Origin: Planctomycetaceae bacterium
GTDB taxonomy: Bacteria; Planctomycetota; Phycisphaerae; Phycisphaerales; SM1A02
DNA length: 52,242 nt
Direction: 5' to 3'
Assembly (NCBI GenBank): GCA_021297815.1
Contig: JAJTGK010000003.1
Location: 1-52,242 of the forward strand
Under the pieces are notes generated by a model. The model was given only the letters and a program-made list of their open reading frames with translations, made no database searches and was not told the DNA's origin. A program made the position numbers and the translations under genes. This document shows, piece after piece, positions 1 through 52,242 of the stretch. How positions within the stretch are numbered: the first letter of the stretch is position 1; every line of letters starts with the position of its first letter.

Positions 1-1152
<1,152 letters not shown>

Positions 1153-1208
1153 GGGAGTAGGCGCGGCGTACGCGGGTGCTGCTCGCGGCCGTTCGCCGCG
1201 AAGCGGCG

Positions 1209-1214
1209 AGTATA
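1209..1214 (-). promoter_or_regulatory. Putative -10 element of gcvP (TATACT)
   Basis: On the minus strand TATACT lies 56 nt before the gcvP start. The implied leader of about 50 nt begins with a small hairpin closed by a TTCG loop. No glycine-riboswitch-like fold is evident in so short a leader. Confidence 0.45.
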
Positions 1215-1239
1215 GAGGGTGAGCCGCCGCCGCCCTTGC

Positions 1240-1245
1240 TACGCT
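1240..1245 (+). promoter_or_regulatory. Putative -10 element of M28 peptidase gene (TACGCT)
   Basis: TACGCT lies 9 nt before the ATG at 1255. It belongs to the TANNNT series found before many starts in this window and supports that ATG over the in-frame GTG at 1219, which lies upstream of the hexamer. Confidence 0.5.
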
Positions 1246-1254
1246 GCGGGTTCC

Positions 1255-3594
1255 ATGCGACCCATCGACCGCCATCCGTGCCCGCAGGTCGGGCGATTCA
1301 GCCCCGTTTCCGCTTCTTTCCGCGCGCTTCTCGGCGCCTCGCTCTGCGTGGCGATCGCGGCATGCACGCCCGCGAAGACCGCCGACGCGCCCGCTGCGTC
1401 CGTAAACACCGCGGCCACCGCGCCTGCGGCCCCTGCGACGGCCACCACGCCGCCTGCGGCCAAAGCCACGGCGACCACGACCGCGACCGCGACCGCGAAG
1501 CCCCCTGCATCTGCGGGAATGGCCCCGACCGCCTCGGGTGGCGCGCTCTTCTCCGACCTCTCGTCGCCCGGCAAGACCACGCCCAAGGTGCGCGCCGCCG
1601 CACCCGCGTTCGCCACGCGCGACGGCATCGCCGCCGAAGGCAAGGTCATCGAGGGCAGCGTCAATGTCTACGACTTCAGCCCGCTCGAAGACTTCGTGCC
1701 CGCCGACCCGATGCGCACCTCGCTGGCGCAGGTGCTCGCCGACCTCGGCCCCGACGCGGTCGAGTGGTACCAGCATGTGCAGACGCTCTCGAACCCCTGG
1801 TTCGAGGGCCGCGTGCCCGGCTCCGACGGCATCGAGCGCGCCGCGCAGTACTGCGAGTTCTGGATGCAGAAGGCGGGCCTCGAGCCCGCGTTCACGAGCG
1901 GCGCGCAGGCGAACGCCGCGAACCCGTGGCGTCAGCCGTTCGACCTTCCTGGCAGCGCGCGCCGCGTGGCGTCGAGCGCGATCTCGCTCGGCGGCGCCGA
2001 GCTCGCGGGCGCGAAGGCGATGAAGAACTCGGGCGGCGGAACGGCCGAGATGCCCGTCGCGTTCGTCGGCTACGGCATCGCCGAAGGCAAGGACGGCTAC
2101 TCGAGCTTCGGCACCGATGAGCGCCTCGACGGGCGCATCGCGGTCGTGATGCGCGGCGAGCCGCTGACCGCCGAAGGAAAGTCGCGCTGGGGCGGCGAGA
2201 AGTTCACGAGCGCATCGAGCCTTGCGGGCAAGGTCCGCAAGATCGCCGCGCTCGGCGCCGCGGGCATCGTGGTGGTCGAGCCGCCTGGATACGCGGGCAA
2301 GAAGGTCGATCTTCTCGCGATGAGCGCCGACAGCCTCGGTGGCGAGGTCGGCGTGCCCGTCTTCTTCGCCGACGCCGCCGCGGCCGACGCGCTGCTGAAG
2401 GCGTGCGACCGCGAGGGCCGCGACCTGGCCGCGCTGCGCGCGATCGCCGACGAAGCGCCCACGGGCGCCGTGCGCGCCGTGCTTGGCAAGGACGACGCGC
2501 CCGTCATGCTGAAGGTCGACATCGACACGGGCATGATGGTCACCCACAATGTGGGCGGCATCCTGCGCGGCAAGGGAAGCCTCGCCGACGAATGGATCGT
2601 GATCGGCGCGCACTACGACCATGTCGGCTTCGGCAAGTTCGGCGCCGATCCACGCAACCGCGGCAAGCTGCACCCTGGCGCCGACGACAACGCGAGCGGT
2701 ACGAGCGGCATGCTGGTGACGGCGCGGCGGCTCGCCGAGCAGTACGCCGCCGCGGCCGACGGCACGAACATGCGCAGCGTGCTCTTCCTCGCCTTCAGCG
2801 CCGAGGAAATGGGCCTGAACGGCTCGCGCTACTACATCAAGGCTCCGTCGATCGCCGCCGACAAGGTCGATGTGATGCTGAACATGGACATGATCGGCCG
2901 CATGCGCGGCGGCAACCTCGTCGTCGGTGGCGTCGACAGCGCGAAGGGCTTCCGCGACGCGCTCATGCCGTACTTCAAGGCGAGCGGGCTCACGATCCAC
3001 GCCGACCCGAGCGGCCGCGGCCCGAGCGACCACGCGCCGTTCTTCGGCGCGGGCATTCCCGTGCTCTTCTTCTTCAGCGGCGTGCACGATGTGTATCACC
3101 AGCCTGGCGACCAGGGCTACTCGATCGATCCGCGCGGCGTGCCTGCGGTGCTCGACCTCGTGGGCAAGATCGCCATGTGGCGCGCGACCGACGCCGAGCG
3201 GCTCGAGTTCGGCAGCGGGCCCAAGCAGGCGCCTGCCGCAGCGGCGGGCGATGCGCAGGCGGCGGCACCCGCGGCTCCCACGGCAGGCGACCGCGGCTAC
3301 GCGCCCGTGCGCCTCGGCATCCAGCCAGGGCCGACCGACGACGGCGAGTCTGGCCTGCAGGTGCTCGGCGTGACGGCGGGCACGAGCGCGGCCGACGCGG
3401 GCATCAAGGTCGGCGACATCCTGGTGTCGTGGAACGGCGACAGCCTCGACGACAGCGGCGTGCTTGCGCAGAAGCTCCGCGCGCACAAGCCTGGCGATGT
3501 CGTGAAGCTGCAGATCGTGCGCGACGGCAAGGAGATGGAGATCGAGGTCACGCTGAAGGCTTCGGCCGCGCAGCGCAGGCCGCAGAACGACTGA
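1255..3594 (+). CDS. M28-family zinc aminopeptidase lipoprotein with PA and PDZ domains
   Basis: Predicted secreted, lipid-anchored metallopeptidase of 779 aa. The N-terminus has a hydrophobic segment ending in a lipobox (AIAAC), followed by a long Ala/Thr/Pro-rich linker. A protease-associated-type insert (about residues 270-400) precedes the M28 catalytic core. Zinc-ligand motifs seen: AHYDH (~452), GADDNASG (~476), SAEE (~516), NMDMIG (~543) and YHQPGD (~614). The last ~90 residues form a PDZ domain ([20 protein letters not shown]). All metal-site residues look intact, so it is probably active. The ATG at 1255 was chosen because it follows the TACGCT hexamer and directly precedes the signal peptide. 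The methyltransferase lipoprotein gene follows after 4 nt, suggesting one transcript. The physiological substrate cannot be read from the sequence. Confidence 0.9.
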
Positions 3595-3598
3595 GGAC

Positions 3599-4450
3599 AT
3601 GATGCAGAGAGCCTTCGTCTCGTTCGCCGCGCTCCGAAGAAGGGGCGCGGCGTTTTTCTTCGTCGCGCTCGCCTCGTGCGGAGGAGCGGTGCAGGAGCCG
3701 CCGCGGGTCGAGTCGGCTCCCGCCGCAGCGCCCGCGCCTTCCGTCGCGCCACCTGCGGTCGCCGAGAAGCCCGCGGAATCGGTGCCACCCGCGCGCCCTG
3801 CGGCGCCCGAGGGCACCTACGGCACCTGCGAGCCAGGCGAAGGCGGCAGCGGCAGGACCTACATGGGCCGCGAGATCGCCGAGGTCATGGGCCACTTCGG
3901 CGTCGGTTGGCTCGAGCGGCCCGAGCGCGAGCGCGAGGAGCGCACCGACCTCCTCGTCGAGTCGCTGCGGCTTCGACCGAGCGACGCGGTCGCCGACATC
4001 GGCGCGGGCAGCGGCTACTTCACGATGCGCATCTCGCCGCTCGTGCCTGAAGGCGTGGTGTACGCCACCGACATCCAGCAGGAGATGCTCGACATCGTCT
4101 CCGAGCGCGCCGCCGAGGAGAACGCGCTCAATGTCATGCCCGTGCTCGGCGAGATCGACCACTCCGGGCTCGCGCCGAACTCGGTCGATGTCGTGCTGTT
4201 CGTCGACGCGTACCACGAGTTCTCGCATCCCTGGGAGATGATGACGAGCATCGTCGCGGCGCTGAAGCCTGGTGGGCGCGTGCACCTCGTCGAGTACCGC
4301 CTCGAGGACCCGTCGGTGCTCATCAAGGAGCGCCACAAGATGAGCGCCGCGCAGGCGCGCCTCGAGATGGAGGCGGTCGGGCTCGAGTTCGTCGAGAACA
4401 TCGACGCGCTGCCGCAGCAGCACATCCTCGTGTTCAGGCGGAAGGGCTGA
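3599..4450 (+). CDS. Class I SAM-dependent methyltransferase, predicted lipoprotein
   Basis: 283 aa. The N-terminus is an arginine-containing n-region, a hydrophobic stretch ([14 protein letters not shown]) and a lipobox LASC, then a Pro/Ala-rich linker. The rest is a Rossmann-type methyltransferase: motif [15 protein letters not shown] near residue 134, the acidic loop [10 protein letters not shown], motif IV-like [13 protein letters not shown], and post-motif [18 protein letters not shown] sits just before the tandem ATGs (3599 and 3602). The stop overlaps the ATG of the next gene by one base (TGATG), so translation is probably coupled. The substrate is not recognisable. An exported SAM-dependent enzyme is odd, because SAM is normally cytoplasmic; either the signal is not used or the compartment differs. 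Confidence 0.82.
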
Positions 4451-5525
4451 TGGCGTCGGCCGCGAAGGCCACGGTGAAGCGGGCGGGCAAGGCCGCGGCC
4501 GACGGGTTCTTCGGCGGGCTGCTTGCGGCGCGGCGGCTGCTGCCTGCGGGCGTCGACGACGCGCTCTTCCACCTGCCGCGGCGCGAGGTCTCGTTCGATG
4601 CCGACGGCGTGCGGGCCACGCGGCTCTGGATGGAGCACGCGTGCACGCTCGAGCCCGCGACCGATCTCGCAGGCACGCGCTGGTCCGCGCTCGATGGCGA
4701 TGCGCGTCCGCCGCAGGAGCTCGTCGTCGTGCGTGTCGCACGCGGGCGCGTGGTCGGGCGGCGCTGCGCCGTGGTCGCGCCTGGGGGAAGGCTGGTGCGC
4801 GATGCGTCGCCGTTCCTCGGCGCGCACAGCGGCGGCTGCTCGAGGCGCGGCGCGTGTGCGAGGAGCAGGGCGTCGATCTCTCGCGCGCGAAGGTCGCGGT
4901 GTCGCGCGCGCGCATCGAGGCGGTCGATGCGTGCCTGCGCGCGCTCGGCATCGGCGAGGACCGCGTCGTTCGCATGGGACAGTTCGAGCAGATCGAGGCC
5001 GACGAGGTCGTGGCCGCGTCGGTGCCTTCGTGCACGCTTGGCGTCACGGCCGAGGCGGCGCGCACGCTGCGCGCGTTTCGTGCACCGCTCGACGCGCAGG
5101 CCGCGCGGCATCCGCGGCGGTTCGTGGTGCTGCGCCGCGGGCTGCGCTCGTTCCTCAACGAGCACGAGGTCGTCGACGCGCTTGCGCCGTTCGGGTTCGC
5201 CGCGGTGCGGCTTGAATCGATGCCGTTCGAGGCGCAGCAGGCGCTCTTCGCGGGCGCCGAGGCGGTCGTCGCGCCGCACGGCGCGGGCCTCGTCAACCTC
5301 GCGTGGTCGCAGCGCGCGTGCGAGGTGCTCGAGGTGTTTCCCGAGCGGTACCTGAACCCGTGCTTCCGCCGCGTCTGCGCGTCGGCGTCGGCGTCGGGCG
5401 GCGCTGCGATCCGTCACGGTTTCCTGGTGTCGCCGCCCGCGCGCGAGCGCGTCGACCGCGCGTCCGACCGCATGCAGGTCGACATCGCCGCGTTGCGCGC
5501 GTGGGCCGCGGCGCTCAGCCGATGA
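4450..5525 (+). pseudogene. Broken glycosyltransferase family 61-like gene (frameshift plus internal deletion)
   Basis: The first ~125 codons (frame of 4450) read as a GT61/DUF563 N-terminus, with RGRVVGRRCAVVAPGGRLVR and then DASPFLGAHS. The C-terminal half is open in a different frame from about 4840: LEARRVCEEQGVDLSRAKVA, LGIGEDRVVRMGQ, then VVAPHGAGLVNLAWS, a GT61 C-terminal hallmark. The segment expected between the halves, holding the HW-L-D-type motif and the approach to the lowered 'DVLPRL' helix, is missing. A frame change and a loss of several dozen codons therefore occurred near 4825-4850. The start overlaps the preceding methyltransferase stop. The 3' end overlaps the convergent RidA gene by 11 nt. 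A collapse in the assembly at this GC-rich spot is the alternative to a real mutation. Confidence 0.75.
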
Positions 5526-5952
5526 CGGCGATCGCCTTCACCTCGACCGCGATCGGCGTGGGCAGGCTCGAGATGCCGAGCGTGGTGCGCGTCGGGTTCG
5601 GGTTGCCAGGGCCCGCGAAATACTCGGCGTACACGCGGTTGTAGGTCGGGAAGTCGTTCTTCATGTCGGTGAGGAACACCGTCACATCGACGAGGTTCTG
5701 CCACGGAACGCCCGCGTCCTCCATGACGGCCTTCACATTGTCGAAGCATGAACGGCACTGCGCCTCGATGTCCTTGGCCACAAGGCGACCATCGGCGCCG
5801 AGCGTGACGCCAGGGATCTCCTTCGAGCCGCGCTTGCGCGGGCCGACGCCCGAGAGAAACAGCAGATTTCCCGCGCGCTTCGCGTGCGGATACGCGCCGA
5901 CCGGTTCGGGAGCGCGCGTGGAGACGACGGTGCCTTCTTCGCCCTGGCTCAT
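5515..5952 (-). CDS. RidA-family protein, probable 2-aminomuconate deaminase
   Basis: 145-aa RidA/YjgF-fold protein. The fold is shown by EPVGAYPHAKRAGNLLFLSG near the N-terminus, the central FLTDMKNDFPTYNRVYAEYF, and the conserved arginine in NPTRTTLG followed by PIAVEVKAIAVIG. RidA proteins act as enamine/imine deaminases, and the 2-aminomuconate deaminases of 3-hydroxyanthranilate and 2-nitrobenzoate catabolism (AmnD/NbaF type) belong to this family. The gene is last in the kmo - membrane protein - kynB - ridA operon and overlaps the kynB stop (ATGA). I therefore infer that it converts 2-aminomuconate to 4-oxalocrotonate. A general RidA housekeeping role is the alternative. A TACGCT hexamer 7 nt before the ATG, inside the end of kynB, could give it an extra leaderless transcript. 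Confidence 0.85.
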   Translation of the reverse strand: MSQGEEGTVVSTRAPEPVGAYPHAKRAGNLLFLSGVGPRKRGSKEIPGVTLGADGRLVAKDIEAQCRSCFDNVKAVMEDAGVPWQNLVDVTVFLTDMKNDFPTYNRVYAEYFAGPGNPNPTRTTLGISSLPTPIAVEVKAIAVIG

Positions 5953-6596
5953 GCGAGGGAGCGTAGCACGGCGCGCACGGGGCTTGCGTCGAAGCCGACG
6001 AGCGGAAGCGGCAGCGCGATGAGCTCGTACTCGCCAGGCACGACATGGTCGAGGCGCAGGCCCTCGATGATGGAGACATTTCTTGCAAGGAACCGCTGGT
6101 GCGCCGCGAGATCCTTCGACTCCTGCACATCGACGCTCGGCGTGTCGACGCCGACGAGGAGCACGCCGCGGTCGGCGAGCGCGTCGACGAGCGCGGGCTC
6201 GAGCCCCGCGAAATCGCTGTTCCACGCGGTGAAGTCGGGAAATGTGCCCGTGCGGATCAGGACGCGCGGCTGGCGGATCGCGTCGAGCGGCGTCTCGAGA
6301 TGCGCGACCCCGACGCGCATGCCGCCAGGGCGGCGATCGGCGCGGGCCCGCACCACCTGACACGGGCCGAGATAGCGCTCGAGCGGCATCGTGTCGATGC
6401 AGCCCGCGCCCGCGCCGTAGTGGTTGGCGCCGTCCGCGTGCGCGCCAAGATGCACGGTCGCGCGCAGGGTCGAGAGCGTGACCGATGCGCCCTGCTCGAG
6501 GTGGCACAGCACCTCGCGCGAGAGCGGCGTGTCGCCCGGCCAGACCGCGATGTCGGGCGTGATGCGGGGAGAGATGTCGATGATGGCTCGCGTCAT
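5949..6596 (-). CDS. kynB: Kynurenine formamidase (KynB-type cyclase-family metal hydrolase)
   Basis: 215-aa member of the cyclase family that hydrolyses N-formylkynurenine to kynurenine and formate. It has the metal-binding motif HLGAHADGANHY near residue 50 (pattern HxGxHxD...H). It also has the KynB-typical stretches VGVDTPSVDVQESKDLAAH and ELIALPLPLVGFDASPVRAV near the C-terminus. Length matches KynB (about 210). It starts 10 nt after the zinc-ribbon membrane protein gene and overlaps the RidA start by 4 nt, so it is translated within the kmo operon. Neighbouring kmo and kynU support the assignment over other cyclase-family functions. Confidence 0.92.
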   Translation of the reverse strand: MTRAIIDISPRITPDIAVWPGDTPLSREVLCHLEQGASVTLSTLRATVHLGAHADGANHYGAGAGCIDTMPLERYLGPCQVVRARADRRPGGMRVGVAHLETPLDAIRQPRVLIRTGTFPDFTAWNSDFAGLEPALVDALADRGVLLVGVDTPSVDVQESKDLAAHQRFLARNVSIIEGLRLDHVVPGEYELIALPLPLVGFDASPVRAVLRSLA

Positions 6597-6606
6597 GAAG
6601 CGGGGC

Positions 6607-7401
6607 TCAGGGCCGTGGGCCAGGCGTGCGGCGGAGTTCTTCGTCGATCGCGTTCGTGCCGCGCCGTGCGCGCAGCACGGGCGCGAGCGCAAGCAGTGCG
6701 ACCACGAGCGCGATGCTCGCGGTCCACATGAGGTTGTAGTGGATCTGCGGCTGGCTTCCCGACGGGCCGATGAGCCAGGCGATGCGGTCGAAGAGCGCCG
6801 TGGTCTCGGCGTCGACGCGCGCACCCGCGGACCACGCGTGCTCGCCGACCGCCTTCGCGCCGCGTGCGATGTAGCCTGCCGCGAAGCCGCCTTGTGCGAT
6901 GCCACCGATCGCGCCGCCACCGCCCGCGAGCAGGCCCACGGCGAATCCGCCCACGGCGCTGCCGACCGCGGCAAGGGCGAACCCGCCGAACGCCGCGAGC
7001 GCGCCAAGCGAGAGCCCGCCGAAGGTCACGGCGCCAAGCGAGAGCCCACCAAACGCGACCACGCCGCGCGCGATGCCGCCGAGGGCGATCACACCCGTCG
7101 CGATGTCGCCGATCGCGATGTAGCCGCGCGCGTGCCCTGGCTTGCCGCGCGCATCGACGCCAAGCGCGACCGACACGAGCGGAAGCCCGAGCACCCGTTG
7201 TGGCGACTCGTAGCGGCGCGTGGGCTTCGCGCGCATCGGAAAGTGGAATCCGTAGACCGACGGCTCGCGCGTGAGCACCTCGACCAGCGGCCTGCCGCAC
7301 CCAGGGCAAGAGCTTGCGGCAGTCGCCGTCGTGAGATCGTGGCCGCAGGCGGCGCAGAATGGCCGCGGAAGCGGTGTTCCTGCGGGAAGGCTCGCGTTCA
7401 C
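6607..7401 (-). CDS. Zinc-ribbon membrane protein with glycine-rich pentad repeats
   Basis: 264 aa, function unknown. The N-terminus has a four-cysteine zinc ribbon (FCAACGHDL ... CPGCGRPL, residues ~15-37). From about residue 85 to 190 it consists of some 18 five-residue units of the form [I/V/L]-[A/S]-x-G-x, such as IAIGD IATGV IALGG IARGV. This resembles a pentapeptide-type helical repeat or a glycine-zipper array. One transmembrane helix lies near the C-terminus (SIALVVALLALAPVL). The GTG start overlaps the kmo stop (GTGA), and kynB follows after 10 nt, so the gene is embedded in the kynurenine operon. Nothing in the sequence shows a catalytic role. A membrane scaffold or accessory role for the pathway is only inference. 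Confidence 0.8.
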   Translation of the reverse strand: MNASLPAGTPLPRPFCAACGHDLTTATAASSCPGCGRPLVEVLTREPSVYGFHFPMRAKPTRRYESPQRVLGLPLVSVALGVDARGKPGHARGYIAIGDIATGVIALGGIARGVVAFGGLSLGAVTFGGLSLGALAAFGGFALAAVGSAVGGFAVGLLAGGGGAIGGIAQGGFAAGYIARGAKAVGEHAWSAGARVDAETTALFDRIAWLIGPSGSQPQIHYNLMWTASIALVVALLALAPVLRARRGTNAIDEELRRTPGPRP

Positions 7402-8750
7402 GGAACCGCTCCCGTCGCGAACAGCGCCGCCACGACCACAAGCGCGACCGCAAGCGAGACCGCGACGCCGATGACGCGGCTCACCGCACGCGCCGTCGCC
7501 GCGCCGCGCGCCTTCGCCTCGGTGTACGGCACGGTCGAGAAGCTCACGAGGTCGTAGAGCGGCGTGAAGCGCACGGGCGCGATGCGGTGCAGCAGGTGCT
7601 CGACCTTCTTGCGCCGCTGCCACGCGGGCCGCCCCGCGAGGTCGCGCATCTCGATGAAGTTGTACTTCGCCATGTCGGCGATCGCGTTCGCATTCGCGAC
7701 GCGCGCGCCTTCGTAGGCGCACAGCGCCTCGCCGATCGAAGGCTTCGCGGCAAGCGCGTCGACGAGCGCCTCGCAGTCCTCGAAGCTTGCGTTCGCGCCC
7801 TGCCCGTAGAACGGCACGATCGCATGCGCCGCGTCGCCGAGCAGCGTGACCGCGCCGCGCGACCACGGCGCGCAGCGCACGGTGACCATCGTGCCCACGG
7901 GGTTGCGGTCGAAGTCGGCCGCGAGCGTGGGCATGAGCGGCACGGCGTCGGGGTACGCCGTGCGGAAGTGCGCCAGCGCATCGGCGCCCGTGCGGATCGC
8001 CGCGAAGCTCGAGCCCTCGCCGTCGTGACGCCAGAACAGCGTGCAGGTGAACGAACCGTCGGGGTTCGGCAGCGCGATCATCATGCTCTCGCCGCGCGGC
8101 CAGATGTGGAGCGCGTTCGGCTCCATCGCGAACGGCGCATGCGGCCCCGAGGCGACGGGCGGAATGACGAGTTCCTTGTAGCCGTGCCCGAGGAAGTCCT
8201 GCGAGTAGTCGAAGCGCTCATTCCGCTGCATCGCCGCGCGCACTGCGGAATACGCGCCGTCGGTGCCGACGACGAGGTCGGCGCGCGCGGTGCGCGTGGC
8301 GCCCGTCGCGTCGTTCACGAAGGTCGCGGCAGGGGCCGAGAAGTCGACGCCCGTGCAGCGCTCGTCGAAGGAAAGCGTGACATTCGGCTCGGCCGCCGCG
8401 GCGTCGAGCAGCGCGAGGTTGAGCGCGCTGCGCGACACCGAGTTGATCGCGAGCGTCGGGTCGCTCGAGTACGGGTGGTAGTGCGGCGCGCCCGCGGTCG
8501 GGTGGATCATGCGCCCACCCATCCGCACGGCGTCCTTCGCGATGTCCTGCCAGAGGCCTGCGCGCTCGAGCGCCTTGATGCCGCGCGCGCTGATCGCGAG
8601 GTTGATCGAGCGGCCCGCGATGTGACGCCGCGCCCGCGGGTCGCCGCGGCGCTCGACGACCTCGACCCTCCACCCCGCGCGCGCGAGGTACACCGCGAGG
8701 AGGCTCCCCGCGAGACCCGCGCCGACGATGAGCACGCTGCCAGGCTTCAT
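7398..8750 (-). CDS. kmo: Kynurenine 3-monooxygenase
   Basis: 450-aa FAD-dependent aromatic hydroxylase converting kynurenine to 3-hydroxykynurenine with NADPH and O2. It has the N-terminal dinucleotide-binding motif VGAGLAG (Gly10, Gly12, Gly15), the KMO signature GRSINLAIS near residue 48, and the second FAD motif GDAAHAIVPFYGQGANASFE near residue 305. The C-terminus ends in a hydrophobic helix (VIGVAVSLAVALVVVAALF), consistent with the membrane-anchoring tail known for this enzyme class. It is the first gene of the minus-strand operon, with a TACCAT hexamer 6 nt before its ATG. It is divergent from the ECF sigma gene, with only 30 nt between start codons. Confidence 0.95.
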   Translation of the reverse strand: MKPGSVLIVGAGLAGSLLAVYLARAGWRVEVVERRGDPRARRHIAGRSINLAISARGIKALERAGLWQDIAKDAVRMGGRMIHPTAGAPHYHPYSSDPTLAINSVSRSALNLALLDAAAAEPNVTLSFDERCTGVDFSAPAATFVNDATGATRTARADLVVGTDGAYSAVRAAMQRNERFDYSQDFLGHGYKELVIPPVASGPHAPFAMEPNALHIWPRGESMMIALPNPDGSFTCTLFWRHDGEGSSFAAIRTGADALAHFRTAYPDAVPLMPTLAADFDRNPVGTMVTVRCAPWSRGAVTLLGDAAHAIVPFYGQGANASFEDCEALVDALAAKPSIGEALCAYEGARVANANAIADMAKYNFIEMRDLAGRPAWQRRKKVEHLLHRIAPVRFTPLYDLVSFSTVPYTEAKARGAATARAVSRVIGVAVSLAVALVVVAALFATGAVP

Positions 8751-8756
8751 TCACGC

Positions 8757-8762
8757 ATGGTA
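8757..8762 (-). promoter_or_regulatory. Putative leaderless promoter -10 of kmo operon (TACCAT)
   Basis: TACCAT on the minus strand, 6 nt before the kmo ATG. The spacing implies transcription starting at or next to the A of the start codon. It lies 6 nt from the opposing hexamer of the sigma gene. Confidence 0.6.
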
Positions 8763-8768
8763 CTTCCG

Positions 8769-8774
8769 TACACT
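8769..8774 (+). promoter_or_regulatory. Putative leaderless promoter -10 of sigma factor gene (TACACT)
   Basis: TACACT, 6 nt before the ATG at 8781. Polymerase bound here would cover the kmo start and its promoter, so the two directions probably exclude each other. Confidence 0.6.
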
Positions 8775-8780
8775 GTGGCC

Positions 8781-9599
8781 ATGGCGACCACCGCGAAGTC
8801 CCCGGGAATTGAACGCGACGCTGCGAAGGCGATCCCCACATTGTTCAAGCAGTACGGCGAACGCACCTATGCGCTCGCCTTCCGCATCACGGGCTCGGCG
8901 CAGGAGGCCGAGGATGTGGTGCAGGAGTCGTTCATGAAGGCGTTCCGCCGCTGGAGCACCTTCGACGGCAGGGCCGACCCGGGCACCTGGCTGTACACGA
9001 TCACCGCGCGCACGGCGAAGCACCGCTTCCGCAAGCGCAAGGACGGCTCGACCCGCCGCTCGAAGATGCGCGCGTTCAGCGACCTCATGCCGTGGAACGA
9101 GGACTCGGTGGTCGACCTCGCGATCGACCGCCGCCAGCCCGCCGACAAGCTGATGCGCGAGGAGGCGAAGGAGCTCGTGCACGACGCGATCCTGGCGCTG
9201 CCGCCCGCGTATCGCGTGCCCGTCCTCATGAAGGACATGCTGGAGATGCCCGTCGCCGACATCGCCGAGGCGCTCGGCATGCAGGAGGAGACGGTGAAGA
9301 CGCGCATCCACCGCGCGCGGCTTGCGATCCGCAAGAGCCTGAACGGCGAGCTGCCCACGCGGCGCGCGACGACGCCCGAGTACGAGAAGCAGGTGTGCCT
9401 CGACCTCCTCAAGGCGAAGCTCGCGGCGATGGACGAGGGCCACGGATTCCCGATCGGCCGCGAGGTGTTCTGCGAGCGCTGCAGGTCGGTGTTCGCGGAG
9501 TTCGACCTCGGACAGGGGGCGTGCGTGGACCTCGCCGATGACAAGATGCCGAAGTCGGCGCGCGCGCGGCTCGAGAAGGCGATCAAGGCGCTGAGCTGA
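8781..9599 (+). CDS. ECF-type RNA polymerase sigma factor with cysteine-containing C-terminal extension
   Basis: 272 aa. Sigma region 2 is seen at about residues 25-80 (AEDVVQESFMKAFRRW, ADPGTWLYTITARTAKHRF). Region 4 is at about 135-185 (LPPAYRVPVLMKDMLEM, then the HTH ADIAEALGMQEETVKTRIHR). About 85 extra residues follow, containing CLDLL, CERC and a further Cys, which could be a small metal-binding or redox module fused to the sigma factor. No anti-sigma gene is adjacent. It sits divergently from kmo and directly upstream of kynU, so control of the kynurenine genes is possible but not shown. The ATG at 8781 is fixed by the TACACT hexamer. Confidence 0.9.
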   Translation: MATTAKSPGIERDAAKAIPTLFKQYGERTYALAFRITGSAQEAEDVVQESFMKAFRRWSTFDGRADPGTWLYTITARTAKHRFRKRKDGSTRRSKMRAFSDLMPWNEDSVVDLAIDRRQPADKLMREEAKELVHDAILALPPAYRVPVLMKDMLEMPVADIAEALGMQEETVKTRIHRARLAIRKSLNGELPTRRATTPEYEKQVCLDLLKAKLAAMDEGHGFPIGREVFCERCRSVFAEFDLGQGACVDLADDKMPKSARARLEKAIKALS

Positions 9600-9620
9600 C
9601 GGGCGGGCCTGCGTTCGGTG

Positions 9621-9626
9621 TAGGCT
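9621..9626 (+). promoter_or_regulatory. Putative leaderless promoter -10 of kynU (TAGGCT)
   Basis: TAGGCT followed by a 7-nt spacer and the ATG at 9634. No Shine-Dalgarno sequence could fit in the spacer. Confidence 0.6.
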
Positions 9627-9633
9627 GCGCGCG

Positions 9634-10947
9634 ATGGCCACGCTCACCGCCGCCGCGTTCTCGCATGACCGCGACTTCGCCCGCTCGCTCGACGCGCGCG
9701 ACGAACTCTCCGCGTTCCGCGCCGCATTCGTGCTGCCCGAGGGCGCCGCGGCCTTCGATGGCGGCGAGCCGATCTACTTCGTCGGCAACTCGCTCGGGCC
9801 CATGCCCGTCGCCGCGCGCACGCTTGTCAACGAGGAGCTCGACGACTGGTCGCGCCTCGGCGTGAAGGGCCATCTCGGCTCGCGCAGGCCGTGGTACTCG
9901 TACCACGAGCAGCTGCGCGCGCCGCTCGCGCGGCTCGTCGGCGCGCGCGAGCACGAGGTCGTCGCGATGGGCTCGCTCACCGAGAACATCCACCGCATGC
10001 TCACGACCTTCTACCGCCCCGCGGGGAAGCGCACGAAGCTGCTCATCGAGAAGGGCGCGTTTCCGAGCGACACCTACGCGGTCATGTCGCATGTGGCCGC
10101 GCGCGACCTCGACCCGAGCCTCGAGGTCGTCGAGATCGCGCCGCGCGCGGGCGAGTGGACGCTGCGCGAGGACGACATCGACGCCGAGATCGCGCGCCTC
10201 GGCGACACGCTCGCGCTCGCGCTGCTGCCTGGCGTCCAGTACCGCACGGGGCAGGCGCTCGACCTCGCGCGGCACACGCGCGCGGTGCACGCGGTGGGCG
10301 CGCGCTGCGGCTGGGACCTCGCGCATGCGGTCGGCAACCTCGCCGTGTCGCTCCACGATTCGAACGCCGATTTCGCCGTGTGGTGCTCGTACAAGTACCT
10401 GAACTCGGGGCCGGGCGCGGTCGCGGGCGCGTTCATCCACGAACGCAACGCGGGCGACCTTTCGCTGCCGCGCCACGCGGGATGGTGGGGCAACGATCCC
10501 GCGACGCGCTTTCGCATGGAGCCGCGGTTCGTGCCCGTGCCGCGCGCCGACGCGTGGAGCCTCTCGAACCCGCCGATCCTCGCGGTGGCGCCGCTCATCG
10601 CGTCGCTCGCGGCGTTCGACGGCGCGGGAATCGCGGCGCTGCGCGCGAAGAGCGTGCGCATGACGGCGCTCCTCGAGTTCCTGCTGCGCGACCTTGCGCC
10701 CGAGGTCGAGATCATCACGCCCGCCGCGTCGCACGCGCGCGGCGCGCAGCTGTCGCTCCTCGTCGCGCACGAGGCGCACGCGCGCTACGAGGCCTTCAAG
10801 GCCGCGGGCCTTGCGTGCGACTACCGCGAGTCGGGCCGCGGCGTCGCGGGCGAAGGCATCGTCCGCCTCGCACCCGCGCCGCTCTTCAACACCTTCGACG
10901 AAGTCTGGCGCGCCGCGCAGGTCGTGCGGCGCACGGTCAGGGGCTGA
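9634..10947 (+). CDS. kynU: Kynureninase
   Basis: 437-aa PLP enzyme that cleaves 3-hydroxykynurenine to 3-hydroxyanthranilate and alanine. It has the N-terminal [12 protein letters not shown] motif, [12 protein letters not shown] near residue 117, [10 protein letters not shown] near 229 and the cofactor lysine in [12 protein letters not shown] (Lys254), followed by HAGWWGND. Length and motif order match kynureninase rather than other class V aminotransferases. It has its own promoter hexamer and is not in the kmo operon. Its last 11 nt overlap the convergent ACMS decarboxylase gene. Confidence 0.96.
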
Positions 10948-11977
10948 CCGCGCCGAGGAACTCCTCGGCCGTGCCCGCGAGCATGCGCGCGCGGTCGGCG
11001 TCGGAGATGCCGTCCATCGCGCGGATCATCGATCCCGCCACGCGCTCGCCGAGCGGGAACGGGTAGTCGCTGCCGAGCGCGAGCCGCCGCGCGCCGACCG
11101 ATTCCATCAGGAAGCGCAGCGCCGCCTCGTCGTGCACCAGCGTGTCGAGGTAGAAGCGCCCGAGCTGCTCGCGCGGGTCGATGCCGCAGTCGACCGCACA
11201 GAGGTCGGGGCGCTCGCGGAACCCGTGCGCGATGCGGCCGATCGTGAACGCCAGGCTTCCACCGCCGTGCGCGAGGCACACCTTGAGCGCGGGCAGGCGC
11301 GCAAGCACGCCGCCCAACATCAGCGAGCACGCGGCGCGCGCCGTCTCGGCGGGCATGCCCACGAGCCACGGCAGCCAGTACTTCTGCACGCTTGACTGGC
11401 CGAGCATGTTCCACGGATGCACGAACACCGCCGCGCCACGCCGCGCGCAGTGCTCGAAGAACGGGAAGAGCTCGGGCGCGTCGAGGTTCCATTCGCCGCG
11501 CGCGGTGTTCACATTCGAGCCGATCTCGACGCCGCGCATGCCGAGCTCGTCGAGCGCGCGGTCGAGCTCGCGGCAGGCGCGCTCGGGGTCCTGGAGCGGC
11601 ACGGTGCACAGCCCCGCGAACCGCGTGGGCCACGCGCGCACCACGCCCGCGATGTGGTCGTTCAGGTGCCGCGCAAGCTCGAGCGCCGCGTCGGCGGGCT
11701 GGTGGTACGAGAACATCACGGGCACCGTCGACAGCACCTGCATCGACACGCCGTGCGCGTCGCACTCGCGGATGCGCGTCTCGGGGTCCCAGCAGTTCGC
11801 CTCGATGTCGCGGAAGTGGCGGCCGTCGACGGTCATCCGAGCGCACGCGCAGCCCGACGCGCCCGCGCCGAGGTGCTCGATCGCGGGCCATCCGCGCGTG
11901 CCCGCGCGCGCGGCCATGTCGGGCCACGACGGCGGAAGAATGTGCGTGTGGAGGTCGATGACGCGCATCGCGGGCAT
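10937..11977 (-). CDS. 2-Amino-3-carboxymuconate-6-semialdehyde decarboxylase (ACMSD)
   Basis: 346-aa amidohydrolase-fold, zinc-dependent decarboxylase acting on the ring-cleavage product of 3-hydroxyanthranilate. It has the metal motif DLHTHILPP (His10, His12), the family stretches [20 protein letters not shown] and [10 protein letters not shown] near residue 85, a later metal histidine in [17 protein letters not shown], and the aspartate of [11 protein letters not shown]. These are ACMSD-specific enough to separate it from generic TIM-barrel amidohydrolases. Decarboxylation steers the pathway to 2-aminomuconate rather than quinolinate/NAD. It overlaps the kynU 3' end tail-to-tail and is divergent from kup. 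The start chosen is the first ATG of [12 protein letters not shown]; the second ATG three codons on is possible. Confidence 0.94.
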
Positions 11978-11995
11978 TCCAGGGGCTTGGAGCGC

Positions 11996-12001
11996 AGGTT
12001 A
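11996..12001 (-). promoter_or_regulatory. Putative -10 element of ACMSD gene (TAACCT)
   Basis: TAACCT on the minus strand, 18 nt before the ATG at 11977. It would give a leader of roughly 11 nt. Confidence 0.35.
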
Positions 12002-12050
12002 TCCGTTCCTTGCGGCGCACGCTGCATTCCTGCGGGCGAGGCAGCCGATG

Positions 12051-12056
12051 TACCAT
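12051..12056 (+). promoter_or_regulatory. Putative -10 element of kup (TACCAT)
   Basis: TACCAT, 14 nt before the GTG at 12071. A start about 6 nt downstream would leave a leader of about 8 nt. Confidence 0.4.
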
Positions 12057-12070
12057 CTCCCCTTCCTGCC

Positions 12071-13975
12071 GTGTCGCACGAGCGCACCCAGCATCTCTCC
12101 CCGAAGGCGCTTGCCGCGCTTGCGATCGGAGCCGTCGGCGTCGTCTTCGGCGACATCGGCACCAGTCCGCTCTACGCGCTCAAGGAGAGCTTCGCGCATC
12201 TTCAGGACCTCGGCCAGGCGATGGACGAGGTGTATGTGCGCGGCCTCCTGTCGCTCGTGTTCTGGCTCGTCGTCTTCGTCGTCAACATCAAGTACATCTT
12301 CCTGATCACGCGCGCGTCGAACCGCGGCGAGGGCGGCATCTTCGCGCTGCTCTCGCTGATCCCGCGCGGGCTTTCGGCGAAGTCGCGGCGCGGGCGCTTC
12401 ATCATGTCGATGCTCGCGATCGCGGGGGCGGGCCTCCTGTTCGGCGACGGCATCATCACGCCGTCGATCTCGGTGCTCTCCGCGATGGAGGGCCTGAAGG
12501 TCGCGAACCCCGTGCTCGAACCCGCGATCATCCCCGCGACGCTCGCGATCCTCGTCGGGTTCTTCTACTTCCAGCAGTTCGGCACCGCGCGCATCGGCGT
12601 CGTGTTCGGGCCTGTGATGGTGGTTTGGTTCTCGGTGCTCGCGGTGCTCGGCCTGTTCGGCATCATGCAGAAGCCCGACATCCTCGGCGCCGTGAACCCG
12701 ATGTACGCGATCGAGATGATCCGCCTGCATCCGTTCGAGGTGTTCGTGCTGCTCGGCTCGATCGTGCTGTGCGTGACGGGCGCCGAGGCGCTGTACGCCG
12801 ACATGGGGCACTTCGGCATCAAGCCGATCCGCCTCGGGTGGTATCTGCTTGTCGGCCCTGCGCTGATCCTCAACTACTTCGGGCAGGGCGCGGTGCTGCT
12901 GGCGACTTCCGCGGCGCCCGGCGAAGACTTCAACCCGTTCTACGCGCTCGTGCCCGATGCGCTCGTGATTCCGATGGTCGTGCTGGCGACGCTTGCGACG
13001 ATCATCGCGAGCCAGGCGATGATCTCGGGCGTCTTCTCGATCGCGCGTCAGGCGATCCGCCTGAACCAGCTGCCACGGCTCGAGGTCGTGCACACGAGCA
13101 AGGACCAGGAAGGGCAGATCTACCTGCCGTCGCTCAACGGCCTGATGCTGGTCGGATGCCTGATCACGGTGCTGCTCTTCCCGAGCTCCACCGAGCTCGC
13201 GGGCGCCTACGGCATCGCGGTGACGCTCGACATGGCGATCACCACGGTGCTCTTCGCCGTGGTGGCGCGGCGGTTCTGGCGCTGGCGCCGCCGCTGGGTG
13301 ATGCTGCTCATCGGGCTCTTCCTCGTGGTCGACCTCTTGCTCGTCTCGGCGAACATGCTGAAGCTCGTGTCGGGCGGCTGGTTCGCGCTCCTCATCGCGC
13401 TGCTCGCGTTCATCGTGATGTCGACCTGGGTGCAGGGCTCGTTCCACATCGGGAAGAAGCTTGCGGAGGACTCGCAGTCGATCCACGAGTTCCTCGCCGA
13501 GCTGTGGACCGACGCGATTCCGCGCGTGCCCGGCACCGCGGTGTTCCTGACCACGAACTACAACACGCCGCTCGCGCTGAAGCATTTCGTCGAGCACGCG
13601 CATGTGCTGCACCAGCAGGTGGTGCTCGTGACCATCGTGTCGTCGAACCTACCCGTGGTACCCGCGGCGCGGCAGATTCGCGTGGAGTGGCTTCCTGACG
13701 GCGTGTGGAAGATCACGGCGCTCTGCGGCTTCATGGAGAGCCCGAACATCCCGCGCTTCCTCGAGCGCGCGCGTGCGCACGGTTTCAACTTCGATCCTGA
13801 CCAGACGACCTACTTCGCGCGCCGCACCTCTGTGGTGCCGACGGGCAGCGCGCCGATGGCGGGATGGCGCAAGCGGCTGTATGCGGCGCTGTCGCGCAAT
13901 TCGGTCGATGCGACGCGCTCGTTCAACCTGCCGCCCGACCGCGTGGTCGACTTCGGCGCGCAGGTCGAGCTGTAG
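12071..13975 (+). CDS. kup: Low-affinity potassium uptake protein (KUP family)
   Basis: 634-aa KUP/HAK potassium:proton symporter of the inner membrane. The N-terminal signature VVFGDIGTSPLYALKE is near residue 22. About twelve hydrophobic segments follow up to residue ~455, including LFGDGIITPSISVLSAMEG and GAEALYADMGHFG, both typical of the family. A C-terminal hydrophilic tail of ~170 residues follows. Length agrees with the family (about 620-630). The GTG at 12071 (SHERTQHLSPKAL) was chosen because it follows the TACCAT element and leaves a normal KUP N-terminus. No link with the surrounding kynurenine genes is evident. Confidence 0.95.
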   Translation: MSHERTQHLSPKALAALAIGAVGVVFGDIGTSPLYALKESFAHLQDLGQAMDEVYVRGLLSLVFWLVVFVVNIKYIFLITRASNRGEGGIFALLSLIPRGLSAKSRRGRFIMSMLAIAGAGLLFGDGIITPSISVLSAMEGLKVANPVLEPAIIPATLAILVGFFYFQQFGTARIGVVFGPVMVVWFSVLAVLGLFGIMQKPDILGAVNPMYAIEMIRLHPFEVFVLLGSIVLCVTGAEALYADMGHFGIKPIRLGWYLLVGPALILNYFGQGAVLLATSAAPGEDFNPFYALVPDALVIPMVVLATLATIIASQAMISGVFSIARQAIRLNQLPRLEVVHTSKDQEGQIYLPSLNGLMLVGCLITVLLFPSSTELAGAYGIAVTLDMAITTVLFAVVARRFWRWRRRWVMLLIGLFLVVDLLLVSANMLKLVSGGWFALLIALLAFIVMSTWVQGSFHIGKKLAEDSQSIHEFLAELWTDAIPRVPGTAVFLTTNYNTPLALKHFVEHAHVLHQQVVLVTIVSSNLPVVPAARQIRVEWLPDGVWKITALCGFMESPNIPRFLERARAHGFNFDPDQTTYFARRTSVVPTGSAPMAGWRKRLYAALSRNSVDATRSFNLPPDRVVDFGAQVEL

Positions 13976-14052
13976 GGCGTCGCCATCGCGTGGGGTCAGG
14001 TGAGGGACCGTCGGGCTGCGCCCGACGCATCGAGCCGAGATTGGAGAGTTTT

Positions 14053-14261
14053 GCGACCCAGTGCCTTCGGACTGGGCACCCGTCGCGCTGCGCGCGACGG
14101 CGTCGTGCCGGTTTCGAAGCGTTGGCGCAGGATTCCGCGCGAATCGCCGCTGGTCTTCGGTCGGCGATGTCGTGATCGGTTCGGAGCGTTGGTGCGGAGC
14201 CCGCGCGAATCGCCGCCGGCCGAGAGGCCGGCGGGTGCCCAGTCCGCAGGCACTGGGTCGC
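14053..14261. repeat. 30-nt inverted repeat, arms 14053-14082 and 14232-14261
   Basis: The two arms are reverse complements at 29 of 30 positions, separated by about 149 nt. Each arm also holds its own small palindrome (cccagt ... actggg). Matching continues weakly outward (gagat-ggag on both sides). Confidence 0.8.
14110..14219 (+). repeat. Imperfect direct repeat pair inside the inverted repeat
   Basis: Copies at about 14110-14153 and 14178-14219 share gcgttgg-gc and cgcgcgaatcgccgc. They lie wholly between the two inverted arms. Confidence 0.65.
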
Positions 14262-14384
14262 CCCGTACTCCGATCTCGCGAGGGCGCGCGCGCAACGCGC
14301 GCGGTCCTTCACCGTCGCCATCACATGCATCGCCAGGCCTCCCCGCGCGCCGCGGAATCCCCGCCGCGCGGCGACAGCCTCGAA

Positions 14385-15011
14385 CTACGCCTGGGCCTGC
14401 GGCTTCGCGATGCGATGCCCGCAGCACTTGCAGGTCGACAGCACGGGATCGGCCCAGAACTCCTCCATCGCGCGCGCGAAGTGGTGCACGATGTCCTTGC
14501 AGTCGAACACCTTGTCGTACACCAGCGTGTTGCACTTCTCGCAGAAGAAGATCAGGTGCTCGGGCTCGCCCTGCGGCCGGCGCCGCTCGACCACGAGCCC
14601 GATCGTGTTCGGCCCGCGCTGCGGCGAATGCGGCACATTCGGCGGGATGAAGAACACCTCGCCCTCGCGGATCGGGTGCACCTTCACCTTGCCGTCCTCG
14701 ATCGTCTTCACCGCCACATCGCCCTTCAGCTGGATGAAGAACTCCTCGCTGTCGACCTGGTGGAAGTCGTTGCGCGCGTTCGGCCCCTTGATGATCATCA
14801 CAAAGAAGTCGCGGCCCGAGTACAGGTACTTGTTTCCGACGGGCGGCTTGAAGTGCGCCGAGTTCTCCTCGACCCACGAGAGCAGGTGGAACGGCGCCAT
14901 CACCGAGCCATCCGCCATGAAGCCGCTGGGCTCCCCTGGCGTGTCGGCGATCGACTGGAAGCGCGAAACGACGCCGGGCTTCGTGGGGAGGGTGGTCGGC
15001 TGCATGGTCAT
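14385..15011 (-). CDS. nbaC: 3-Hydroxyanthranilate 3,4-dioxygenase
   Basis: 208-aa cupin-type, iron-dependent extradiol dioxygenase opening the ring of 3-hydroxyanthranilate. The active-site metal ligands lie in DFHQVDSEEFFIQ (His, Glu) and PNVPHSPQRG (His). The C-terminus carries two CxxC pairs (FCEKCNTL and CKCCGHRI), the rubredoxin-like iron site of bacterial enzymes. The N-terminus is about 25 residues longer than the core family. The start at 15011 (MTMQPTTL) is preferred because TACGAT lies 6 nt upstream. An in-frame ATG 20 codons further upstream would place the promoter inside the gene. It is divergent from the chemoreceptor gene. Confidence 0.95.
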   Translation of the reverse strand: MTMQPTTLPTKPGVVSRFQSIADTPGEPSGFMADGSVMAPFHLLSWVEENSAHFKPPVGNKYLYSGRDFFVMIIKGPNARNDFHQVDSEEFFIQLKGDVAVKTIEDGKVKVHPIREGEVFFIPPNVPHSPQRGPNTIGLVVERRRPQGEPEHLIFFCEKCNTLVYDKVFDCKDIVHHFARAMEEFWADPVLSTCKCCGHRIAKPQAQA

Positions 15012-15017
15012 GCGGCC

Positions 15018-15023
15018 ATCGTA
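15018..15023 (-). promoter_or_regulatory. Putative leaderless promoter -10 of 3-hydroxyanthranilate dioxygenase gene (TACGAT)
   Basis: TACGAT on the minus strand, 6-nt spacer, then ATG at 15011. Confidence 0.6.
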
Positions 15024-15040
15024 GTACTTCGGCGTTCCAT

Positions 15041-15046
15041 TACCAT
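15041..15046 (+). promoter_or_regulatory. Putative leaderless promoter -10 of chemoreceptor gene (TACCAT)
   Basis: TACCAT, 6-nt spacer, then GTG at 15053. It decides for a GTG start, since no ATG fits. Confidence 0.6.
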
Positions 15047-15052
15047 CCCCGC

Positions 15053-17170
15053 GTGTCCGATCCGTCACTCGACAACCGCAAGGTGCCCTTCGCCCGCTCG
15101 CTCGCAGGCCGCCTGCTGCTCTTCGGCGTGTATCCGGCCGCGGCGCTCGTCGGGCTCGTGATCGGCATCAACGCATACGAGCGCTTCGAGGACCTCGAGC
15201 GGCTTGCGCAGGAGGAGCTTCGCCGCGAGGCGCTCTTCATCGGCGCGCGCATCGGCGAGTCGAACGAAGCCGCGATCCGCGCCGCGCGCGCGATCGCCGC
15301 GCAGCAGGAGGCAGGCCTGTTCGGCAAGCGGCAGCTCACCGTGGAAGTCCTCAAGGGCATGCTCGCGGCCGACCCCGACATCACCGCCGCGTATGTCGGC
15401 TACGAGCCGGGCGCCGACGGCAACGACGCCACGGCGCGTGCGACGGATCCCGCGGAGTGGATGGATGCGACGGGCCGTTTCCTTCCGTATCCGTTCCGCG
15501 ACTGGACGAAGGGCGACGCCATCGCGGTGAAGCCGCTCGTCGATGTGGAGACGAGCCTGTACTACGACGGCGTGCGCCGCGCGTTTGCCGAGAACGGCCG
15601 CGCGACGACGCTCGTCACCGAGCCCTATGTCTACGACGGACAGCTCATCGTCGAGCAGTCGCATCCGATCGTGATCGACGGCAGGTTCCGCGGCATCGGC
15701 GCCACCGACCGCGCGCTCGTGACGATCGAACGCACGGTGCGCGAGCGCACGCAGGCGATCGGCGCGACGGCGTACCTCGTCTCGTCGCGGGGGCGCTTCA
15801 TCGTGGCGACCGACGACGCGCCGGTCGGTGCATCGCCGAAGGAAGGCGCTTCCGCGGAGCTGCGCACTACGCCCGTCGCCGACTCGCGGCTTGCGCCGAT
15901 GATCGAGGAAATGCGGCGCGACGCCGACGCGGATGGATTCGTGCATCGCTCGACCGATCCGCGGAACGGCGTCGACCTGATCGCCGCGTCCGTGCGCGTA
16001 CCCGCGGGCGACTGGACGCTCGTCCTCGTGAAGGACCGCGAGGTCGTCGTCGCTCCGATCCGTGCGCAGGTCGCGACGGGGCTCGTCATCGTCTCGGTCG
16101 CGGTGCTCTCGACGATCGCGCTCGTCGGCCAGATCGCCGTGCGTACGGGGCGCAGGCTCGGTGCGGCGGTGAAGGCTGCGGCCGAGATCTCGCGCGGCAA
16201 CCTCGCGTCCGAAGTGCAGCGCTGCACGAAGCAGGACGAGGCGGGCGTTCTGCTGCGCGGCCTCGAATCGATGCGCGCGGCGCTCGCGCGGCTCATCACG
16301 GGCGTGCAATCGGCGGGCGTGACGGTCGAGACGAGCTCGGTCGAGCTGACGGCCGCAAGCCGCGAGCAGGCCGCGATGGCGCAGCGGTTCGGCGAGTCGA
16401 CCGCGCAGGTTGCGGCGGCAAGCAGGCAGATCACCACGACGAGCAAGGAGCTCGCGCGCACGATGTCCGAGGTCGAGCGTTCGGTCGGCGAGACGGCCGA
16501 TCTCGCCGACTCGTCGCGGGCGAGCCTGGTGGCGGTCGACGGCACGATTCGCGAGGTGGCGCAGGCCGCCGATTCGATCGCGGCCAAGCTTTCGGCGATC
16601 AGCGAGCGCGCGGCGTCGATCAACGCCGTGGTCGGCGTCATCGCGAAGGTCGCCGACCAGACGAACCTTCTTTCGGTGAACGCCGCGATCGAGGCCGAGA
16701 AGGCGGGCGAGCAGGGGCGCGGGTTCCTCGTCGTCGCCCGCGAGATCCGACGCCTCGCCGACCAGACCGCGGGCGCGACGGGCGACATCGAGTCGATCGT
16801 GCGCGAGATGCAGTCGGCCGTCGGCGCGGGCGTGATGGAGATGGACCGCTTCGCCGAGAAGGTGCGGCGCGGCGTCGAGGAAGTCACCGACTCGAGCCGC
16901 CGCATGGGCGAGATCATCGAGCGGGTCGAGGCGAACGCCGAGCGCTATCGCGCGGTGTCCGAGGGCATGCAGTCGCAGGCGCAGGGCGCCGACACCATCT
17001 CGGCGTCGATGACGGCGCTGGCCGACGCGGCGCGCCGCGCGGTCGAGACCGCCGAGGAGTTCGGTCGGACCGCGGACGAACTTCGGCGCGCAAGCCAGAC
17101 GCTGCGCGGAAGCGTGGGGCAGTTCACGGTTCGGCCTGCGTCGGGCGTTTCCGCCGCGCAGAATGCGTGA
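15053..17170 (+). CDS. Methyl-accepting chemotaxis protein with dCache sensor
   Basis: 705-aa transducer. A first transmembrane helix lies near residues 21-42 (LLLFGVYPAAALVGLVIGI). A periplasmic double-Cache-like sensor covers about 45-335; its typical stretches are TSLYYDGVRRAF, VTEPYVYDGQLIVEQSHPI and GRFRGIGATDRAL. The second helix is near 340-362, then HAMP (AAEISRGNL). The signalling domain has its hairpin tip near 535 (VADQTNLLSVNAAIEAEKAG). No C-terminal CheR-tethering pentapeptide is seen. No other chemotaxis gene is in the window. Being divergent from the 3-hydroxyanthranilate dioxygenase gene, it may sense an aromatic compound of that pathway; this is inference. Confidence 0.93.
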   Translation: MSDPSLDNRKVPFARSLAGRLLLFGVYPAAALVGLVIGINAYERFEDLERLAQEELRREALFIGARIGESNEAAIRAARAIAAQQEAGLFGKRQLTVEVLKGMLAADPDITAAYVGYEPGADGNDATARATDPAEWMDATGRFLPYPFRDWTKGDAIAVKPLVDVETSLYYDGVRRAFAENGRATTLVTEPYVYDGQLIVEQSHPIVIDGRFRGIGATDRALVTIERTVRERTQAIGATAYLVSSRGRFIVATDDAPVGASPKEGASAELRTTPVADSRLAPMIEEMRRDADADGFVHRSTDPRNGVDLIAASVRVPAGDWTLVLVKDREVVVAPIRAQVATGLVIVSVAVLSTIALVGQIAVRTGRRLGAAVKAAAEISRGNLASEVQRCTKQDEAGVLLRGLESMRAALARLITGVQSAGVTVETSSVELTAASREQAAMAQRFGESTAQVAAASRQITTTSKELARTMSEVERSVGETADLADSSRASLVAVDGTIREVAQAADSIAAKLSAISERAASINAVVGVIAKVADQTNLLSVNAAIEAEKAGEQGRGFLVVAREIRRLADQTAGATGDIESIVREMQSAVGAGVMEMDRFAEKVRRGVEEVTDSSRRMGEIIERVEANAERYRAVSEGMQSQAQGADTISASMTALADAARRAVETAEEFGRTADELRRASQTLRGSVGQFTVRPASGVSAAQNA

Positions 17171-17221
17171 TTTTCTAGAAATAAAAAGGTGTGCCTGCGT
17201 GGATCGGGCGCGGCTGGGCCT

Positions 17222-17227
17222 TACCTT
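17222..17227 (+). promoter_or_regulatory. Putative leaderless promoter -10 of beta-helix/dockerin gene (TACCTT)
   Basis: TACCTT, 6-nt spacer, ATG at 17234. The preceding 17171-17200 is unusually AT-rich for this window. Confidence 0.6.
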
Positions 17228-17233
17228 CGGGGC

Positions 17234-20200
17234 ATGTCTCGAACCCGCCCCGTGTCCGTCCCGGCGCTTGTCTCCGCCTTGCTCCTGGTGCTTGCCGTCG
17301 TCCTGCCCCGCGCAGAGGCGCAGGTTCGGTTCCATGTCGACCCCTCGGTGCCCGCGAGCGGCGACGGACTGACCTGGGCGACGGCATTCAAGGGCATCAA
17401 GTCGGCGGTCACCGCCGCGGTGGCCAACCCCGCGGTCACCGAGATCTGGGTGAAGGCGGGCACCTACTACCCGGGCGTGACCCCGTACGGGTCGCGCGAC
17501 GGGCTTGCGATCTACGGCGGCTTCGCAGGAACCGAGACCGCGCTCGCGCAGCGCAACCTCGCCGTCAACGAGACGATCCTCACGGGGCAGGACTCGGTGC
17601 GCGTGATCTCGGGCGCGGGCCTCGGCCCGACGGCGGTCTTCGACGGCTTCACCATTCGCGACGGGCGGACCAACGCCAACGGCGCGCTCATCGATGGCGG
17701 CAGCGCGACCTTCCGCCGCTGCAAGTTCCTCTCGAGCCGCGCGGGCGGGGAGGGCGGCGTCTACTCGAGCTACGGCGACAGCCCGACCTTCATCGAATGC
17801 CGCTTCAACGGCAACGAGAGCGGGCAGGGCGGCTCGGTCGCCAACAGCTACGAAGGCACGCTGACCTTCGTGAACTGCCGCATCTTCGCGAACATCGCCG
17901 ATGGCGGCGCCACGATCCTGACCTACGAAGGCGCGATCAACCTCATCAACACGGCCGTCTGCGGCAACACAGGTGGCGGCGACTGCGGCGTGATCACCTA
18001 TCGCGGCGCGGTGTACGCCGTCAACTCCACGATCGCCTCGAACTCGGGCGCAGGGCTTTCGAGCTTCACCGGCCCCGACAAGATCCTGCACAACTGCGTC
18101 GTGTGGGGCAACGGCCTCAATGGGCCATTCGCGGCGAGCCATTCCCTGCTGCCGTTCGCGGATGCGGGCGAGGGCAACATCTCGGTGGACCCGCTGTTCG
18201 CAAGCCCCGACGCGCGCGACTGGCGCCTCGGCGGCGGGGTCGCCGCGATCGACGCGGCGAGCGCGGCGCTCGTGCCTGCCGACACCTTCGACGCCGACTT
18301 CGACGGCGATGTGCTCGAGCCCTTCCCGCTCGACAACAACGGCCTTGCGCGCGTTCGCGACGGCGGCGTGGGCAAGCCCTGCGTCGACATGGGCGCCTAC
18401 GAGTGGTTCCCCGACTGCAACCTCAACTTCATCGAGGATGCGGCCGACATCGCGCAGGGCGTGAGCACCGACCTCAACGCGAACGGCCTGCCCGACGAGT
18501 GCGAGGACTGCAACGGCAATGCGTTGCCCGATTCGATCGACATCGGCAACGGCCTGAGCGAGGACTGCCAGCGCGACGGCATTCCCGACGAGTGCCAGCA
18601 GGAGATCGTGGTCGTGCGCTACAAGCACGACGACGGCGTGCCCGACACCGACATCGGCCTCACGAACCCCGCCGACATCGCGTGGCTCAACGCATTCGAG
18701 GTCGTCGAAGGCGGCGAGATCCTGCGCGAGGTGCGCGTCGCGTGGGGCTCGGGCCTGCCCGTTGGCGTGGCGGCGAAGGTCTGCGTGTGGAGCGACCCCG
18801 ACCAGGACGGCAACCCCGCCGACGCGAAGGTCGTGCGCAGCGAGCTCGTGTTCGTCGAGAGCCCGGGTACGGGCGCATTGCAGCTCGTGGACATCGCCGA
18901 TGTCTTCATCGGTGCCGCGGGCAGGCGCTTCTTCGTCGGGGCTTCGGTCGCAGGGGATTCAGGCATGGCGCCGATCGACATCGGTGCGCCGTTCGCGATG
19001 AAGTCGTGGGTCGTCGCGTCGAACGCCGTGGGCGAGCTCGATCTCGACAACCTCGGCGCGGCGCCGCTCTTCGGCCGCGTCGACACCTATGGCTTCGCAG
19101 GCGACTGGCTCGTGCGCGCCTCAGGATGGCGCGAGCTCGATTGCAACGGAAACGGCGACCTCGACGAGTGCGACATCTTCTCGGGCTCAAGCGCCGACTG
19201 TGGCGGCGATGGCATTCCCGACGAATGCCAGCTCGCAGGCAACGACTGCAACTCGAACGGAATCCCCGACGACTGCGAGCTCGCCTCGGGTGCGCTCGAC
19301 GACTGCCAGCCCAACGGCGTACCCGACCAGTGCGAGCTCGCGTCGGGCACCTCGACCGACCTCAATGCGAACGGCGTGCCCGACGACTGCGAGGATTGCG
19401 ACGGCAACGGCCTGCCCGACTCGATCGATCTCGCCAACGGCGCCGCCGACTGCCAGCCCGACGGCATCCTCGATTCGTGCCAGCTCGGCACCGACGAGGA
19501 GTTCGTCTATCGCCGCGACGACGGCACCGCCGAGATCTATGTCTCGAGCGACGCCCCCAACATGGCGTGGCTCGTGAACTTCACGGTCGAGGAGGGCGGC
19601 GAGCGCATCGGCGCGGTCGATGTGCTGCATGCGCGGATGCCGATCGGCTTCCCTGTCGACATCTACCTGTGGAGCGACCCGAACGGCGACGGCAACCCGA
19701 ACGACGCGCAGGTGCTGGCGCATGTCGCGACCACGATCCAGTTCCCCGACAGCAATACCTACGAGCGCGTCGAGGTTCCCGATGTGCTCGTCGGAGAGAC
19801 GGGGACCTCGTTCTTCGTCGGCGCGATCGTGCACGACTTCCAGCTGTTCAACGACTACCCGGGGGCGAAGCACAACACGGGCGAGACCTACACCTCGTGG
19901 CTCGTCGGCAAGAACGGCACCATCGACCCGAACGACCTGTCGGCGGACGCCGACGAGTTCCTACGCATCGACGATCTCGGCGGGCCTTTCGTAGGCGTGT
20001 GGTGCATTCGCGCGGCGGCCGATGCGAGCAACGACTGCAACCTCAACGGGTTCCCCGACGACTGCGACATCGCCGATGGCACGAGCGCCGACATCGACTA
20101 CGACGGACGGCCCGACGAGTGCTACCCGCCCGCCTGCATCGCGGATCTGACGGCCGACGGAATCGTTGGCGCGGCCGATCTCTCGCTGCTGCTCGGCGCA

Positions 20201-20296
20201 TGGGGCGGCACGGGGCCGGCCGATCTCGATCGGAACGGCCTGGTGGGTGCGTCGGATCTCGCGTTGCTGCTCGGCGCGTGGGGAATCTGCCCGTAA
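17234..20296 (+). CDS. Secreted beta-helix protein with calcium-type repeats and dockerin-like tail
   Basis: 1020 aa. A signal peptide (PALVSALLLVLAVVLPRAEA) is followed by a pectate-lyase-like right-handed beta-helix region (about 30-390: IYGGFAGTET, FDGFTIRDGRTNANG, FIECRFNGNES). Thrombospondin-type-3-like repeats rich in Asp/Asn/Cys come in blocks (DCNSNGIPDDCELASG, DLNANGVPDDCEDC). They flank two similar beta-sandwich modules (around 460-620 and 750-920, each with VCVWSDP/IYLWSDPNGDGNP). The C-terminus is a two-motif dockerin-like module (ADLTADGIVGAADLSLLLGA, then DLDRNGLVGASDLALLLGAW). No catalytic residues are recognisable. It is probably a surface or extracellular binding protein. The ATG at 17234 is set by the TACCTT hexamer and the signal peptide. 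Confidence 0.88.
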   Translation: MSRTRPVSVPALVSALLLVLAVVLPRAEAQVRFHVDPSVPASGDGLTWATAFKGIKSAVTAAVANPAVTEIWVKAGTYYPGVTPYGSRDGLAIYGGFAGTETALAQRNLAVNETILTGQDSVRVISGAGLGPTAVFDGFTIRDGRTNANGALIDGGSATFRRCKFLSSRAGGEGGVYSSYGDSPTFIECRFNGNESGQGGSVANSYEGTLTFVNCRIFANIADGGATILTYEGAINLINTAVCGNTGGGDCGVITYRGAVYAVNSTIASNSGAGLSSFTGPDKILHNCVVWGNGLNGPFAASHSLLPFADAGEGNISVDPLFASPDARDWRLGGGVAAIDAASAALVPADTFDADFDGDVLEPFPLDNNGLARVRDGGVGKPCVDMGAYEWFPDCNLNFIEDAADIAQGVSTDLNANGLPDECEDCNGNALPDSIDIGNGLSEDCQRDGIPDECQQEIVVVRYKHDDGVPDTDIGLTNPADIAWLNAFEVVEGGEILREVRVAWGSGLPVGVAAKVCVWSDPDQDGNPADAKVVRSELVFVESPGTGALQLVDIADVFIGAAGRRFFVGASVAGDSGMAPIDIGAPFAMKSWVVASNAVGELDLDNLGAAPLFGRVDTYGFAGDWLVRASGWRELDCNGNGDLDECDIFSGSSADCGGDGIPDECQLAGNDCNSNGIPDDCELASGALDDCQPNGVPDQCELASGTSTDLNANGVPDDCEDCDGNGLPDSIDLANGAADCQPDGILDSCQLGTDEEFVYRRDDGTAEIYVSSDAPNMAWLVNFTVEEGGERIGAVDVLHARMPIGFPVDIYLWSDPNGDGNPNDAQVLAHVATTIQFPDSNTYERVEVPDVLVGETGTSFFVGAIVHDFQLFNDYPGAKHNTGETYTSWLVGKNGTIDPNDLSADADEFLRIDDLGGPFVGVWCIRAAADASNDCNLNGFPDDCDIADGTSADIDYDGRPDECYPPACIADLTADGIVGAADLSLLLGAWGGTGPADLDRNGLVGASDLALLLGAWGICP

Positions 20297-20308
20297 CGGG
20301 AGGCGCGA

Positions 20309-21535
20309 TCACACCGAGGGCACGGCTGCCATGGCGGGCATCTGCCTCGCGCGGCCGCATTCGGGGCAGTTCGTCACCTCGGCGGGCAGGCCGCGCAGGT
20401 CGTAGTCGCAGGCAGGGCAGCGGTCGTCGCACAGCGCGACGCGCGCACTGAGGCCGCACGACGCGCACGAGACGCTGCCCGTGGCGACGACGAACTCGCT
20501 CTCCGCGCTGCAGCGAGGGCATTTCCAGACGAACGCGTCGATCGGCTCGAGCGCGATCGGCTTTGCGCGCCGCAGGCGGAACATGATCGCCGCGGTGAGC
20601 AGCGAGGTGAACATGAGGATGCCGCATGCGAGCGCGAGCCGCGAGAACATCTGGTCGCGCGCAGGGTCGAAGCCGTTCTCGCGAAACGCCATGACCGTCA
20701 GCAGGCCGATGAACACCGCGACGAGCACCACGCTCAGCGGCCGCAGGATCGACAGCTCGAGACCCGCCCGCACCAGCCCGAAGAAGTTCCAGACGCCGAT
20801 CGGAGCGGCGACCATGGTGCAGACGAGCCCGAACCGCACGAACTGTTCGCTGGAATCGCCGCGAATCGAGGCCGACGCCGCAAGCATGAAGCCGACCAAC
20901 GCGAGAAGCGATGCGCCGATCCCCGCGACCCCGAGCCTGCGTTCGCGTGGCTTCGGCGGAGCGAACTGCGGGCGGCGCGCCGTCGCGCTGCGGCGCACGC
21001 CCGTGGCCGCCGCCGCAGCTGCGGCCGAACCGCACGAGAGCGCGACGGACCAGAGGTACGCGAGCTCCACCTTCGTGACGCCGTAGGTCGCGACAAGCGC
21101 CGTGAGGAATCCGACGGCCAAGGCGAACATCGAGCCGTAGATCGAGATCCGCTCCGCGAGTTCGAGCGAGCGGTCGGTGTTGCGGCGCTGCTGGAGCGCG
21201 GGCGTCGCCAGGGCGATCGCCGCGACGCCGTTCACGATCCAGAACAGCATGAGCTGCGCGGTGCGATCGGTGCCCGTCTCCCAGACCGCTCCGATCGCAA
21301 GCAGCGCCGCGATCGCGAGGAACCCGAGCGTGCAGCCGCGCAGCATGTCGATGCGGGAGCCCGAGTCCTTCGGCGTCCACTGCAGCGAAAGGCCCGCGGC
21401 GATCGCGAGCACGATCGCCGACCCCGCGGCGCGGCCCGCGAAGCTGCTCGCCGAGAACACCGACACGACTCCGAGTGCGGCCGCGAGCAGAAGCGTCGTC
21501 AGCAGGATGCGAAGGACGATCGTGCGTGCGTTCAT
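20309..21535 (-). CDS. Polytopic membrane protein with C-terminal zinc ribbons
   Basis: 408 aa, function unknown. About nine hydrophobic segments (for example IVLRILLTTLLLAAALGVVS, FGLVCTMVAAPIGVWNFFGL, LALACGILMFTSLLTAAIMF) are followed by a cytoplasmic-looking tail of ~75 residues. The tail has four CxxC knuckles: CPRC, CASCG, CPACDYDLRGLP and CPECGRA. The last two form the YDLRGL-type zinc ribbon that I associate with planctomycete membrane proteins. It is convergent with the beta-helix gene, 12 nt apart, and has its own hexamer promoter. No enzymatic motif is seen. Confidence 0.8.
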   Translation of the reverse strand: MNARTIVLRILLTTLLLAAALGVVSVFSASSFAGRAAGSAIVLAIAAGLSLQWTPKDSGSRIDMLRGCTLGFLAIAALLAIGAVWETGTDRTAQLMLFWIVNGVAAIALATPALQQRRNTDRSLELAERISIYGSMFALAVGFLTALVATYGVTKVELAYLWSVALSCGSAAAAAAATGVRRSATARRPQFAPPKPRERRLGVAGIGASLLALVGFMLAASASIRGDSSEQFVRFGLVCTMVAAPIGVWNFFGLVRAGLELSILRPLSVVLVAVFIGLLTVMAFRENGFDPARDQMFSRLALACGILMFTSLLTAAIMFRLRRAKPIALEPIDAFVWKCPRCSAESEFVVATGSVSCASCGLSARVALCDDRCPACDYDLRGLPAEVTNCPECGRARQMPAMAAVPSV

Positions 21536-21541
21536 CGCCGC

Positions 21542-21547
21542 AGTCTA
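21542..21547 (-). promoter_or_regulatory. Putative leaderless promoter -10 (TAGACT)
   Basis: TAGACT on the minus strand, 6-nt spacer, ATG at 21535 of the zinc-ribbon membrane protein gene. Confidence 0.6.
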
Positions 21548-21576
21548 CGGGAAGCGAATTGACAGAACGCCGCGAA

Positions 21577-21969
21577 CTACGGGCATCTCGGCGCGTCGCC
21601 GTCGCCACGGCCATCGCCGTCGTCGCCCATGGGCGCGCCTTCGCAGCAACCTGCGCGTCGCGCCGCCTCGGCCGACTCGATCATGCGCGCGAGCACATCG
21701 ACCGAGCCGCGCTTCTCGAGGAACTCGGCGAAGTGCCGCATCGATTCGGGGTTCGCCAGCACCGACGCCACGGGCGTGAAGAAGTGCACCGCCGCCGATC
21801 CGAGCGCATTCATCGGCCGCGACATCTCGAGGAAGGCGACCGCAGGCCCCGTCATGCGACGGCGCACGACCTCGGCGACCAGCCGCTCGAGGATGGCACG
21901 CTGCGCGTCGGTCGGCTCGCAGGGCCGCCCGTCGTCGAGCGCGAAGGCGTTGCGGAGGAACTCGCGCAT
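21577..21969 (-). CDS. Small hypothetical protein, possibly helical
   Basis: 130 aa, not recognised. The body is helix-rich (RAILERLVAEVVRRRMTGPA, then VAFLEMSRPMNALGSAAVHF, FAEFLEKRGSVDVLARMIES). It ends with a short Cys and Asp/Gly-rich tail. No signal peptide or membrane helix is clear. A TTG three codons upstream (21978) is in frame, but the ATG at 21969 sits 10 nt after a TACGCT hexamer. It is divergent from the formylglycine-generating enzyme gene. The codon pattern is like its neighbours, so it is probably real. Confidence 0.65.
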   Translation of the reverse strand: MREFLRNAFALDDGRPCEPTDAQRAILERLVAEVVRRRMTGPAVAFLEMSRPMNALGSAAVHFFTPVASVLANPESMRHFAEFLEKRGSVDVLARMIESAEAARRAGCCEGAPMGDDGDGRGDGDAPRCP

Positions 21970-21979
21970 GGCGTGCAAG

Positions 21980-21985
21980 AGCGTA
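21980..21985 (-). promoter_or_regulatory. Putative -10 element (TACGCT) of small hypothetical gene
   Basis: TACGCT on the minus strand, 10 nt before the ATG at 21969. It is paired with the opposing hexamer at 21998. Confidence 0.4.
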
Positions 21986-21997
21986 GCCGCCCGCGCG

Positions 21998-22003
21998 TAC
22001 GAT
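21998..22003 (+). promoter_or_regulatory. Putative leaderless promoter -10 of formylglycine-generating enzyme gene (TACGAT)
   Basis: TACGAT, 7-nt spacer, GTG at 22011. The alternative ATG at 22002 lies inside the hexamer, which argues for the GTG. Confidence 0.5.
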
Positions 22004-22010
22004 GCACGCC

Positions 22011-23165
22011 GTGACGATTTCGCTTGCGATCATCTTTCCCGTGTTTCTCGGGGTTTCCGAGCCTCCTGCGCCCGCTGCGCCCGTTCCTGCACCGACCGCG
22101 CCCGAAGGCATGGTGTGGATCGCAGGCGGCGAGTTCACGATGGGCGGCAGCGACAGCCTCGCGCGCCCCGACGAGCGCCCGCGCCACCGCGTGCGCGTCG
22201 GCGGCTTCTGGATGGACGCGACCGAGGTCACGAACGCGCAGTTCCGCCGCTTCGTCGAGGCAACGGGATACAAGACCGTCGCCGAGCGCCCCGTCGACTG
22301 GGAGGAGCTGCGCAAGCAGGTGCCCGAAGGCACCCCGAAGCCGCCCGCCGCGATGCTCGAGCCGGGGTCGCTCGTCTTCGCGCAGCCCGGACCCGAGCAG
22401 CCCGCCGACGCCTACTTCGACTGGTGGCGCTGGACCACGGGCGCCAGCTGGCGGCACCCGCAGGGCCCCGAGAGCACCATCGACGGCAAGGACGCGCACC
22501 CCGTCGTGCATGTCGCCTATGAAGACGCGCTCGCCTACTGCGCATGGGCGGGGAAGCGGCTGCCCACCGAGGCCGAATGGGAGTTCGCCGCGCGCGGCGG
22601 CCTCGAGGGAAAGGTCAACACCTGGGGCGACGAGCCCGTGGTGCCCGCCGCGGGCAAGCCGTGGCGCTGCAACATCTGGCAGGGCGAATTTCCGCGGGGA
22701 AACACGAAGGACGACGGCTTCCTGCGCGCGGCGCCTGTGCGGAGCTTCGCGCCGAACGGCTACGGCCTCTTCGACATGGCGGGCAATGTGTGGGAGTGGT
22801 GCGCCGACCTCTATGCGCACGACGCCTACGCCGAACGCGTGGGCGCGCTCGGCGCGGCGAAGGTCGTGGTCGACCCGAAGGGCCCCGCGCGCAGCAGGGA
22901 CCCGCGGAACCCGAGCGCACCCGAGTCGCGCGTCCACCGTGGCGGGTCGTTCCTTTGCAACGACAGCTACTGCGCGAGCTACCGTCCGAGCGCGCGCATG
23001 GCGTCGACGCCCGACTCGGCGATGGAGCACCTCGGCTTCCGCTGCGTGAAGGATGCATCGCCCGACGCGCCTGCGCCGCAACCCGCCGCGGCGCCCGCAC
23101 AGCCTGAGAAGGCCAAGCCGCAGCTGCCCGCGCCGTTGCCCGCGCCGCAGCCCATCGCGAGGTGA
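22011..23165 (+). CDS. Formylglycine-generating enzyme (sulfatase-modifying factor), secreted
   Basis: 384 aa from the GTG. A short N-terminal hydrophobic signal (ISLAIIFPVFLGVSEPPAP) is followed by an FGE-sulfatase domain: VWIAGGEFTMGGSDS, DATEVTNAQFRRFVEATGY, RLPTEAEWEFAARGG, GLFDMAGNVWEWCADLY and LGFRCVKD. The stretch GGSFLCNDSYCASYRPSAR contains both cysteines of the copper/active site seen in authentic FGE (here Cys316 and Cys321), so it likely oxidises a sulfatase cysteine to formylglycine and is not just a family homologue. The C-terminus is a Pro/Ala tail. No sulfatase gene is in the window. It lies just upstream of the six-gene membrane operon. Confidence 0.88.
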   Translation: MTISLAIIFPVFLGVSEPPAPAAPVPAPTAPEGMVWIAGGEFTMGGSDSLARPDERPRHRVRVGGFWMDATEVTNAQFRRFVEATGYKTVAERPVDWEELRKQVPEGTPKPPAAMLEPGSLVFAQPGPEQPADAYFDWWRWTTGASWRHPQGPESTIDGKDAHPVVHVAYEDALAYCAWAGKRLPTEAEWEFAARGGLEGKVNTWGDEPVVPAAGKPWRCNIWQGEFPRGNTKDDGFLRAAPVRSFAPNGYGLFDMAGNVWEWCADLYAHDAYAERVGALGAAKVVVDPKGPARSRDPRNPSAPESRVHRGGSFLCNDSYCASYRPSARMASTPDSAMEHLGFRCVKDASPDAPAPQPAAAPAQPEKAKPQLPAPLPAPQPIAR

Positions 23166-23170
23166 GTCGG

Positions 23171-23176
23171 TACGCT
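23171..23176 (+). promoter_or_regulatory. Putative leaderless promoter -10 of the MutL-like operon (TACGCT)
   Basis: TACGCT begins 6 nt after the preceding stop, with a 6-nt spacer to the ATG at 23183. Confidence 0.6.
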
Positions 23177-23182
23177 GCGCCC

Positions 23183-25015
23183 ATGCACGCGCCCGCCCAC
23201 GCCGCGAAGCCCGCGATCGACCTCTCGAAGCTGCGCTACATCCTGGCCACCGACTGCGGATCGACCACGACCAAGGCGATCCTGGTCGAGCGCGTGGGCG
23301 AGTCGTGGCGCCAGACGCAGCGCGCCGAGGCGCCGACCACGGTCGAGGAGCCGTTCGCCGATGTCACGATCGGCGTCTCGAACGCCCTGACCGAGATCGG
23401 CGAGCTCGCGGGCCGCCGCTTCATCGCCGACGACGGCACGATCATCCGCCGCAAGGGCCCCGACGACCCCGACGGCTGCGATATCTACATCTCGACCTCG
23501 AGCGCGGGCGGCGGCCTGCAGATGGTGGTCGCGGGCGTGGTCGCGCAGATGACCGCGGCGAGCGCCAAGCGCGCGGCCCTCGGCGCGGGCGCGATCGTCA
23601 TGGACACGATCGCCTCGAACGACAAGCGCAAGGCGCACGAGCGCATCGGCCGCATCCGCGAGCTGCGCCCCGACATGGTGCTCATCTCGGGCGGCACCGA
23701 CGGCGGCAATGTGCAGCAGGTCGTCCAGCTCGCCGAGCAGATCGCGCCCGCGAAGCCGCGGCCGCGCTTCGGCGGCGAGTACGAGCTGCCCGTGATCTTC
23801 GCGGGCAACAAGGAGGCCGCGCCGCAGGTGCGCGCGATCTTCGGCGCGCAGGGCGGCTTCGACCTCTCGGTGGTCGACAACCTGCGCCCCACGCTCGAGC
23901 AGGAGAACCTCGGCCCCGCGCGCGACCGCATCCACGATGTGTTCCTCGAGCATGTCATGGCGCACGCCCCAGGCTACGACCGCCTCATCTCGTGGAGCGA
24001 CGCGCCCATCATGCCGACGCCAGGCGCGGTGGGCGACATCCTGCAGCGCATCGCCGAGCGCGACGGCCTGAACGCGGTGTGCGTCGACATCGGCGGCGCG
24101 ACCACCGATGTGTTCAGCGTGTTCGGCGGCACCTTCAACCGCACGGTGAGCGCGAACCTCGGCATGAGCTACTCGATCTCGAATGTGTGCGCCGAGGCGG
24201 GCATGGCGAATGTGCTGCGCTGGGTGCATGTCGCGATGGACGAGCGCGAGCTGCGCAACCGCGTGAAGAACAAGATGATCCGCCCGACCACGATCCCGCA
24301 GTCGGCGGAGGCGCTCGTGTTCGAGCAGGCGGTGGCGCGCGAGGCGCTGCGCCTGGCGTACCAGCAGCACAAGGAGTTCGCGACCACGCTGAAGGGCGTG
24401 CAGCAGCAGCGCACGGTCGGCGACCTCTTCTCGCAGCAGGAGAGCGGCCGCACGATCGTCGACGACATGGCGCTCGACCTCCTCGTCGCGTCGGGCGGCG
24501 TGCTCAGCCACGCGCCGCGCATGGAGCAGACGGCGGCGATGCTCGTCGACAGCTTCGAGCCGCAGGGCTTCACGCAGCTCGCGAAGGACTCGATCTTCAT
24601 GATGCCGCACCTCGGCGTGCTGGCGAGCGTGCATTCGGCGGCCGCGATGGAGGTCTTCGAGCGCGACTGCCTGGTGCGGCTCGGCTGGTGCGTGGCCGCG
24701 AAGGGCGAGGGCAAGTGGGGCAAGCCGTGCTTCCGCTACCGCGTCTCGGGCGCGGTGTCTGCGTCGGGAGCGCTCGCGTGCGGCGATGTCGCGCTCGTGC
24801 GCGTCGCGGGCGACCAGGAGGTCGTGGTCGTGGTCGAACCCGAGAAGGGCTTCGATGTCGGCGCGGGCGCGGGCAAGCCGCTCGAGCGTCGCGTGACGGG
24901 CGGCACGGTCGGCATCCTGTTCGACGCGCGCGGACGACCGCTCGTGTTGCCCGAAGGCGAGGCCGACCGCAAGGCGGCCGTCGCGCGCTGGGCGCAGGCG
25001 TGGGGGGTCTGCTAG
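23183..25015 (+). CDS. MutL-like (glutamate mutase L family) ASKHA ATPase
   Basis: 610-aa actin-fold protein of the family named after MutL, associated with B12 glutamate mutase. The phosphate-1 motif ATDCGSTTTKAILVE is near residue 22 and phosphate-2 CVDIGGATTDVFSVF near 300. MVLISGGTDGGNV and VIFAGNKEAAPQVRAIF lie between them. The C-terminal ~100 residues form a separate beta-rich domain (VSGAVSASGALACGDVALVR). No glutamate mutase subunit or other cobalamin enzyme lies near; all five following genes encode a KOW/lipoyl-like protein or membrane proteins in the same direction. I infer an ATP-driven role for a membrane complex rather than mutase maturation. The TAG stop is embedded in the next gene's TAGGTT hexamer. 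Confidence 0.85.
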   Translation: MHAPAHAAKPAIDLSKLRYILATDCGSTTTKAILVERVGESWRQTQRAEAPTTVEEPFADVTIGVSNALTEIGELAGRRFIADDGTIIRRKGPDDPDGCDIYISTSSAGGGLQMVVAGVVAQMTAASAKRAALGAGAIVMDTIASNDKRKAHERIGRIRELRPDMVLISGGTDGGNVQQVVQLAEQIAPAKPRPRFGGEYELPVIFAGNKEAAPQVRAIFGAQGGFDLSVVDNLRPTLEQENLGPARDRIHDVFLEHVMAHAPGYDRLISWSDAPIMPTPGAVGDILQRIAERDGLNAVCVDIGGATTDVFSVFGGTFNRTVSANLGMSYSISNVCAEAGMANVLRWVHVAMDERELRNRVKNKMIRPTTIPQSAEALVFEQAVAREALRLAYQQHKEFATTLKGVQQQRTVGDLFSQQESGRTIVDDMALDLLVASGGVLSHAPRMEQTAAMLVDSFEPQGFTQLAKDSIFMMPHLGVLASVHSAAAMEVFERDCLVRLGWCVAAKGEGKWGKPCFRYRVSGAVSASGALACGDVALVRVAGDQEVVVVVEPEKGFDVGAGAGKPLERRVTGGTVGILFDARGRPLVLPEGEADRKAAVARWAQAWGVC

Positions 25016-25018
25016 GTT
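25013..25018 (+). promoter_or_regulatory. Putative internal leaderless promoter -10 (TAGGTT) overlapping a stop codon
   Basis: TAGGTT with a 6-nt spacer to the ATG at 25025. Its first three bases are the stop codon of the MutL-like gene. It could allow expression of the distal genes without the ATPase gene. Confidence 0.45.
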
Positions 25019-25024
25019 CCCGCC

Positions 25025-26152
25025 ATGGCCAAGGCCTACACGCCAGGACTCAAGGTGTCTGCGAGCACGGTCTACCGCGCGCGGCGTCTGCTGCCCGTCA
25101 CGGGCGAGGTGCTCGTGAAGGCGGGCGACCGCGTGGGCGCGCGCGACACGGTGGCGCGTACCTTCGTCGAGGGCGAGGTCACGCCTGTCGCGCTCGCATC
25201 GCTGCTGTCGGCGCCCGCGGGCGATGTGCCGTCGCTCATGTTGGTGAAGCAGGGCGACACCGTCGAGGCGGGGCAGCCGCTCGCGCGGTCGAAGGGCATC
25301 TTCGGGCTCGGCAAGAAGGAAGTGCCTTCGCCCGCCGCGGGCACGGTCGAGTCGATCAGCGCGACGACGGGGCAGGTGATCCTGCGAGGTGCGCCGATCG
25401 CGGTCGAGGTGAAGGCGTATGTCTCGGGCACGGTCGTTGAGGCCTTGAGCGGCGAGGGCGCCGTGGTCGAGTGCGACGCGGCGCTCGTGCAGGGCATCTT
25501 CGGCGTCGGTGGCGAGACGGTCGGGCCAATCCGCATGGCGGCGAACTCGCCCGATGCGACGCTGGGCGCGGCCGACATCAAGCCCGACATGAAGGGCGCG
25601 GTCGTGGTCGGCGGCGCGCGCATGACGGCGGGCGCCGTGCAGGCGGCGCAGGCGGCGGGTGTCGCGGCGCTTGTCGCGGGCGGGATCGACGACGCCGATC
25701 TGAAGGCGATCCTCGGGTACGACCTCGGCGTCGCGATCACGGGCAGCGAGCGCATCGGGCTCACGCTCGTCGTGACCGAGGGCTTCGGCGACATCGCGAT
25801 GGCGGCGCGCACCTTCGCGCTGCTCAAGGGGTTCGAGGGCCGCGAGGCGAGCGTGAACGGCGCGACGCAGATCCGCGCGGGCGTGATGCGCCCCGAGATC
25901 GTGGTCGCGCGGCAGGCGGGCGACCCCGCGCCGTCGACGGGGGCGCGGCCCGAGGAGGGCGCGCTCGAGATCGGCACGCAGGTGCGGCTCATCCGCGATC
26001 CGTACTTCGGGCTGATCGGCAGCGTCGCGGCGCTGCCGAGCGAGCCCGCGGTGCTCGGCTCTGGGTCGAAGGCGCGCGTGCTCGAGGTGACGCTCGGCGA
26101 TGGACGCCGCGTCACCGTGCCGCGGGCGAACATCGAGTTGATCGAGACCTGA
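25025..26152 (+). CDS. Uncharacterised protein with barrel-sandwich (biotinyl/lipoyl-like) and KOW domains
   Basis: 375 aa, cytoplasmic by appearance. Residues ~20-135 look like a barrel-sandwich hybrid fold with repeated short beta motifs (LPVTGEVLVKAGDRVGARD, VKQGDTVEAGQPLARSKG, VPSPAAGTVESISATTGQV); no modified-lysine motif is seen. A central alpha/beta region follows (GAVVVGGARMTAGAVQAAQA, VAALVAGGIDDADLKAILGY, ERIGLTLVVTEGFGDIAMA). The C-terminus has a KOW-like element (VRLIRDPYFGLIGSVAALP) and ends with a beta strand. It is the second gene of the six-gene operon. No enzyme is recognisable. The domain mix suggests an adaptor between the ASKHA ATPase and the membrane components. Confidence 0.8.
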   Translation: MAKAYTPGLKVSASTVYRARRLLPVTGEVLVKAGDRVGARDTVARTFVEGEVTPVALASLLSAPAGDVPSLMLVKQGDTVEAGQPLARSKGIFGLGKKEVPSPAAGTVESISATTGQVILRGAPIAVEVKAYVSGTVVEALSGEGAVVECDAALVQGIFGVGGETVGPIRMAANSPDATLGAADIKPDMKGAVVVGGARMTAGAVQAAQAAGVAALVAGGIDDADLKAILGYDLGVAITGSERIGLTLVVTEGFGDIAMAARTFALLKGFEGREASVNGATQIRAGVMRPEIVVARQAGDPAPSTGARPEEGALEIGTQVRLIRDPYFGLIGSVAALPSEPAVLGSGSKARVLEVTLGDGRRVTVPRANIELIET

Positions 26153-26181
26153 ACGCCGCGCGTGCGGCAGCGAGGATTGGC

Positions 26182-27087
26182 ATGCGGATCCGACAAGCAC
26201 ACGCGAGCGCACTCAGGATCGCGTCGCTGTCGGCGGCGTCGATGTGCGCCGCCATCGCATGGGCGCAGGACGCGGCGCCCGCGGCCGTCGATGGCGCCGT
26301 GGCCGCCGAAGCCGCGAAGGCGTGGTTCGACACAGGACGGCTCGGGCTCCTGCTCGCCGTCGCCGTGGCGAGCGCATGCATCATCGCGGGCATCGTGATC
26401 GCGCGGCTCGGCGGCAGCGTGCGCATCCGCCGCATCGCGGCGCTCGAGGCGATCGACGAAGCGGTCGGCCGCGCGACCGAGATGGGCCGCCCCGTGCTCT
26501 TCGTGCCAGGCATCCAGGACATGAACGACATCCAGACGGTCGCGGGCATCACCGTGCTCGGCAGGGTCGCGAAGACCGCGGCCGAGTACGACGCGCAGCT
26601 CGAGGTGCCGACCGCGCGCTCGCTCGTCATGACCGCCGCGCGCGAGACGGTGCAGTCGGCCCACTACGCCGCCGGGCGCCCCGAGACCTACAGCGAGGGC
26701 CGCATCAACTACATCACCGACGAGCAGTTCGGCTATGTCGCGTACCTCAGCGGCAAGATGGTGCGCGACAAGCCTGCCGCGTGCTTCTACATGGGCGCGT
26801 TCTACGCTGAGAGCCTGGTGCTTGCCGAGAACGGCAACGCCATCGGCGCGATCCAGGTGGCGGGCACGGCCGAACCGTCGCAGCTGCCGTTCTTTGTCGC
26901 GGCCTGCGACTACACGCTGCTTGGCGAGGAGTTCTTCGCCGCGAGCGCGTATCTCTCGGGCGAGCGCGACCAGCTCGGCTCGATCAGGGGGCAGGACATC
27001 GGCAAGCTGCTCGTCGCCGCCTCGATCGTCGTCGGCTGCGCGATGGCGACCTACGCGTCCATCGCGCTCGCGTTCGGAGGATCCTGA
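26182..27087 (+). CDS. DUF6754-type membrane protein
   Basis: 301 aa. An N-terminal signal-like segment ends near AWAQ. A membrane helix lies at about 52-74 (LGLLLAVAVASACIIAGIVI), and a large conserved soluble domain includes RPVLFVPGIQDMNDIQTVAG, EVPTARSLVMTAARETVQ, FYMGAFYAESLVLAENG, IQVAGTAEPSQLPFFVAACD and YTLLGEEFFAASAYL. A C-terminal helix follows (LLVAASIVVGCAMATYASI). I match this pattern from memory to DUF6754; the function of that family is unknown. A GAGG-type ribosome site precedes the ATG at 26182. The next gene starts 3 nt after its stop. Confidence 0.78.
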   Translation: MRIRQAHASALRIASLSAASMCAAIAWAQDAAPAAVDGAVAAEAAKAWFDTGRLGLLLAVAVASACIIAGIVIARLGGSVRIRRIAALEAIDEAVGRATEMGRPVLFVPGIQDMNDIQTVAGITVLGRVAKTAAEYDAQLEVPTARSLVMTAARETVQSAHYAAGRPETYSEGRINYITDEQFGYVAYLSGKMVRDKPAACFYMGAFYAESLVLAENGNAIGAIQVAGTAEPSQLPFFVAACDYTLLGEEFFAASAYLSGERDQLGSIRGQDIGKLLVAASIVVGCAMATYASIALAFGGS

Positions 27088-27090
27088 CCC

Positions 27091-27792
27091 ATGTTCAAGC
27101 GTGGCATACCCATCGCGATCCTCAGCCTCACGGGCACGCTGCTCGTTGCGGCGCACTTCTCGCCCATGACGCAGTCGTGGGGCGAGGTCGTGCTCAACTG
27201 GTTCAGCGTCGTCGCGGCGATCACGGCGATCCTCGGCGCAGGAAACCTGCTGCTCGTCAACCTCGAGAAGATCTCCTCGCGCCGCCCTGGCTGGGCGTAC
27301 TCGGCGATCACCATCGCGGCGTTCGCAGCGATGCTCGTCTTCGGCTTCCTCAAGATCGGCGCCGTGCCGAACCCGCAGAACCCGACGGTGTACTTCGCGG
27401 GCGACTACGAGACGCGCGAGTCTGCCTACGGCTGGATGTACGAGTATGTCATGTCGCCGCTCACGGCCACGATGTTCGCGCTGCTCGCGTTCTATGTGGC
27501 GAGCGCCGCGTTCCGCGCCTTCCGCGCGAAGAACATCGAGGCGAACATCCTGCTCGTCACGGCGTTCATCATCCTGCTCGCACGCACCTACGCGGCCGAG
27601 CTGCTGACGGGCTGGGTGCCGAAGGACTCCGCCTTCTTCTTCGTGCGGCTCGACGCCATGTCGACGGGCGTCATCGAGCATGTCGCGACGGCGGGCATGC
27701 GCGCGATCACGATCGGCATCGCCCTTGGCGCGCTGGCGACAAGCCTGCGCTTCATGCTCGGAATCGACAAGAGCTACCTGCCACGGAGCTGA
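27091..27792 (+). CDS. Uncharacterised six-helix membrane protein
   Basis: 233 aa with about six hydrophobic segments: IPIAILSLTGTLLVAAHF, WFSVVAAITAILGAGNLLLV, YSAITIAAFAAMLVFGFL, LTATMFALLAFYVASAAF, ILLVTAFIILLARTYAAELL and AITIGIALGALATSL. A conserved-looking loop ESAYGWMYEYVMSPLTATM lies between helices 3 and 4. It carries no known motif. The ATG follows GGAGGATCC at a normal ribosome-binding distance and sits 3 nt after the DUF6754 stop. It is an integral part of the operon and probably a membrane subunit of its complex. Confidence 0.78.
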   Translation: MFKRGIPIAILSLTGTLLVAAHFSPMTQSWGEVVLNWFSVVAAITAILGAGNLLLVNLEKISSRRPGWAYSAITIAAFAAMLVFGFLKIGAVPNPQNPTVYFAGDYETRESAYGWMYEYVMSPLTATMFALLAFYVASAAFRAFRAKNIEANILLVTAFIILLARTYAAELLTGWVPKDSAFFFVRLDAMSTGVIEHVATAGMRAITIGIALGALATSLRFMLGIDKSYLPRS

Positions 27793-27804
27793 TGGAGCGA
27801 CCCC

Positions 27805-28710
27805 ATGACTGACCAGACTCCACACATCGGCCCCGTGCGCCGCCTGCTCGTACGGCTCGGCGACATCGACCGTCGCTGGATCTACCTCTCGATGGCGCTC
27901 GCAGTGGCGATCCCCATGCTCACGGGCCTCAGCTTTCCCGAGACGCCTGGCAAGATGTCGTCCGCGACCTTCGATGCCATCGAGTCCGTGCCGGCGGGCG
28001 CGAAGGTGCTCTTCTCGTTCGACTACGACCCGGCGAGCGAGGGCGAACTGCAGCCCATGGCGAACGCCTTCGTGCACCACTGCGCCGCGCGGGGCCACAA
28101 GATGGCCTTCATGGCGCTCTGGCCGCTCGGCAAGCAGATGGCGGAAGCCACGATCGACAGCATCCTGCTCGCGAACCACCCGCAGTACCGCTACGGCGAG
28201 GACTATGTGCAGCTCGGCTACATGCCCGGCTTCGAGACCGTCATCAAGGGCCTCACCACGAACTTCGCGTCGCAGTACCCGCTCGATGTGCGCGGCACCC
28301 CGATCGGAAACATCCCGCTGATGAGCGATGTCAAGACGCTCCAGGACTTCGACCTCATCGTCACCGTCTCGGCTGGCTACGCAGGTGCGAAGGAGTGGGT
28401 CCAGTACGCGAAGAGCACCTACCCCGACGCCTATGTGCTTGCGGCTGGCTCGACGGGCGTGCAGGCGAACCAGCTGTTCCCGTACTACCCGACCCAGATG
28501 GAAGGCCTTCTCGCCGCCGTCAAGGGCGCCGCCGAGTACGAGACGCTGGTCGCGGCCGCGTATCCGCCCCCCGCGCATCCCGAGCGACTCGAAGAAGGCC
28601 GCCGCAGGATGGGGCCGCAGTTCGTGGCGCACCTCCTGATGATCGGGCTGATCGTCCTTGGGAACGCCTCGATGTTCGCGGCCCGCGGCATGAAGGGAGG
28701 CCGACGATGA
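27805..28710 (+). CDS. Uncharacterised membrane-anchored alpha/beta protein
   Basis: 301 aa. One helix lies near the N-terminus (WIYLSMALAVAIPMLTGLSF) and one at the C-terminus (FVAHLLMIGLIVLGNASMFA). Between them is a ~220-residue alternating alpha/beta domain: AGAKVLFSFDYDPASEGELQ, HKMAFMALWPLGKQMAE, DFDLIVTVSAGYAGAKEWVQ, AYVLAAGSTGVQANQLFPY and QMEGLLAAVKGAAEYE. The helix arrangement suggests that the domain faces the periplasm or another extracytoplasmic space. No catalytic residues are identifiable. The C-terminal codons overlap the ATG of the next gene (ATGA). Confidence 0.78.
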   Translation: MTDQTPHIGPVRRLLVRLGDIDRRWIYLSMALAVAIPMLTGLSFPETPGKMSSATFDAIESVPAGAKVLFSFDYDPASEGELQPMANAFVHHCAARGHKMAFMALWPLGKQMAEATIDSILLANHPQYRYGEDYVQLGYMPGFETVIKGLTTNFASQYPLDVRGTPIGNIPLMSDVKTLQDFDLIVTVSAGYAGAKEWVQYAKSTYPDAYVLAAGSTGVQANQLFPYYPTQMEGLLAAVKGAAEYETLVAAAYPPPAHPERLEEGRRRMGPQFVAHLLMIGLIVLGNASMFAARGMKGGRR

Positions 28711-29792
28711 GCAACCCAACGACGCCAAGCGGAGGCGCGAAGGGCCCGAGCCCCGTCGCGATGATCGCGCTCCTCCTCTTCCTGCTCGCGGCGGTCGCCG
28801 ACCAGACGCTCTTCTCCGAGCCGTACTTCGCGCGCAAGTATGTCGACCTCAAGTCGAACGAGCGGATCCAGGCCAGGCACACGGGCGCCGATGGCGAGTC
28901 GAGGACCGCGTGGCTCGAGCCCACCGATCAGAAGATCGTCTCGGGCGAGTGGAAGCCCGTCGAGGGCGTCGACCCCGTGAAGTGGACGACGCGACCCGCG
29001 GTCACGGAGAAGGAGTACGAGGCGGTCCAGGCCGAACTCGCGGCGAACCCAGGCACCGCGCCGACGCGCACGCTTGAGGCGAGCCCCATCGACACGCTCG
29101 GCGTCTGGGTCGCCGCGTTCCTGACGCTCGCGATCTTCTCGTTCCTCTGGCGCGACAACCCCGTGTACAAGGTGGCTGAAAGCCTGCTCGTTGGCGTGTC
29201 GGCCGGCTACTGGATGGTGAACGGCTTCTGGACGGCGCTCGTGCCGAAGCTCATCGCGCCGCTTGCACCGGGTTTCACGCAGTCCAATCTGCTCCCCGAC
29301 CTGCAGGCATCGTCGACCCCTGGTCTCGACTTCGCGCTCGCGTTGGTGCCGCTCACGCTCGGCTTCCTGCTGCTGTGGCGCCTCGCGCCGCGCGGCGGCT
29401 GGATCTCGGTGTGGCCGCTCGCCTTCATCATCGGCACCACGGCGGGCCTGAAGGTGATCTCGTCGGTCGAGGCCGACCTGCTGCCGCAGAGCCTCGAGGC
29501 GATGAAGCCGCTGGTCGTGTTCTCCCCGCAGGCCGACGACGCTGCAAAGCTCGGCTTCGACTTCTGGATGTCCCTGTCCTCCCTCGTCGGTGTCGTCGGC
29601 GTGCTCTCCGTGCTCGTCTACTTCTTCTTCTCGGTCGAGCACAAGGGCGCCGTCGGCAAGACCGCGCGCGTGGGCATCTGGTTCCTGATGATCACCTTCG
29701 GATCGGCGTTCGGCCTGACCGTGATGGGACGCATCACGCTGCTCTCGCAGCGCTTCGAGTTCCTGTTCACGGACTGGCTGAGGATCGGCTGA
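28707..29792 (+). CDS. Uncharacterised polytopic membrane protein, last gene of the MutL-like operon
   Basis: 361 aa with about seven membrane helices. The first is near residues 17-37 (VAMIALLLFLLAAVADQTLF). A ~70-residue loop follows, and then closely spaced helices (LGVWVAAFLTLAIFSFLW, LLVGVSAGYWMVNGFW, LALVPLTLGFLLLWRLAP, VWPLAFIIGTTAGLKVI, SLVGVVGVLSVLVYFFFSV, IWFLMITFGSAFGLTVMG). The ATG at 28707 follows GGGAGG and overlaps the previous stop. An upstream in-frame extension to 28395 is rejected because it only shadows the preceding gene. It ends just before a strong hairpin. Function unknown. Confidence 0.78.
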   Translation: MSNPTTPSGGAKGPSPVAMIALLLFLLAAVADQTLFSEPYFARKYVDLKSNERIQARHTGADGESRTAWLEPTDQKIVSGEWKPVEGVDPVKWTTRPAVTEKEYEAVQAELAANPGTAPTRTLEASPIDTLGVWVAAFLTLAIFSFLWRDNPVYKVAESLLVGVSAGYWMVNGFWTALVPKLIAPLAPGFTQSNLLPDLQASSTPGLDFALALVPLTLGFLLLWRLAPRGGWISVWPLAFIIGTTAGLKVISSVEADLLPQSLEAMKPLVVFSPQADDAAKLGFDFWMSLSSLVGVVGVLSVLVYFFFSVEHKGAVGKTARVGIWFLMITFGSAFGLTVMGRITLLSQRFEFLFTDWLRIG

Positions 29793-29813
29793 CCGACACC
29801 ACCAGCTGATGGA

Positions 29814-29847
29814 GCAGGGCTCCGCGCCCCCATGCGCGGAGCCCTGC
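29814..29847. terminator. Intrinsic-type terminator hairpin after the MutL-like operon
   Basis: Perfect 13-bp stem gcagggctccgcg / cgcggagccctgc with an 8-nt loop, followed by ctgttt. The U-tract is weak on the plus strand. It sits between two convergent genes and may serve both. Confidence 0.75.
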
Positions 29848-29863
29848 CTGTTTGACGGATCCA

Positions 29864-30577
29864 TCACCGACGCCTGCCCCGCGTCGCGCACCCGGCGACC
29901 GCGAGAAGCGCGAGCGCCCCAGGCGCGGGCACCGTGCTCCCCGAGAGCGCGAGATTGTCGAAGCGCACGCTGCCCGTCGAGCTCGTGGCGCCATCGAGCA
30001 CGACGCGCAGGCTCGCCTGCCCGTCCTCGAGCATGTCGAACGACGAGAGGTCGACCGACACGATCTCCCATGCCACGCTGCTCGGCGCGAAGCTTGTCAC
30101 GGGCACCCACATCAGGCCGTCCCAGCAGTCGATGCGGCACGATGCGAAGCCCGTGCTCGAACGCCTGGTGGCGAAGCCGAAGACGAGGTCGCGAAGGCCC
30201 GCGGTCGCGACATCGATCCGCATCGCCTTCCCGTTGTAGGCCATGCCCGAGACCGACAGCGCGTCGCCTGCGAGGTCGCCCTCGAGTGCGCCGAGCGTGG
30301 TTCCCGCAAGCGTGCCTGCGCCGCCCGCGAACCCATCGGGCCCGCCAAGGTCGATGACGCCCTTGCCCGATGAAGCGAACAGGCTCGTGGACACCGAAGG
30401 CGCGATCCCGTTCATGTTCCACGCCGCCACGAGCCCAGCGGATGCAGGCGAGGCCGCCGCCGCGGCCATCGTGACCGCCACCACGCCCGCGGCGCCGCGT
30501 GCGGCGCGCACGCTGCCGCCATTCGAAGCCCATGCCATCGCCGCGCGCCCGAAGGCGCGATTCCTGTGAACTGCCAT
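29864..30577 (-). CDS. Secreted PEP-CTERM-like sorted protein
   Basis: 237 aa. The signal peptide (RGAAGVVAVTMAAAAASPASA) is followed by a beta-rich domain of ~165 residues (AAWNMNGIAPSVSTS, LSVSGMAYNGKAMRIDVATA, GSVRFDNLALSG). A C-terminal sorting tail VPAPGALALLAVAG ends in an Arg cluster, the PEP-CTERM arrangement that directs exosortase-type processing. The ATG at 30577 follows an AAGGAAAGG-rich leader. It is convergent with the six-gene operon. The ligand or enzymatic role is not apparent. Confidence 0.82.
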   Translation of the reverse strand: MAVHRNRAFGRAAMAWASNGGSVRAARGAAGVVAVTMAAAAASPASAGLVAAWNMNGIAPSVSTSLFASSGKGVIDLGGPDGFAGGAGTLAGTTLGALEGDLAGDALSVSGMAYNGKAMRIDVATAGLRDLVFGFATRRSSTGFASCRIDCWDGLMWVPVTSFAPSSVAWEIVSVDLSSFDMLEDGQASLRVVLDGATSSTGSVRFDNLALSGSTVPAPGALALLAVAGCATRGRRR

Positions 30578-30796
30578 ATGCCTGACCCTTTCCTTCCCAT
30601 GGTCCGCGCGCCCGCAGGCTGCGCGGAGTCTCTGCGATTCCCGACGCGACGCTCGCTTCGGGGCCGCGAACATAAGGCCACCACGCGCCCGCTCCGAAAC
30701 TCACTCCCTTTTTTCCTGACATCTTTTTCGTCGATCGGATCGATAGATGCGGTGCGCCGCGACCTCGTCGCGCCACTCCGCACGCAGGTACCCACG

Positions 30797-31501
30797 ATGT
30801 CCGACCCCAACGCATGGTTCTGGTCGCAAGACGGCAGCTCTCGAGGCCCCGTCGAATTCGCAGAGCTCGCTCGACTCGCAGCCCTCGGCGTGATCACGCC
30901 CACGACCTCGGTCTTCGACCCGTCGCAGCAGGCATGGGTCGCGGCGTCGACCGTCGCGGGCATCGAGTGGCCGCGCGGGGCGCGCACGCCGCCCACGACC
31001 CCGCCCGCTTCGCCGCCCGACGCATCTGGCGGACCAGCCGATGCGTCCGCCGACCCGACCCGCTGCCGCTTCTGCCGCGGGGCGGTGCCGCCGAGCGCCG
31101 TCTACTGCGCGACATGCGGCCGCGCGACCTCGCCGCACGCCTACTCGCTCGACCCGCGCGTGGCGGAGGTGGTCTGCCGCGCCAGCGTGCTGGCGTCGCC
31201 CTTCATCAATGTGCTCTCGCTGATCGGCCCCGCGATCGTGTGGTCGCTCGGCGCCGAGCGCCCGCGCGTGGTCGCCGAAGCGAAGTCGGCGCTCAACTGC
31301 CTGATCACGCTCTGCATCGTCTCGCTGGCGGCGATCGTGTTCGGCTTCATCGGAAGCCCGCTCGTCATCCCGCCGCTCATCGCGGGGCTCGTGTACCTCG
31401 CCCTCATCGCCTACTGCATCGTGGTCGGGGTCCGCGGCCTCGTCGCGAGCGCGAAGGGCGCCTCGTTCCAGTACCCCTGGACCTTCCGCATCATTCCCTG
31501 A
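30797..31501 (+). CDS. GYF-domain and zinc-ribbon membrane protein
   Basis: 234 aa. The N-terminal GYF_2-like domain (WFWSQDGSSRGPVEFAELAR, VFDPSQQAWVAAS; residues 7-55) is followed by a Pro/Ala linker and a zinc ribbon (CRFCRGAVPPSAVYCATCGR, ~92-111). The C-terminus has three to four hydrophobic segments (SVLASPFINVLSLIGPAIVW, LITLCIVSLAAIVFGFIGSP, LIAGLVYLALIAYCIVVGVR) ending YPWTFRIIP, like DUF4870/Tic20-type membrane proteins. The 219 nt upstream (30578-30796) are AT-rich in places (tttttt, cttttt) but hold no gene; the start has no clear ribosome site. Function unknown. Confidence 0.82.
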   Translation: MSDPNAWFWSQDGSSRGPVEFAELARLAALGVITPTTSVFDPSQQAWVAASTVAGIEWPRGARTPPTTPPASPPDASGGPADASADPTRCRFCRGAVPPSAVYCATCGRATSPHAYSLDPRVAEVVCRASVLASPFINVLSLIGPAIVWSLGAERPRVVAEAKSALNCLITLCIVSLAAIVFGFIGSPLVIPPLIAGLVYLALIAYCIVVGVRGLVASAKGASFQYPWTFRIIP

Positions 31502-31510
31502 CGCGGCGCG

Positions 31511-34234
31511 CTACCTGCACACGCCCCACGCATTGAGCAGCGCGGCGAGGTCGCTCGCGGCGGTGACGCCGTCGAGATCGAGATCGGCCGGCCCCTGCGA
31601 TCCCCACGCCGAGAGAAGCGCCGCCATGTCGGCCGCATCGACCACGCCGTTGTGATCGAGGTCGGCAGGACACGCGAGCCATCCGTTGCAGTCGGGATAG
31701 AGGAACACCGCTTCGGTCGTCGCCAGGCCGCCCGCGTCGGTCACGGTCAGCGCCACCTCGAAGAAGTATGTCTCGAGCTCGCAGCCGAGCGGCGAGATGA
31801 GCGTCGTCGTCTCGCACTGCGCGTCGGGTGGTTCGCTGTGCGTGTGGGTGTTGTGGTGCAGCGTGGTGACCCACTTGCAGACGAGTTGCGACGCGGCGTG
31901 CTCGGCGTCGGCCATCGCGGCGCGCAGCGGAAACACCGAATCACCGCTCATCGGGTAGAGCATGCCGTCGTAGAGGCTCGTGATCGCGACCGTTGGCGGC
32001 GTGTTGTTCACGCCGACCGTGATCGACGCAGTCGCCGTCGCGCCCGCAGGGTCGGTCACCGTGACCACGGGGTCGAAGCGCACGGGCGCCGACGACGGCG
32101 CGGAATACACATGCGTGACCGTCGCGCCGCTTGCGCCCGGCGTGCCGTCGCCGAAGTTCCACGCGTAGGTGAGCGCGCCGTTCTCAGGGTCGCTCGAGCC
32201 CGCGGCAGAGAGCGTGACGGTGAGCGGCGACGGCCCGAACGACGGCGTCGCCGCGATGCGCGCCACAGGCGGCTGGTTCGCGCCCGGTTGATAGCGGTGA
32301 CGCAGCACGGTCGACGGCCAGCGGATCGACCAGAGGCTCTGGTCGAGCGGGTTCGTTTCGAGCGCGACAAGCGACGGCGCCGCGCTGTCGAAGACGCGCA
32401 CCGCCGAGACCTCGCCCACCGTGTTGAACGCGAGCGCGCGGATCCACCCCGAGCCGTAGTCGCCGATGAACAGCACATCGCGGAAGTCCGAAGGCCACGA
32501 CGCGTACGAGACGCGCGGGCCGCCGACCGCACAGAGGCCCGCGAACGCAGCGCCGCTCGCGCCACCTGTCGCGCCCACATTCACGACCGCCGCCGCGCCG
32601 TTCGCGAAAGCAGGCGTGCGCGCCACGCTTCCACCATGGCTCCAGTCGATCACGGGCCTGCGGTGGACGAAAGTCGGCACCGCGGCCGCGATGGCGGGCG
32701 CAGCGCCCGACCCCGCGACCACGGCGATCGCGTCGATGTTCGGCCCGCTCGCGTTCGTCGTCGCAAGCGCGATCTGCCGCGAGCCCGCGGCCAGATTCAG
32801 CGTCGCCGACTGCAGCCTCCACTCGGTCCACGATCCCGTCGGCTCGAATGCGAGCGACGCGATCGCGCTCACGCCATCGACCTCGACGCGCAGCGGCCTA
32901 TTCGTGGCGCCACCATGCGCGTAGCGCACATAGAGCGTGTGCTGGCCCGTGGTCTGCACGCTGACCGAGAAAGTGATCTTCTCGCCGCTCGTCTGCTGGT
33001 AGTCGCGGTACCCCGCGCCCTGGTAGCCCACATAGGTCGTCGTGACGGGCGCACCTGTCGCCGCCGCGCTCTCGGCCTGCAGGAACCTGCATGGATCGTG
33101 CCGCACGAGCGCCGACGGCGCCTGCGAGTCCTGCCCCAGCAGATCGCGGAAGCGGTACGCCGTCGGGCACGGCGCAGGCTGCCCCGTGGGCGCATCGCTG
33201 TTCACAGGTGACGCGTTCCAGTAGCCCGCGTTGAAGTCGAGCCCCTCGAAGATCGGCCAGCCGAAGTTCTGCTTCGCCGCGGTGCAGACCTGCATGTCTT
33301 CCCACGAAGACCAGCCCACATCGCCGATCTGCACGATGCCTGGATCGCCCTCCGACGGGTCGTGCCCGCCGGTTCCCGCGACCACGCTCATGCGAAACGG
33401 ATTGCGCAGTCCAAGCGCCCACACGCGGCTCTTCGGCGCACGCGGCGTCGCGGCGTTGAACCACGGGTTGCTCGGCACGCCGTCGCCCGTCGTCGCGTCG
33501 AGGCGGAGCAGCTTTCCATTCAGGCAGTCGACGAGCTGCGAGCGGAACGCGCCCACATTCTCCTTCTCGCGCAGGATTCCGCGGGCGAGCGCGTCGTTCA
33601 CATAGCCATCGGCGACCTGCCCGCCCGTGTCGACGAGGTTGTAGCTCGCCGCATCGCCCGTCGTCAGGAGCAGCGTGCCGTCCTCGGCGAACGCGAGCGT
33701 GCCGAGCCCGTGCGACTGATGCGTGATCGGCACGCCCGTCGACGCCGTTTCGCCAAGCAGCACCATGCGCGACGCGAGGTCGGCGTGCAGGCCGCCCTTC
33801 CCGTCGTGCAGCTCGTAGCGCGTGATGCGGCCGATGGTCGCGGCGTAGTAGGTGTTGGTCGCGGCGTTGTATTGCGCGGTGCCGGCGAAATCGAGGTGGT
33901 GGCGATCGACCACATACAGCAGGTAGATCCAGCCGTTCTCCGCGAAGTTCGGATGCACCGCCACGCTCATCAGGCCGTAGTCGCGCCACGCGCCCACTTC
34001 ATCGGAGAGGTCGAGGAGCGGCGCGCTTCCCTTCACGCCCGCGGAGCTCACGGTCCACAGCTTGCCGCCGCGCTCGAAGACGATCGCGCTGCCGTTCGGA
34101 AGAAACGCGACGCCGCACGCTTCGTTCCACGCGCTGCCCATCGTTTCGCTGGTGAAGCCCGCGGGTGGTGCGGCGTGCGCCACGGACGCGGCGACAGCGA
34201 TTTCAAGGGCAATGGCGGCGGCTCTGCGGAGCAT
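31511..34234 (-). CDS. Secreted sugar dehydrogenase-like protein with CBM6, PKD and dockerin-like modules
   Basis: 907 aa. A signal peptide (AAAIALEIAVAASVAHA) precedes a PQQ-type glucose/sorbosone dehydrogenase-like beta-propeller (residues ~25-390: WNEACGVAFLPNGSAIVFER, LMSVAVHPNFAENGWIYLLY, SSWEDMQVCTAAKQNFGWPI). Within its later part is a CBM6-like module (LQAESAAATGAP ... GQHTLYVRYAHGGATNRPL). A propeller closing segment, a PKD domain (SSDPENGALTYAWNFGDG, ~675), a further beta domain and a dockerin-like tail (ADLDHNGVVDAADMAALLSA) follow. It probably oxidises or binds carbohydrate outside the cell. The ATG at 34234 is set by TACCTT at 6 nt; an upstream ATG lies within the promoter. Confidence 0.87.
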   Translation of the reverse strand: MLRRAAAIALEIAVAASVAHAAPPAGFTSETMGSAWNEACGVAFLPNGSAIVFERGGKLWTVSSAGVKGSAPLLDLSDEVGAWRDYGLMSVAVHPNFAENGWIYLLYVVDRHHLDFAGTAQYNAATNTYYAATIGRITRYELHDGKGGLHADLASRMVLLGETASTGVPITHQSHGLGTLAFAEDGTLLLTTGDAASYNLVDTGGQVADGYVNDALARGILREKENVGAFRSQLVDCLNGKLLRLDATTGDGVPSNPWFNAATPRAPKSRVWALGLRNPFRMSVVAGTGGHDPSEGDPGIVQIGDVGWSSWEDMQVCTAAKQNFGWPIFEGLDFNAGYWNASPVNSDAPTGQPAPCPTAYRFRDLLGQDSQAPSALVRHDPCRFLQAESAAATGAPVTTTYVGYQGAGYRDYQQTSGEKITFSVSVQTTGQHTLYVRYAHGGATNRPLRVEVDGVSAIASLAFEPTGSWTEWRLQSATLNLAAGSRQIALATTNASGPNIDAIAVVAGSGAAPAIAAAVPTFVHRRPVIDWSHGGSVARTPAFANGAAAVVNVGATGGASGAAFAGLCAVGGPRVSYASWPSDFRDVLFIGDYGSGWIRALAFNTVGEVSAVRVFDSAAPSLVALETNPLDQSLWSIRWPSTVLRHRYQPGANQPPVARIAATPSFGPSPLTVTLSAAGSSDPENGALTYAWNFGDGTPGASGATVTHVYSAPSSAPVRFDPVVTVTDPAGATATASITVGVNNTPPTVAITSLYDGMLYPMSGDSVFPLRAAMADAEHAASQLVCKWVTTLHHNTHTHSEPPDAQCETTTLISPLGCELETYFFEVALTVTDAGGLATTEAVFLYPDCNGWLACPADLDHNGVVDAADMAALLSAWGSQGPADLDLDGVTAASDLAALLNAWGVCR

Positions 34235-34240
34235 CGAGCC

Positions 34241-34246
34241 AAGGTA
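34241..34246 (-). promoter_or_regulatory. Putative leaderless promoter -10 (TACCTT)
   Basis: TACCTT on the minus strand, 6-nt spacer, ATG at 34234 of the sugar dehydrogenase-like gene. Confidence 0.6.
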
Positions 34247-34299
34247 CGGCATGCCGCGGCGCGCACCAGAACCACGCCGCGACTTTCATGCGGAAACGG

Positions 34300-35343
34300 T
34301 TATTTCGCCACAGGCGTGGCCACGCCCACATCGACGGCGCGCGTCGCCGCAAGGCGCACCGCAAGCTCGATCGCCGCCTTCATCGAGCCTTCGCTCGCCA
34401 CGCCGCGGCCCGCGATGTCGAACGCCGTCCCGTGGTCGGGGCTCGTGCGCACGATCGGAAGGCCCAGCGTGACATTGACCGCCTTGTCCCATCCGAGCAG
34501 CTTCACGGGAATGAGCCCCTGGTCGTGGTACATCGCGACGACGAGATCCCACGCGCCTTCCGCCGCCGAGATGAAGATCGTGTCGCCAGGGAACGGCCCG
34601 TGCACATCGATGCCCGACGCGCGCGCCATGTCGACCGCGGGCTTGATGACGCGGATCTCCTCGTCGCCGAAGAGGCCGTTCTCACCCGCGTGCGGATTCA
34701 GCCCGCACACCGCGATGCGCGGCTTCGCGATGCCGAGCCGCACGCACAGCTCGTGCCCGAGCGCGATCGGCTCGTGCACGCGCCCGATGGTGAGCAGGTT
34801 GCGGATCTCCATGAGCGGCACATGCGTGGTCGCGAGCGCGACCTTGAGCCGCGGCGAGACGAACGCCATCGCCTGCCGCTTCGCCCGCGTGCGCGCCGCG
34901 AAGAGCTCGGTGTGGCCTGGCCAGCGGAAGCCCGCCTGCGTCCACGACTCCTTCGAGATCGGCGCGGTCACGACCGCGTCGAGCCTGCGGGCGTCGCTCG
35001 GGCCGCGCATCGCGTCGGCGATCGCATCCTCGACGAACGCCTTGCTCGCGAGCCCGCCAGGCTTGCTCGGCTCGCGCGCGCCGCCGAGCGTGCCCGCGAT
35101 GCCGTAGTCGATCACGGTGAAGTCGCCGAGCAGCATGCTGCCGTCGCGTGCATGGTCGACGGTGGCACGGAACCACGCGGGATGCACGCGCGCCTTCTCG
35201 GCGGCGGCAAGCAGCAGCTCGTTGTCGCCGTACACCACGAACCGCGCCGTCGCGCGCAACGCCGCGTCGCCGAGCGCCTTCACGACGACCTCGGGCCCGA
35301 TGCCGAGCGGGTCGCCCATGGTGATGCCGATGAGCGGCTTCAT
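34300..35343 (-). CDS. pdxA: 4-Hydroxythreonine-4-phosphate dehydrogenase
   Basis: 347-aa NAD-dependent oxidoreductase of the DXP-dependent pyridoxal phosphate pathway. The N-terminal GITMGDPLGIGPEVVVKAL, VTAPISKESWTQAGF near residue 122, PGHTELFAAR, and CGLNPHAGENGLFGDEE near 215 are PdxA hallmarks. The metal-binding histidines lie in GHTEL and MYHDQGLIPVKLL. It starts 6 nt after the L,D-transpeptidase gene and is the last gene of the rarA operon. Length is typical (about 330). It would supply the PLP used by enzymes such as kynureninase and GcvP. Confidence 0.95.
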   Translation of the reverse strand: MKPLIGITMGDPLGIGPEVVVKALGDAALRATARFVVYGDNELLLAAAEKARVHPAWFRATVDHARDGSMLLGDFTVIDYGIAGTLGGAREPSKPGGLASKAFVEDAIADAMRGPSDARRLDAVVTAPISKESWTQAGFRWPGHTELFAARTRAKRQAMAFVSPRLKVALATTHVPLMEIRNLLTIGRVHEPIALGHELCVRLGIAKPRIAVCGLNPHAGENGLFGDEEIRVIKPAVDMARASGIDVHGPFPGDTIFISAAEGAWDLVVAMYHDQGLIPVKLLGWDKAVNVTLGLPIVRTSPDHGTAFDIAGRGVASEGSMKAAIELAVRLAATRAVDVGVATPVAK

Positions 35344-35349
35344 GCGGCC

Positions 35350-36594
35350 TCAGTTCGCGCGGATCTCGACCTCGGCGCCGTCGCCGAGCGCTTCCCACGC
35401 CAGCGCCACATCGTCGGCAAGCAGGCGCACGCAGCCGAGGCTGCGGTTGTGCCCGATCGAGTCGATGTCGATGGTGCCGTGGATGCCGTAGCCCGCAAGC
35501 TGCGAGGTCGCCTGCTCGGTGCCCTCGAGCCCGAGCCAGTGCTCGCCGATCGGATTCTTCGGATCGTTGCTCGCGAAGTACTCGCCCGTGTGCGGATGGC
35601 GCCACTCGGGGTCGATGAGCTTCGAGCCAGGCTTCACGCGGAAACGGCCGACAGGCGTGCCGTTCTCGCTGCCGAGCCCGACGGGCAGGCACGCGATGAC
35701 CACGCGCTCGGATCCTGCGCCGAGGCAGATGTCGAGGCGGTAGTCGCGCTTCGACACCATGGCGCTGAATGGCCCCTTCGGGATCTTGATGCGCTGCCCG
35801 ACGCGGATCGCCTCGGGCTTCTTGATGCCGTTGATGCGCTGCACGAAGCGCCAGTCGCAGCCGGGCTTGTACTTGCGCACGATGCGCTCGAGGCTCTCGC
35901 CCGAGGCGATCGTGTGCGTGAAGAACATCGTGTCGTTCGCGTTCGCCGAGGGCGTGAACACGATGCGGCGGCTGATCTCGTTGAGCATGTCGGCGGCCTG
36001 CTTCGCCTCGGGCTCGGTGAGGGTGCCTGCGAGCAGGGCGTTCGAAAGCGCCGTGCGTGCGGCGATGGGATCGTTCGCGGCAAGCGAGAGCCCGCGCGCG
36101 AGCTCCGCGGTGGCGCCCGACGCAGCGGTCGCGGGGGGCTGCGCGGGCGCTGGTGCCGCGTCGAAACCGTTCCCCGCAGGTGCGGGCTTCGTGGCGGGCG
36201 GAGTCTCCTGCAGCGCCGCGGCGGGCACGATCGTCGGTACGACTGCGGCGAGTGTGGCTGCGGGCTTCGCTTGAATCGCGGGCGGTTCTTCGGAAGGCGC
36301 GGGAGTCGTAGGTGCGTCGGCGGTCGGCGCGCCTTCAGCCTCGCGCGGCGTCGGCTTGCCTTCGGTCAAAGTTCCCGCGGGCGCAAGCGACGCGGTGCTC
36401 GCGAGCACAGGCGCATCCATCACGGCGCTCGCCGTTGGCTCGGCTTCCTTCGCGCGCCCGAGCTCGATCAGCCAGTACGCGCCACCGAGCGCAAGCATCG
36501 ACGCCGCGACGGCGATCAGAGGCGTGGGCACCCCGCGACGGTCGCGCGAGGAGGTCGTGCGGTTGGTCCTGTTCGATTGGCTGGCAAGCGCCAT
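35350..36594 (-). CDS. L,D-transpeptidase (YkuD) with LysM domain, membrane-anchored
   Basis: 414 aa. An N-terminal anchor helix (LIAVAASMLALGGAYWLIEL, ~25-44) is followed by a long Ala/Pro/Thr-rich linker with a short helical repeat segment (ARTALSNALLAGTLTEPEAK). A LysM-type motif (HTIASGESLERIVRKY ... VGQRIKIPKG, ~222-272) precedes the YkuD catalytic domain, with the active-site His372 (GIHGTIDIDSIG) and Cys388 (RSLGCVRL). All catalytic residues are present. It should cross-link or anchor peptidoglycan in the periplasm. It sits between the cyclo-ligase and pdxA genes; a TAGACT hexamer at 36,637-36,642 might give it a separate transcript with a ~35-nt leader. Confidence 0.92.
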   Translation of the reverse strand: MALASQSNRTNRTTSSRDRRGVPTPLIAVAASMLALGGAYWLIELGRAKEAEPTASAVMDAPVLASTASLAPAGTLTEGKPTPREAEGAPTADAPTTPAPSEEPPAIQAKPAATLAAVVPTIVPAAALQETPPATKPAPAGNGFDAAPAPAQPPATAASGATAELARGLSLAANDPIAARTALSNALLAGTLTEPEAKQAADMLNEISRRIVFTPSANANDTMFFTHTIASGESLERIVRKYKPGCDWRFVQRINGIKKPEAIRVGQRIKIPKGPFSAMVSKRDYRLDICLGAGSERVVIACLPVGLGSENGTPVGRFRVKPGSKLIDPEWRHPHTGEYFASNDPKNPIGEHWLGLEGTEQATSQLAGYGIHGTIDIDSIGHNRSLGCVRLLADDVALAWEALGDGAEVEIRAN

Positions 36595-36639
36595 GGCTGC
36601 GACTCTCTTTCTCAGTGCTTTCGCGGGAGTCCATGCAGT

Positions 36640-37344
36640 CTACGCCCGCGCGCGCAGCAGTGCGCGGTCGGTCGCGACCCACGCCACCCGCCTGTCATGC
36701 GCGTCCTCGGGCACCTGCGCGACCATCTGCTCGCGGTGGCAGAGCCCGACGGTGGCGGTCCGCGCATCGGGCCTCAGCCGCGCGATCAGCCCGTCGTAGA
36801 AGCCCTTTCCGCGGCCAAGACGCGCGCCGCGCGCGTCGAAGGCACGGCCAGGGACCACGACCGCGTCGAGGTCGCGGGGCGCGAAACGCTCCACTCCCGC
36901 GGCCTGCGGATCGGGTGAGGCGATGCCGTAGCGATCGGTCGCGAAGAAACGCGCCTCGAGCGGCTGCCCCGCGGGCGGTGCGAGCAGCTCGAGCGCTCCA
37001 TGCGCATCGACGCGGGGAAACACCACGCGCACGCCCTGCTCGGAAAGAAGCCGTGTCAGCGGATCGGCGTCGATCTCATCGGGCAGCGCGCGAAACGAGA
37101 GCACGACGCGCGCGCGAGCAAGCGCAGGAGAGCGGATCGCGAGCATCGCCGCCGCCGTCGAGCGCCGGTCGCGCGCGAAGCGGCCGACTGCGGCCACGCG
37201 CGCCTTGATCTCGGCGCGCATGGCGGCCTTCGTCTCCCGCACATCGGTCGCGGAGTGCCTCTCGTTCGCAGCCTTCTCTCTCGAAGTCCTCTCCTTGGAG
37301 GGCTTCTGCGGCGACGGCGGCTGCTTCGCTGAACCACGGCTCAT
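36640..37344 (-). CDS. 5-Formyltetrahydrofolate cyclo-ligase
   Basis: 234 aa; converts 5-formyl-THF to 5,10-methenyl-THF with ATP. The C-terminal signature VVVPGRAFDARGARLGRGKG followed by FYD is diagnostic of the family, and FPRVDAHGALELL and YGIASPDP match the substrate region. The N-terminus has a ~40-residue charged Ser/Lys/Arg extension before the usual start (ETKAAMRAEIKARVAAV). The ATG overlaps the rarA stop (ATGA), so translation is coupled. A downstream start near MRAEIK is possible. Confidence 0.9.
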   Translation of the reverse strand: MSRGSAKQPPSPQKPSKERTSREKAANERHSATDVRETKAAMRAEIKARVAAVGRFARDRRSTAAAMLAIRSPALARARVVLSFRALPDEIDADPLTRLLSEQGVRVVFPRVDAHGALELLAPPAGQPLEARFFATDRYGIASPDPQAAGVERFAPRDLDAVVVPGRAFDARGARLGRGKGFYDGLIARLRPDARTATVGLCHREQMVAQVPEDAHDRRVAWVATDRALLRARA

Positions 37345-38711
37345 CGCGATCCTCCTCGGTCGCCGCCGCGCGCCTCGCGGCGCATCGCGCGCACGCGCTC
37401 GAGGTGCTCGGAGATCGCCTTCTCAAGCCCACGGTCGGTGGGGCGGTAGTAGGTGCGCGCGACGCCGAGATAGTCCTGCGTGCCCACGCCGTCGGCGCGG
37501 TCGTGCGGGTACTCGTAGCGCCCTGCGCCTTCCGCGAGCGGTGCGCCATCGTCGCCCGTGCGCACGAGCCGCCGCTTCGTCTGGTCGACGATCTCGAACG
37601 GCACGGGCAGCGTGCGCGATTCGCGCGCGTCGTCCATCGCCTCCCAGATCGCGCATGCGGCCGCGTTCGACTTCGGCGCCACCGCGAGGAAGGTGACGCA
37701 CTGCGACAGCACGAGCTGGGCCTCGGGCATGCCCACGCGCTCGACCGCCTGCCACGCGGCCATCGCGACCTGCAGCGCGCGCGGGTCGGCGTTCCCCACA
37801 TCCTCGCTCGCGAAGATCGCCAGGCGCCTGCAGATGAAGTTCAGGTCCTCGCCGCCGACGAGCATGCGCGCGAGCCAGTAGACCGCGGCGTCGGGGTCGC
37901 TGCCGCGCATCGACTTGATGAGCGCGCTCGCGAGGTCGTAGTGCTCGTCGCCGCCGCGGTCGAAGACGGCGATCTTGCCGTCGAGCGCGGCGCAGGCAAG
38001 CGAAAGGTCGATGCGCGGCTGCTGCTGCGCACGCACGGCGTTTGCCGCGGTCTCGAGCGCGCTCAGCGCGCGCCGCACATCGCCGTCGCACGCGCGCGCG
38101 AGGTGCGCGCACGCGTCGTCGTCGATCGAAAGGCCCGCGACGCCCGTTCCGTCGGGATGCGCGATCGCGCGGCGAATCGCCGCGCGCACGCCTTCCTCGT
38201 CGACGGGCTGGAATCGGAACACAGTCGACCGCGAGAGGAGCGCAGGCGCCACCGCGAAGGTCGGGTTCTCGGTGGTCGCGCCGAAGAGGACGACATGGCC
38301 CGCCTCGACGCCCTCGAGGAGCGCGTCCTGCTGGTTGCGCGCGAGTCGGTGGATCTCATCGACAAACAGCAGCGTGCGGCGCGCCGACTCGCCGAGCCTG
38401 CGCGCGGCGGCCTCGATCTTCTCGCGCAGTTCCTTCACGCCCGTCGTCGCGCCGTGCGCGCGGTCGACCGAGGCGCCCGTGCGCTGCGCGATGACCTCGG
38501 CAAGCGTGGTCTTTCCCGTGCCTGGCGGGCCCGCGACGATCATCGACTGCAGCGCGTCCTGCTCGATGAGCCGCCTGAGCAGCGCGCCGTCGCCGAGGCA
38601 ATGGCGCTGCCCGACGATCTCGTCGAGCGTGCGCGGGCGCACGCGCACCGCGAGCGGCGCGGCCTTCGCGCGTCGCTCGGTGCGGATCGGCGACCAGAGG
38701 TCCTCGGACAT
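37341..38711 (-). CDS. rarA: Replication-associated recombination protein A (RarA/MgsA AAA+ ATPase)
   Basis: 456-aa clamp-loader-like AAA+ ATPase acting at stalled replication forks. Walker A GPPGTGKTT near residue 60, Walker B LLFVDEIHRLAR near 112, sensor-1 GATTENPTFAV near 142 and the C-terminal RarA domain (FICRRLAIFASEDVGNADPR, YEYPHDRADGVGTQDY) are all in place. The ATG at 38711 (MSEDLWSP) is preferred to the one 9 nt upstream, because TACCAT lies 7 nt before it and overlaps the upstream ATG. It is first in the operon rarA - cyclo-ligase - L,D-transpeptidase - pdxA. Confidence 0.95.
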   Translation of the reverse strand: MSEDLWSPIRTERRAKAAPLAVRVRPRTLDEIVGQRHCLGDGALLRRLIEQDALQSMIVAGPPGTGKTTLAEVIAQRTGASVDRAHGATTGVKELREKIEAAARRLGESARRTLLFVDEIHRLARNQQDALLEGVEAGHVVLFGATTENPTFAVAPALLSRSTVFRFQPVDEEGVRAAIRRAIAHPDGTGVAGLSIDDDACAHLARACDGDVRRALSALETAANAVRAQQQPRIDLSLACAALDGKIAVFDRGGDEHYDLASALIKSMRGSDPDAAVYWLARMLVGGEDLNFICRRLAIFASEDVGNADPRALQVAMAAWQAVERVGMPEAQLVLSQCVTFLAVAPKSNAAACAIWEAMDDARESRTLPVPFEIVDQTKRRLVRTGDDGAPLAEGAGRYEYPHDRADGVGTQDYLGVARTYYRPTDRGLEKAISEHLERVRAMRREARGGDRGGSR

Positions 38712-38718
38712 GAAGCGC

Positions 38719-38724
38719 ATGGTA
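38719..38724 (-). promoter_or_regulatory. Putative leaderless promoter -10 of rarA operon (TACCAT)
   Basis: TACCAT on the minus strand, 7-nt spacer, ATG at 38711. Confidence 0.6.
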
Positions 38725-38789
38725 TGCGGCCGATCGGCCGATTTTCACCGTTTTCCCGCCACACGCTCGACCGTCGCGCCGCATTTCGC

Positions 38790-38795
38790 CAAGAT
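38790..38795 (+). promoter_or_regulatory. Degenerate -10-like hexamer (CAAGAT)
   Basis: CAAGAT with the standard 6-nt spacer to the ATG at 38802. The first base departs from TANNNT, so it is a weak call. Confidence 0.3.
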
Positions 38796-38801
38796 GCGCC
38801 G

Positions 38802-41800
38802 ATGCAGCGATCGATCGCCATCGGACTTGTCGGCATCAGTGTCATCGGCGGCGCGGGGCTTCTCGCCGTCGCGCTCTCGCGGGTGATCAACTTCGCGGGA
38901 AGCGCGGTCGTCGCGCAGGAAGACGCGCGCGCCGCGATGCAGCAGGCGGTCGATGCGCCGCGGCCCGATGTTCCCGCGGTGCCTGCGCCCGCAAGGCCCG
39001 CGCCGCAGCCGATGATGCCGATGCCGATGCCGATGTGGGTGTGGTCGTCGAACGACGCGGGCGCCGACGACCGCGTCGTGCTCACGCGCAAGTTCACGCT
39101 TGGCACCGCGGTTCGCGGCGCGCGTCTGCTCGTCAGCGCCGACAACCGCGCGCGCGTCGCGCTCGACGGCCGCGAGATCGCAAGGAGCGACGCGTGGGAG
39201 ACGGGCGCCGAAGCCGAGATCGGCGAGCTCCCCGCGGGCGAGCATGTGCTCGTCATCGAGGCATCGAACGAAGGCGGCCCCGCAGGCGTCTGTGCGTACC
39301 TCGACTTCACGCGCGAGGACGGCACGAAGGGTCGCCTGATCACCGATGCGAACTGGCAGGCCTCGAGCACCTCCGATTCCTCGCCGAAGCCCGCCACGGT
39401 CGTCGCGCGCTACGGCGATGCGCCGTGGGGCATGGTGCTCGGCGGCGTCGACGACACCGAGCGCCCCGACATCGACCGTGCGATCTCGGTCGCGAAGGGC
39501 TTCATCGTCGAGCCCGTCTTCGTCGCGTCGCCCGCGCGCGGCTCGATCGTCTCGATGACGGTCGACGGCCGCGGCCGACTGATCGTGAGCCCGCAGTACG
39601 GCAAGATGTTCGCCATCACGCCGTGCGCCGACGGCAGGCCTGCCAGCGAGTCGAAGATCGAGCCGATCAAGCCCGACATCGGGCACGCGCACGGCCTGCT
39701 TGCGGTCGACAACGACCTCTACGCCGTGGTTTCACGCGGCGGCCCCGAGGAGCAGGGCCTCTGGCGCCTGCGCGACACCGATCGCGACGGCGCGTACGAC
39801 GATCGCGCGCTGCTCATGCCGATCGCGAAGGACGGCGGCGAGCACGGGCCGCACCAGGTCGTGCTCGCGCCCGACGGCTCGCTCTGGGTCGTCGGCGGCA
39901 ACCACTGCGCGCCGCCCGAAGAGGCCGTGCGCAACTCGCGCGTTCCTGCCATCTGGCAGGAGGACATCGCCTTCGACCGCATCTGGGACCCGAACGGCCA
40001 CGCCGTCGGCGTGATGGCGCCGGGCGGATGGATCGCACGCACCGACCGCGACGGCAAGTCGTGGGAGCTCATGACGATCGGCTTCCGAAACTCCTACGAC
40101 CTCGCGTTCGACGAGGTGGGTCGCGCGTTCACCTTCGACAGCGACATGGAGTGGGACATGGGCCTGCCGTGGTACCGCCCCACGCGCATCAACGAGTGCG
40201 CGAGCGGCATCGACTACGGCTGGCGCTCGGGCAGCGGCAAGTGGCCCGAGTGGAGCCCCGACTCGTTCCCCGCCGCGGCCGATGTCGGCCCTGCGTCGCC
40301 GACGGGCGTGCTTGCGGCGCAAGGCCTGCAGTTCCCTGCGCCGTGGAACGAGGCGATGTTCTTCCTCGACTGGACCTACGGCACCATGTGGGCGGCCTGG
40401 CCCACCGACGACTCGAAGGATGCGTCGAGCCCGAGGCTGCGCATCGAGCCGTTCCTTGCAGGTCGTCCGCTGCCGCTCACCGACGCGGTGGTGCGCGATG
40501 GCGCGATGTACTTCGCCGTCGGCGGCCGCAACCTGCCGAGCGCCGTGTATCGCGTGCGCGCCGAGCAGCCCATCGCGATCAAGCGCGCGCCGATGGCGGT
40601 TCCTGCGGCGCTCGCCGAGCGGCGTCAGCTTGAAGCGATGCATCGTCGCCTCGACGCATCCGCCGCGCAGCCCGCGGTCGAGCGCGCGTTCGCGGCGCTT
40701 TCGTCGCCCGATGCGGGCGTGCGCAGCGCAGCACGCATCGCGCTTGAGCACCAGGACCCCGCGCTCTGGCGTGCACGCGCCGCGTCGATCCGCGACCCGC
40801 GCCCATCGATCCTCGCGCTCGTCGCGCTCTGCCGCACGGGCAGCGCCGACATCGACGGCTCTCCGATCGCGGCGCAGCTCGCCGCGCTCGAGCCGGAGGT
40901 CCGCGGCACGCCGCTTGAGAAGGAATGGCTGCGCGCGTGCGAGCTCTGGCTCCTCCGCATGGCCTCGCGCTCGACCACGGTGGCGAACGGCGACGCGCTG
41001 CGCGACGCGATCCTCGCGCATTACCCCGCGAAGGAAGGCAGCGAGCGCCGCGCCGAACTCGACACGCATCGCACGAACCTGCTTGCGAAGCTCGGCGCGC
41101 CACAGGCCGTCGCAGGCGCGCTTGCCCTGCTCGAGCGCCCTGACATGTCGATGCCGAAGCCGATCGACGCCGCGCTCCTCGCGCGCGGCGGACCGTACGG
41201 CAAGGCCGTCACCGACATGATGGCGAACGCGCCGAGCACCGAGCGCATCGCCATCGCCTACGCGGTGCGCAACGCGGCGAACGGCTGGAACGCCGACTAC
41301 CGCGAGCGTTTCGCCCGCGTGCTCGGCGCGCTGCGCAAGGCTTCGGGCGGCAATTCGTTCCCTGGCTTCCTCGCGCGCATCCAGGACGAGTTCCTGTCGC
41401 ACGCGCCCGAGGCCGAGCGTGAGACGCTCGCCCTCGCCGCCGCAGGCCGCCAGACCGTCGCGTCGCTGCCTGCGCCGCGCGGTCCGGGCCGTGCGTGGAC
41501 GGTCGATTCGATCCTGGCGCTTGCTCCCAAGGTGGGTGCAGGCCGTGAGCACGCCGAAGGCCTGCGCGCGTTCCACGCCGTGCAGTGCTCGCAGTGCCAC
41601 CGTGCGGGCGGCATCGGCCAGGCGGGCGGGCCCGATCTTTCGGGCGTTTCACGGCGTTTCTCGCTCGAGGACCTCGCGGTCGCGCTCGTCGAGCCGTCGC
41701 GCACCGTGAGCGACCAGTACCAGAACACCGAGTACCGCCTGAAGGACGGCCGCACGATCGTCGGTCGCGCCGTCAGCGACGCGCCCGACGCGATCGAGGT

Positions 41801-42599
41801 GCGCACGAGCCTGCTTTCCGAGGCGCGCGATCGCATCGCGAAGGCCGACATCGCGTCGAGCGCGCCGAGCGCGCTCAGCCCGATGCCTGCGAACCTCGTC
41901 GACACGCTATCCGAAGGCGAGATGCTCGATCTTCTCGCCTACCTCCTCGCCGGCGGCGACGCGGGCGACCGCGCGTTCATGAAGGTCGACGACGACGGCT
42001 ACCTCGAGCTCTTCAACGGTACCTCGCTCGCGGGCTTCACCTTCGACCCGCGCTTCTGGTCGCTCGACGCGGGCCAGCTCGTGGGACGCGCGAACGCCGA
42101 GAACCCCGCGCCGCACAACACCTTCTTCGTGTGGAACGGCGAGACCCGCGACTTCGAGCTCGAGGTCGTGCTCAAGGTGGACGGCAACAACTCGGGCGTC
42201 CAGTACCGCAGCGAGGCTTTCGACGGCGTCCGCGTGCGCGGCCCGCAGATCGACGCGCACCCCGCGTCGAGCTATGTCGCGATGTGCTACGAGGAGGGCG
42301 GCCGCGGCATCCTCGCCGAGCGCGGCACGCGCCTCGTGATCGCCTCCGACGGCACGCGCACCGCGTCGCCCCTCGAAGGAGCGGCCGCGCAGGCGCCCGA
42401 CATCTCGGACTGGCGCACCTACCGCGTGGTCGCGAAGGGCAACACGATGCAGCACTTCATCGACGGCGTGCCCACCGCGACCGTCGTCGACGACTCGAAG
42501 GAGCGCGCGAAGGGCGGCCGCATCGCGATCCAGATCCACTCGGGCGAACCGACCGAGGTCCGCGTGCGCAGCATCCGCCTGAAGCGGCTCGACAAGTGA
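38802..42599 (+). CDS. PVC-type heme-binding CxxCH protein fused to a DUF1080 domain
   Basis: 1265 aa, exported (N-terminal hydrophobic segment IAIGLVGISVIGGAGLLAVA). A Pro/Met linker (PMMPMPMPMW) leads to a galactose-binding-like domain (~80-190) and a membrane-bound-dehydrogenase-type beta-propeller (~235-600: HAHGLLAVDNDLYAVVSRGG, GEHGPHQVVLAPDGSLWVVG, IGFRNSYDLAFDEVGRAFTF). A helical HEAT-like region (~620-900) precedes a cytochrome c domain with heme motif CSQCH (Cys929, Cys932, His933) and a candidate axial Met in the following ~100 residues. The C-terminal ~200 residues are DUF1080 (3-keto-disaccharide hydrolase): YLELFNGTSLAGFTFDPRFW, NNSGVQYRSEAFDG. It is probably a periplasmic sugar oxidation/hydrolysis enzyme. 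Confidence 0.9.
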   Translation: MQRSIAIGLVGISVIGGAGLLAVALSRVINFAGSAVVAQEDARAAMQQAVDAPRPDVPAVPAPARPAPQPMMPMPMPMWVWSSNDAGADDRVVLTRKFTLGTAVRGARLLVSADNRARVALDGREIARSDAWETGAEAEIGELPAGEHVLVIEASNEGGPAGVCAYLDFTREDGTKGRLITDANWQASSTSDSSPKPATVVARYGDAPWGMVLGGVDDTERPDIDRAISVAKGFIVEPVFVASPARGSIVSMTVDGRGRLIVSPQYGKMFAITPCADGRPASESKIEPIKPDIGHAHGLLAVDNDLYAVVSRGGPEEQGLWRLRDTDRDGAYDDRALLMPIAKDGGEHGPHQVVLAPDGSLWVVGGNHCAPPEEAVRNSRVPAIWQEDIAFDRIWDPNGHAVGVMAPGGWIARTDRDGKSWELMTIGFRNSYDLAFDEVGRAFTFDSDMEWDMGLPWYRPTRINECASGIDYGWRSGSGKWPEWSPDSFPAAADVGPASPTGVLAAQGLQFPAPWNEAMFFLDWTYGTMWAAWPTDDSKDASSPRLRIEPFLAGRPLPLTDAVVRDGAMYFAVGGRNLPSAVYRVRAEQPIAIKRAPMAVPAALAERRQLEAMHRRLDASAAQPAVERAFAALSSPDAGVRSAARIALEHQDPALWRARAASIRDPRPSILALVALCRTGSADIDGSPIAAQLAALEPEVRGTPLEKEWLRACELWLLRMASRSTTVANGDALRDAILAHYPAKEGSERRAELDTHRTNLLAKLGAPQAVAGALALLERPDMSMPKPIDAALLARGGPYGKAVTDMMANAPSTERIAIAYAVRNAANGWNADYRERFARVLGALRKASGGNSFPGFLARIQDEFLSHAPEAERETLALAAAGRQTVASLPAPRGPGRAWTVDSILALAPKVGAGREHAEGLRAFHAVQCSQCHRAGGIGQAGGPDLSGVSRRFSLEDLAVALVEPSRTVSDQYQNTEYRLKDGRTIVGRAVSDAPDAIEVRTSLLSEARDRIAKADIASSAPSALSPMPANLVDTLSEGEMLDLLAYLLAGGDAGDRAFMKVDDDGYLELFNGTSLAGFTFDPRFWSLDAGQLVGRANAENPAPHNTFFVWNGETRDFELEVVLKVDGNNSGVQYRSEAFDGVRVRGPQIDAHPASSYVAMCYEEGGRGILAERGTRLVIASDGTRTASPLEGAAAQAPDISDWRTYRVVAKGNTMQHFIDGVPTATVVDDSKERAKGGRIAIQIHSGEPTEVRVRSIRLKRLDK

Positions 42600-42772
42600 T
42601 CCGAGCCGCCTAGGCTTCACATCCACGCGTTCGCGCGGCGTTATCAGCCAATTTTCGAAGTCCGCCAAGCAGGGCTCGGGAACCTGCCGATAGTGCCGTG
42701 CGTCCGCGTGCACCCGCCGTCCGCCTTGGGCGGCGACGCGCCCGTGCGGAACTCGATCCGGAGCCTCGTCCC
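42600..42772 (+). other. 173-nt intergenic region before glmS, no gene
   Basis: It holds a small GC hairpin (gtccgcc ... ggcggc near 42,720-42,735) and a slightly AT-rich patch (ttatcagccaattttcg). I see no clear TANNNT element at leaderless distance and no glmS-ribozyme-like structure. Confidence 0.4.
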
Positions 42773-44608
42773 ATGTGTGGAATCGTCGCGTACATCGGTC
42801 GCCGCCAGGCCAAGGACATCCTGCTCGAGGGCCTCAAGCGCCTCGAGTACCGCGGCTATGACTCCGCGGGTGTCGCCGTGATGAACGGCGGCCTCAAGGT
42901 CGCGCGCGCCGTCGGCCGCGTGGCCAATGTCGAGAAGCTCATCGAGGAACGCGGCGACTTCACGGGCACGATCGGCATCGCGCACACGCGCTGGGCGACG
43001 CACGGCGGCGTGACCGAGCGCAACGCGCACCCGCACCGCGACGACGCGCGCTTCGGCCACGGCATCGCGATCATCCACAACGGCATCATCGAGAACTACG
43101 CGTCGCTGAAGAAGTACCTCGAGGAGAAGGGCCATGTCTTCACGAGCGAGACCGACACCGAGGTGCTCGCGCACCTGATCGGCGAGCTCTACCAGGGCGA
43201 CCTCGAGAAGGCCGTGCAGTCGGCGCTGCGCGAGGTCACGGGCGCGTACGCGATCGCTGTCGTGTGCGAGAAGGAGCCCGAGGTCCTCGTCGTGGCGCGC
43301 AAGGGTTCGCCGCTCATGGTCGGCGTCGGCAACGGCGAGTATGTCGTCGCGTCGGACGCGAGCGCCATCGTGTCGCACACCACGCAGGCGATCGCGCTCG
43401 GCGACTACACGGTCGCGCGCATCACCCGCGAGGGCTTCCGCACGGCGACCGTCGACAATGTCGAGATCTCGGCCGAGATCCGCGAGCTCGAGTTCGACCT
43501 CGAGCAGATCGAGCTCGGGCACTACGAGCACTTCATGCTCAAGGAGATCTTCGAGCAGCCGCGCGCGCTGCGGCAGACGCTGCAGGGGCGCATCGATGTG
43601 GCCAAGGGCCAGATCGTGCTCGGCGGCGTGGGCGAGCACGCGCGGCGCCTCGCGAACGCGCGGCGCGTGGTGTTCGTCGGCCAGGGCACCGCGCTGCACG
43701 CGTGCATGATCGGCAAGTACCTCTTCGAGGACCTCGCCAAGATCCCGTCGGAGCACGACTTCGCGAGCGAGTTCCGCTACCGGAACCCGATCGTCGAGGA
43801 CGGCACCGTGGTCGTCGCCGTCAGCCAGTCGGGCGAGACGGCCGACACGCTCGCGGCGCTGCAGGAGGCGAAGCAGCGCGGCGCGCTCGCGCTTGGCGTG
43901 GTGAATGTGGTCGGCAGCTCGATCGCGCGCGAGACCGACGCGGGCGTGTACCTGCGCGTCGGCCCCGAGATCGGCGTCGCGAGCACGAAGGCCTTCACGG
44001 GCCAGGTGCTCGTCAACGCGATGCTCGCGACCTTCATCGGCCGCCGCCGCTACCTCTCGCAGGACTTCGTCACGAACCTGCTGCGCGAGCTCGAGAGGAT
44101 TCCCGAGAAGATCGAGCGTGCGCTCGAGTGGTCTGGCCGCATCCGCGCGGCGACCGCGAAGTATGTGCATCGCGAGAACTGGCTGTTCCTCGGCCGCGGC
44201 GTGAACTACCCCGTCGCGCTCGAGGGCGCGCTCAAGCTGAAGGAGATCTCCTACATCCACGCCGAGGGCATGCCCGCGGCCGAGATGAAGCACGGCCCGA
44301 TCGCGCTCATCGACAACGGCATGCCCGTGGTCTTCGTGGCCACGCGCAACTCGCAGTACGAGAAGGTCCTCTCGAACATCGAGGAGGTCCGCTCGCGCGG
44401 CGGCCATGTGATCGCGGTCGCGACAGAGGGCGACGAGCACATCCGCTCGCTGGCGCAGGAGGTCTTCTATGTGCCCGACTGCACCGAGATGCTGCAGCCG
44501 CTTGTCACGGTGGTGCCGCTGCAGCTGCTTGCGTACCACGCCGCGGTGATGCGCGGCAAGGATGTCGACAAGCCGCGCAACCTCGCGAAGTCGGTCACGG
44601 TCGAGTGA
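42773..44608 (+). CDS. glmS: Glutamine--fructose-6-phosphate aminotransferase (isomerising)
   Basis: 611-aa GlmS making glucosamine-6-phosphate for peptidoglycan and other amino sugars. The start is fixed by MCGIVAYIG, because the cysteine after Met must become the N-terminal nucleophile of the glutaminase domain (1-~240: HTRWATHGGVTERNAHPH, HNGIIENY, SETDTEVLAHL). Two SIS domains follow (VAVSQSGETADTLAAL near 355, GVASTKAFTGQV). The C-terminal PRNLAKSVTVE is the standard end. Length equals that of the family. It is convergent with the DUF2238 gene, 4 nt apart. Confidence 0.97.
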   Translation: MCGIVAYIGRRQAKDILLEGLKRLEYRGYDSAGVAVMNGGLKVARAVGRVANVEKLIEERGDFTGTIGIAHTRWATHGGVTERNAHPHRDDARFGHGIAIIHNGIIENYASLKKYLEEKGHVFTSETDTEVLAHLIGELYQGDLEKAVQSALREVTGAYAIAVVCEKEPEVLVVARKGSPLMVGVGNGEYVVASDASAIVSHTTQAIALGDYTVARITREGFRTATVDNVEISAEIRELEFDLEQIELGHYEHFMLKEIFEQPRALRQTLQGRIDVAKGQIVLGGVGEHARRLANARRVVFVGQGTALHACMIGKYLFEDLAKIPSEHDFASEFRYRNPIVEDGTVVVAVSQSGETADTLAALQEAKQRGALALGVVNVVGSSIARETDAGVYLRVGPEIGVASTKAFTGQVLVNAMLATFIGRRRYLSQDFVTNLLRELERIPEKIERALEWSGRIRAATAKYVHRENWLFLGRGVNYPVALEGALKLKEISYIHAEGMPAAEMKHGPIALIDNGMPVVFVATRNSQYEKVLSNIEEVRSRGGHVIAVATEGDEHIRSLAQEVFYVPDCTEMLQPLVTVVPLQLLAYHAAVMRGKDVDKPRNLAKSVTVE

Positions 44609-44612
44609 CGCG

Positions 44613-45257
44613 TCACGCGCCCGTCGGCGCACTCTTCGCATCCGCTGCGCGCATCTGCCTGTCCTGCAGCGGCGCAAGCGAGAGCAGCGCGGCGATCGCG
44701 CCCACGACGCACCACAGCATGTCCCACTGCGCGTCCCAGATGTCGCCCTGCTGGCCGAGGTACGCCCACGACGCCTCGCCGAGCACCATCGCCACCGCGA
44801 ACTCGAGCAGCTCGAACGCCGCGGCGAACGCAAGGCACATGCCGACCACGAGCACGGGCAGCCAGCCGCAGCGCCGAACGATGTCGTTGCGCAGGAACAG
44901 CTCGCGCCAGAGGAGCGCGGGCGCGAAGCCCTGCATCAGGTGGCCGAAGCGGTCGTAGTGGTTGCGCTCGAGCTCGAGCCACTCCTGCACCATGCGGCCG
45001 ATCGGGACCTCGGAGTAGGTGTAGATGCCGCCGACGATCAGGACGACCGAATGCACCACAAGCAGCGTGAAGAGCACGGTCGTGACCTTGACGCGCCGAA
45101 GCCACAGCGCCCACAACACCACCGCGCCCGCGACCCAGAAGACCTCGAGGCACCAGGTCAGGAAGTCCGCGGGATCGATCCCGCTCCATACGAGGAACGC
45201 GGTCAGCGCGAGAACCACCCAGTCGCGGTATCCGAAGGGCGGTTCAAGGCGCGCCAT
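44613..45257 (-). CDS. DUF2238 (YjdF-like) membrane protein
   Basis: 214 aa, about six membrane helices (WVVLALTAFLVWSGIDPADF, VFWVAGAVVLWALWL, VLFTLLVVHSVVLIVGGIYT, WLPVLVVGMCLAFAAAFELL, LWCVVGAIAALLSLAPL). The family motifs RNHYDRFGHLMQGFAPALL and GQQGDIWDAQWDM are both present and hold conserved charged residues within the membrane region. The biochemical role of the family is unknown. The ATG at 45257 is set by TACGCT at 6 nt. Confidence 0.88.
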   Translation of the reverse strand: MARLEPPFGYRDWVVLALTAFLVWSGIDPADFLTWCLEVFWVAGAVVLWALWLRRVKVTTVLFTLLVVHSVVLIVGGIYTYSEVPIGRMVQEWLELERNHYDRFGHLMQGFAPALLWRELFLRNDIVRRCGWLPVLVVGMCLAFAAAFELLEFAVAMVLGEASWAYLGQQGDIWDAQWDMLWCVVGAIAALLSLAPLQDRQMRAADAKSAPTGA

Positions 45258-45263
45258 GCGGGC

Positions 45264-45269
45264 AGCGTA
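45264..45269 (-). promoter_or_regulatory. Putative leaderless promoter -10 of DUF2238 gene (TACGCT)
   Basis: TACGCT on the minus strand, 6-nt spacer, ATG at 45257. Confidence 0.6.
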
Positions 45270-45294
45270 GCGCACCACGCCCCGCGCGGCCGCG

Positions 45295-45954
45295 TCACTC
45301 GGCCTTCTTCGCGGCCTCGGCGGGAGCGGCCTTCGCGCCGTCCTGCGCGGGCTTCGCCGCGGGCACGGGCGCGGCCAGCGCCTTCTCGATCGCCTCGACC
45401 ATCGTCTTGCTCTCGGGCGCCACATTCGACGCGTAGAACTTGACGGGCGCGCCGTCGCGGCCGACGAGGTACTTGCCGAAGTTCCAGCCCGGCAGTTCGC
45501 CCGTCTTCGTGCCGAGGAACTCGAAGAGCTCCGACTGGCCCGCGCCCGACTTCACGCGGCACTTGTCGAACATCGGGAAAGTGACCTTGTAGCGCGTGTC
45601 GCAGAACTCGCGGATCTCCTGCGCGCTGTCGAACTCCTGCCCGCCGAAGTCGCCGCTCGGGACGCCGAGGACGACGAACCCCTTGTCCTTGTACTTGTCG
45701 TAGGTCTTCTGCAGGCCCGTGTACTGCCCCGTGAAGCCGCACTGGCTCGCGACATTCACGACCAGCACGACCTTGCCCGCGTACTCGGAGAGGTTCGCGT
45801 CCTTGCCATCGAGCGTCTTCAGCGAGATGTCGAACATGCTCTTGTCCTTCCACTTCGCCGACATCTCGGCGTTCGGCGGAACGGCCTGCGAACAGGCAAG
45901 GCCCGTGACCAGGGAAACGGTGGCTGCGACGGTGGCGACGAGGCGGTCGATCAT
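45295..45954 (-). CDS. Glutathione peroxidase-family thiol peroxidase, lipoprotein
   Basis: 219 aa. The signal peptide ends in a lipobox GLAC (Cys21), placing the enzyme outside the cytoplasm. The GPx fold follows with the peroxidatic Cys72 in NVASQCGFTGQYTGLQ, then VLGVPSGDFGGQE, FPMFDKCRVK and PGWNFGKYLVGRDG. The catalytic residue is cysteine, not selenocysteine, so the reductant is more likely thioredoxin-like. A Lys/Ala-rich tail of ~25 residues ends the protein. Its leader is about 70 nt if TACTTT at 46,034-46,039 is its -10; GGAAAA precedes the ATG. Confidence 0.9.
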   Translation of the reverse strand: MIDRLVATVAATVSLVTGLACSQAVPPNAEMSAKWKDKSMFDISLKTLDGKDANLSEYAGKVVLVVNVASQCGFTGQYTGLQKTYDKYKDKGFVVLGVPSGDFGGQEFDSAQEIREFCDTRYKVTFPMFDKCRVKSGAGQSELFEFLGTKTGELPGWNFGKYLVGRDGAPVKFYASNVAPESKTMVEAIEKALAAPVPAAKPAQDGAKAAPAEAAKKAE

Positions 45955-46031
45955 GGGTTTTCCAGTCCCGCGGCTTCGTCGTGCGCGCGCGGCGGGATTC
46001 GCCGCGGCTTCCGCATGCGGGCGCGAGGCCA

Positions 46032-46037
46032 TAAAGT
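46032..46037 (+). promoter_or_regulatory. Putative -10 element (TAAAGT) of the secreted protein-folP unit
   Basis: TAAAGT, 8-nt spacer, ATG at 46046. It overlaps the opposing TACTTT. Confidence 0.5.
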
Positions 46038-46039
46038 AG
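46034..46039 (-). promoter_or_regulatory. Putative -10 element (TACTTT) of the glutathione peroxidase gene
   Basis: TACTTT on the minus strand, 80 nt before the ATG at 45954. It shares four bases with the plus-strand hexamer at 46,032. Confidence 0.35.
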
Positions 46040-46045
46040 CGGCCC

Positions 46046-47785
46046 ATGCCGATCGAGACCGCGCGCTCCACGGGCCGAATTCTCCGAGCCTCCGCATTTG
46101 CTGCGGCGCTCGCCGCATCCGCGGCGCAGGGCGCGCACGCCGACCTCGAGAAGGCGCTGTCGTGGATCCCGTCCGACGCGGTGTCGTTCGTCGCCGTGCC
46201 CGACCTCAAGAAGGCGAGCGACGATGTCGCCGCGCTGCTCGAGGCCTCGGGCCAGGGCGCGCTGCTCGGCATCGGCCGGCCGATCGACATCCTGAAGGCG
46301 CAGGCGGGCGTCGGCGCGAACCTCGACGAACGCGCGCCCGTGGTCGCGTACTACCTGAAGCGCGCGGCCGACGCGCCCGCCGAGCAGCCGCCCGTCTTCG
46401 TGTGCGGTGTCACCGATGCGGCGGCGTTCATGAAGGCGAACCTCACGCCCGCGCCCGACAAGGGCGAAGGCGCGTACCTCACCGCGCAAGGCGCCGTGGT
46501 CTTCGCGAAGGAGCTCGCGGGCCGCGTGGTGCTCGCACCGAGCGCGGCCATGCTTCCCGCGGGCGATTTCACGGGAATCGGCGAGCGCTTCCGCGCGCGC
46601 GTGCGGCCCGAGGAGTCGCCGTGGCTCGAGCGCGCCGACCTCGTGGCGTGGGCGGGGCGCGATGCGCTCGGCGAGTTCGTCGAGCGCGCGAAGACCGCGC
46701 CGATTCCCGAGGCGCCGCCCGCCGCCGTTCCATTCGCCGCAGACCGCGCGCAGCAGGAGGCCGCGCGCGCCAAGGCGCTCGAGGTCGCCGCGATGCTCGA
46801 CGACGGCCTCGTCGCCATCGACATCGATCCGCTCGGCGTGTTCGTCGCCTCGCTCGGCGTCGCGCGCGCCGATACGCCGCTCGCCGCGCTCACCGCGGGC
46901 GGCGCAGGCTCGCCCGCGCGATTCGACCGCCTGCCCGACAAGCCGTTCTACACCGCGATCTCGGTCGATGTCGACGGCGTCGGCGGCGCGGCCAAGCTTG
47001 GCGAACTGCTCGATTTCGCAGGCGTCGCGCGAGAAACCGTGCCCGCATGGGTGCTCGAGGAGGGCGCCGACATCCGCGGCTTCCAGCTCGCGGCGTATCC
47101 GTCGAAGCTCGGCGTCGCGATCGGCGGCGCGCTCAACGACTCGTCGCTCGTCATCCTGTCGCGCAACCCCGCGCGCACGCTCGCGCGCATGAAGAACGCC
47201 GTCGAATCGAGCGCGGGCGAGTCGCAGGGCGTGCGCCGCGAGCCGCTGTGGACCGAATCGAAGACGCTCAAGTCGGGCGAGGTCGTCACGGCCTTCGAGA
47301 TCAAGGAGACCGTGACCGACGCGGCGCAGCGCCCCACGCTCGACATCGAGCGCATCTCGCGCCAGTTCATCGTGGGCTCCGCGGGCCTACGCGGATTCGT
47401 GAAGCAGCGCGCCGACGGCCTCGTCGTGACCTTCAGCCAGCGGCCCGATGTCTATGGCCGCGCGCTCGAGGCCGCCGAGGGACGCGTGTCGCTCGCACGC
47501 AACGCCACCGTGCAGTCGCTCGAGGAGTGGCTGCCCGCCGCGCGCGACATCGAGGCGATGGTGGGCGTCGCGCAGCTCGTGCGGCTCGCCTCGCAGATCG
47601 CCGCGAGCTTCGTCGACGAGGCGCAGGTCAAGTCGATGCTGCCCGAGATCGACGCCGACGCCGAGCCCGTCGCCGTGGGCATCGACATCGACGCGGGCCG
47701 CGTGCGCGCGGTCACCGTGATTCCCGCCGCGGTGATCGAGATGGCCGCGCGCCAGTCCGCGCGCGCGAACGGAGCAGCACCATGA
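46046..47785 (+). CDS. Secreted hypothetical protein co-transcribed with folP
   Basis: 579 aa, not recognised. A signal peptide (ILRASAFAAALAASAAQGAHA) is followed by a soluble protein of repeated alpha/beta character. It opens with DLEKALSWIPSDAVSFVAVP, resembling secreted proteins that begin 'P-adA-fva-v-d' and are often annotated DUF3352-like. Later stretches include DKPFYTAISVDVDGVGGAAK, GALNDSSLVILSRNPARTLA and EAMVGVAQLVRLASQIAASF. No enzymatic motif or metal site stands out. The last codons overlap the folP ATG (ATGA), so both are translated together, although one is exported and the other cytoplasmic. Confidence 0.75.
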   Translation: MPIETARSTGRILRASAFAAALAASAAQGAHADLEKALSWIPSDAVSFVAVPDLKKASDDVAALLEASGQGALLGIGRPIDILKAQAGVGANLDERAPVVAYYLKRAADAPAEQPPVFVCGVTDAAAFMKANLTPAPDKGEGAYLTAQGAVVFAKELAGRVVLAPSAAMLPAGDFTGIGERFRARVRPEESPWLERADLVAWAGRDALGEFVERAKTAPIPEAPPAAVPFAADRAQQEAARAKALEVAAMLDDGLVAIDIDPLGVFVASLGVARADTPLAALTAGGAGSPARFDRLPDKPFYTAISVDVDGVGGAAKLGELLDFAGVARETVPAWVLEEGADIRGFQLAAYPSKLGVAIGGALNDSSLVILSRNPARTLARMKNAVESSAGESQGVRREPLWTESKTLKSGEVVTAFEIKETVTDAAQRPTLDIERISRQFIVGSAGLRGFVKQRADGLVVTFSQRPDVYGRALEAAEGRVSLARNATVQSLEEWLPAARDIEAMVGVAQLVRLASQIAASFVDEAQVKSMLPEIDADAEPVAVGIDIDAGRVRAVTVIPAAVIEMAARQSARANGAAP

Positions 47786-48660
47786 GCGCCGAGCGCCACT
47801 TCTGGACGGTCGGGCCCGACCGCATCCTCTCGCTCGATCCCTTCGCGATCATGGGCGTGATCAACGCCACGCCCGACAGCTTCAGCGACGGCGGGCAGTT
47901 CGCCGACGCCGAGGAGGCCGCGCAGCACGCGCTCGCGCTTGTCGAGCAGGGCGCGGCGATCATCGATGTGGGTGGCGAGAGCACGCGCCCTGGCGCGCAT
48001 CGCGTCGACGCCGAGGAGCAGGTGCGCCGCGTGGTTCCCGTCATCGCCCGCATCCGCATGCGCTCGAATGTCGTGATCTCGGTCGACACCACGCAGGCCG
48101 CCGTCGCGGAGGCCGCGCTCGAGGCGGGTGCCGACATCGTGAACGATGTGAGCGCTGGCACCGAGGATCCCGCGCTTCTTCCGCTCGTCGCGCGGCGTGG
48201 CGCGGGGCTCGTCCTCATGCACCGCCTCGCGCCGCCTGGCGAGGATTCGTACTCCGACCGCTACGAGAAGGAGCCGTCGTACGGAGATGTCGTCCGCAGC
48301 GTGGGCGACTTCCTGCTCGCGCGCGCCGAAGCCGCCATGCAGGCGGGTGTCGCGCGCGAGGCGATCGCGCTCGATCCAGGCCTCGGCTTCGGCAAGTCGG
48401 TCGCGCAGAACTTCGAGCTCGTCGCGCGCACGAGCGAGATCGCGGCGCTCGGCTTCCCCGTCCTCGTCGGCGCGAGCCGCAAGAGCTTCCTCGGCTCGGT
48501 GAGCGGGCGCACGGACCCCGAGCAGCGCATCATCGGCTCGGTCGTCGCGGCCGTCGCGGCCTACGGCGGCGGCGCGCGCCTCGTGCGCGCGCACGATGTG
48601 GGCGCCCACCGCGAGGCGCTGCTCGTCGCGCACGCCGTGCTGCGCGGCGCGGGCATGTGA
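47782..48660 (+). CDS. folP: Dihydropteroate synthase
   Basis: 292-aa TIM-barrel enzyme joining p-aminobenzoate to the pterin pyrophosphate in folate synthesis. Signature 1 MGVINATPDSFSDGGQF is near residue 28, signature 2 IIDVGGESTRPGA near 65, then ADIVNDVSAG, LDPGLGFGKSV, and the C-terminal substrate loop VGASRKSFLG near 235. The ATG overlaps the upstream stop, with GGAG a short way before. Together with the 5-formyl-THF cyclo-ligase and gcvP it makes three folate-linked genes in the window. Confidence 0.96.
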   Translation: MSAERHFWTVGPDRILSLDPFAIMGVINATPDSFSDGGQFADAEEAAQHALALVEQGAAIIDVGGESTRPGAHRVDAEEQVRRVVPVIARIRMRSNVVISVDTTQAAVAEAALEAGADIVNDVSAGTEDPALLPLVARRGAGLVLMHRLAPPGEDSYSDRYEKEPSYGDVVRSVGDFLLARAEAAMQAGVAREAIALDPGLGFGKSVAQNFELVARTSEIAALGFPVLVGASRKSFLGSVSGRTDPEQRIIGSVVAAVAAYGGGARLVRAHDVGAHREALLVAHAVLRGAGM

Positions 48661-48705
48661 CGCGCACGCCGTGAATTCCCGCGTCCCCGCGCATGCGGCC
48701 GCCGC

Positions 48706-48711
48706 TACCAT
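48706..48711 (+). promoter_or_regulatory. Putative -10 element of thioredoxin gene (TACCAT)
   Basis: TACCAT, 57 nt before the trx ATG. Unlike most hexamers here it leaves a leader of about 50 nt. Confidence 0.45.
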
Positions 48712-48755
48712 GCCGCGCCGATCGAAGGCGCGACTCCGCGCGATCAAGGCGAACC

Positions 48756-48762
48756 GAAGGAG
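48756..48762 (+). promoter_or_regulatory. Shine-Dalgarno site of thioredoxin gene (GAAGGAG)
   Basis: GAAGGAG, 6 nt before the ATG at 48769. It is the clearest canonical ribosome site before a gene with its own promoter in this window. Confidence 0.8.
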
Positions 48763-48768
48763 CAGACG

Positions 48769-49101
48769 ATGGCCGGCGCAGCGACCCTCACCATCACGAA
48801 CGACAACCACGACAACGAAGTCATGCAGAGCAACATGCCCGTGATGCTCGATTTCTGGGCGGAGTGGTGCGCGCCTTGCCGCGCCATCGGCCCGTCGATC
48901 GACGCGCTCGCGAGCGAGTACCAGGGCAAGGCCAAGGTGGGCAAGGTCGATGTCGACAAGAACCGAGAGCTCGCGCTGAAGTACAGCGTGAACAGCATTC
49001 CCGTGGTGCTCGTCGTGAAGAACGGCCAGGTCGTGTCACGCACCATGGGCCCGCGCAGCAAGGCCGACTTCGCCAAGATGCTCGAGACCGCGCTCGCCTG
49101 A
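48769..49101 (+). CDS. trxA: Thioredoxin
   Basis: 110-aa redox protein. The active site FWAEWCAPCRAIGPSI (Cys34, Cys37) is followed by VDVDKNRELALKYSVNSIPV with the cis-proline and LVVKNGQVVSR. Length and motif order are those of a canonical cytoplasmic thioredoxin with no signal peptide. It is monocistronic: its own promoter and Shine-Dalgarno site lie upstream and an intrinsic terminator follows 46 nt after the stop. Confidence 0.96.
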   Translation: MAGAATLTITNDNHDNEVMQSNMPVMLDFWAEWCAPCRAIGPSIDALASEYQGKAKVGKVDVDKNRELALKYSVNSIPVVLVVKNGQVVSRTMGPRSKADFAKMLETALA

Positions 49102-49146
49102 GCCCCGCCCCGCGCTCGGCGCAGGCCATCCGCACCGAAGTTCTCG

Positions 49147-49178
49147 GCCACGCCCCTCCGCAAGGGGCGTGGCTTTTC
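49147..49178 (+). terminator. Intrinsic terminator of thioredoxin gene
   Basis: Perfect 10-bp stem gccacgcccc / ggggcgtggc, 7-nt loop, then TTTTC. It is the most canonical rho-independent terminator in the window. Confidence 0.88.
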
Positions 49179-49236
49179 AATTGACGCGTCATGGTTCTTG
49201 CGGATCTGGCGGGGGGCGGCACAGTGGGGGAGCAGC

Positions 49237-51819
49237 ATGACAGGAGCGCGGCCGCGCGGCCGCACATGCTGTGTCATTGGTCGTCGCGTGAAGATCGGAA
49301 TCCGCCGGGTCGCCGCGCTCGTGCGCGTCGCATGCCTCGTGCTTGCGGCGTTGGCTGTCGCGGTCGCCGCGCCGCGGGCGCACGCCAACGCCATCGACCT
49401 CCGCATGGTCGGGCCGACGGGCGATGTGCTGCTCGGGCAGACGATCGAGGTCAAGCTGCGCGCGAACTCGACGGGGCAGAACCTGATCGGCGAGAGCTTC
49501 ATCGCCATCGACTGCATCGTGAAGTGGAACCCGCAGCACCTGAAGCTGCTCGGCATCACCACCACGGGCTCCGTGCCGTTGCTCAGTTCATACCTTCCGT
49601 CGCCCGCCAACGACTACACGGGCATCAATGAGTCGATGCCGCCCGCCGACGGCACCGCGCTCTACTACGCCCTCGCCTCGTTCGGCAACCCCGTGCAGGT
49701 GTCCGCGGCGGGCGTGCAGGTGGTCACCTTCCGATTCCGCGTCGAGGGCTACTTCTCGACGACGCAGGTCGAGGTGCTGCCCGAGCTCACCGTCAACTAC
49801 CTCACCGAGACGGTCGTGCTCGACGGCTTTGTCGCGGGTGCCGATGTCTTCGGTGCGGCGATTCCAGCCACGATCACGCAGGTCGACTGCTCGGCCATCC
49901 ACTGGTGGCGCGACGCCGACGACGATGGATACGGCGATCCGAACTCCATGCAGTCGGGCTGCGCGCAGCCGCTCGACCATGTCGCGAACAACCTCGATTG
50001 CGACGACAACACGATCGCCGTGCGGCCCGGCGCGATCGAGCGCTGCAGCGACCTGGCGATCGACAACGACTGCGACGGCAGCACCGCGGAGAGCGAGGCG
50101 ATCGACCGCACGGGCTTCTTCGCCGACATCGACGCCGACGGCTACGGCGCAGGTTCGCCTGAGCTCTTCTGCACCCTGCACCCTGGCTATTCGGTCGCGA
50201 GCACCGACTGCAACGACGGCGCCGCCACCATCTATCCAGGCGCGCCCGAGCCATGCACCACGCTCGGCATCGACAACGACTGCGACGGCGATGTGCAGGA
50301 TTTCAGCGACCCGACGACCTTCTACCGCGACCAGGACGGCGACGGCGCGGGTGACCCGTCGCAGACCGTCGCGGCCTGCAGCGCGCCCACGGGCTATGTC
50401 GCGAACGCGAACGACCAGTGCCCCGTCGACCCGCTGAAGACCGCGCCAGGCGCCTGCGGCTGCGGCAGTCTCGACACCGATGCCAACAGCGACCTGAATC
50501 CCGACTGCTTCGCGCCCATCGCAGGGCTTTCGATGAGCCCCGACCGCACCGCCTACAAGCCGGGCGACACGATGCGGGTGCGCGTGTCGATGGGCACGGC
50601 GGGGGTCCCGATCCGCGGCGCGAACATCTCCGCGCTCTTCAACCCTGGCCGCCTGCAGTTCGTCGACGCGGTGCCCGTCGCGGGCGGGCCGTTCTCAGTC
50701 GAGACTTTCCAGGTCGCGAGCAATTCCGCGGGCACGATGCGCAGTTCGGTGACCGCTCCGTCCGACGCGCAGGCGACCTGCGGCCCCGTGCCCGTCGTCG
50801 ACCTCTTCTTCACGGTGCGCCCGAGCAACTCATCGTGCAGCCTGAACGGCCTGGTGTCGTTCGGCGTCGTGTCGGGCGTACGAACGAACCTGCCGACCAC
50901 GACCTCGGTCGCCATGGTTCCGACGACGACGAACCTCACGCCCGTCGCGATCGACTCGATCGTGCCCACGCTGAGCGGAGTGCCCGCGTCGGCATCGCTG
51001 CTCGCCGTCCCTGGCACCGCGGCGGGCGCACCGCTTCCCGCGCCCGCGCTCTCGGCGACCGACAACTGCGGCACGCCCGTCATCTCGCTGGAACTCGCGT
51101 ACCCAGGCGGCGCGACAGGCAGCGCATGGCCCGCGGGCGGGTACTTCCCGCCTGGTACGACGACGATCGTGTTCCGCGCCACCGACGCGGCGGGCAACGC
51201 GACGAGCGCAACGCGCACCGTTGCCGTGACCGAGTACCAGCTGCTCGATCTTGCGGTCGATCTCGGCGGCGTCATCCTCGGCCCCACGACAAGGCCGATC
51301 CGCCTGCGCGCAGGCTCGCTCGTGCAGACCTTCAATGTGCCCATGGTCTCGGGCAGCGGCGCCTTGCTCGACCTTCAGGTTCCCGTCGCGGCGGGCTACC
51401 CGTGCCTCCTCGTAAAGGATGCGCAGCACAGCGTCACGCGCGCCGTCGCCGCGACCGTCGCAGCCGACCGCTACCTCGCCGCGGTCGAGCTTCCGCAGGG
51501 CGACTCGAACGACGACGACCTGATCGATGTGCTCGACTTCGGCATCTTCGTGGGCGACATCGGCTACGAGGCGACGCGCGCGGGCGTCTCGAACTTCAAC
51601 GGCGACCTCTTCGTGAACAACGCCGACTTCACCTACATCGGCCTCGGCTTCCTCACCGCGGGCGACACCTGCGGCGGATTCGCCGCAGGAACGCCGCGTG
51701 AACGCGTCTCGGTGCGCGAGCTCCGCCGCCGCGGGCTCGGCGAGCTCATCCGCGCCGACATCAACGGCGACGGCTGGCTCGACGCGGAGGACATGGCCGC
51801 GTTCCTGTCGGGCCAGTGA
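49237..51819 (+). CDS. Secreted multidomain protein: cohesin-like domains, MopE-type repeats, HYR and dockerin-like tail
   Basis: 860 aa from the ATG at 49237, chosen because GGGGAG stands just before it. An N-terminal hydrophobic signal (ACLVLAALAVAVAAPRAHA) precedes a cohesin-like beta-sandwich (~45-210: LGQTIEVKLRANSTGQNLIG, VKWNPQHLKLLGI). Three MopE-type Asp/Cys repeats follow (DADDDGYGDP, LDCDDNTIAVRPGAIERC, IDNDCDG). A second cohesin-like domain (YKPGDTMRVRVSMGTAGVPI), a HYR domain (SATDNCGTPVISLELAY ... FRATDAAGNATSATRTVAV), a beta domain and dockerin-like EF-hand motifs (DSNDDDLIDVLDFGIFVGDI, DINGDGWLDAEDMAAFL) complete it. It is probably an extracellular calcium-binding structural or adhesive protein. 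Confidence 0.87.
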   Translation: MTGARPRGRTCCVIGRRVKIGIRRVAALVRVACLVLAALAVAVAAPRAHANAIDLRMVGPTGDVLLGQTIEVKLRANSTGQNLIGESFIAIDCIVKWNPQHLKLLGITTTGSVPLLSSYLPSPANDYTGINESMPPADGTALYYALASFGNPVQVSAAGVQVVTFRFRVEGYFSTTQVEVLPELTVNYLTETVVLDGFVAGADVFGAAIPATITQVDCSAIHWWRDADDDGYGDPNSMQSGCAQPLDHVANNLDCDDNTIAVRPGAIERCSDLAIDNDCDGSTAESEAIDRTGFFADIDADGYGAGSPELFCTLHPGYSVASTDCNDGAATIYPGAPEPCTTLGIDNDCDGDVQDFSDPTTFYRDQDGDGAGDPSQTVAACSAPTGYVANANDQCPVDPLKTAPGACGCGSLDTDANSDLNPDCFAPIAGLSMSPDRTAYKPGDTMRVRVSMGTAGVPIRGANISALFNPGRLQFVDAVPVAGGPFSVETFQVASNSAGTMRSSVTAPSDAQATCGPVPVVDLFFTVRPSNSSCSLNGLVSFGVVSGVRTNLPTTTSVAMVPTTTNLTPVAIDSIVPTLSGVPASASLLAVPGTAAGAPLPAPALSATDNCGTPVISLELAYPGGATGSAWPAGGYFPPGTTTIVFRATDAAGNATSATRTVAVTEYQLLDLAVDLGGVILGPTTRPIRLRAGSLVQTFNVPMVSGSGALLDLQVPVAAGYPCLLVKDAQHSVTRAVAATVAADRYLAAVELPQGDSNDDDLIDVLDFGIFVGDIGYEATRAGVSNFNGDLFVNNADFTYIGLGFLTAGDTCGGFAAGTPRERVSVRELRRRGLGELIRADINGDGWLDAEDMAAFLSGQ

Positions 51820-51834
51820 CGGACAGCGCAGAAT

Positions 51835-52242
51835 TCAGCCGTGGATCGGGCGAATTCGCATGCACGCGATTGTTCTCGGGCGCGTCAAGCGCTGCGTTTG
51901 CGAATCGAAGCGATGGTTCTTGGCGGCGCACAGGCCCTGCTCCACACTTCGGGTGTCCTGGCGACGGATCGTCCCCGTCGCCCGTCCGGGTGAGGCCAAC
52001 ATGATGAACCAGTTCTGCCGCCACATCGGCGCCGCCGTCGCGCTGAGGCCCATGAGCTTCAGATGCTGCGGATTCCACTTGATGATCGAGTCGATCGCGA
52101 TGAAGCTCTCGGTGCCCGTCGGCGACACCGTGCGCTGCGCGCGCAGCTTCACATCGAAGGTCTGGCCGAGGATCACGGGCGACGCAGGCGGAACGAGCCG
52201 AAGGTCGATCGGCCCGCCGGCGCGCGACATGGCGGTGCAGGC
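51835..52242 (-). CDS. Partial cohesin-like domain protein, probably truncated paralogue of the upstream gene
   Basis: The reading frame enters from the right edge. It shows PIDLRLVPPASPVILGQTFD and FIAIDSIIKWNPQHLKLMG, closely similar to the N-terminal cohesin-like domain of the protein at 49,237 (FIAIDCIVKWNPQHLKLLG). After that the similarity stops abruptly. About 65 unrelated residues rich in Arg follow before a stop, with none of the MopE, HYR or dockerin modules. It therefore looks like a 3'-truncated or frameshifted copy in inverted orientation, tail-to-tail with the intact gene. The start lies outside the window; the internal ATG at 52230 is not convincing. Confidence 0.6.
   Translation of the reverse strand, partial: ACTAMSRAGGPIDLRLVPPASPVILGQTFDVKLRAQRTVSPTGTESFIAIDSIIKWNPQHLKLMGLSATAAPMWRQNWFIMLASPGRATGTIRRQDTRSVEQGLCAAKNHRFDSQTQRLTRPRTIACMRIRPIHG

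Follow-up and report, generated by a model that had tools for sequence, protein, structure and literature searches.

A seven-gene planctomycete locus that probably encodes an undescribed membrane complex served by a MutL-family ATPase

Genes and signals at the locus

The window is a 52,242-nucleotide stretch of DNA from a Planctomycetaceae bacterium (contig JAJTGK010000003.1). Six genes on one strand, termed A to F, are found in the middle of the window (Table 1). The preliminary description of this DNA had proposed six same-strand genes with gaps of 3–30 nt or 4-nt overlaps, and all six were located as claimed at 23183–29792. The intergenic gaps from A to E are 9, 29, 3 and 12 nt, and E and F overlap by 4 nt. 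The set as first drawn is present and in order, however it lacked a seventh member, H, which lies outside the span. A GTG at position 23162 is also a possible start of A.

Table 1. Features of the locus, with positions counted from the first nucleotide of the window.
Feature	Position	Strand	Description
H	21577–21978	-	132-aa protein, without Pfam match; seventh member
TANNNT (TACGCT), promoter-like	23171–23176	+	6 nt 5′ of the A ATG
A	23183–25015	+	MutL/GlmL-family ASKHA ATPase, Pfam MutL
TANNNT (TAGGTT), possible second promoter, before B	25013–25018	+	Overlaps the A stop codon
B	25025–26152	+	Barrel-sandwich protein, central alpha/beta part, KOW-like end
C	26182–27087	+	DUF6754: signal peptide, TM, cytosolic Rossmann-like domain, TM
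D	27091–27792	+	Six-TM protein, no clear known family
E	27805–28710	+	TM, alpha/beta domain (periplasmic by charge rule), TM
F	28707–29792	+	TM, ~95-aa loop, then multi-TM
Hairpin after F, possible terminator	29814–29847	+	Perfect 14-bp stem, no clear T-run

A single TANNNT promoter had been proposed for the operon. The motif before A has a counterpart in 8/8 same-genus sequences, the window included, as counted by eye. However TANNNT also precedes B, with a counterpart in 6/8 of the same-genus sequences (likewise by eye), thus the transcription starts may number two and not one, and B may have a promoter of its own, judging from the motif. The background is 14 of 1307 ATGs within the window. 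Outside the genus the motif is inconsistent, and a sigma-70 scan found no promoter. The proposed 13-bp terminator hairpin is present after F as a perfect stem, which is one base pair longer than described, but it has no proper T-run and was not reported by a terminator scan. The 71-nt stretch containing it folds at -42 kcal/mol (z -6.6). H, the putative second promoter, the one- to threefold paralogous cores, the gene fusions and the C-terminal extension of A were all absent from the preliminary description.

The A sequence displays a match to PF13941 (MutL) at residues 20–496 (427.3 bits against a cut-off of 27, E-value = 9.1e-128), and positions 2–455 of the 459-position GlmL model align to A residues 21–494. 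With the NCBIfam models compared (NF040745, NF040744 and TIGR01319), A falls below the curated cut-offs for GlmL (236.4/475), OrnL (204.5/600) and the GlmL family (166.2/204.05). There is also an extra C-terminal part at about residues 497–610, and 116 residues follow the GlmL-aligned region. The nucleotide-site residues of A are invariant in 21/21 sequences. These include residues 24–31 and 302–309, which we take to be the two phosphate-binding motifs of ASKHA ATPases. A PDB sequence search with A gave nothing at the thresholds used.

B displays a Biotin_lipoyl match (Pfam, 2e-10) and matches below cut-off to RnfC_N (4.2e-05, 24 of 25.6 bits) and NqrA_N (1e-04, 22.9 of 25 bits). It resembles the RnfC/NqrA-like barrel-sandwich, and the canonical lipoyl-lysine position is not kept. 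Of the lipoyl-like barrel and KOW element earlier assigned to B, the barrel is borne out by the Biotin_lipoyl match, but the only sign of a KOW-like end is a faint similarity to an SPT5 structure (E-value = 0.055). In three loci A and B are fused. An Rnf/Nqr redox pump is not supported, as RnfC_N and NqrA_N are under cut-off and no Rnf/Nqr family was matched by D, E or F.

H displays 39.6% identity over 106 aa to the protein that precedes A in another locus, and its family was defined by a 26-row alignment. Thirty named loci contain both H and A, and in 27 of them the two are no more than 400 nt apart.

C is a clear match to DUF6754 (PF20539; 6e-114, 379.9 bits, positions 2–249 of 257). D, E and F of the window have no Pfam family above cut-off. 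Hydropathy shows six transmembrane segments in D, two in E and six in F, and a signal peptide with two segments in C; the topology of C and E was read from hydropathy and charge. Thus D is the six-helix protein and E the membrane-anchored alpha/beta protein that had been described, whereas at the threshold applied F showed no seventh helix. C has the highest number of invariant columns among the membrane subunits, i.e. 43 compared with 19 in D, 17 in E and 25 in F. Of the C residues re-checked, which were chosen as conserved in overlapping alignments, 17/20 are identical in 51/51 copies. Domains of extracellular type are found in some relatives, with fn3 in 5/44 C proteins and FG-GAP in one D. 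E and F are fused in one locus.

The structure models of C (pLDDT 87.2) and E (pLDDT 94.0, pTM 0.90) gave no convincing fold match. The C model had no PDB or viral-library match at E < 0.001; among the matches listed, the top TMt noted was 0.47, for a Moco carrier protein and a LabA-like protein, neither of them significant. The E protein had one PDB match below that threshold (9.3e-4), with TM < 0.3 and an rmsd of 12.8. With C and F as queries, sequence searches of the PDB were empty at the thresholds applied. Among D relatives the most frequent match is DUF7521 (13/42, best E-value = 0.00018), and the best family match of F relatives has an E-value of 0.0065 and is found in 1/45.

Several candidate relationships were rejected. 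A similarity of the E protein to cobalamin adenosyltransferases (E-value = 0.3) is taken as chance, and a C–E match spans 30 columns at a membrane helix. A relation of D to MrpF was hinted at (E-value = 0.16), but hhalign of 42 D with 10 MrpF sequences gave a probability of 0.1%. An Mrp relation of F and a relation between D and F were likewise discarded.

Conservation and co-occurrence of the gene set

There is good support for H, A, B, C, E and F being a single conserved functional unit. D is counted in this unit because its position, between C and E, does not change. Of 20 regions from DUF6754-bearing relatives, 18 hold all of A–F, and D-E-F are downstream of C in 94 of 111 copies (80 named loci). 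The families H, A, B, C, E and F were searched over 149 Planctomycetota genomes with profiles built from loci found through C. All six are found in 34 genomes and some in 10, mutase-linked MutL alone is found in 3, and none of the families in 102. Singly, the H profile is present in 40 genomes (37 of these with C), E in 42 and F in 41. The families thus co-occur, with Fisher p-values that treat related genomes as independent.

Linkage is not universal. In families f30 and f48 the genes are unlinked although the gene content is kept, and in one genome assembled as a single contig (G024) the parts are at five distant places and all are retained. The conserved neighbourhood holds therefore for content and not always for position. 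The co-inheritance of the families, also where their genes are spread over the chromosome, suggests a common task.

C-D-E-F is present as one to three paralogous sets, and the C paralogues are old. C is present in two or three copies in 20 named loci; A was seen in 12 of these, never twice, and H in just 3. One genome (G039) has two operon-type A genes and another (G008) has two B and two H matches, so one A-B module per cell is not a rule. Partial sets are also found: G037 (95% complete, 8% contaminated) has C, E and F without A, B and H; G050 and G145 have H, C, E and F without A or B; G041 is without A and H, G099 without B and G124 without H. These may represent assembly gaps or cores that work alone.

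DUF6754 relatives are found in at least 570 stretches of a species-level genome collection. The best 80 of these include Planctomycetota (41), Zixiibacteriota (16), Fidelibacterota (4), Acidobacteriota (2) and six more named phyla with one locus each; as most loci are from metagenome bins, the single-locus phyla may be binning errors. Thalassoglobus neptunius KOR42, a planctomycete that can be cultured, has at least B and C. Apart from H, the neighbour that recurs directly beside the system is a PH-like protein, P (17/120 loci). Fatty-acid-synthesis-like and PPDK-like genes, named by eye, are farther off in subsets of loci and are not taken as partners. A known anti-phage defence was rejected, as PADLOC models match 0/7 proteins at E 0.001.

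The MutL-family ATPase and the mutase question

A belongs to PF13941, a family named after a glutamate-mutase accessory, and five matches to the B12-binding domain are present on other contigs of this genome, one in an open frame of 1196 aa, which is the size of a methionine synthase. A might then simply assist a B12-dependent mutase whose gene is at another place in the genome, and the membrane genes would be neighbours without any relation to it. We consider this very improbable. The glutamate-mutase E subunit (PF06368) has no match in this genome, which is 88% complete, and is found in 0/41 of the DUF6754 genomes among the 149. It is above cut-off in 3/149, all without DUF6754, and the genomes with matches below cut-off (three others) are likewise without it. 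The three mutase-E genomes carry their own distant MutL, which adjoins the mutase gene in two and is on broken contigs in the third. In addition, the B, C, E, F and H families track A, unlinked cases included. The absence of the E subunit from all 41 DUF6754 genomes indicates that the A set is not a mutase accessory, and a role as glutamate-mutase accessory was rejected. The possibility raised earlier, that MutL of this clade always pairs with a mutase encoded elsewhere, is contradicted by the same count as far as glutamate mutase is concerned. The original reading, in which an actin-like ATPase goes with a membrane complex and not with a mutase, is well supported by the occurrence of A–F in 18/20 regions, by the co-occurrence of the families and by the missing E subunit. 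That the ATPase energises or gates the complex, as was also proposed there, is an inference.

Proposed mechanism, alternatives and known systems

The seven genes, which stay together in many poorly studied bacteria, are likely to specify a membrane complex not described so far. The ATP-using protein that would serve it is related to a helper of B12 enzymes. C, D, E and F would form a core within the inner membrane. The conserved C domain would face the cytosol, where it may bind a ligand or act catalytically, and the E domain would lie in the periplasm. A is predicted to hydrolyse ATP; it would bind the cytosolic side of the core via B (and H) and bring about a conformational change, whether remodelling, reactivation or gating. 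Where a lineage has several paralogous cores (two or three), these probably share a single A-B module and differ in their periplasmic parts. The reading that we favour, in which A-B and H together hydrolyse ATP to remodel or gate the C-D-E-F cores, is about as likely as not.

The same parts could be read as a primary transporter or ion pump in which A hydrolyses ATP, D and F pass a solute or ion, E is a periplasmic binding domain and B a coupling subunit. The two polytopic subunits, the predicted periplasmic alpha/beta domain, the ATPase-family protein and the weak RnfC_N/NqrA_N likeness of B are in keeping with this, as are scattered weak membrane-family matches of D relatives (e.g. AA_permease_2, 2/42, best E-value = 0.0009). 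However neither D nor F relatives show a consistent transporter family, the MrpF hint was unconfirmed by profile-profile comparison, and ASKHA ATPases have no known role as primary pumps; a pump is thus unlikely. C could also be an enzyme tethered to the membrane that acts in the metabolism of lipids, cofactors or nucleotides, with the other proteins (D, E, F, A and B) as anchor and regulators. Such a role agrees with the many invariant columns in the Rossmann-like domain of C and with the fatty-acid-synthesis-like genes found downstream at a distance in up to nine loci. As the fold matches of C are too weak for any enzyme class and the fatty-acid genes are limited to one subset of loci, we regard it as decidedly unlikely.

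A may instead be a scaffold, as are the actin-like PilM/GspL of pili and secretion systems, in a complex that assembles or exports something at the cell surface. The actin-like fold family, the layout across cytosol, membrane and periplasm, the fn3 and FG-GAP domains of some C and D relatives and an ABC-ATPase-like gene cluster in 6/120 loci (read by eye) are compatible with such a role. Against it, no pilin, secretin or secretion ATPase was seen by eye in the partly annotated neighbour clusters (those in at least 5/120 loci), and the invariance of the nucleotide-site residues suggests hydrolysis rather than scaffolding, which makes a scaffold quite unlikely.

Returning to the remodelling or gating module, we tentatively propose, with somewhat more doubt than confidence, a wider reading: an undescribed class of ATP-powered transmembrane machine, in which a MutL-type ATPase of actin/Hsp70 fold was recruited from B12 enzymes and the A-B module, together with H, drives as many as three C-D-E-F cores, which are ancient and interchangeable and link an invariant cytosolic site to variable periplasmic domains. 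The class would be well represented in Planctomycetota, Zixiibacteriota and Fidelibacterota and is seen in further phyla. If this is true, a helper family of B12 enzymes has been re-used on a membrane complex. With a defined gene set, invariant residues and the mutase-linked MutL as a control within the phylum, function is directly testable. Among the matches listed in a literature search, no function was found for the gene set and no paper named DUF6754 or PF13941.

Of the known systems, DUF6754 is a domain of unknown function of which C is a clear member. The likeness to the N-terminal barrel-sandwich hybrid of RnfC/NqrA is weak and confined to one part of B, and the operon gave no further match to an Rnf or Nqr family. 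GlmL/MutL, the accessory of B12-dependent glutamate and ornithine mutases, is similar along A residues 21–494, however A is under all three NCBIfam cut-offs, has extra C-terminal residues and has membrane proteins as partners. In the glycerol/diol dehydratase reactivase, which works by a subunit swap, an Hsp70-like ATPase domain with a partner subunit remodels its client (PMC7674605). This resemblance is one of working only. Unlike the clients of such Hsp70-like reactivases of B12 enzymes, the client of A, by analogy, would be a membrane complex needing no B12, and no B12 enzyme is present in the operon.

Genes of the locus and their predicted products

The window, which is the entire contig C66 of its genome, contains the six genes A to F in the order given in the preliminary description; that description missed however a seventh member, H, encoded on the opposite strand.

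Positions of the features in the window
Feature	Position	Strand	Identity
Flanking protein	17189-20296	plus	long, apparently secreted
H	21577-21978	minus	seventh member of the system
Sulfatase-modifying-factor-like gene	22002-23165	plus	assigned by eye
A	23183-25015	plus	MutL family, PF13941, 427 bits
B	25025-26152	plus	barrel-sandwich part; Biotin_lipoyl, 2e-10
C	26182-27087	plus	DUF6754, PF20539, 380 bits
Flanking protein	31511-34252	minus	long, apparently secreted

A displays both nucleotide-site motifs and these are invariant in all 21 aligned sequences. The GlmL model alignment stops at residue 494 of 610, thus A has 116 further residues. B scores slightly below the cut-off with RnfC_N and NqrA_N, and the Pfam search gave no family above the cut-off for D, E or F of the window. 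The membrane topology of the subunits is predicted from hydropathy and charge: C has a signal peptide, a transmembrane segment, a cytosolic domain and another transmembrane segment, D has six segments, E has two with a domain predicted to be periplasmic, and F has six, the first of which is followed by a long loop. Structural models of E (mean pLDDT 94.0) and C (87.2, the first 25 residues below 50) found no convincing match in fold searches.

Of the single TANNNT promoter proposed earlier, the site before A is present, however B has its own motif, which lies 6 nt upstream of the B ATG and overlaps the stop codon of A. Counted by eye in eight same-genus sequences (the window and seven others), the A site is found in all eight at a spacing of 6-8 nt and the B site in six; beyond the genus the sites are not consistently present. 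As background, TANNNT lies 4-9 nt from the ATG at 14 of 1307 window ATGs.

The sulfatase-modifying-factor-like gene sits between H and A, and such a gene also precedes A in four of the seven other same-genus regions (L199, L200, L202, L204). Read by eye, the two flanking proteins share at the C-terminus a repeat of the D-x-D-G type together with LLxAWG, apparently a common sorting or dockerin-like tag. In other loci, an extra gene of ~257 aa lies between B and A (L084, L090, L093, L103 and L104), and the gene between A and B in L105 matches DUF6134 (29.6 bits, cut-off 27.9). A membrane protein bearing a PH-like domain is found near H in 17 of 120 loci compared (L034, L046, L061, L067 and others) and directly adjoins a system gene in 16 of the 17; the one copy tested scores 20.3 bits with bPH_6, where the cut-off is 22.

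Conservation and distribution of the gene set

One collection scan found at least 570 related stretches. The best 80 were kept as named loci; most are metagenome bins and many are on contigs that stop within the operon. By record title, 41 of these best 80 are from Planctomycetota, 16 from Zixiibacteriota, four from Fidelibacterota, two from Acidobacteriota and one each from six further named phyla, with 11 unplaced. All of A to F are found in 39 of the 80 and C, D, E and F together in 68. Downstream of 94 of the 111 C copies in these loci come D-E-F in the same orientation; 11 copies have none following, three have D alone and three D-E alone. Many of these absences are due to contig ends; in L055 and L056, D to F are not adjacent to C. 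H is present in 34 of the 80; A accompanies it in 30 loci, and in 27 of these the two are less than 400 nt apart.

The possibility raised earlier that the neighbourhood is not conserved in relatives is answered by 20 regions drawn from 42 relatives with a match, where A to F are complete in 18; one exception is without A and H in the stretch read and in the other the contig stops before F. DUF6754 is present in 15/15 other sampled genomes of the same genus, 20/21 others of the family and 7/7 of families f78 and f79; it was found in none of 17 sampled genomes of three families of the same order (f2, f3, f4) and in none of 14 control genomes, two of which gave MutL matches, none above the cut-off.

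A set of 149 genomes of the same phylum was searched for A, B, C, E, F, H and the glutamate-mutase E subunit. A is above the cut-off in 42 (a 43rd match, in G127, is below it and was left out); B was found in 37, C in 41, E in 42, F in 41 and H in 40, and the DUF6754 genomes are spread over 25 family codes. All six families are held by 34 genomes and none by 102 (co-occurrence, Fisher p 1.3e-25 to 4.9e-36, values that ignore kinship). Three genomes have A alone, and these are exactly the three with the glutamate-mutase E subunit above the cut-off; three more have it below. The alternative that MutL always accompanies a glutamate mutase is not borne out in these 149 genomes, where the E subunit is above the cut-off only where A stands alone.

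Partial sets are found in ten genomes: C and E (G014), C, E and F (G037), B, C, E and F (G041), H, C, E and F (G050, G145), H and A (G053, G073), all but C (G067), all but B (G099) and all but H (G124). Five are 72-83% complete and the others 88-95%, thus incompleteness may not explain all partial sets. G024, a single 6.36-Mb contig, retains all six families even though they are split among five widely separated sites (H, B-C, A, F and E), and in family f48 H-A-B is apart from C-D-E-F.

Repeated cores, fusions and diverged MutL proteins

The C-D-E-F core is repeated in Zixiibacteriota and others. Among the best 80 of at least 570 loci, 60 have one C, nine have two and 11 have three. The 20 loci with more than one C show A in 12, two A in none (the A of L090, called as two pieces, is counted as one) and no A within the stretch in eight; H is in only three. 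More than one module occurs in some genomes: G039 carries a second operon-type A, and G008 gave two matches each for B and H.

In a tree of 77 C sequences (quick method), first, second and third copies tend toward separate groups across genomes, with supports of 80-100 and exceptions in L085 and L123. Nine of 15 single-copy C, including that of the window and five from its group, are on the second-type side (support 89), four from other genomes of the phylum are on the third-type side, and two are long branches elsewhere. Different lineages thus retained different single cores. Of 20 C residues, chosen for conservation in overlapping alignments, 17 are identical in all 51 sequences, which comprise the three triplet groups plus the single-copy set; the exceptions, T119, S211 and L258, differ in a few sequences.

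A and B are fused in L067, L048 and L038, and E and F in L082. Extra domains on C proteins are fn3 (5/44) and EF-hand (1/44), and one D has FG-GAP repeats.

On a tree made by a quick method from partial sequences, with long branches, the MutL proteins linked to a mutase fall far from A. Their genes adjoin a mutase gene in G098 and G040; in G010 the contigs are broken at this MutL. A strongly diverged A, away from C-D-E-F, is found in four genomes of the phylum (L122, L128, L124, L189), and these form one group with long branches on the A tree. A diverged B directly follows in L122 and L128, where ten proteins, the diverged B included, have no Pfam match above the cut-off.

A possible mechanism and comparison with known systems

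The gene set is co-inherited, its order is conserved, some of its members are fused in a few loci and the nucleotide-site residues of A are invariant. The original observation is confirmed and enlarged. Its interpretation as an energised or gated membrane complex is supported in part: the gene set behaves as a unit, while ATP hydrolysis and the drive on the core are steps that we infer. A would hydrolyse ATP, its docking on the core would run through B, and A-B would force the membrane core to change conformation; several cores would share one ATPase.

Such ATP-driven remodelling or gating has about an even chance of being the correct model. It is to be weighed against a complex that is a true pump, against A as a scaffold, and against C as a membrane-tethered enzyme, the domain of C between its two membrane helices being read from secondary structure and generic hits as probably a Rossmann-like alpha/beta domain.

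In the open-licence PMC literature no paper on DUF6754 was found, although a description elsewhere is possible, and PF13941, PF20539, "glutamate mutase L" and COG1548 gave a single paper, which judging by title and abstract concerns thiamin pyrimidine synthase. Among the matches listed there, judged by titles and abstract openings, none describes the gene set. As far as these searches reach, the set as a unit is an undescribed system. Named families cover only A, C and part of B, and A taken alone would be a variant of a known family; the searches turned up no established type of system to which the set could be assigned. When the Hsp70-like reactivase of glycerol dehydratase hydrolyses ATP, a subunit is released and takes the place of one of the client's own (PMC7674605). 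This reactivase is the nearest mechanistic model for A-B, purely as a comparison of how A-B would work.
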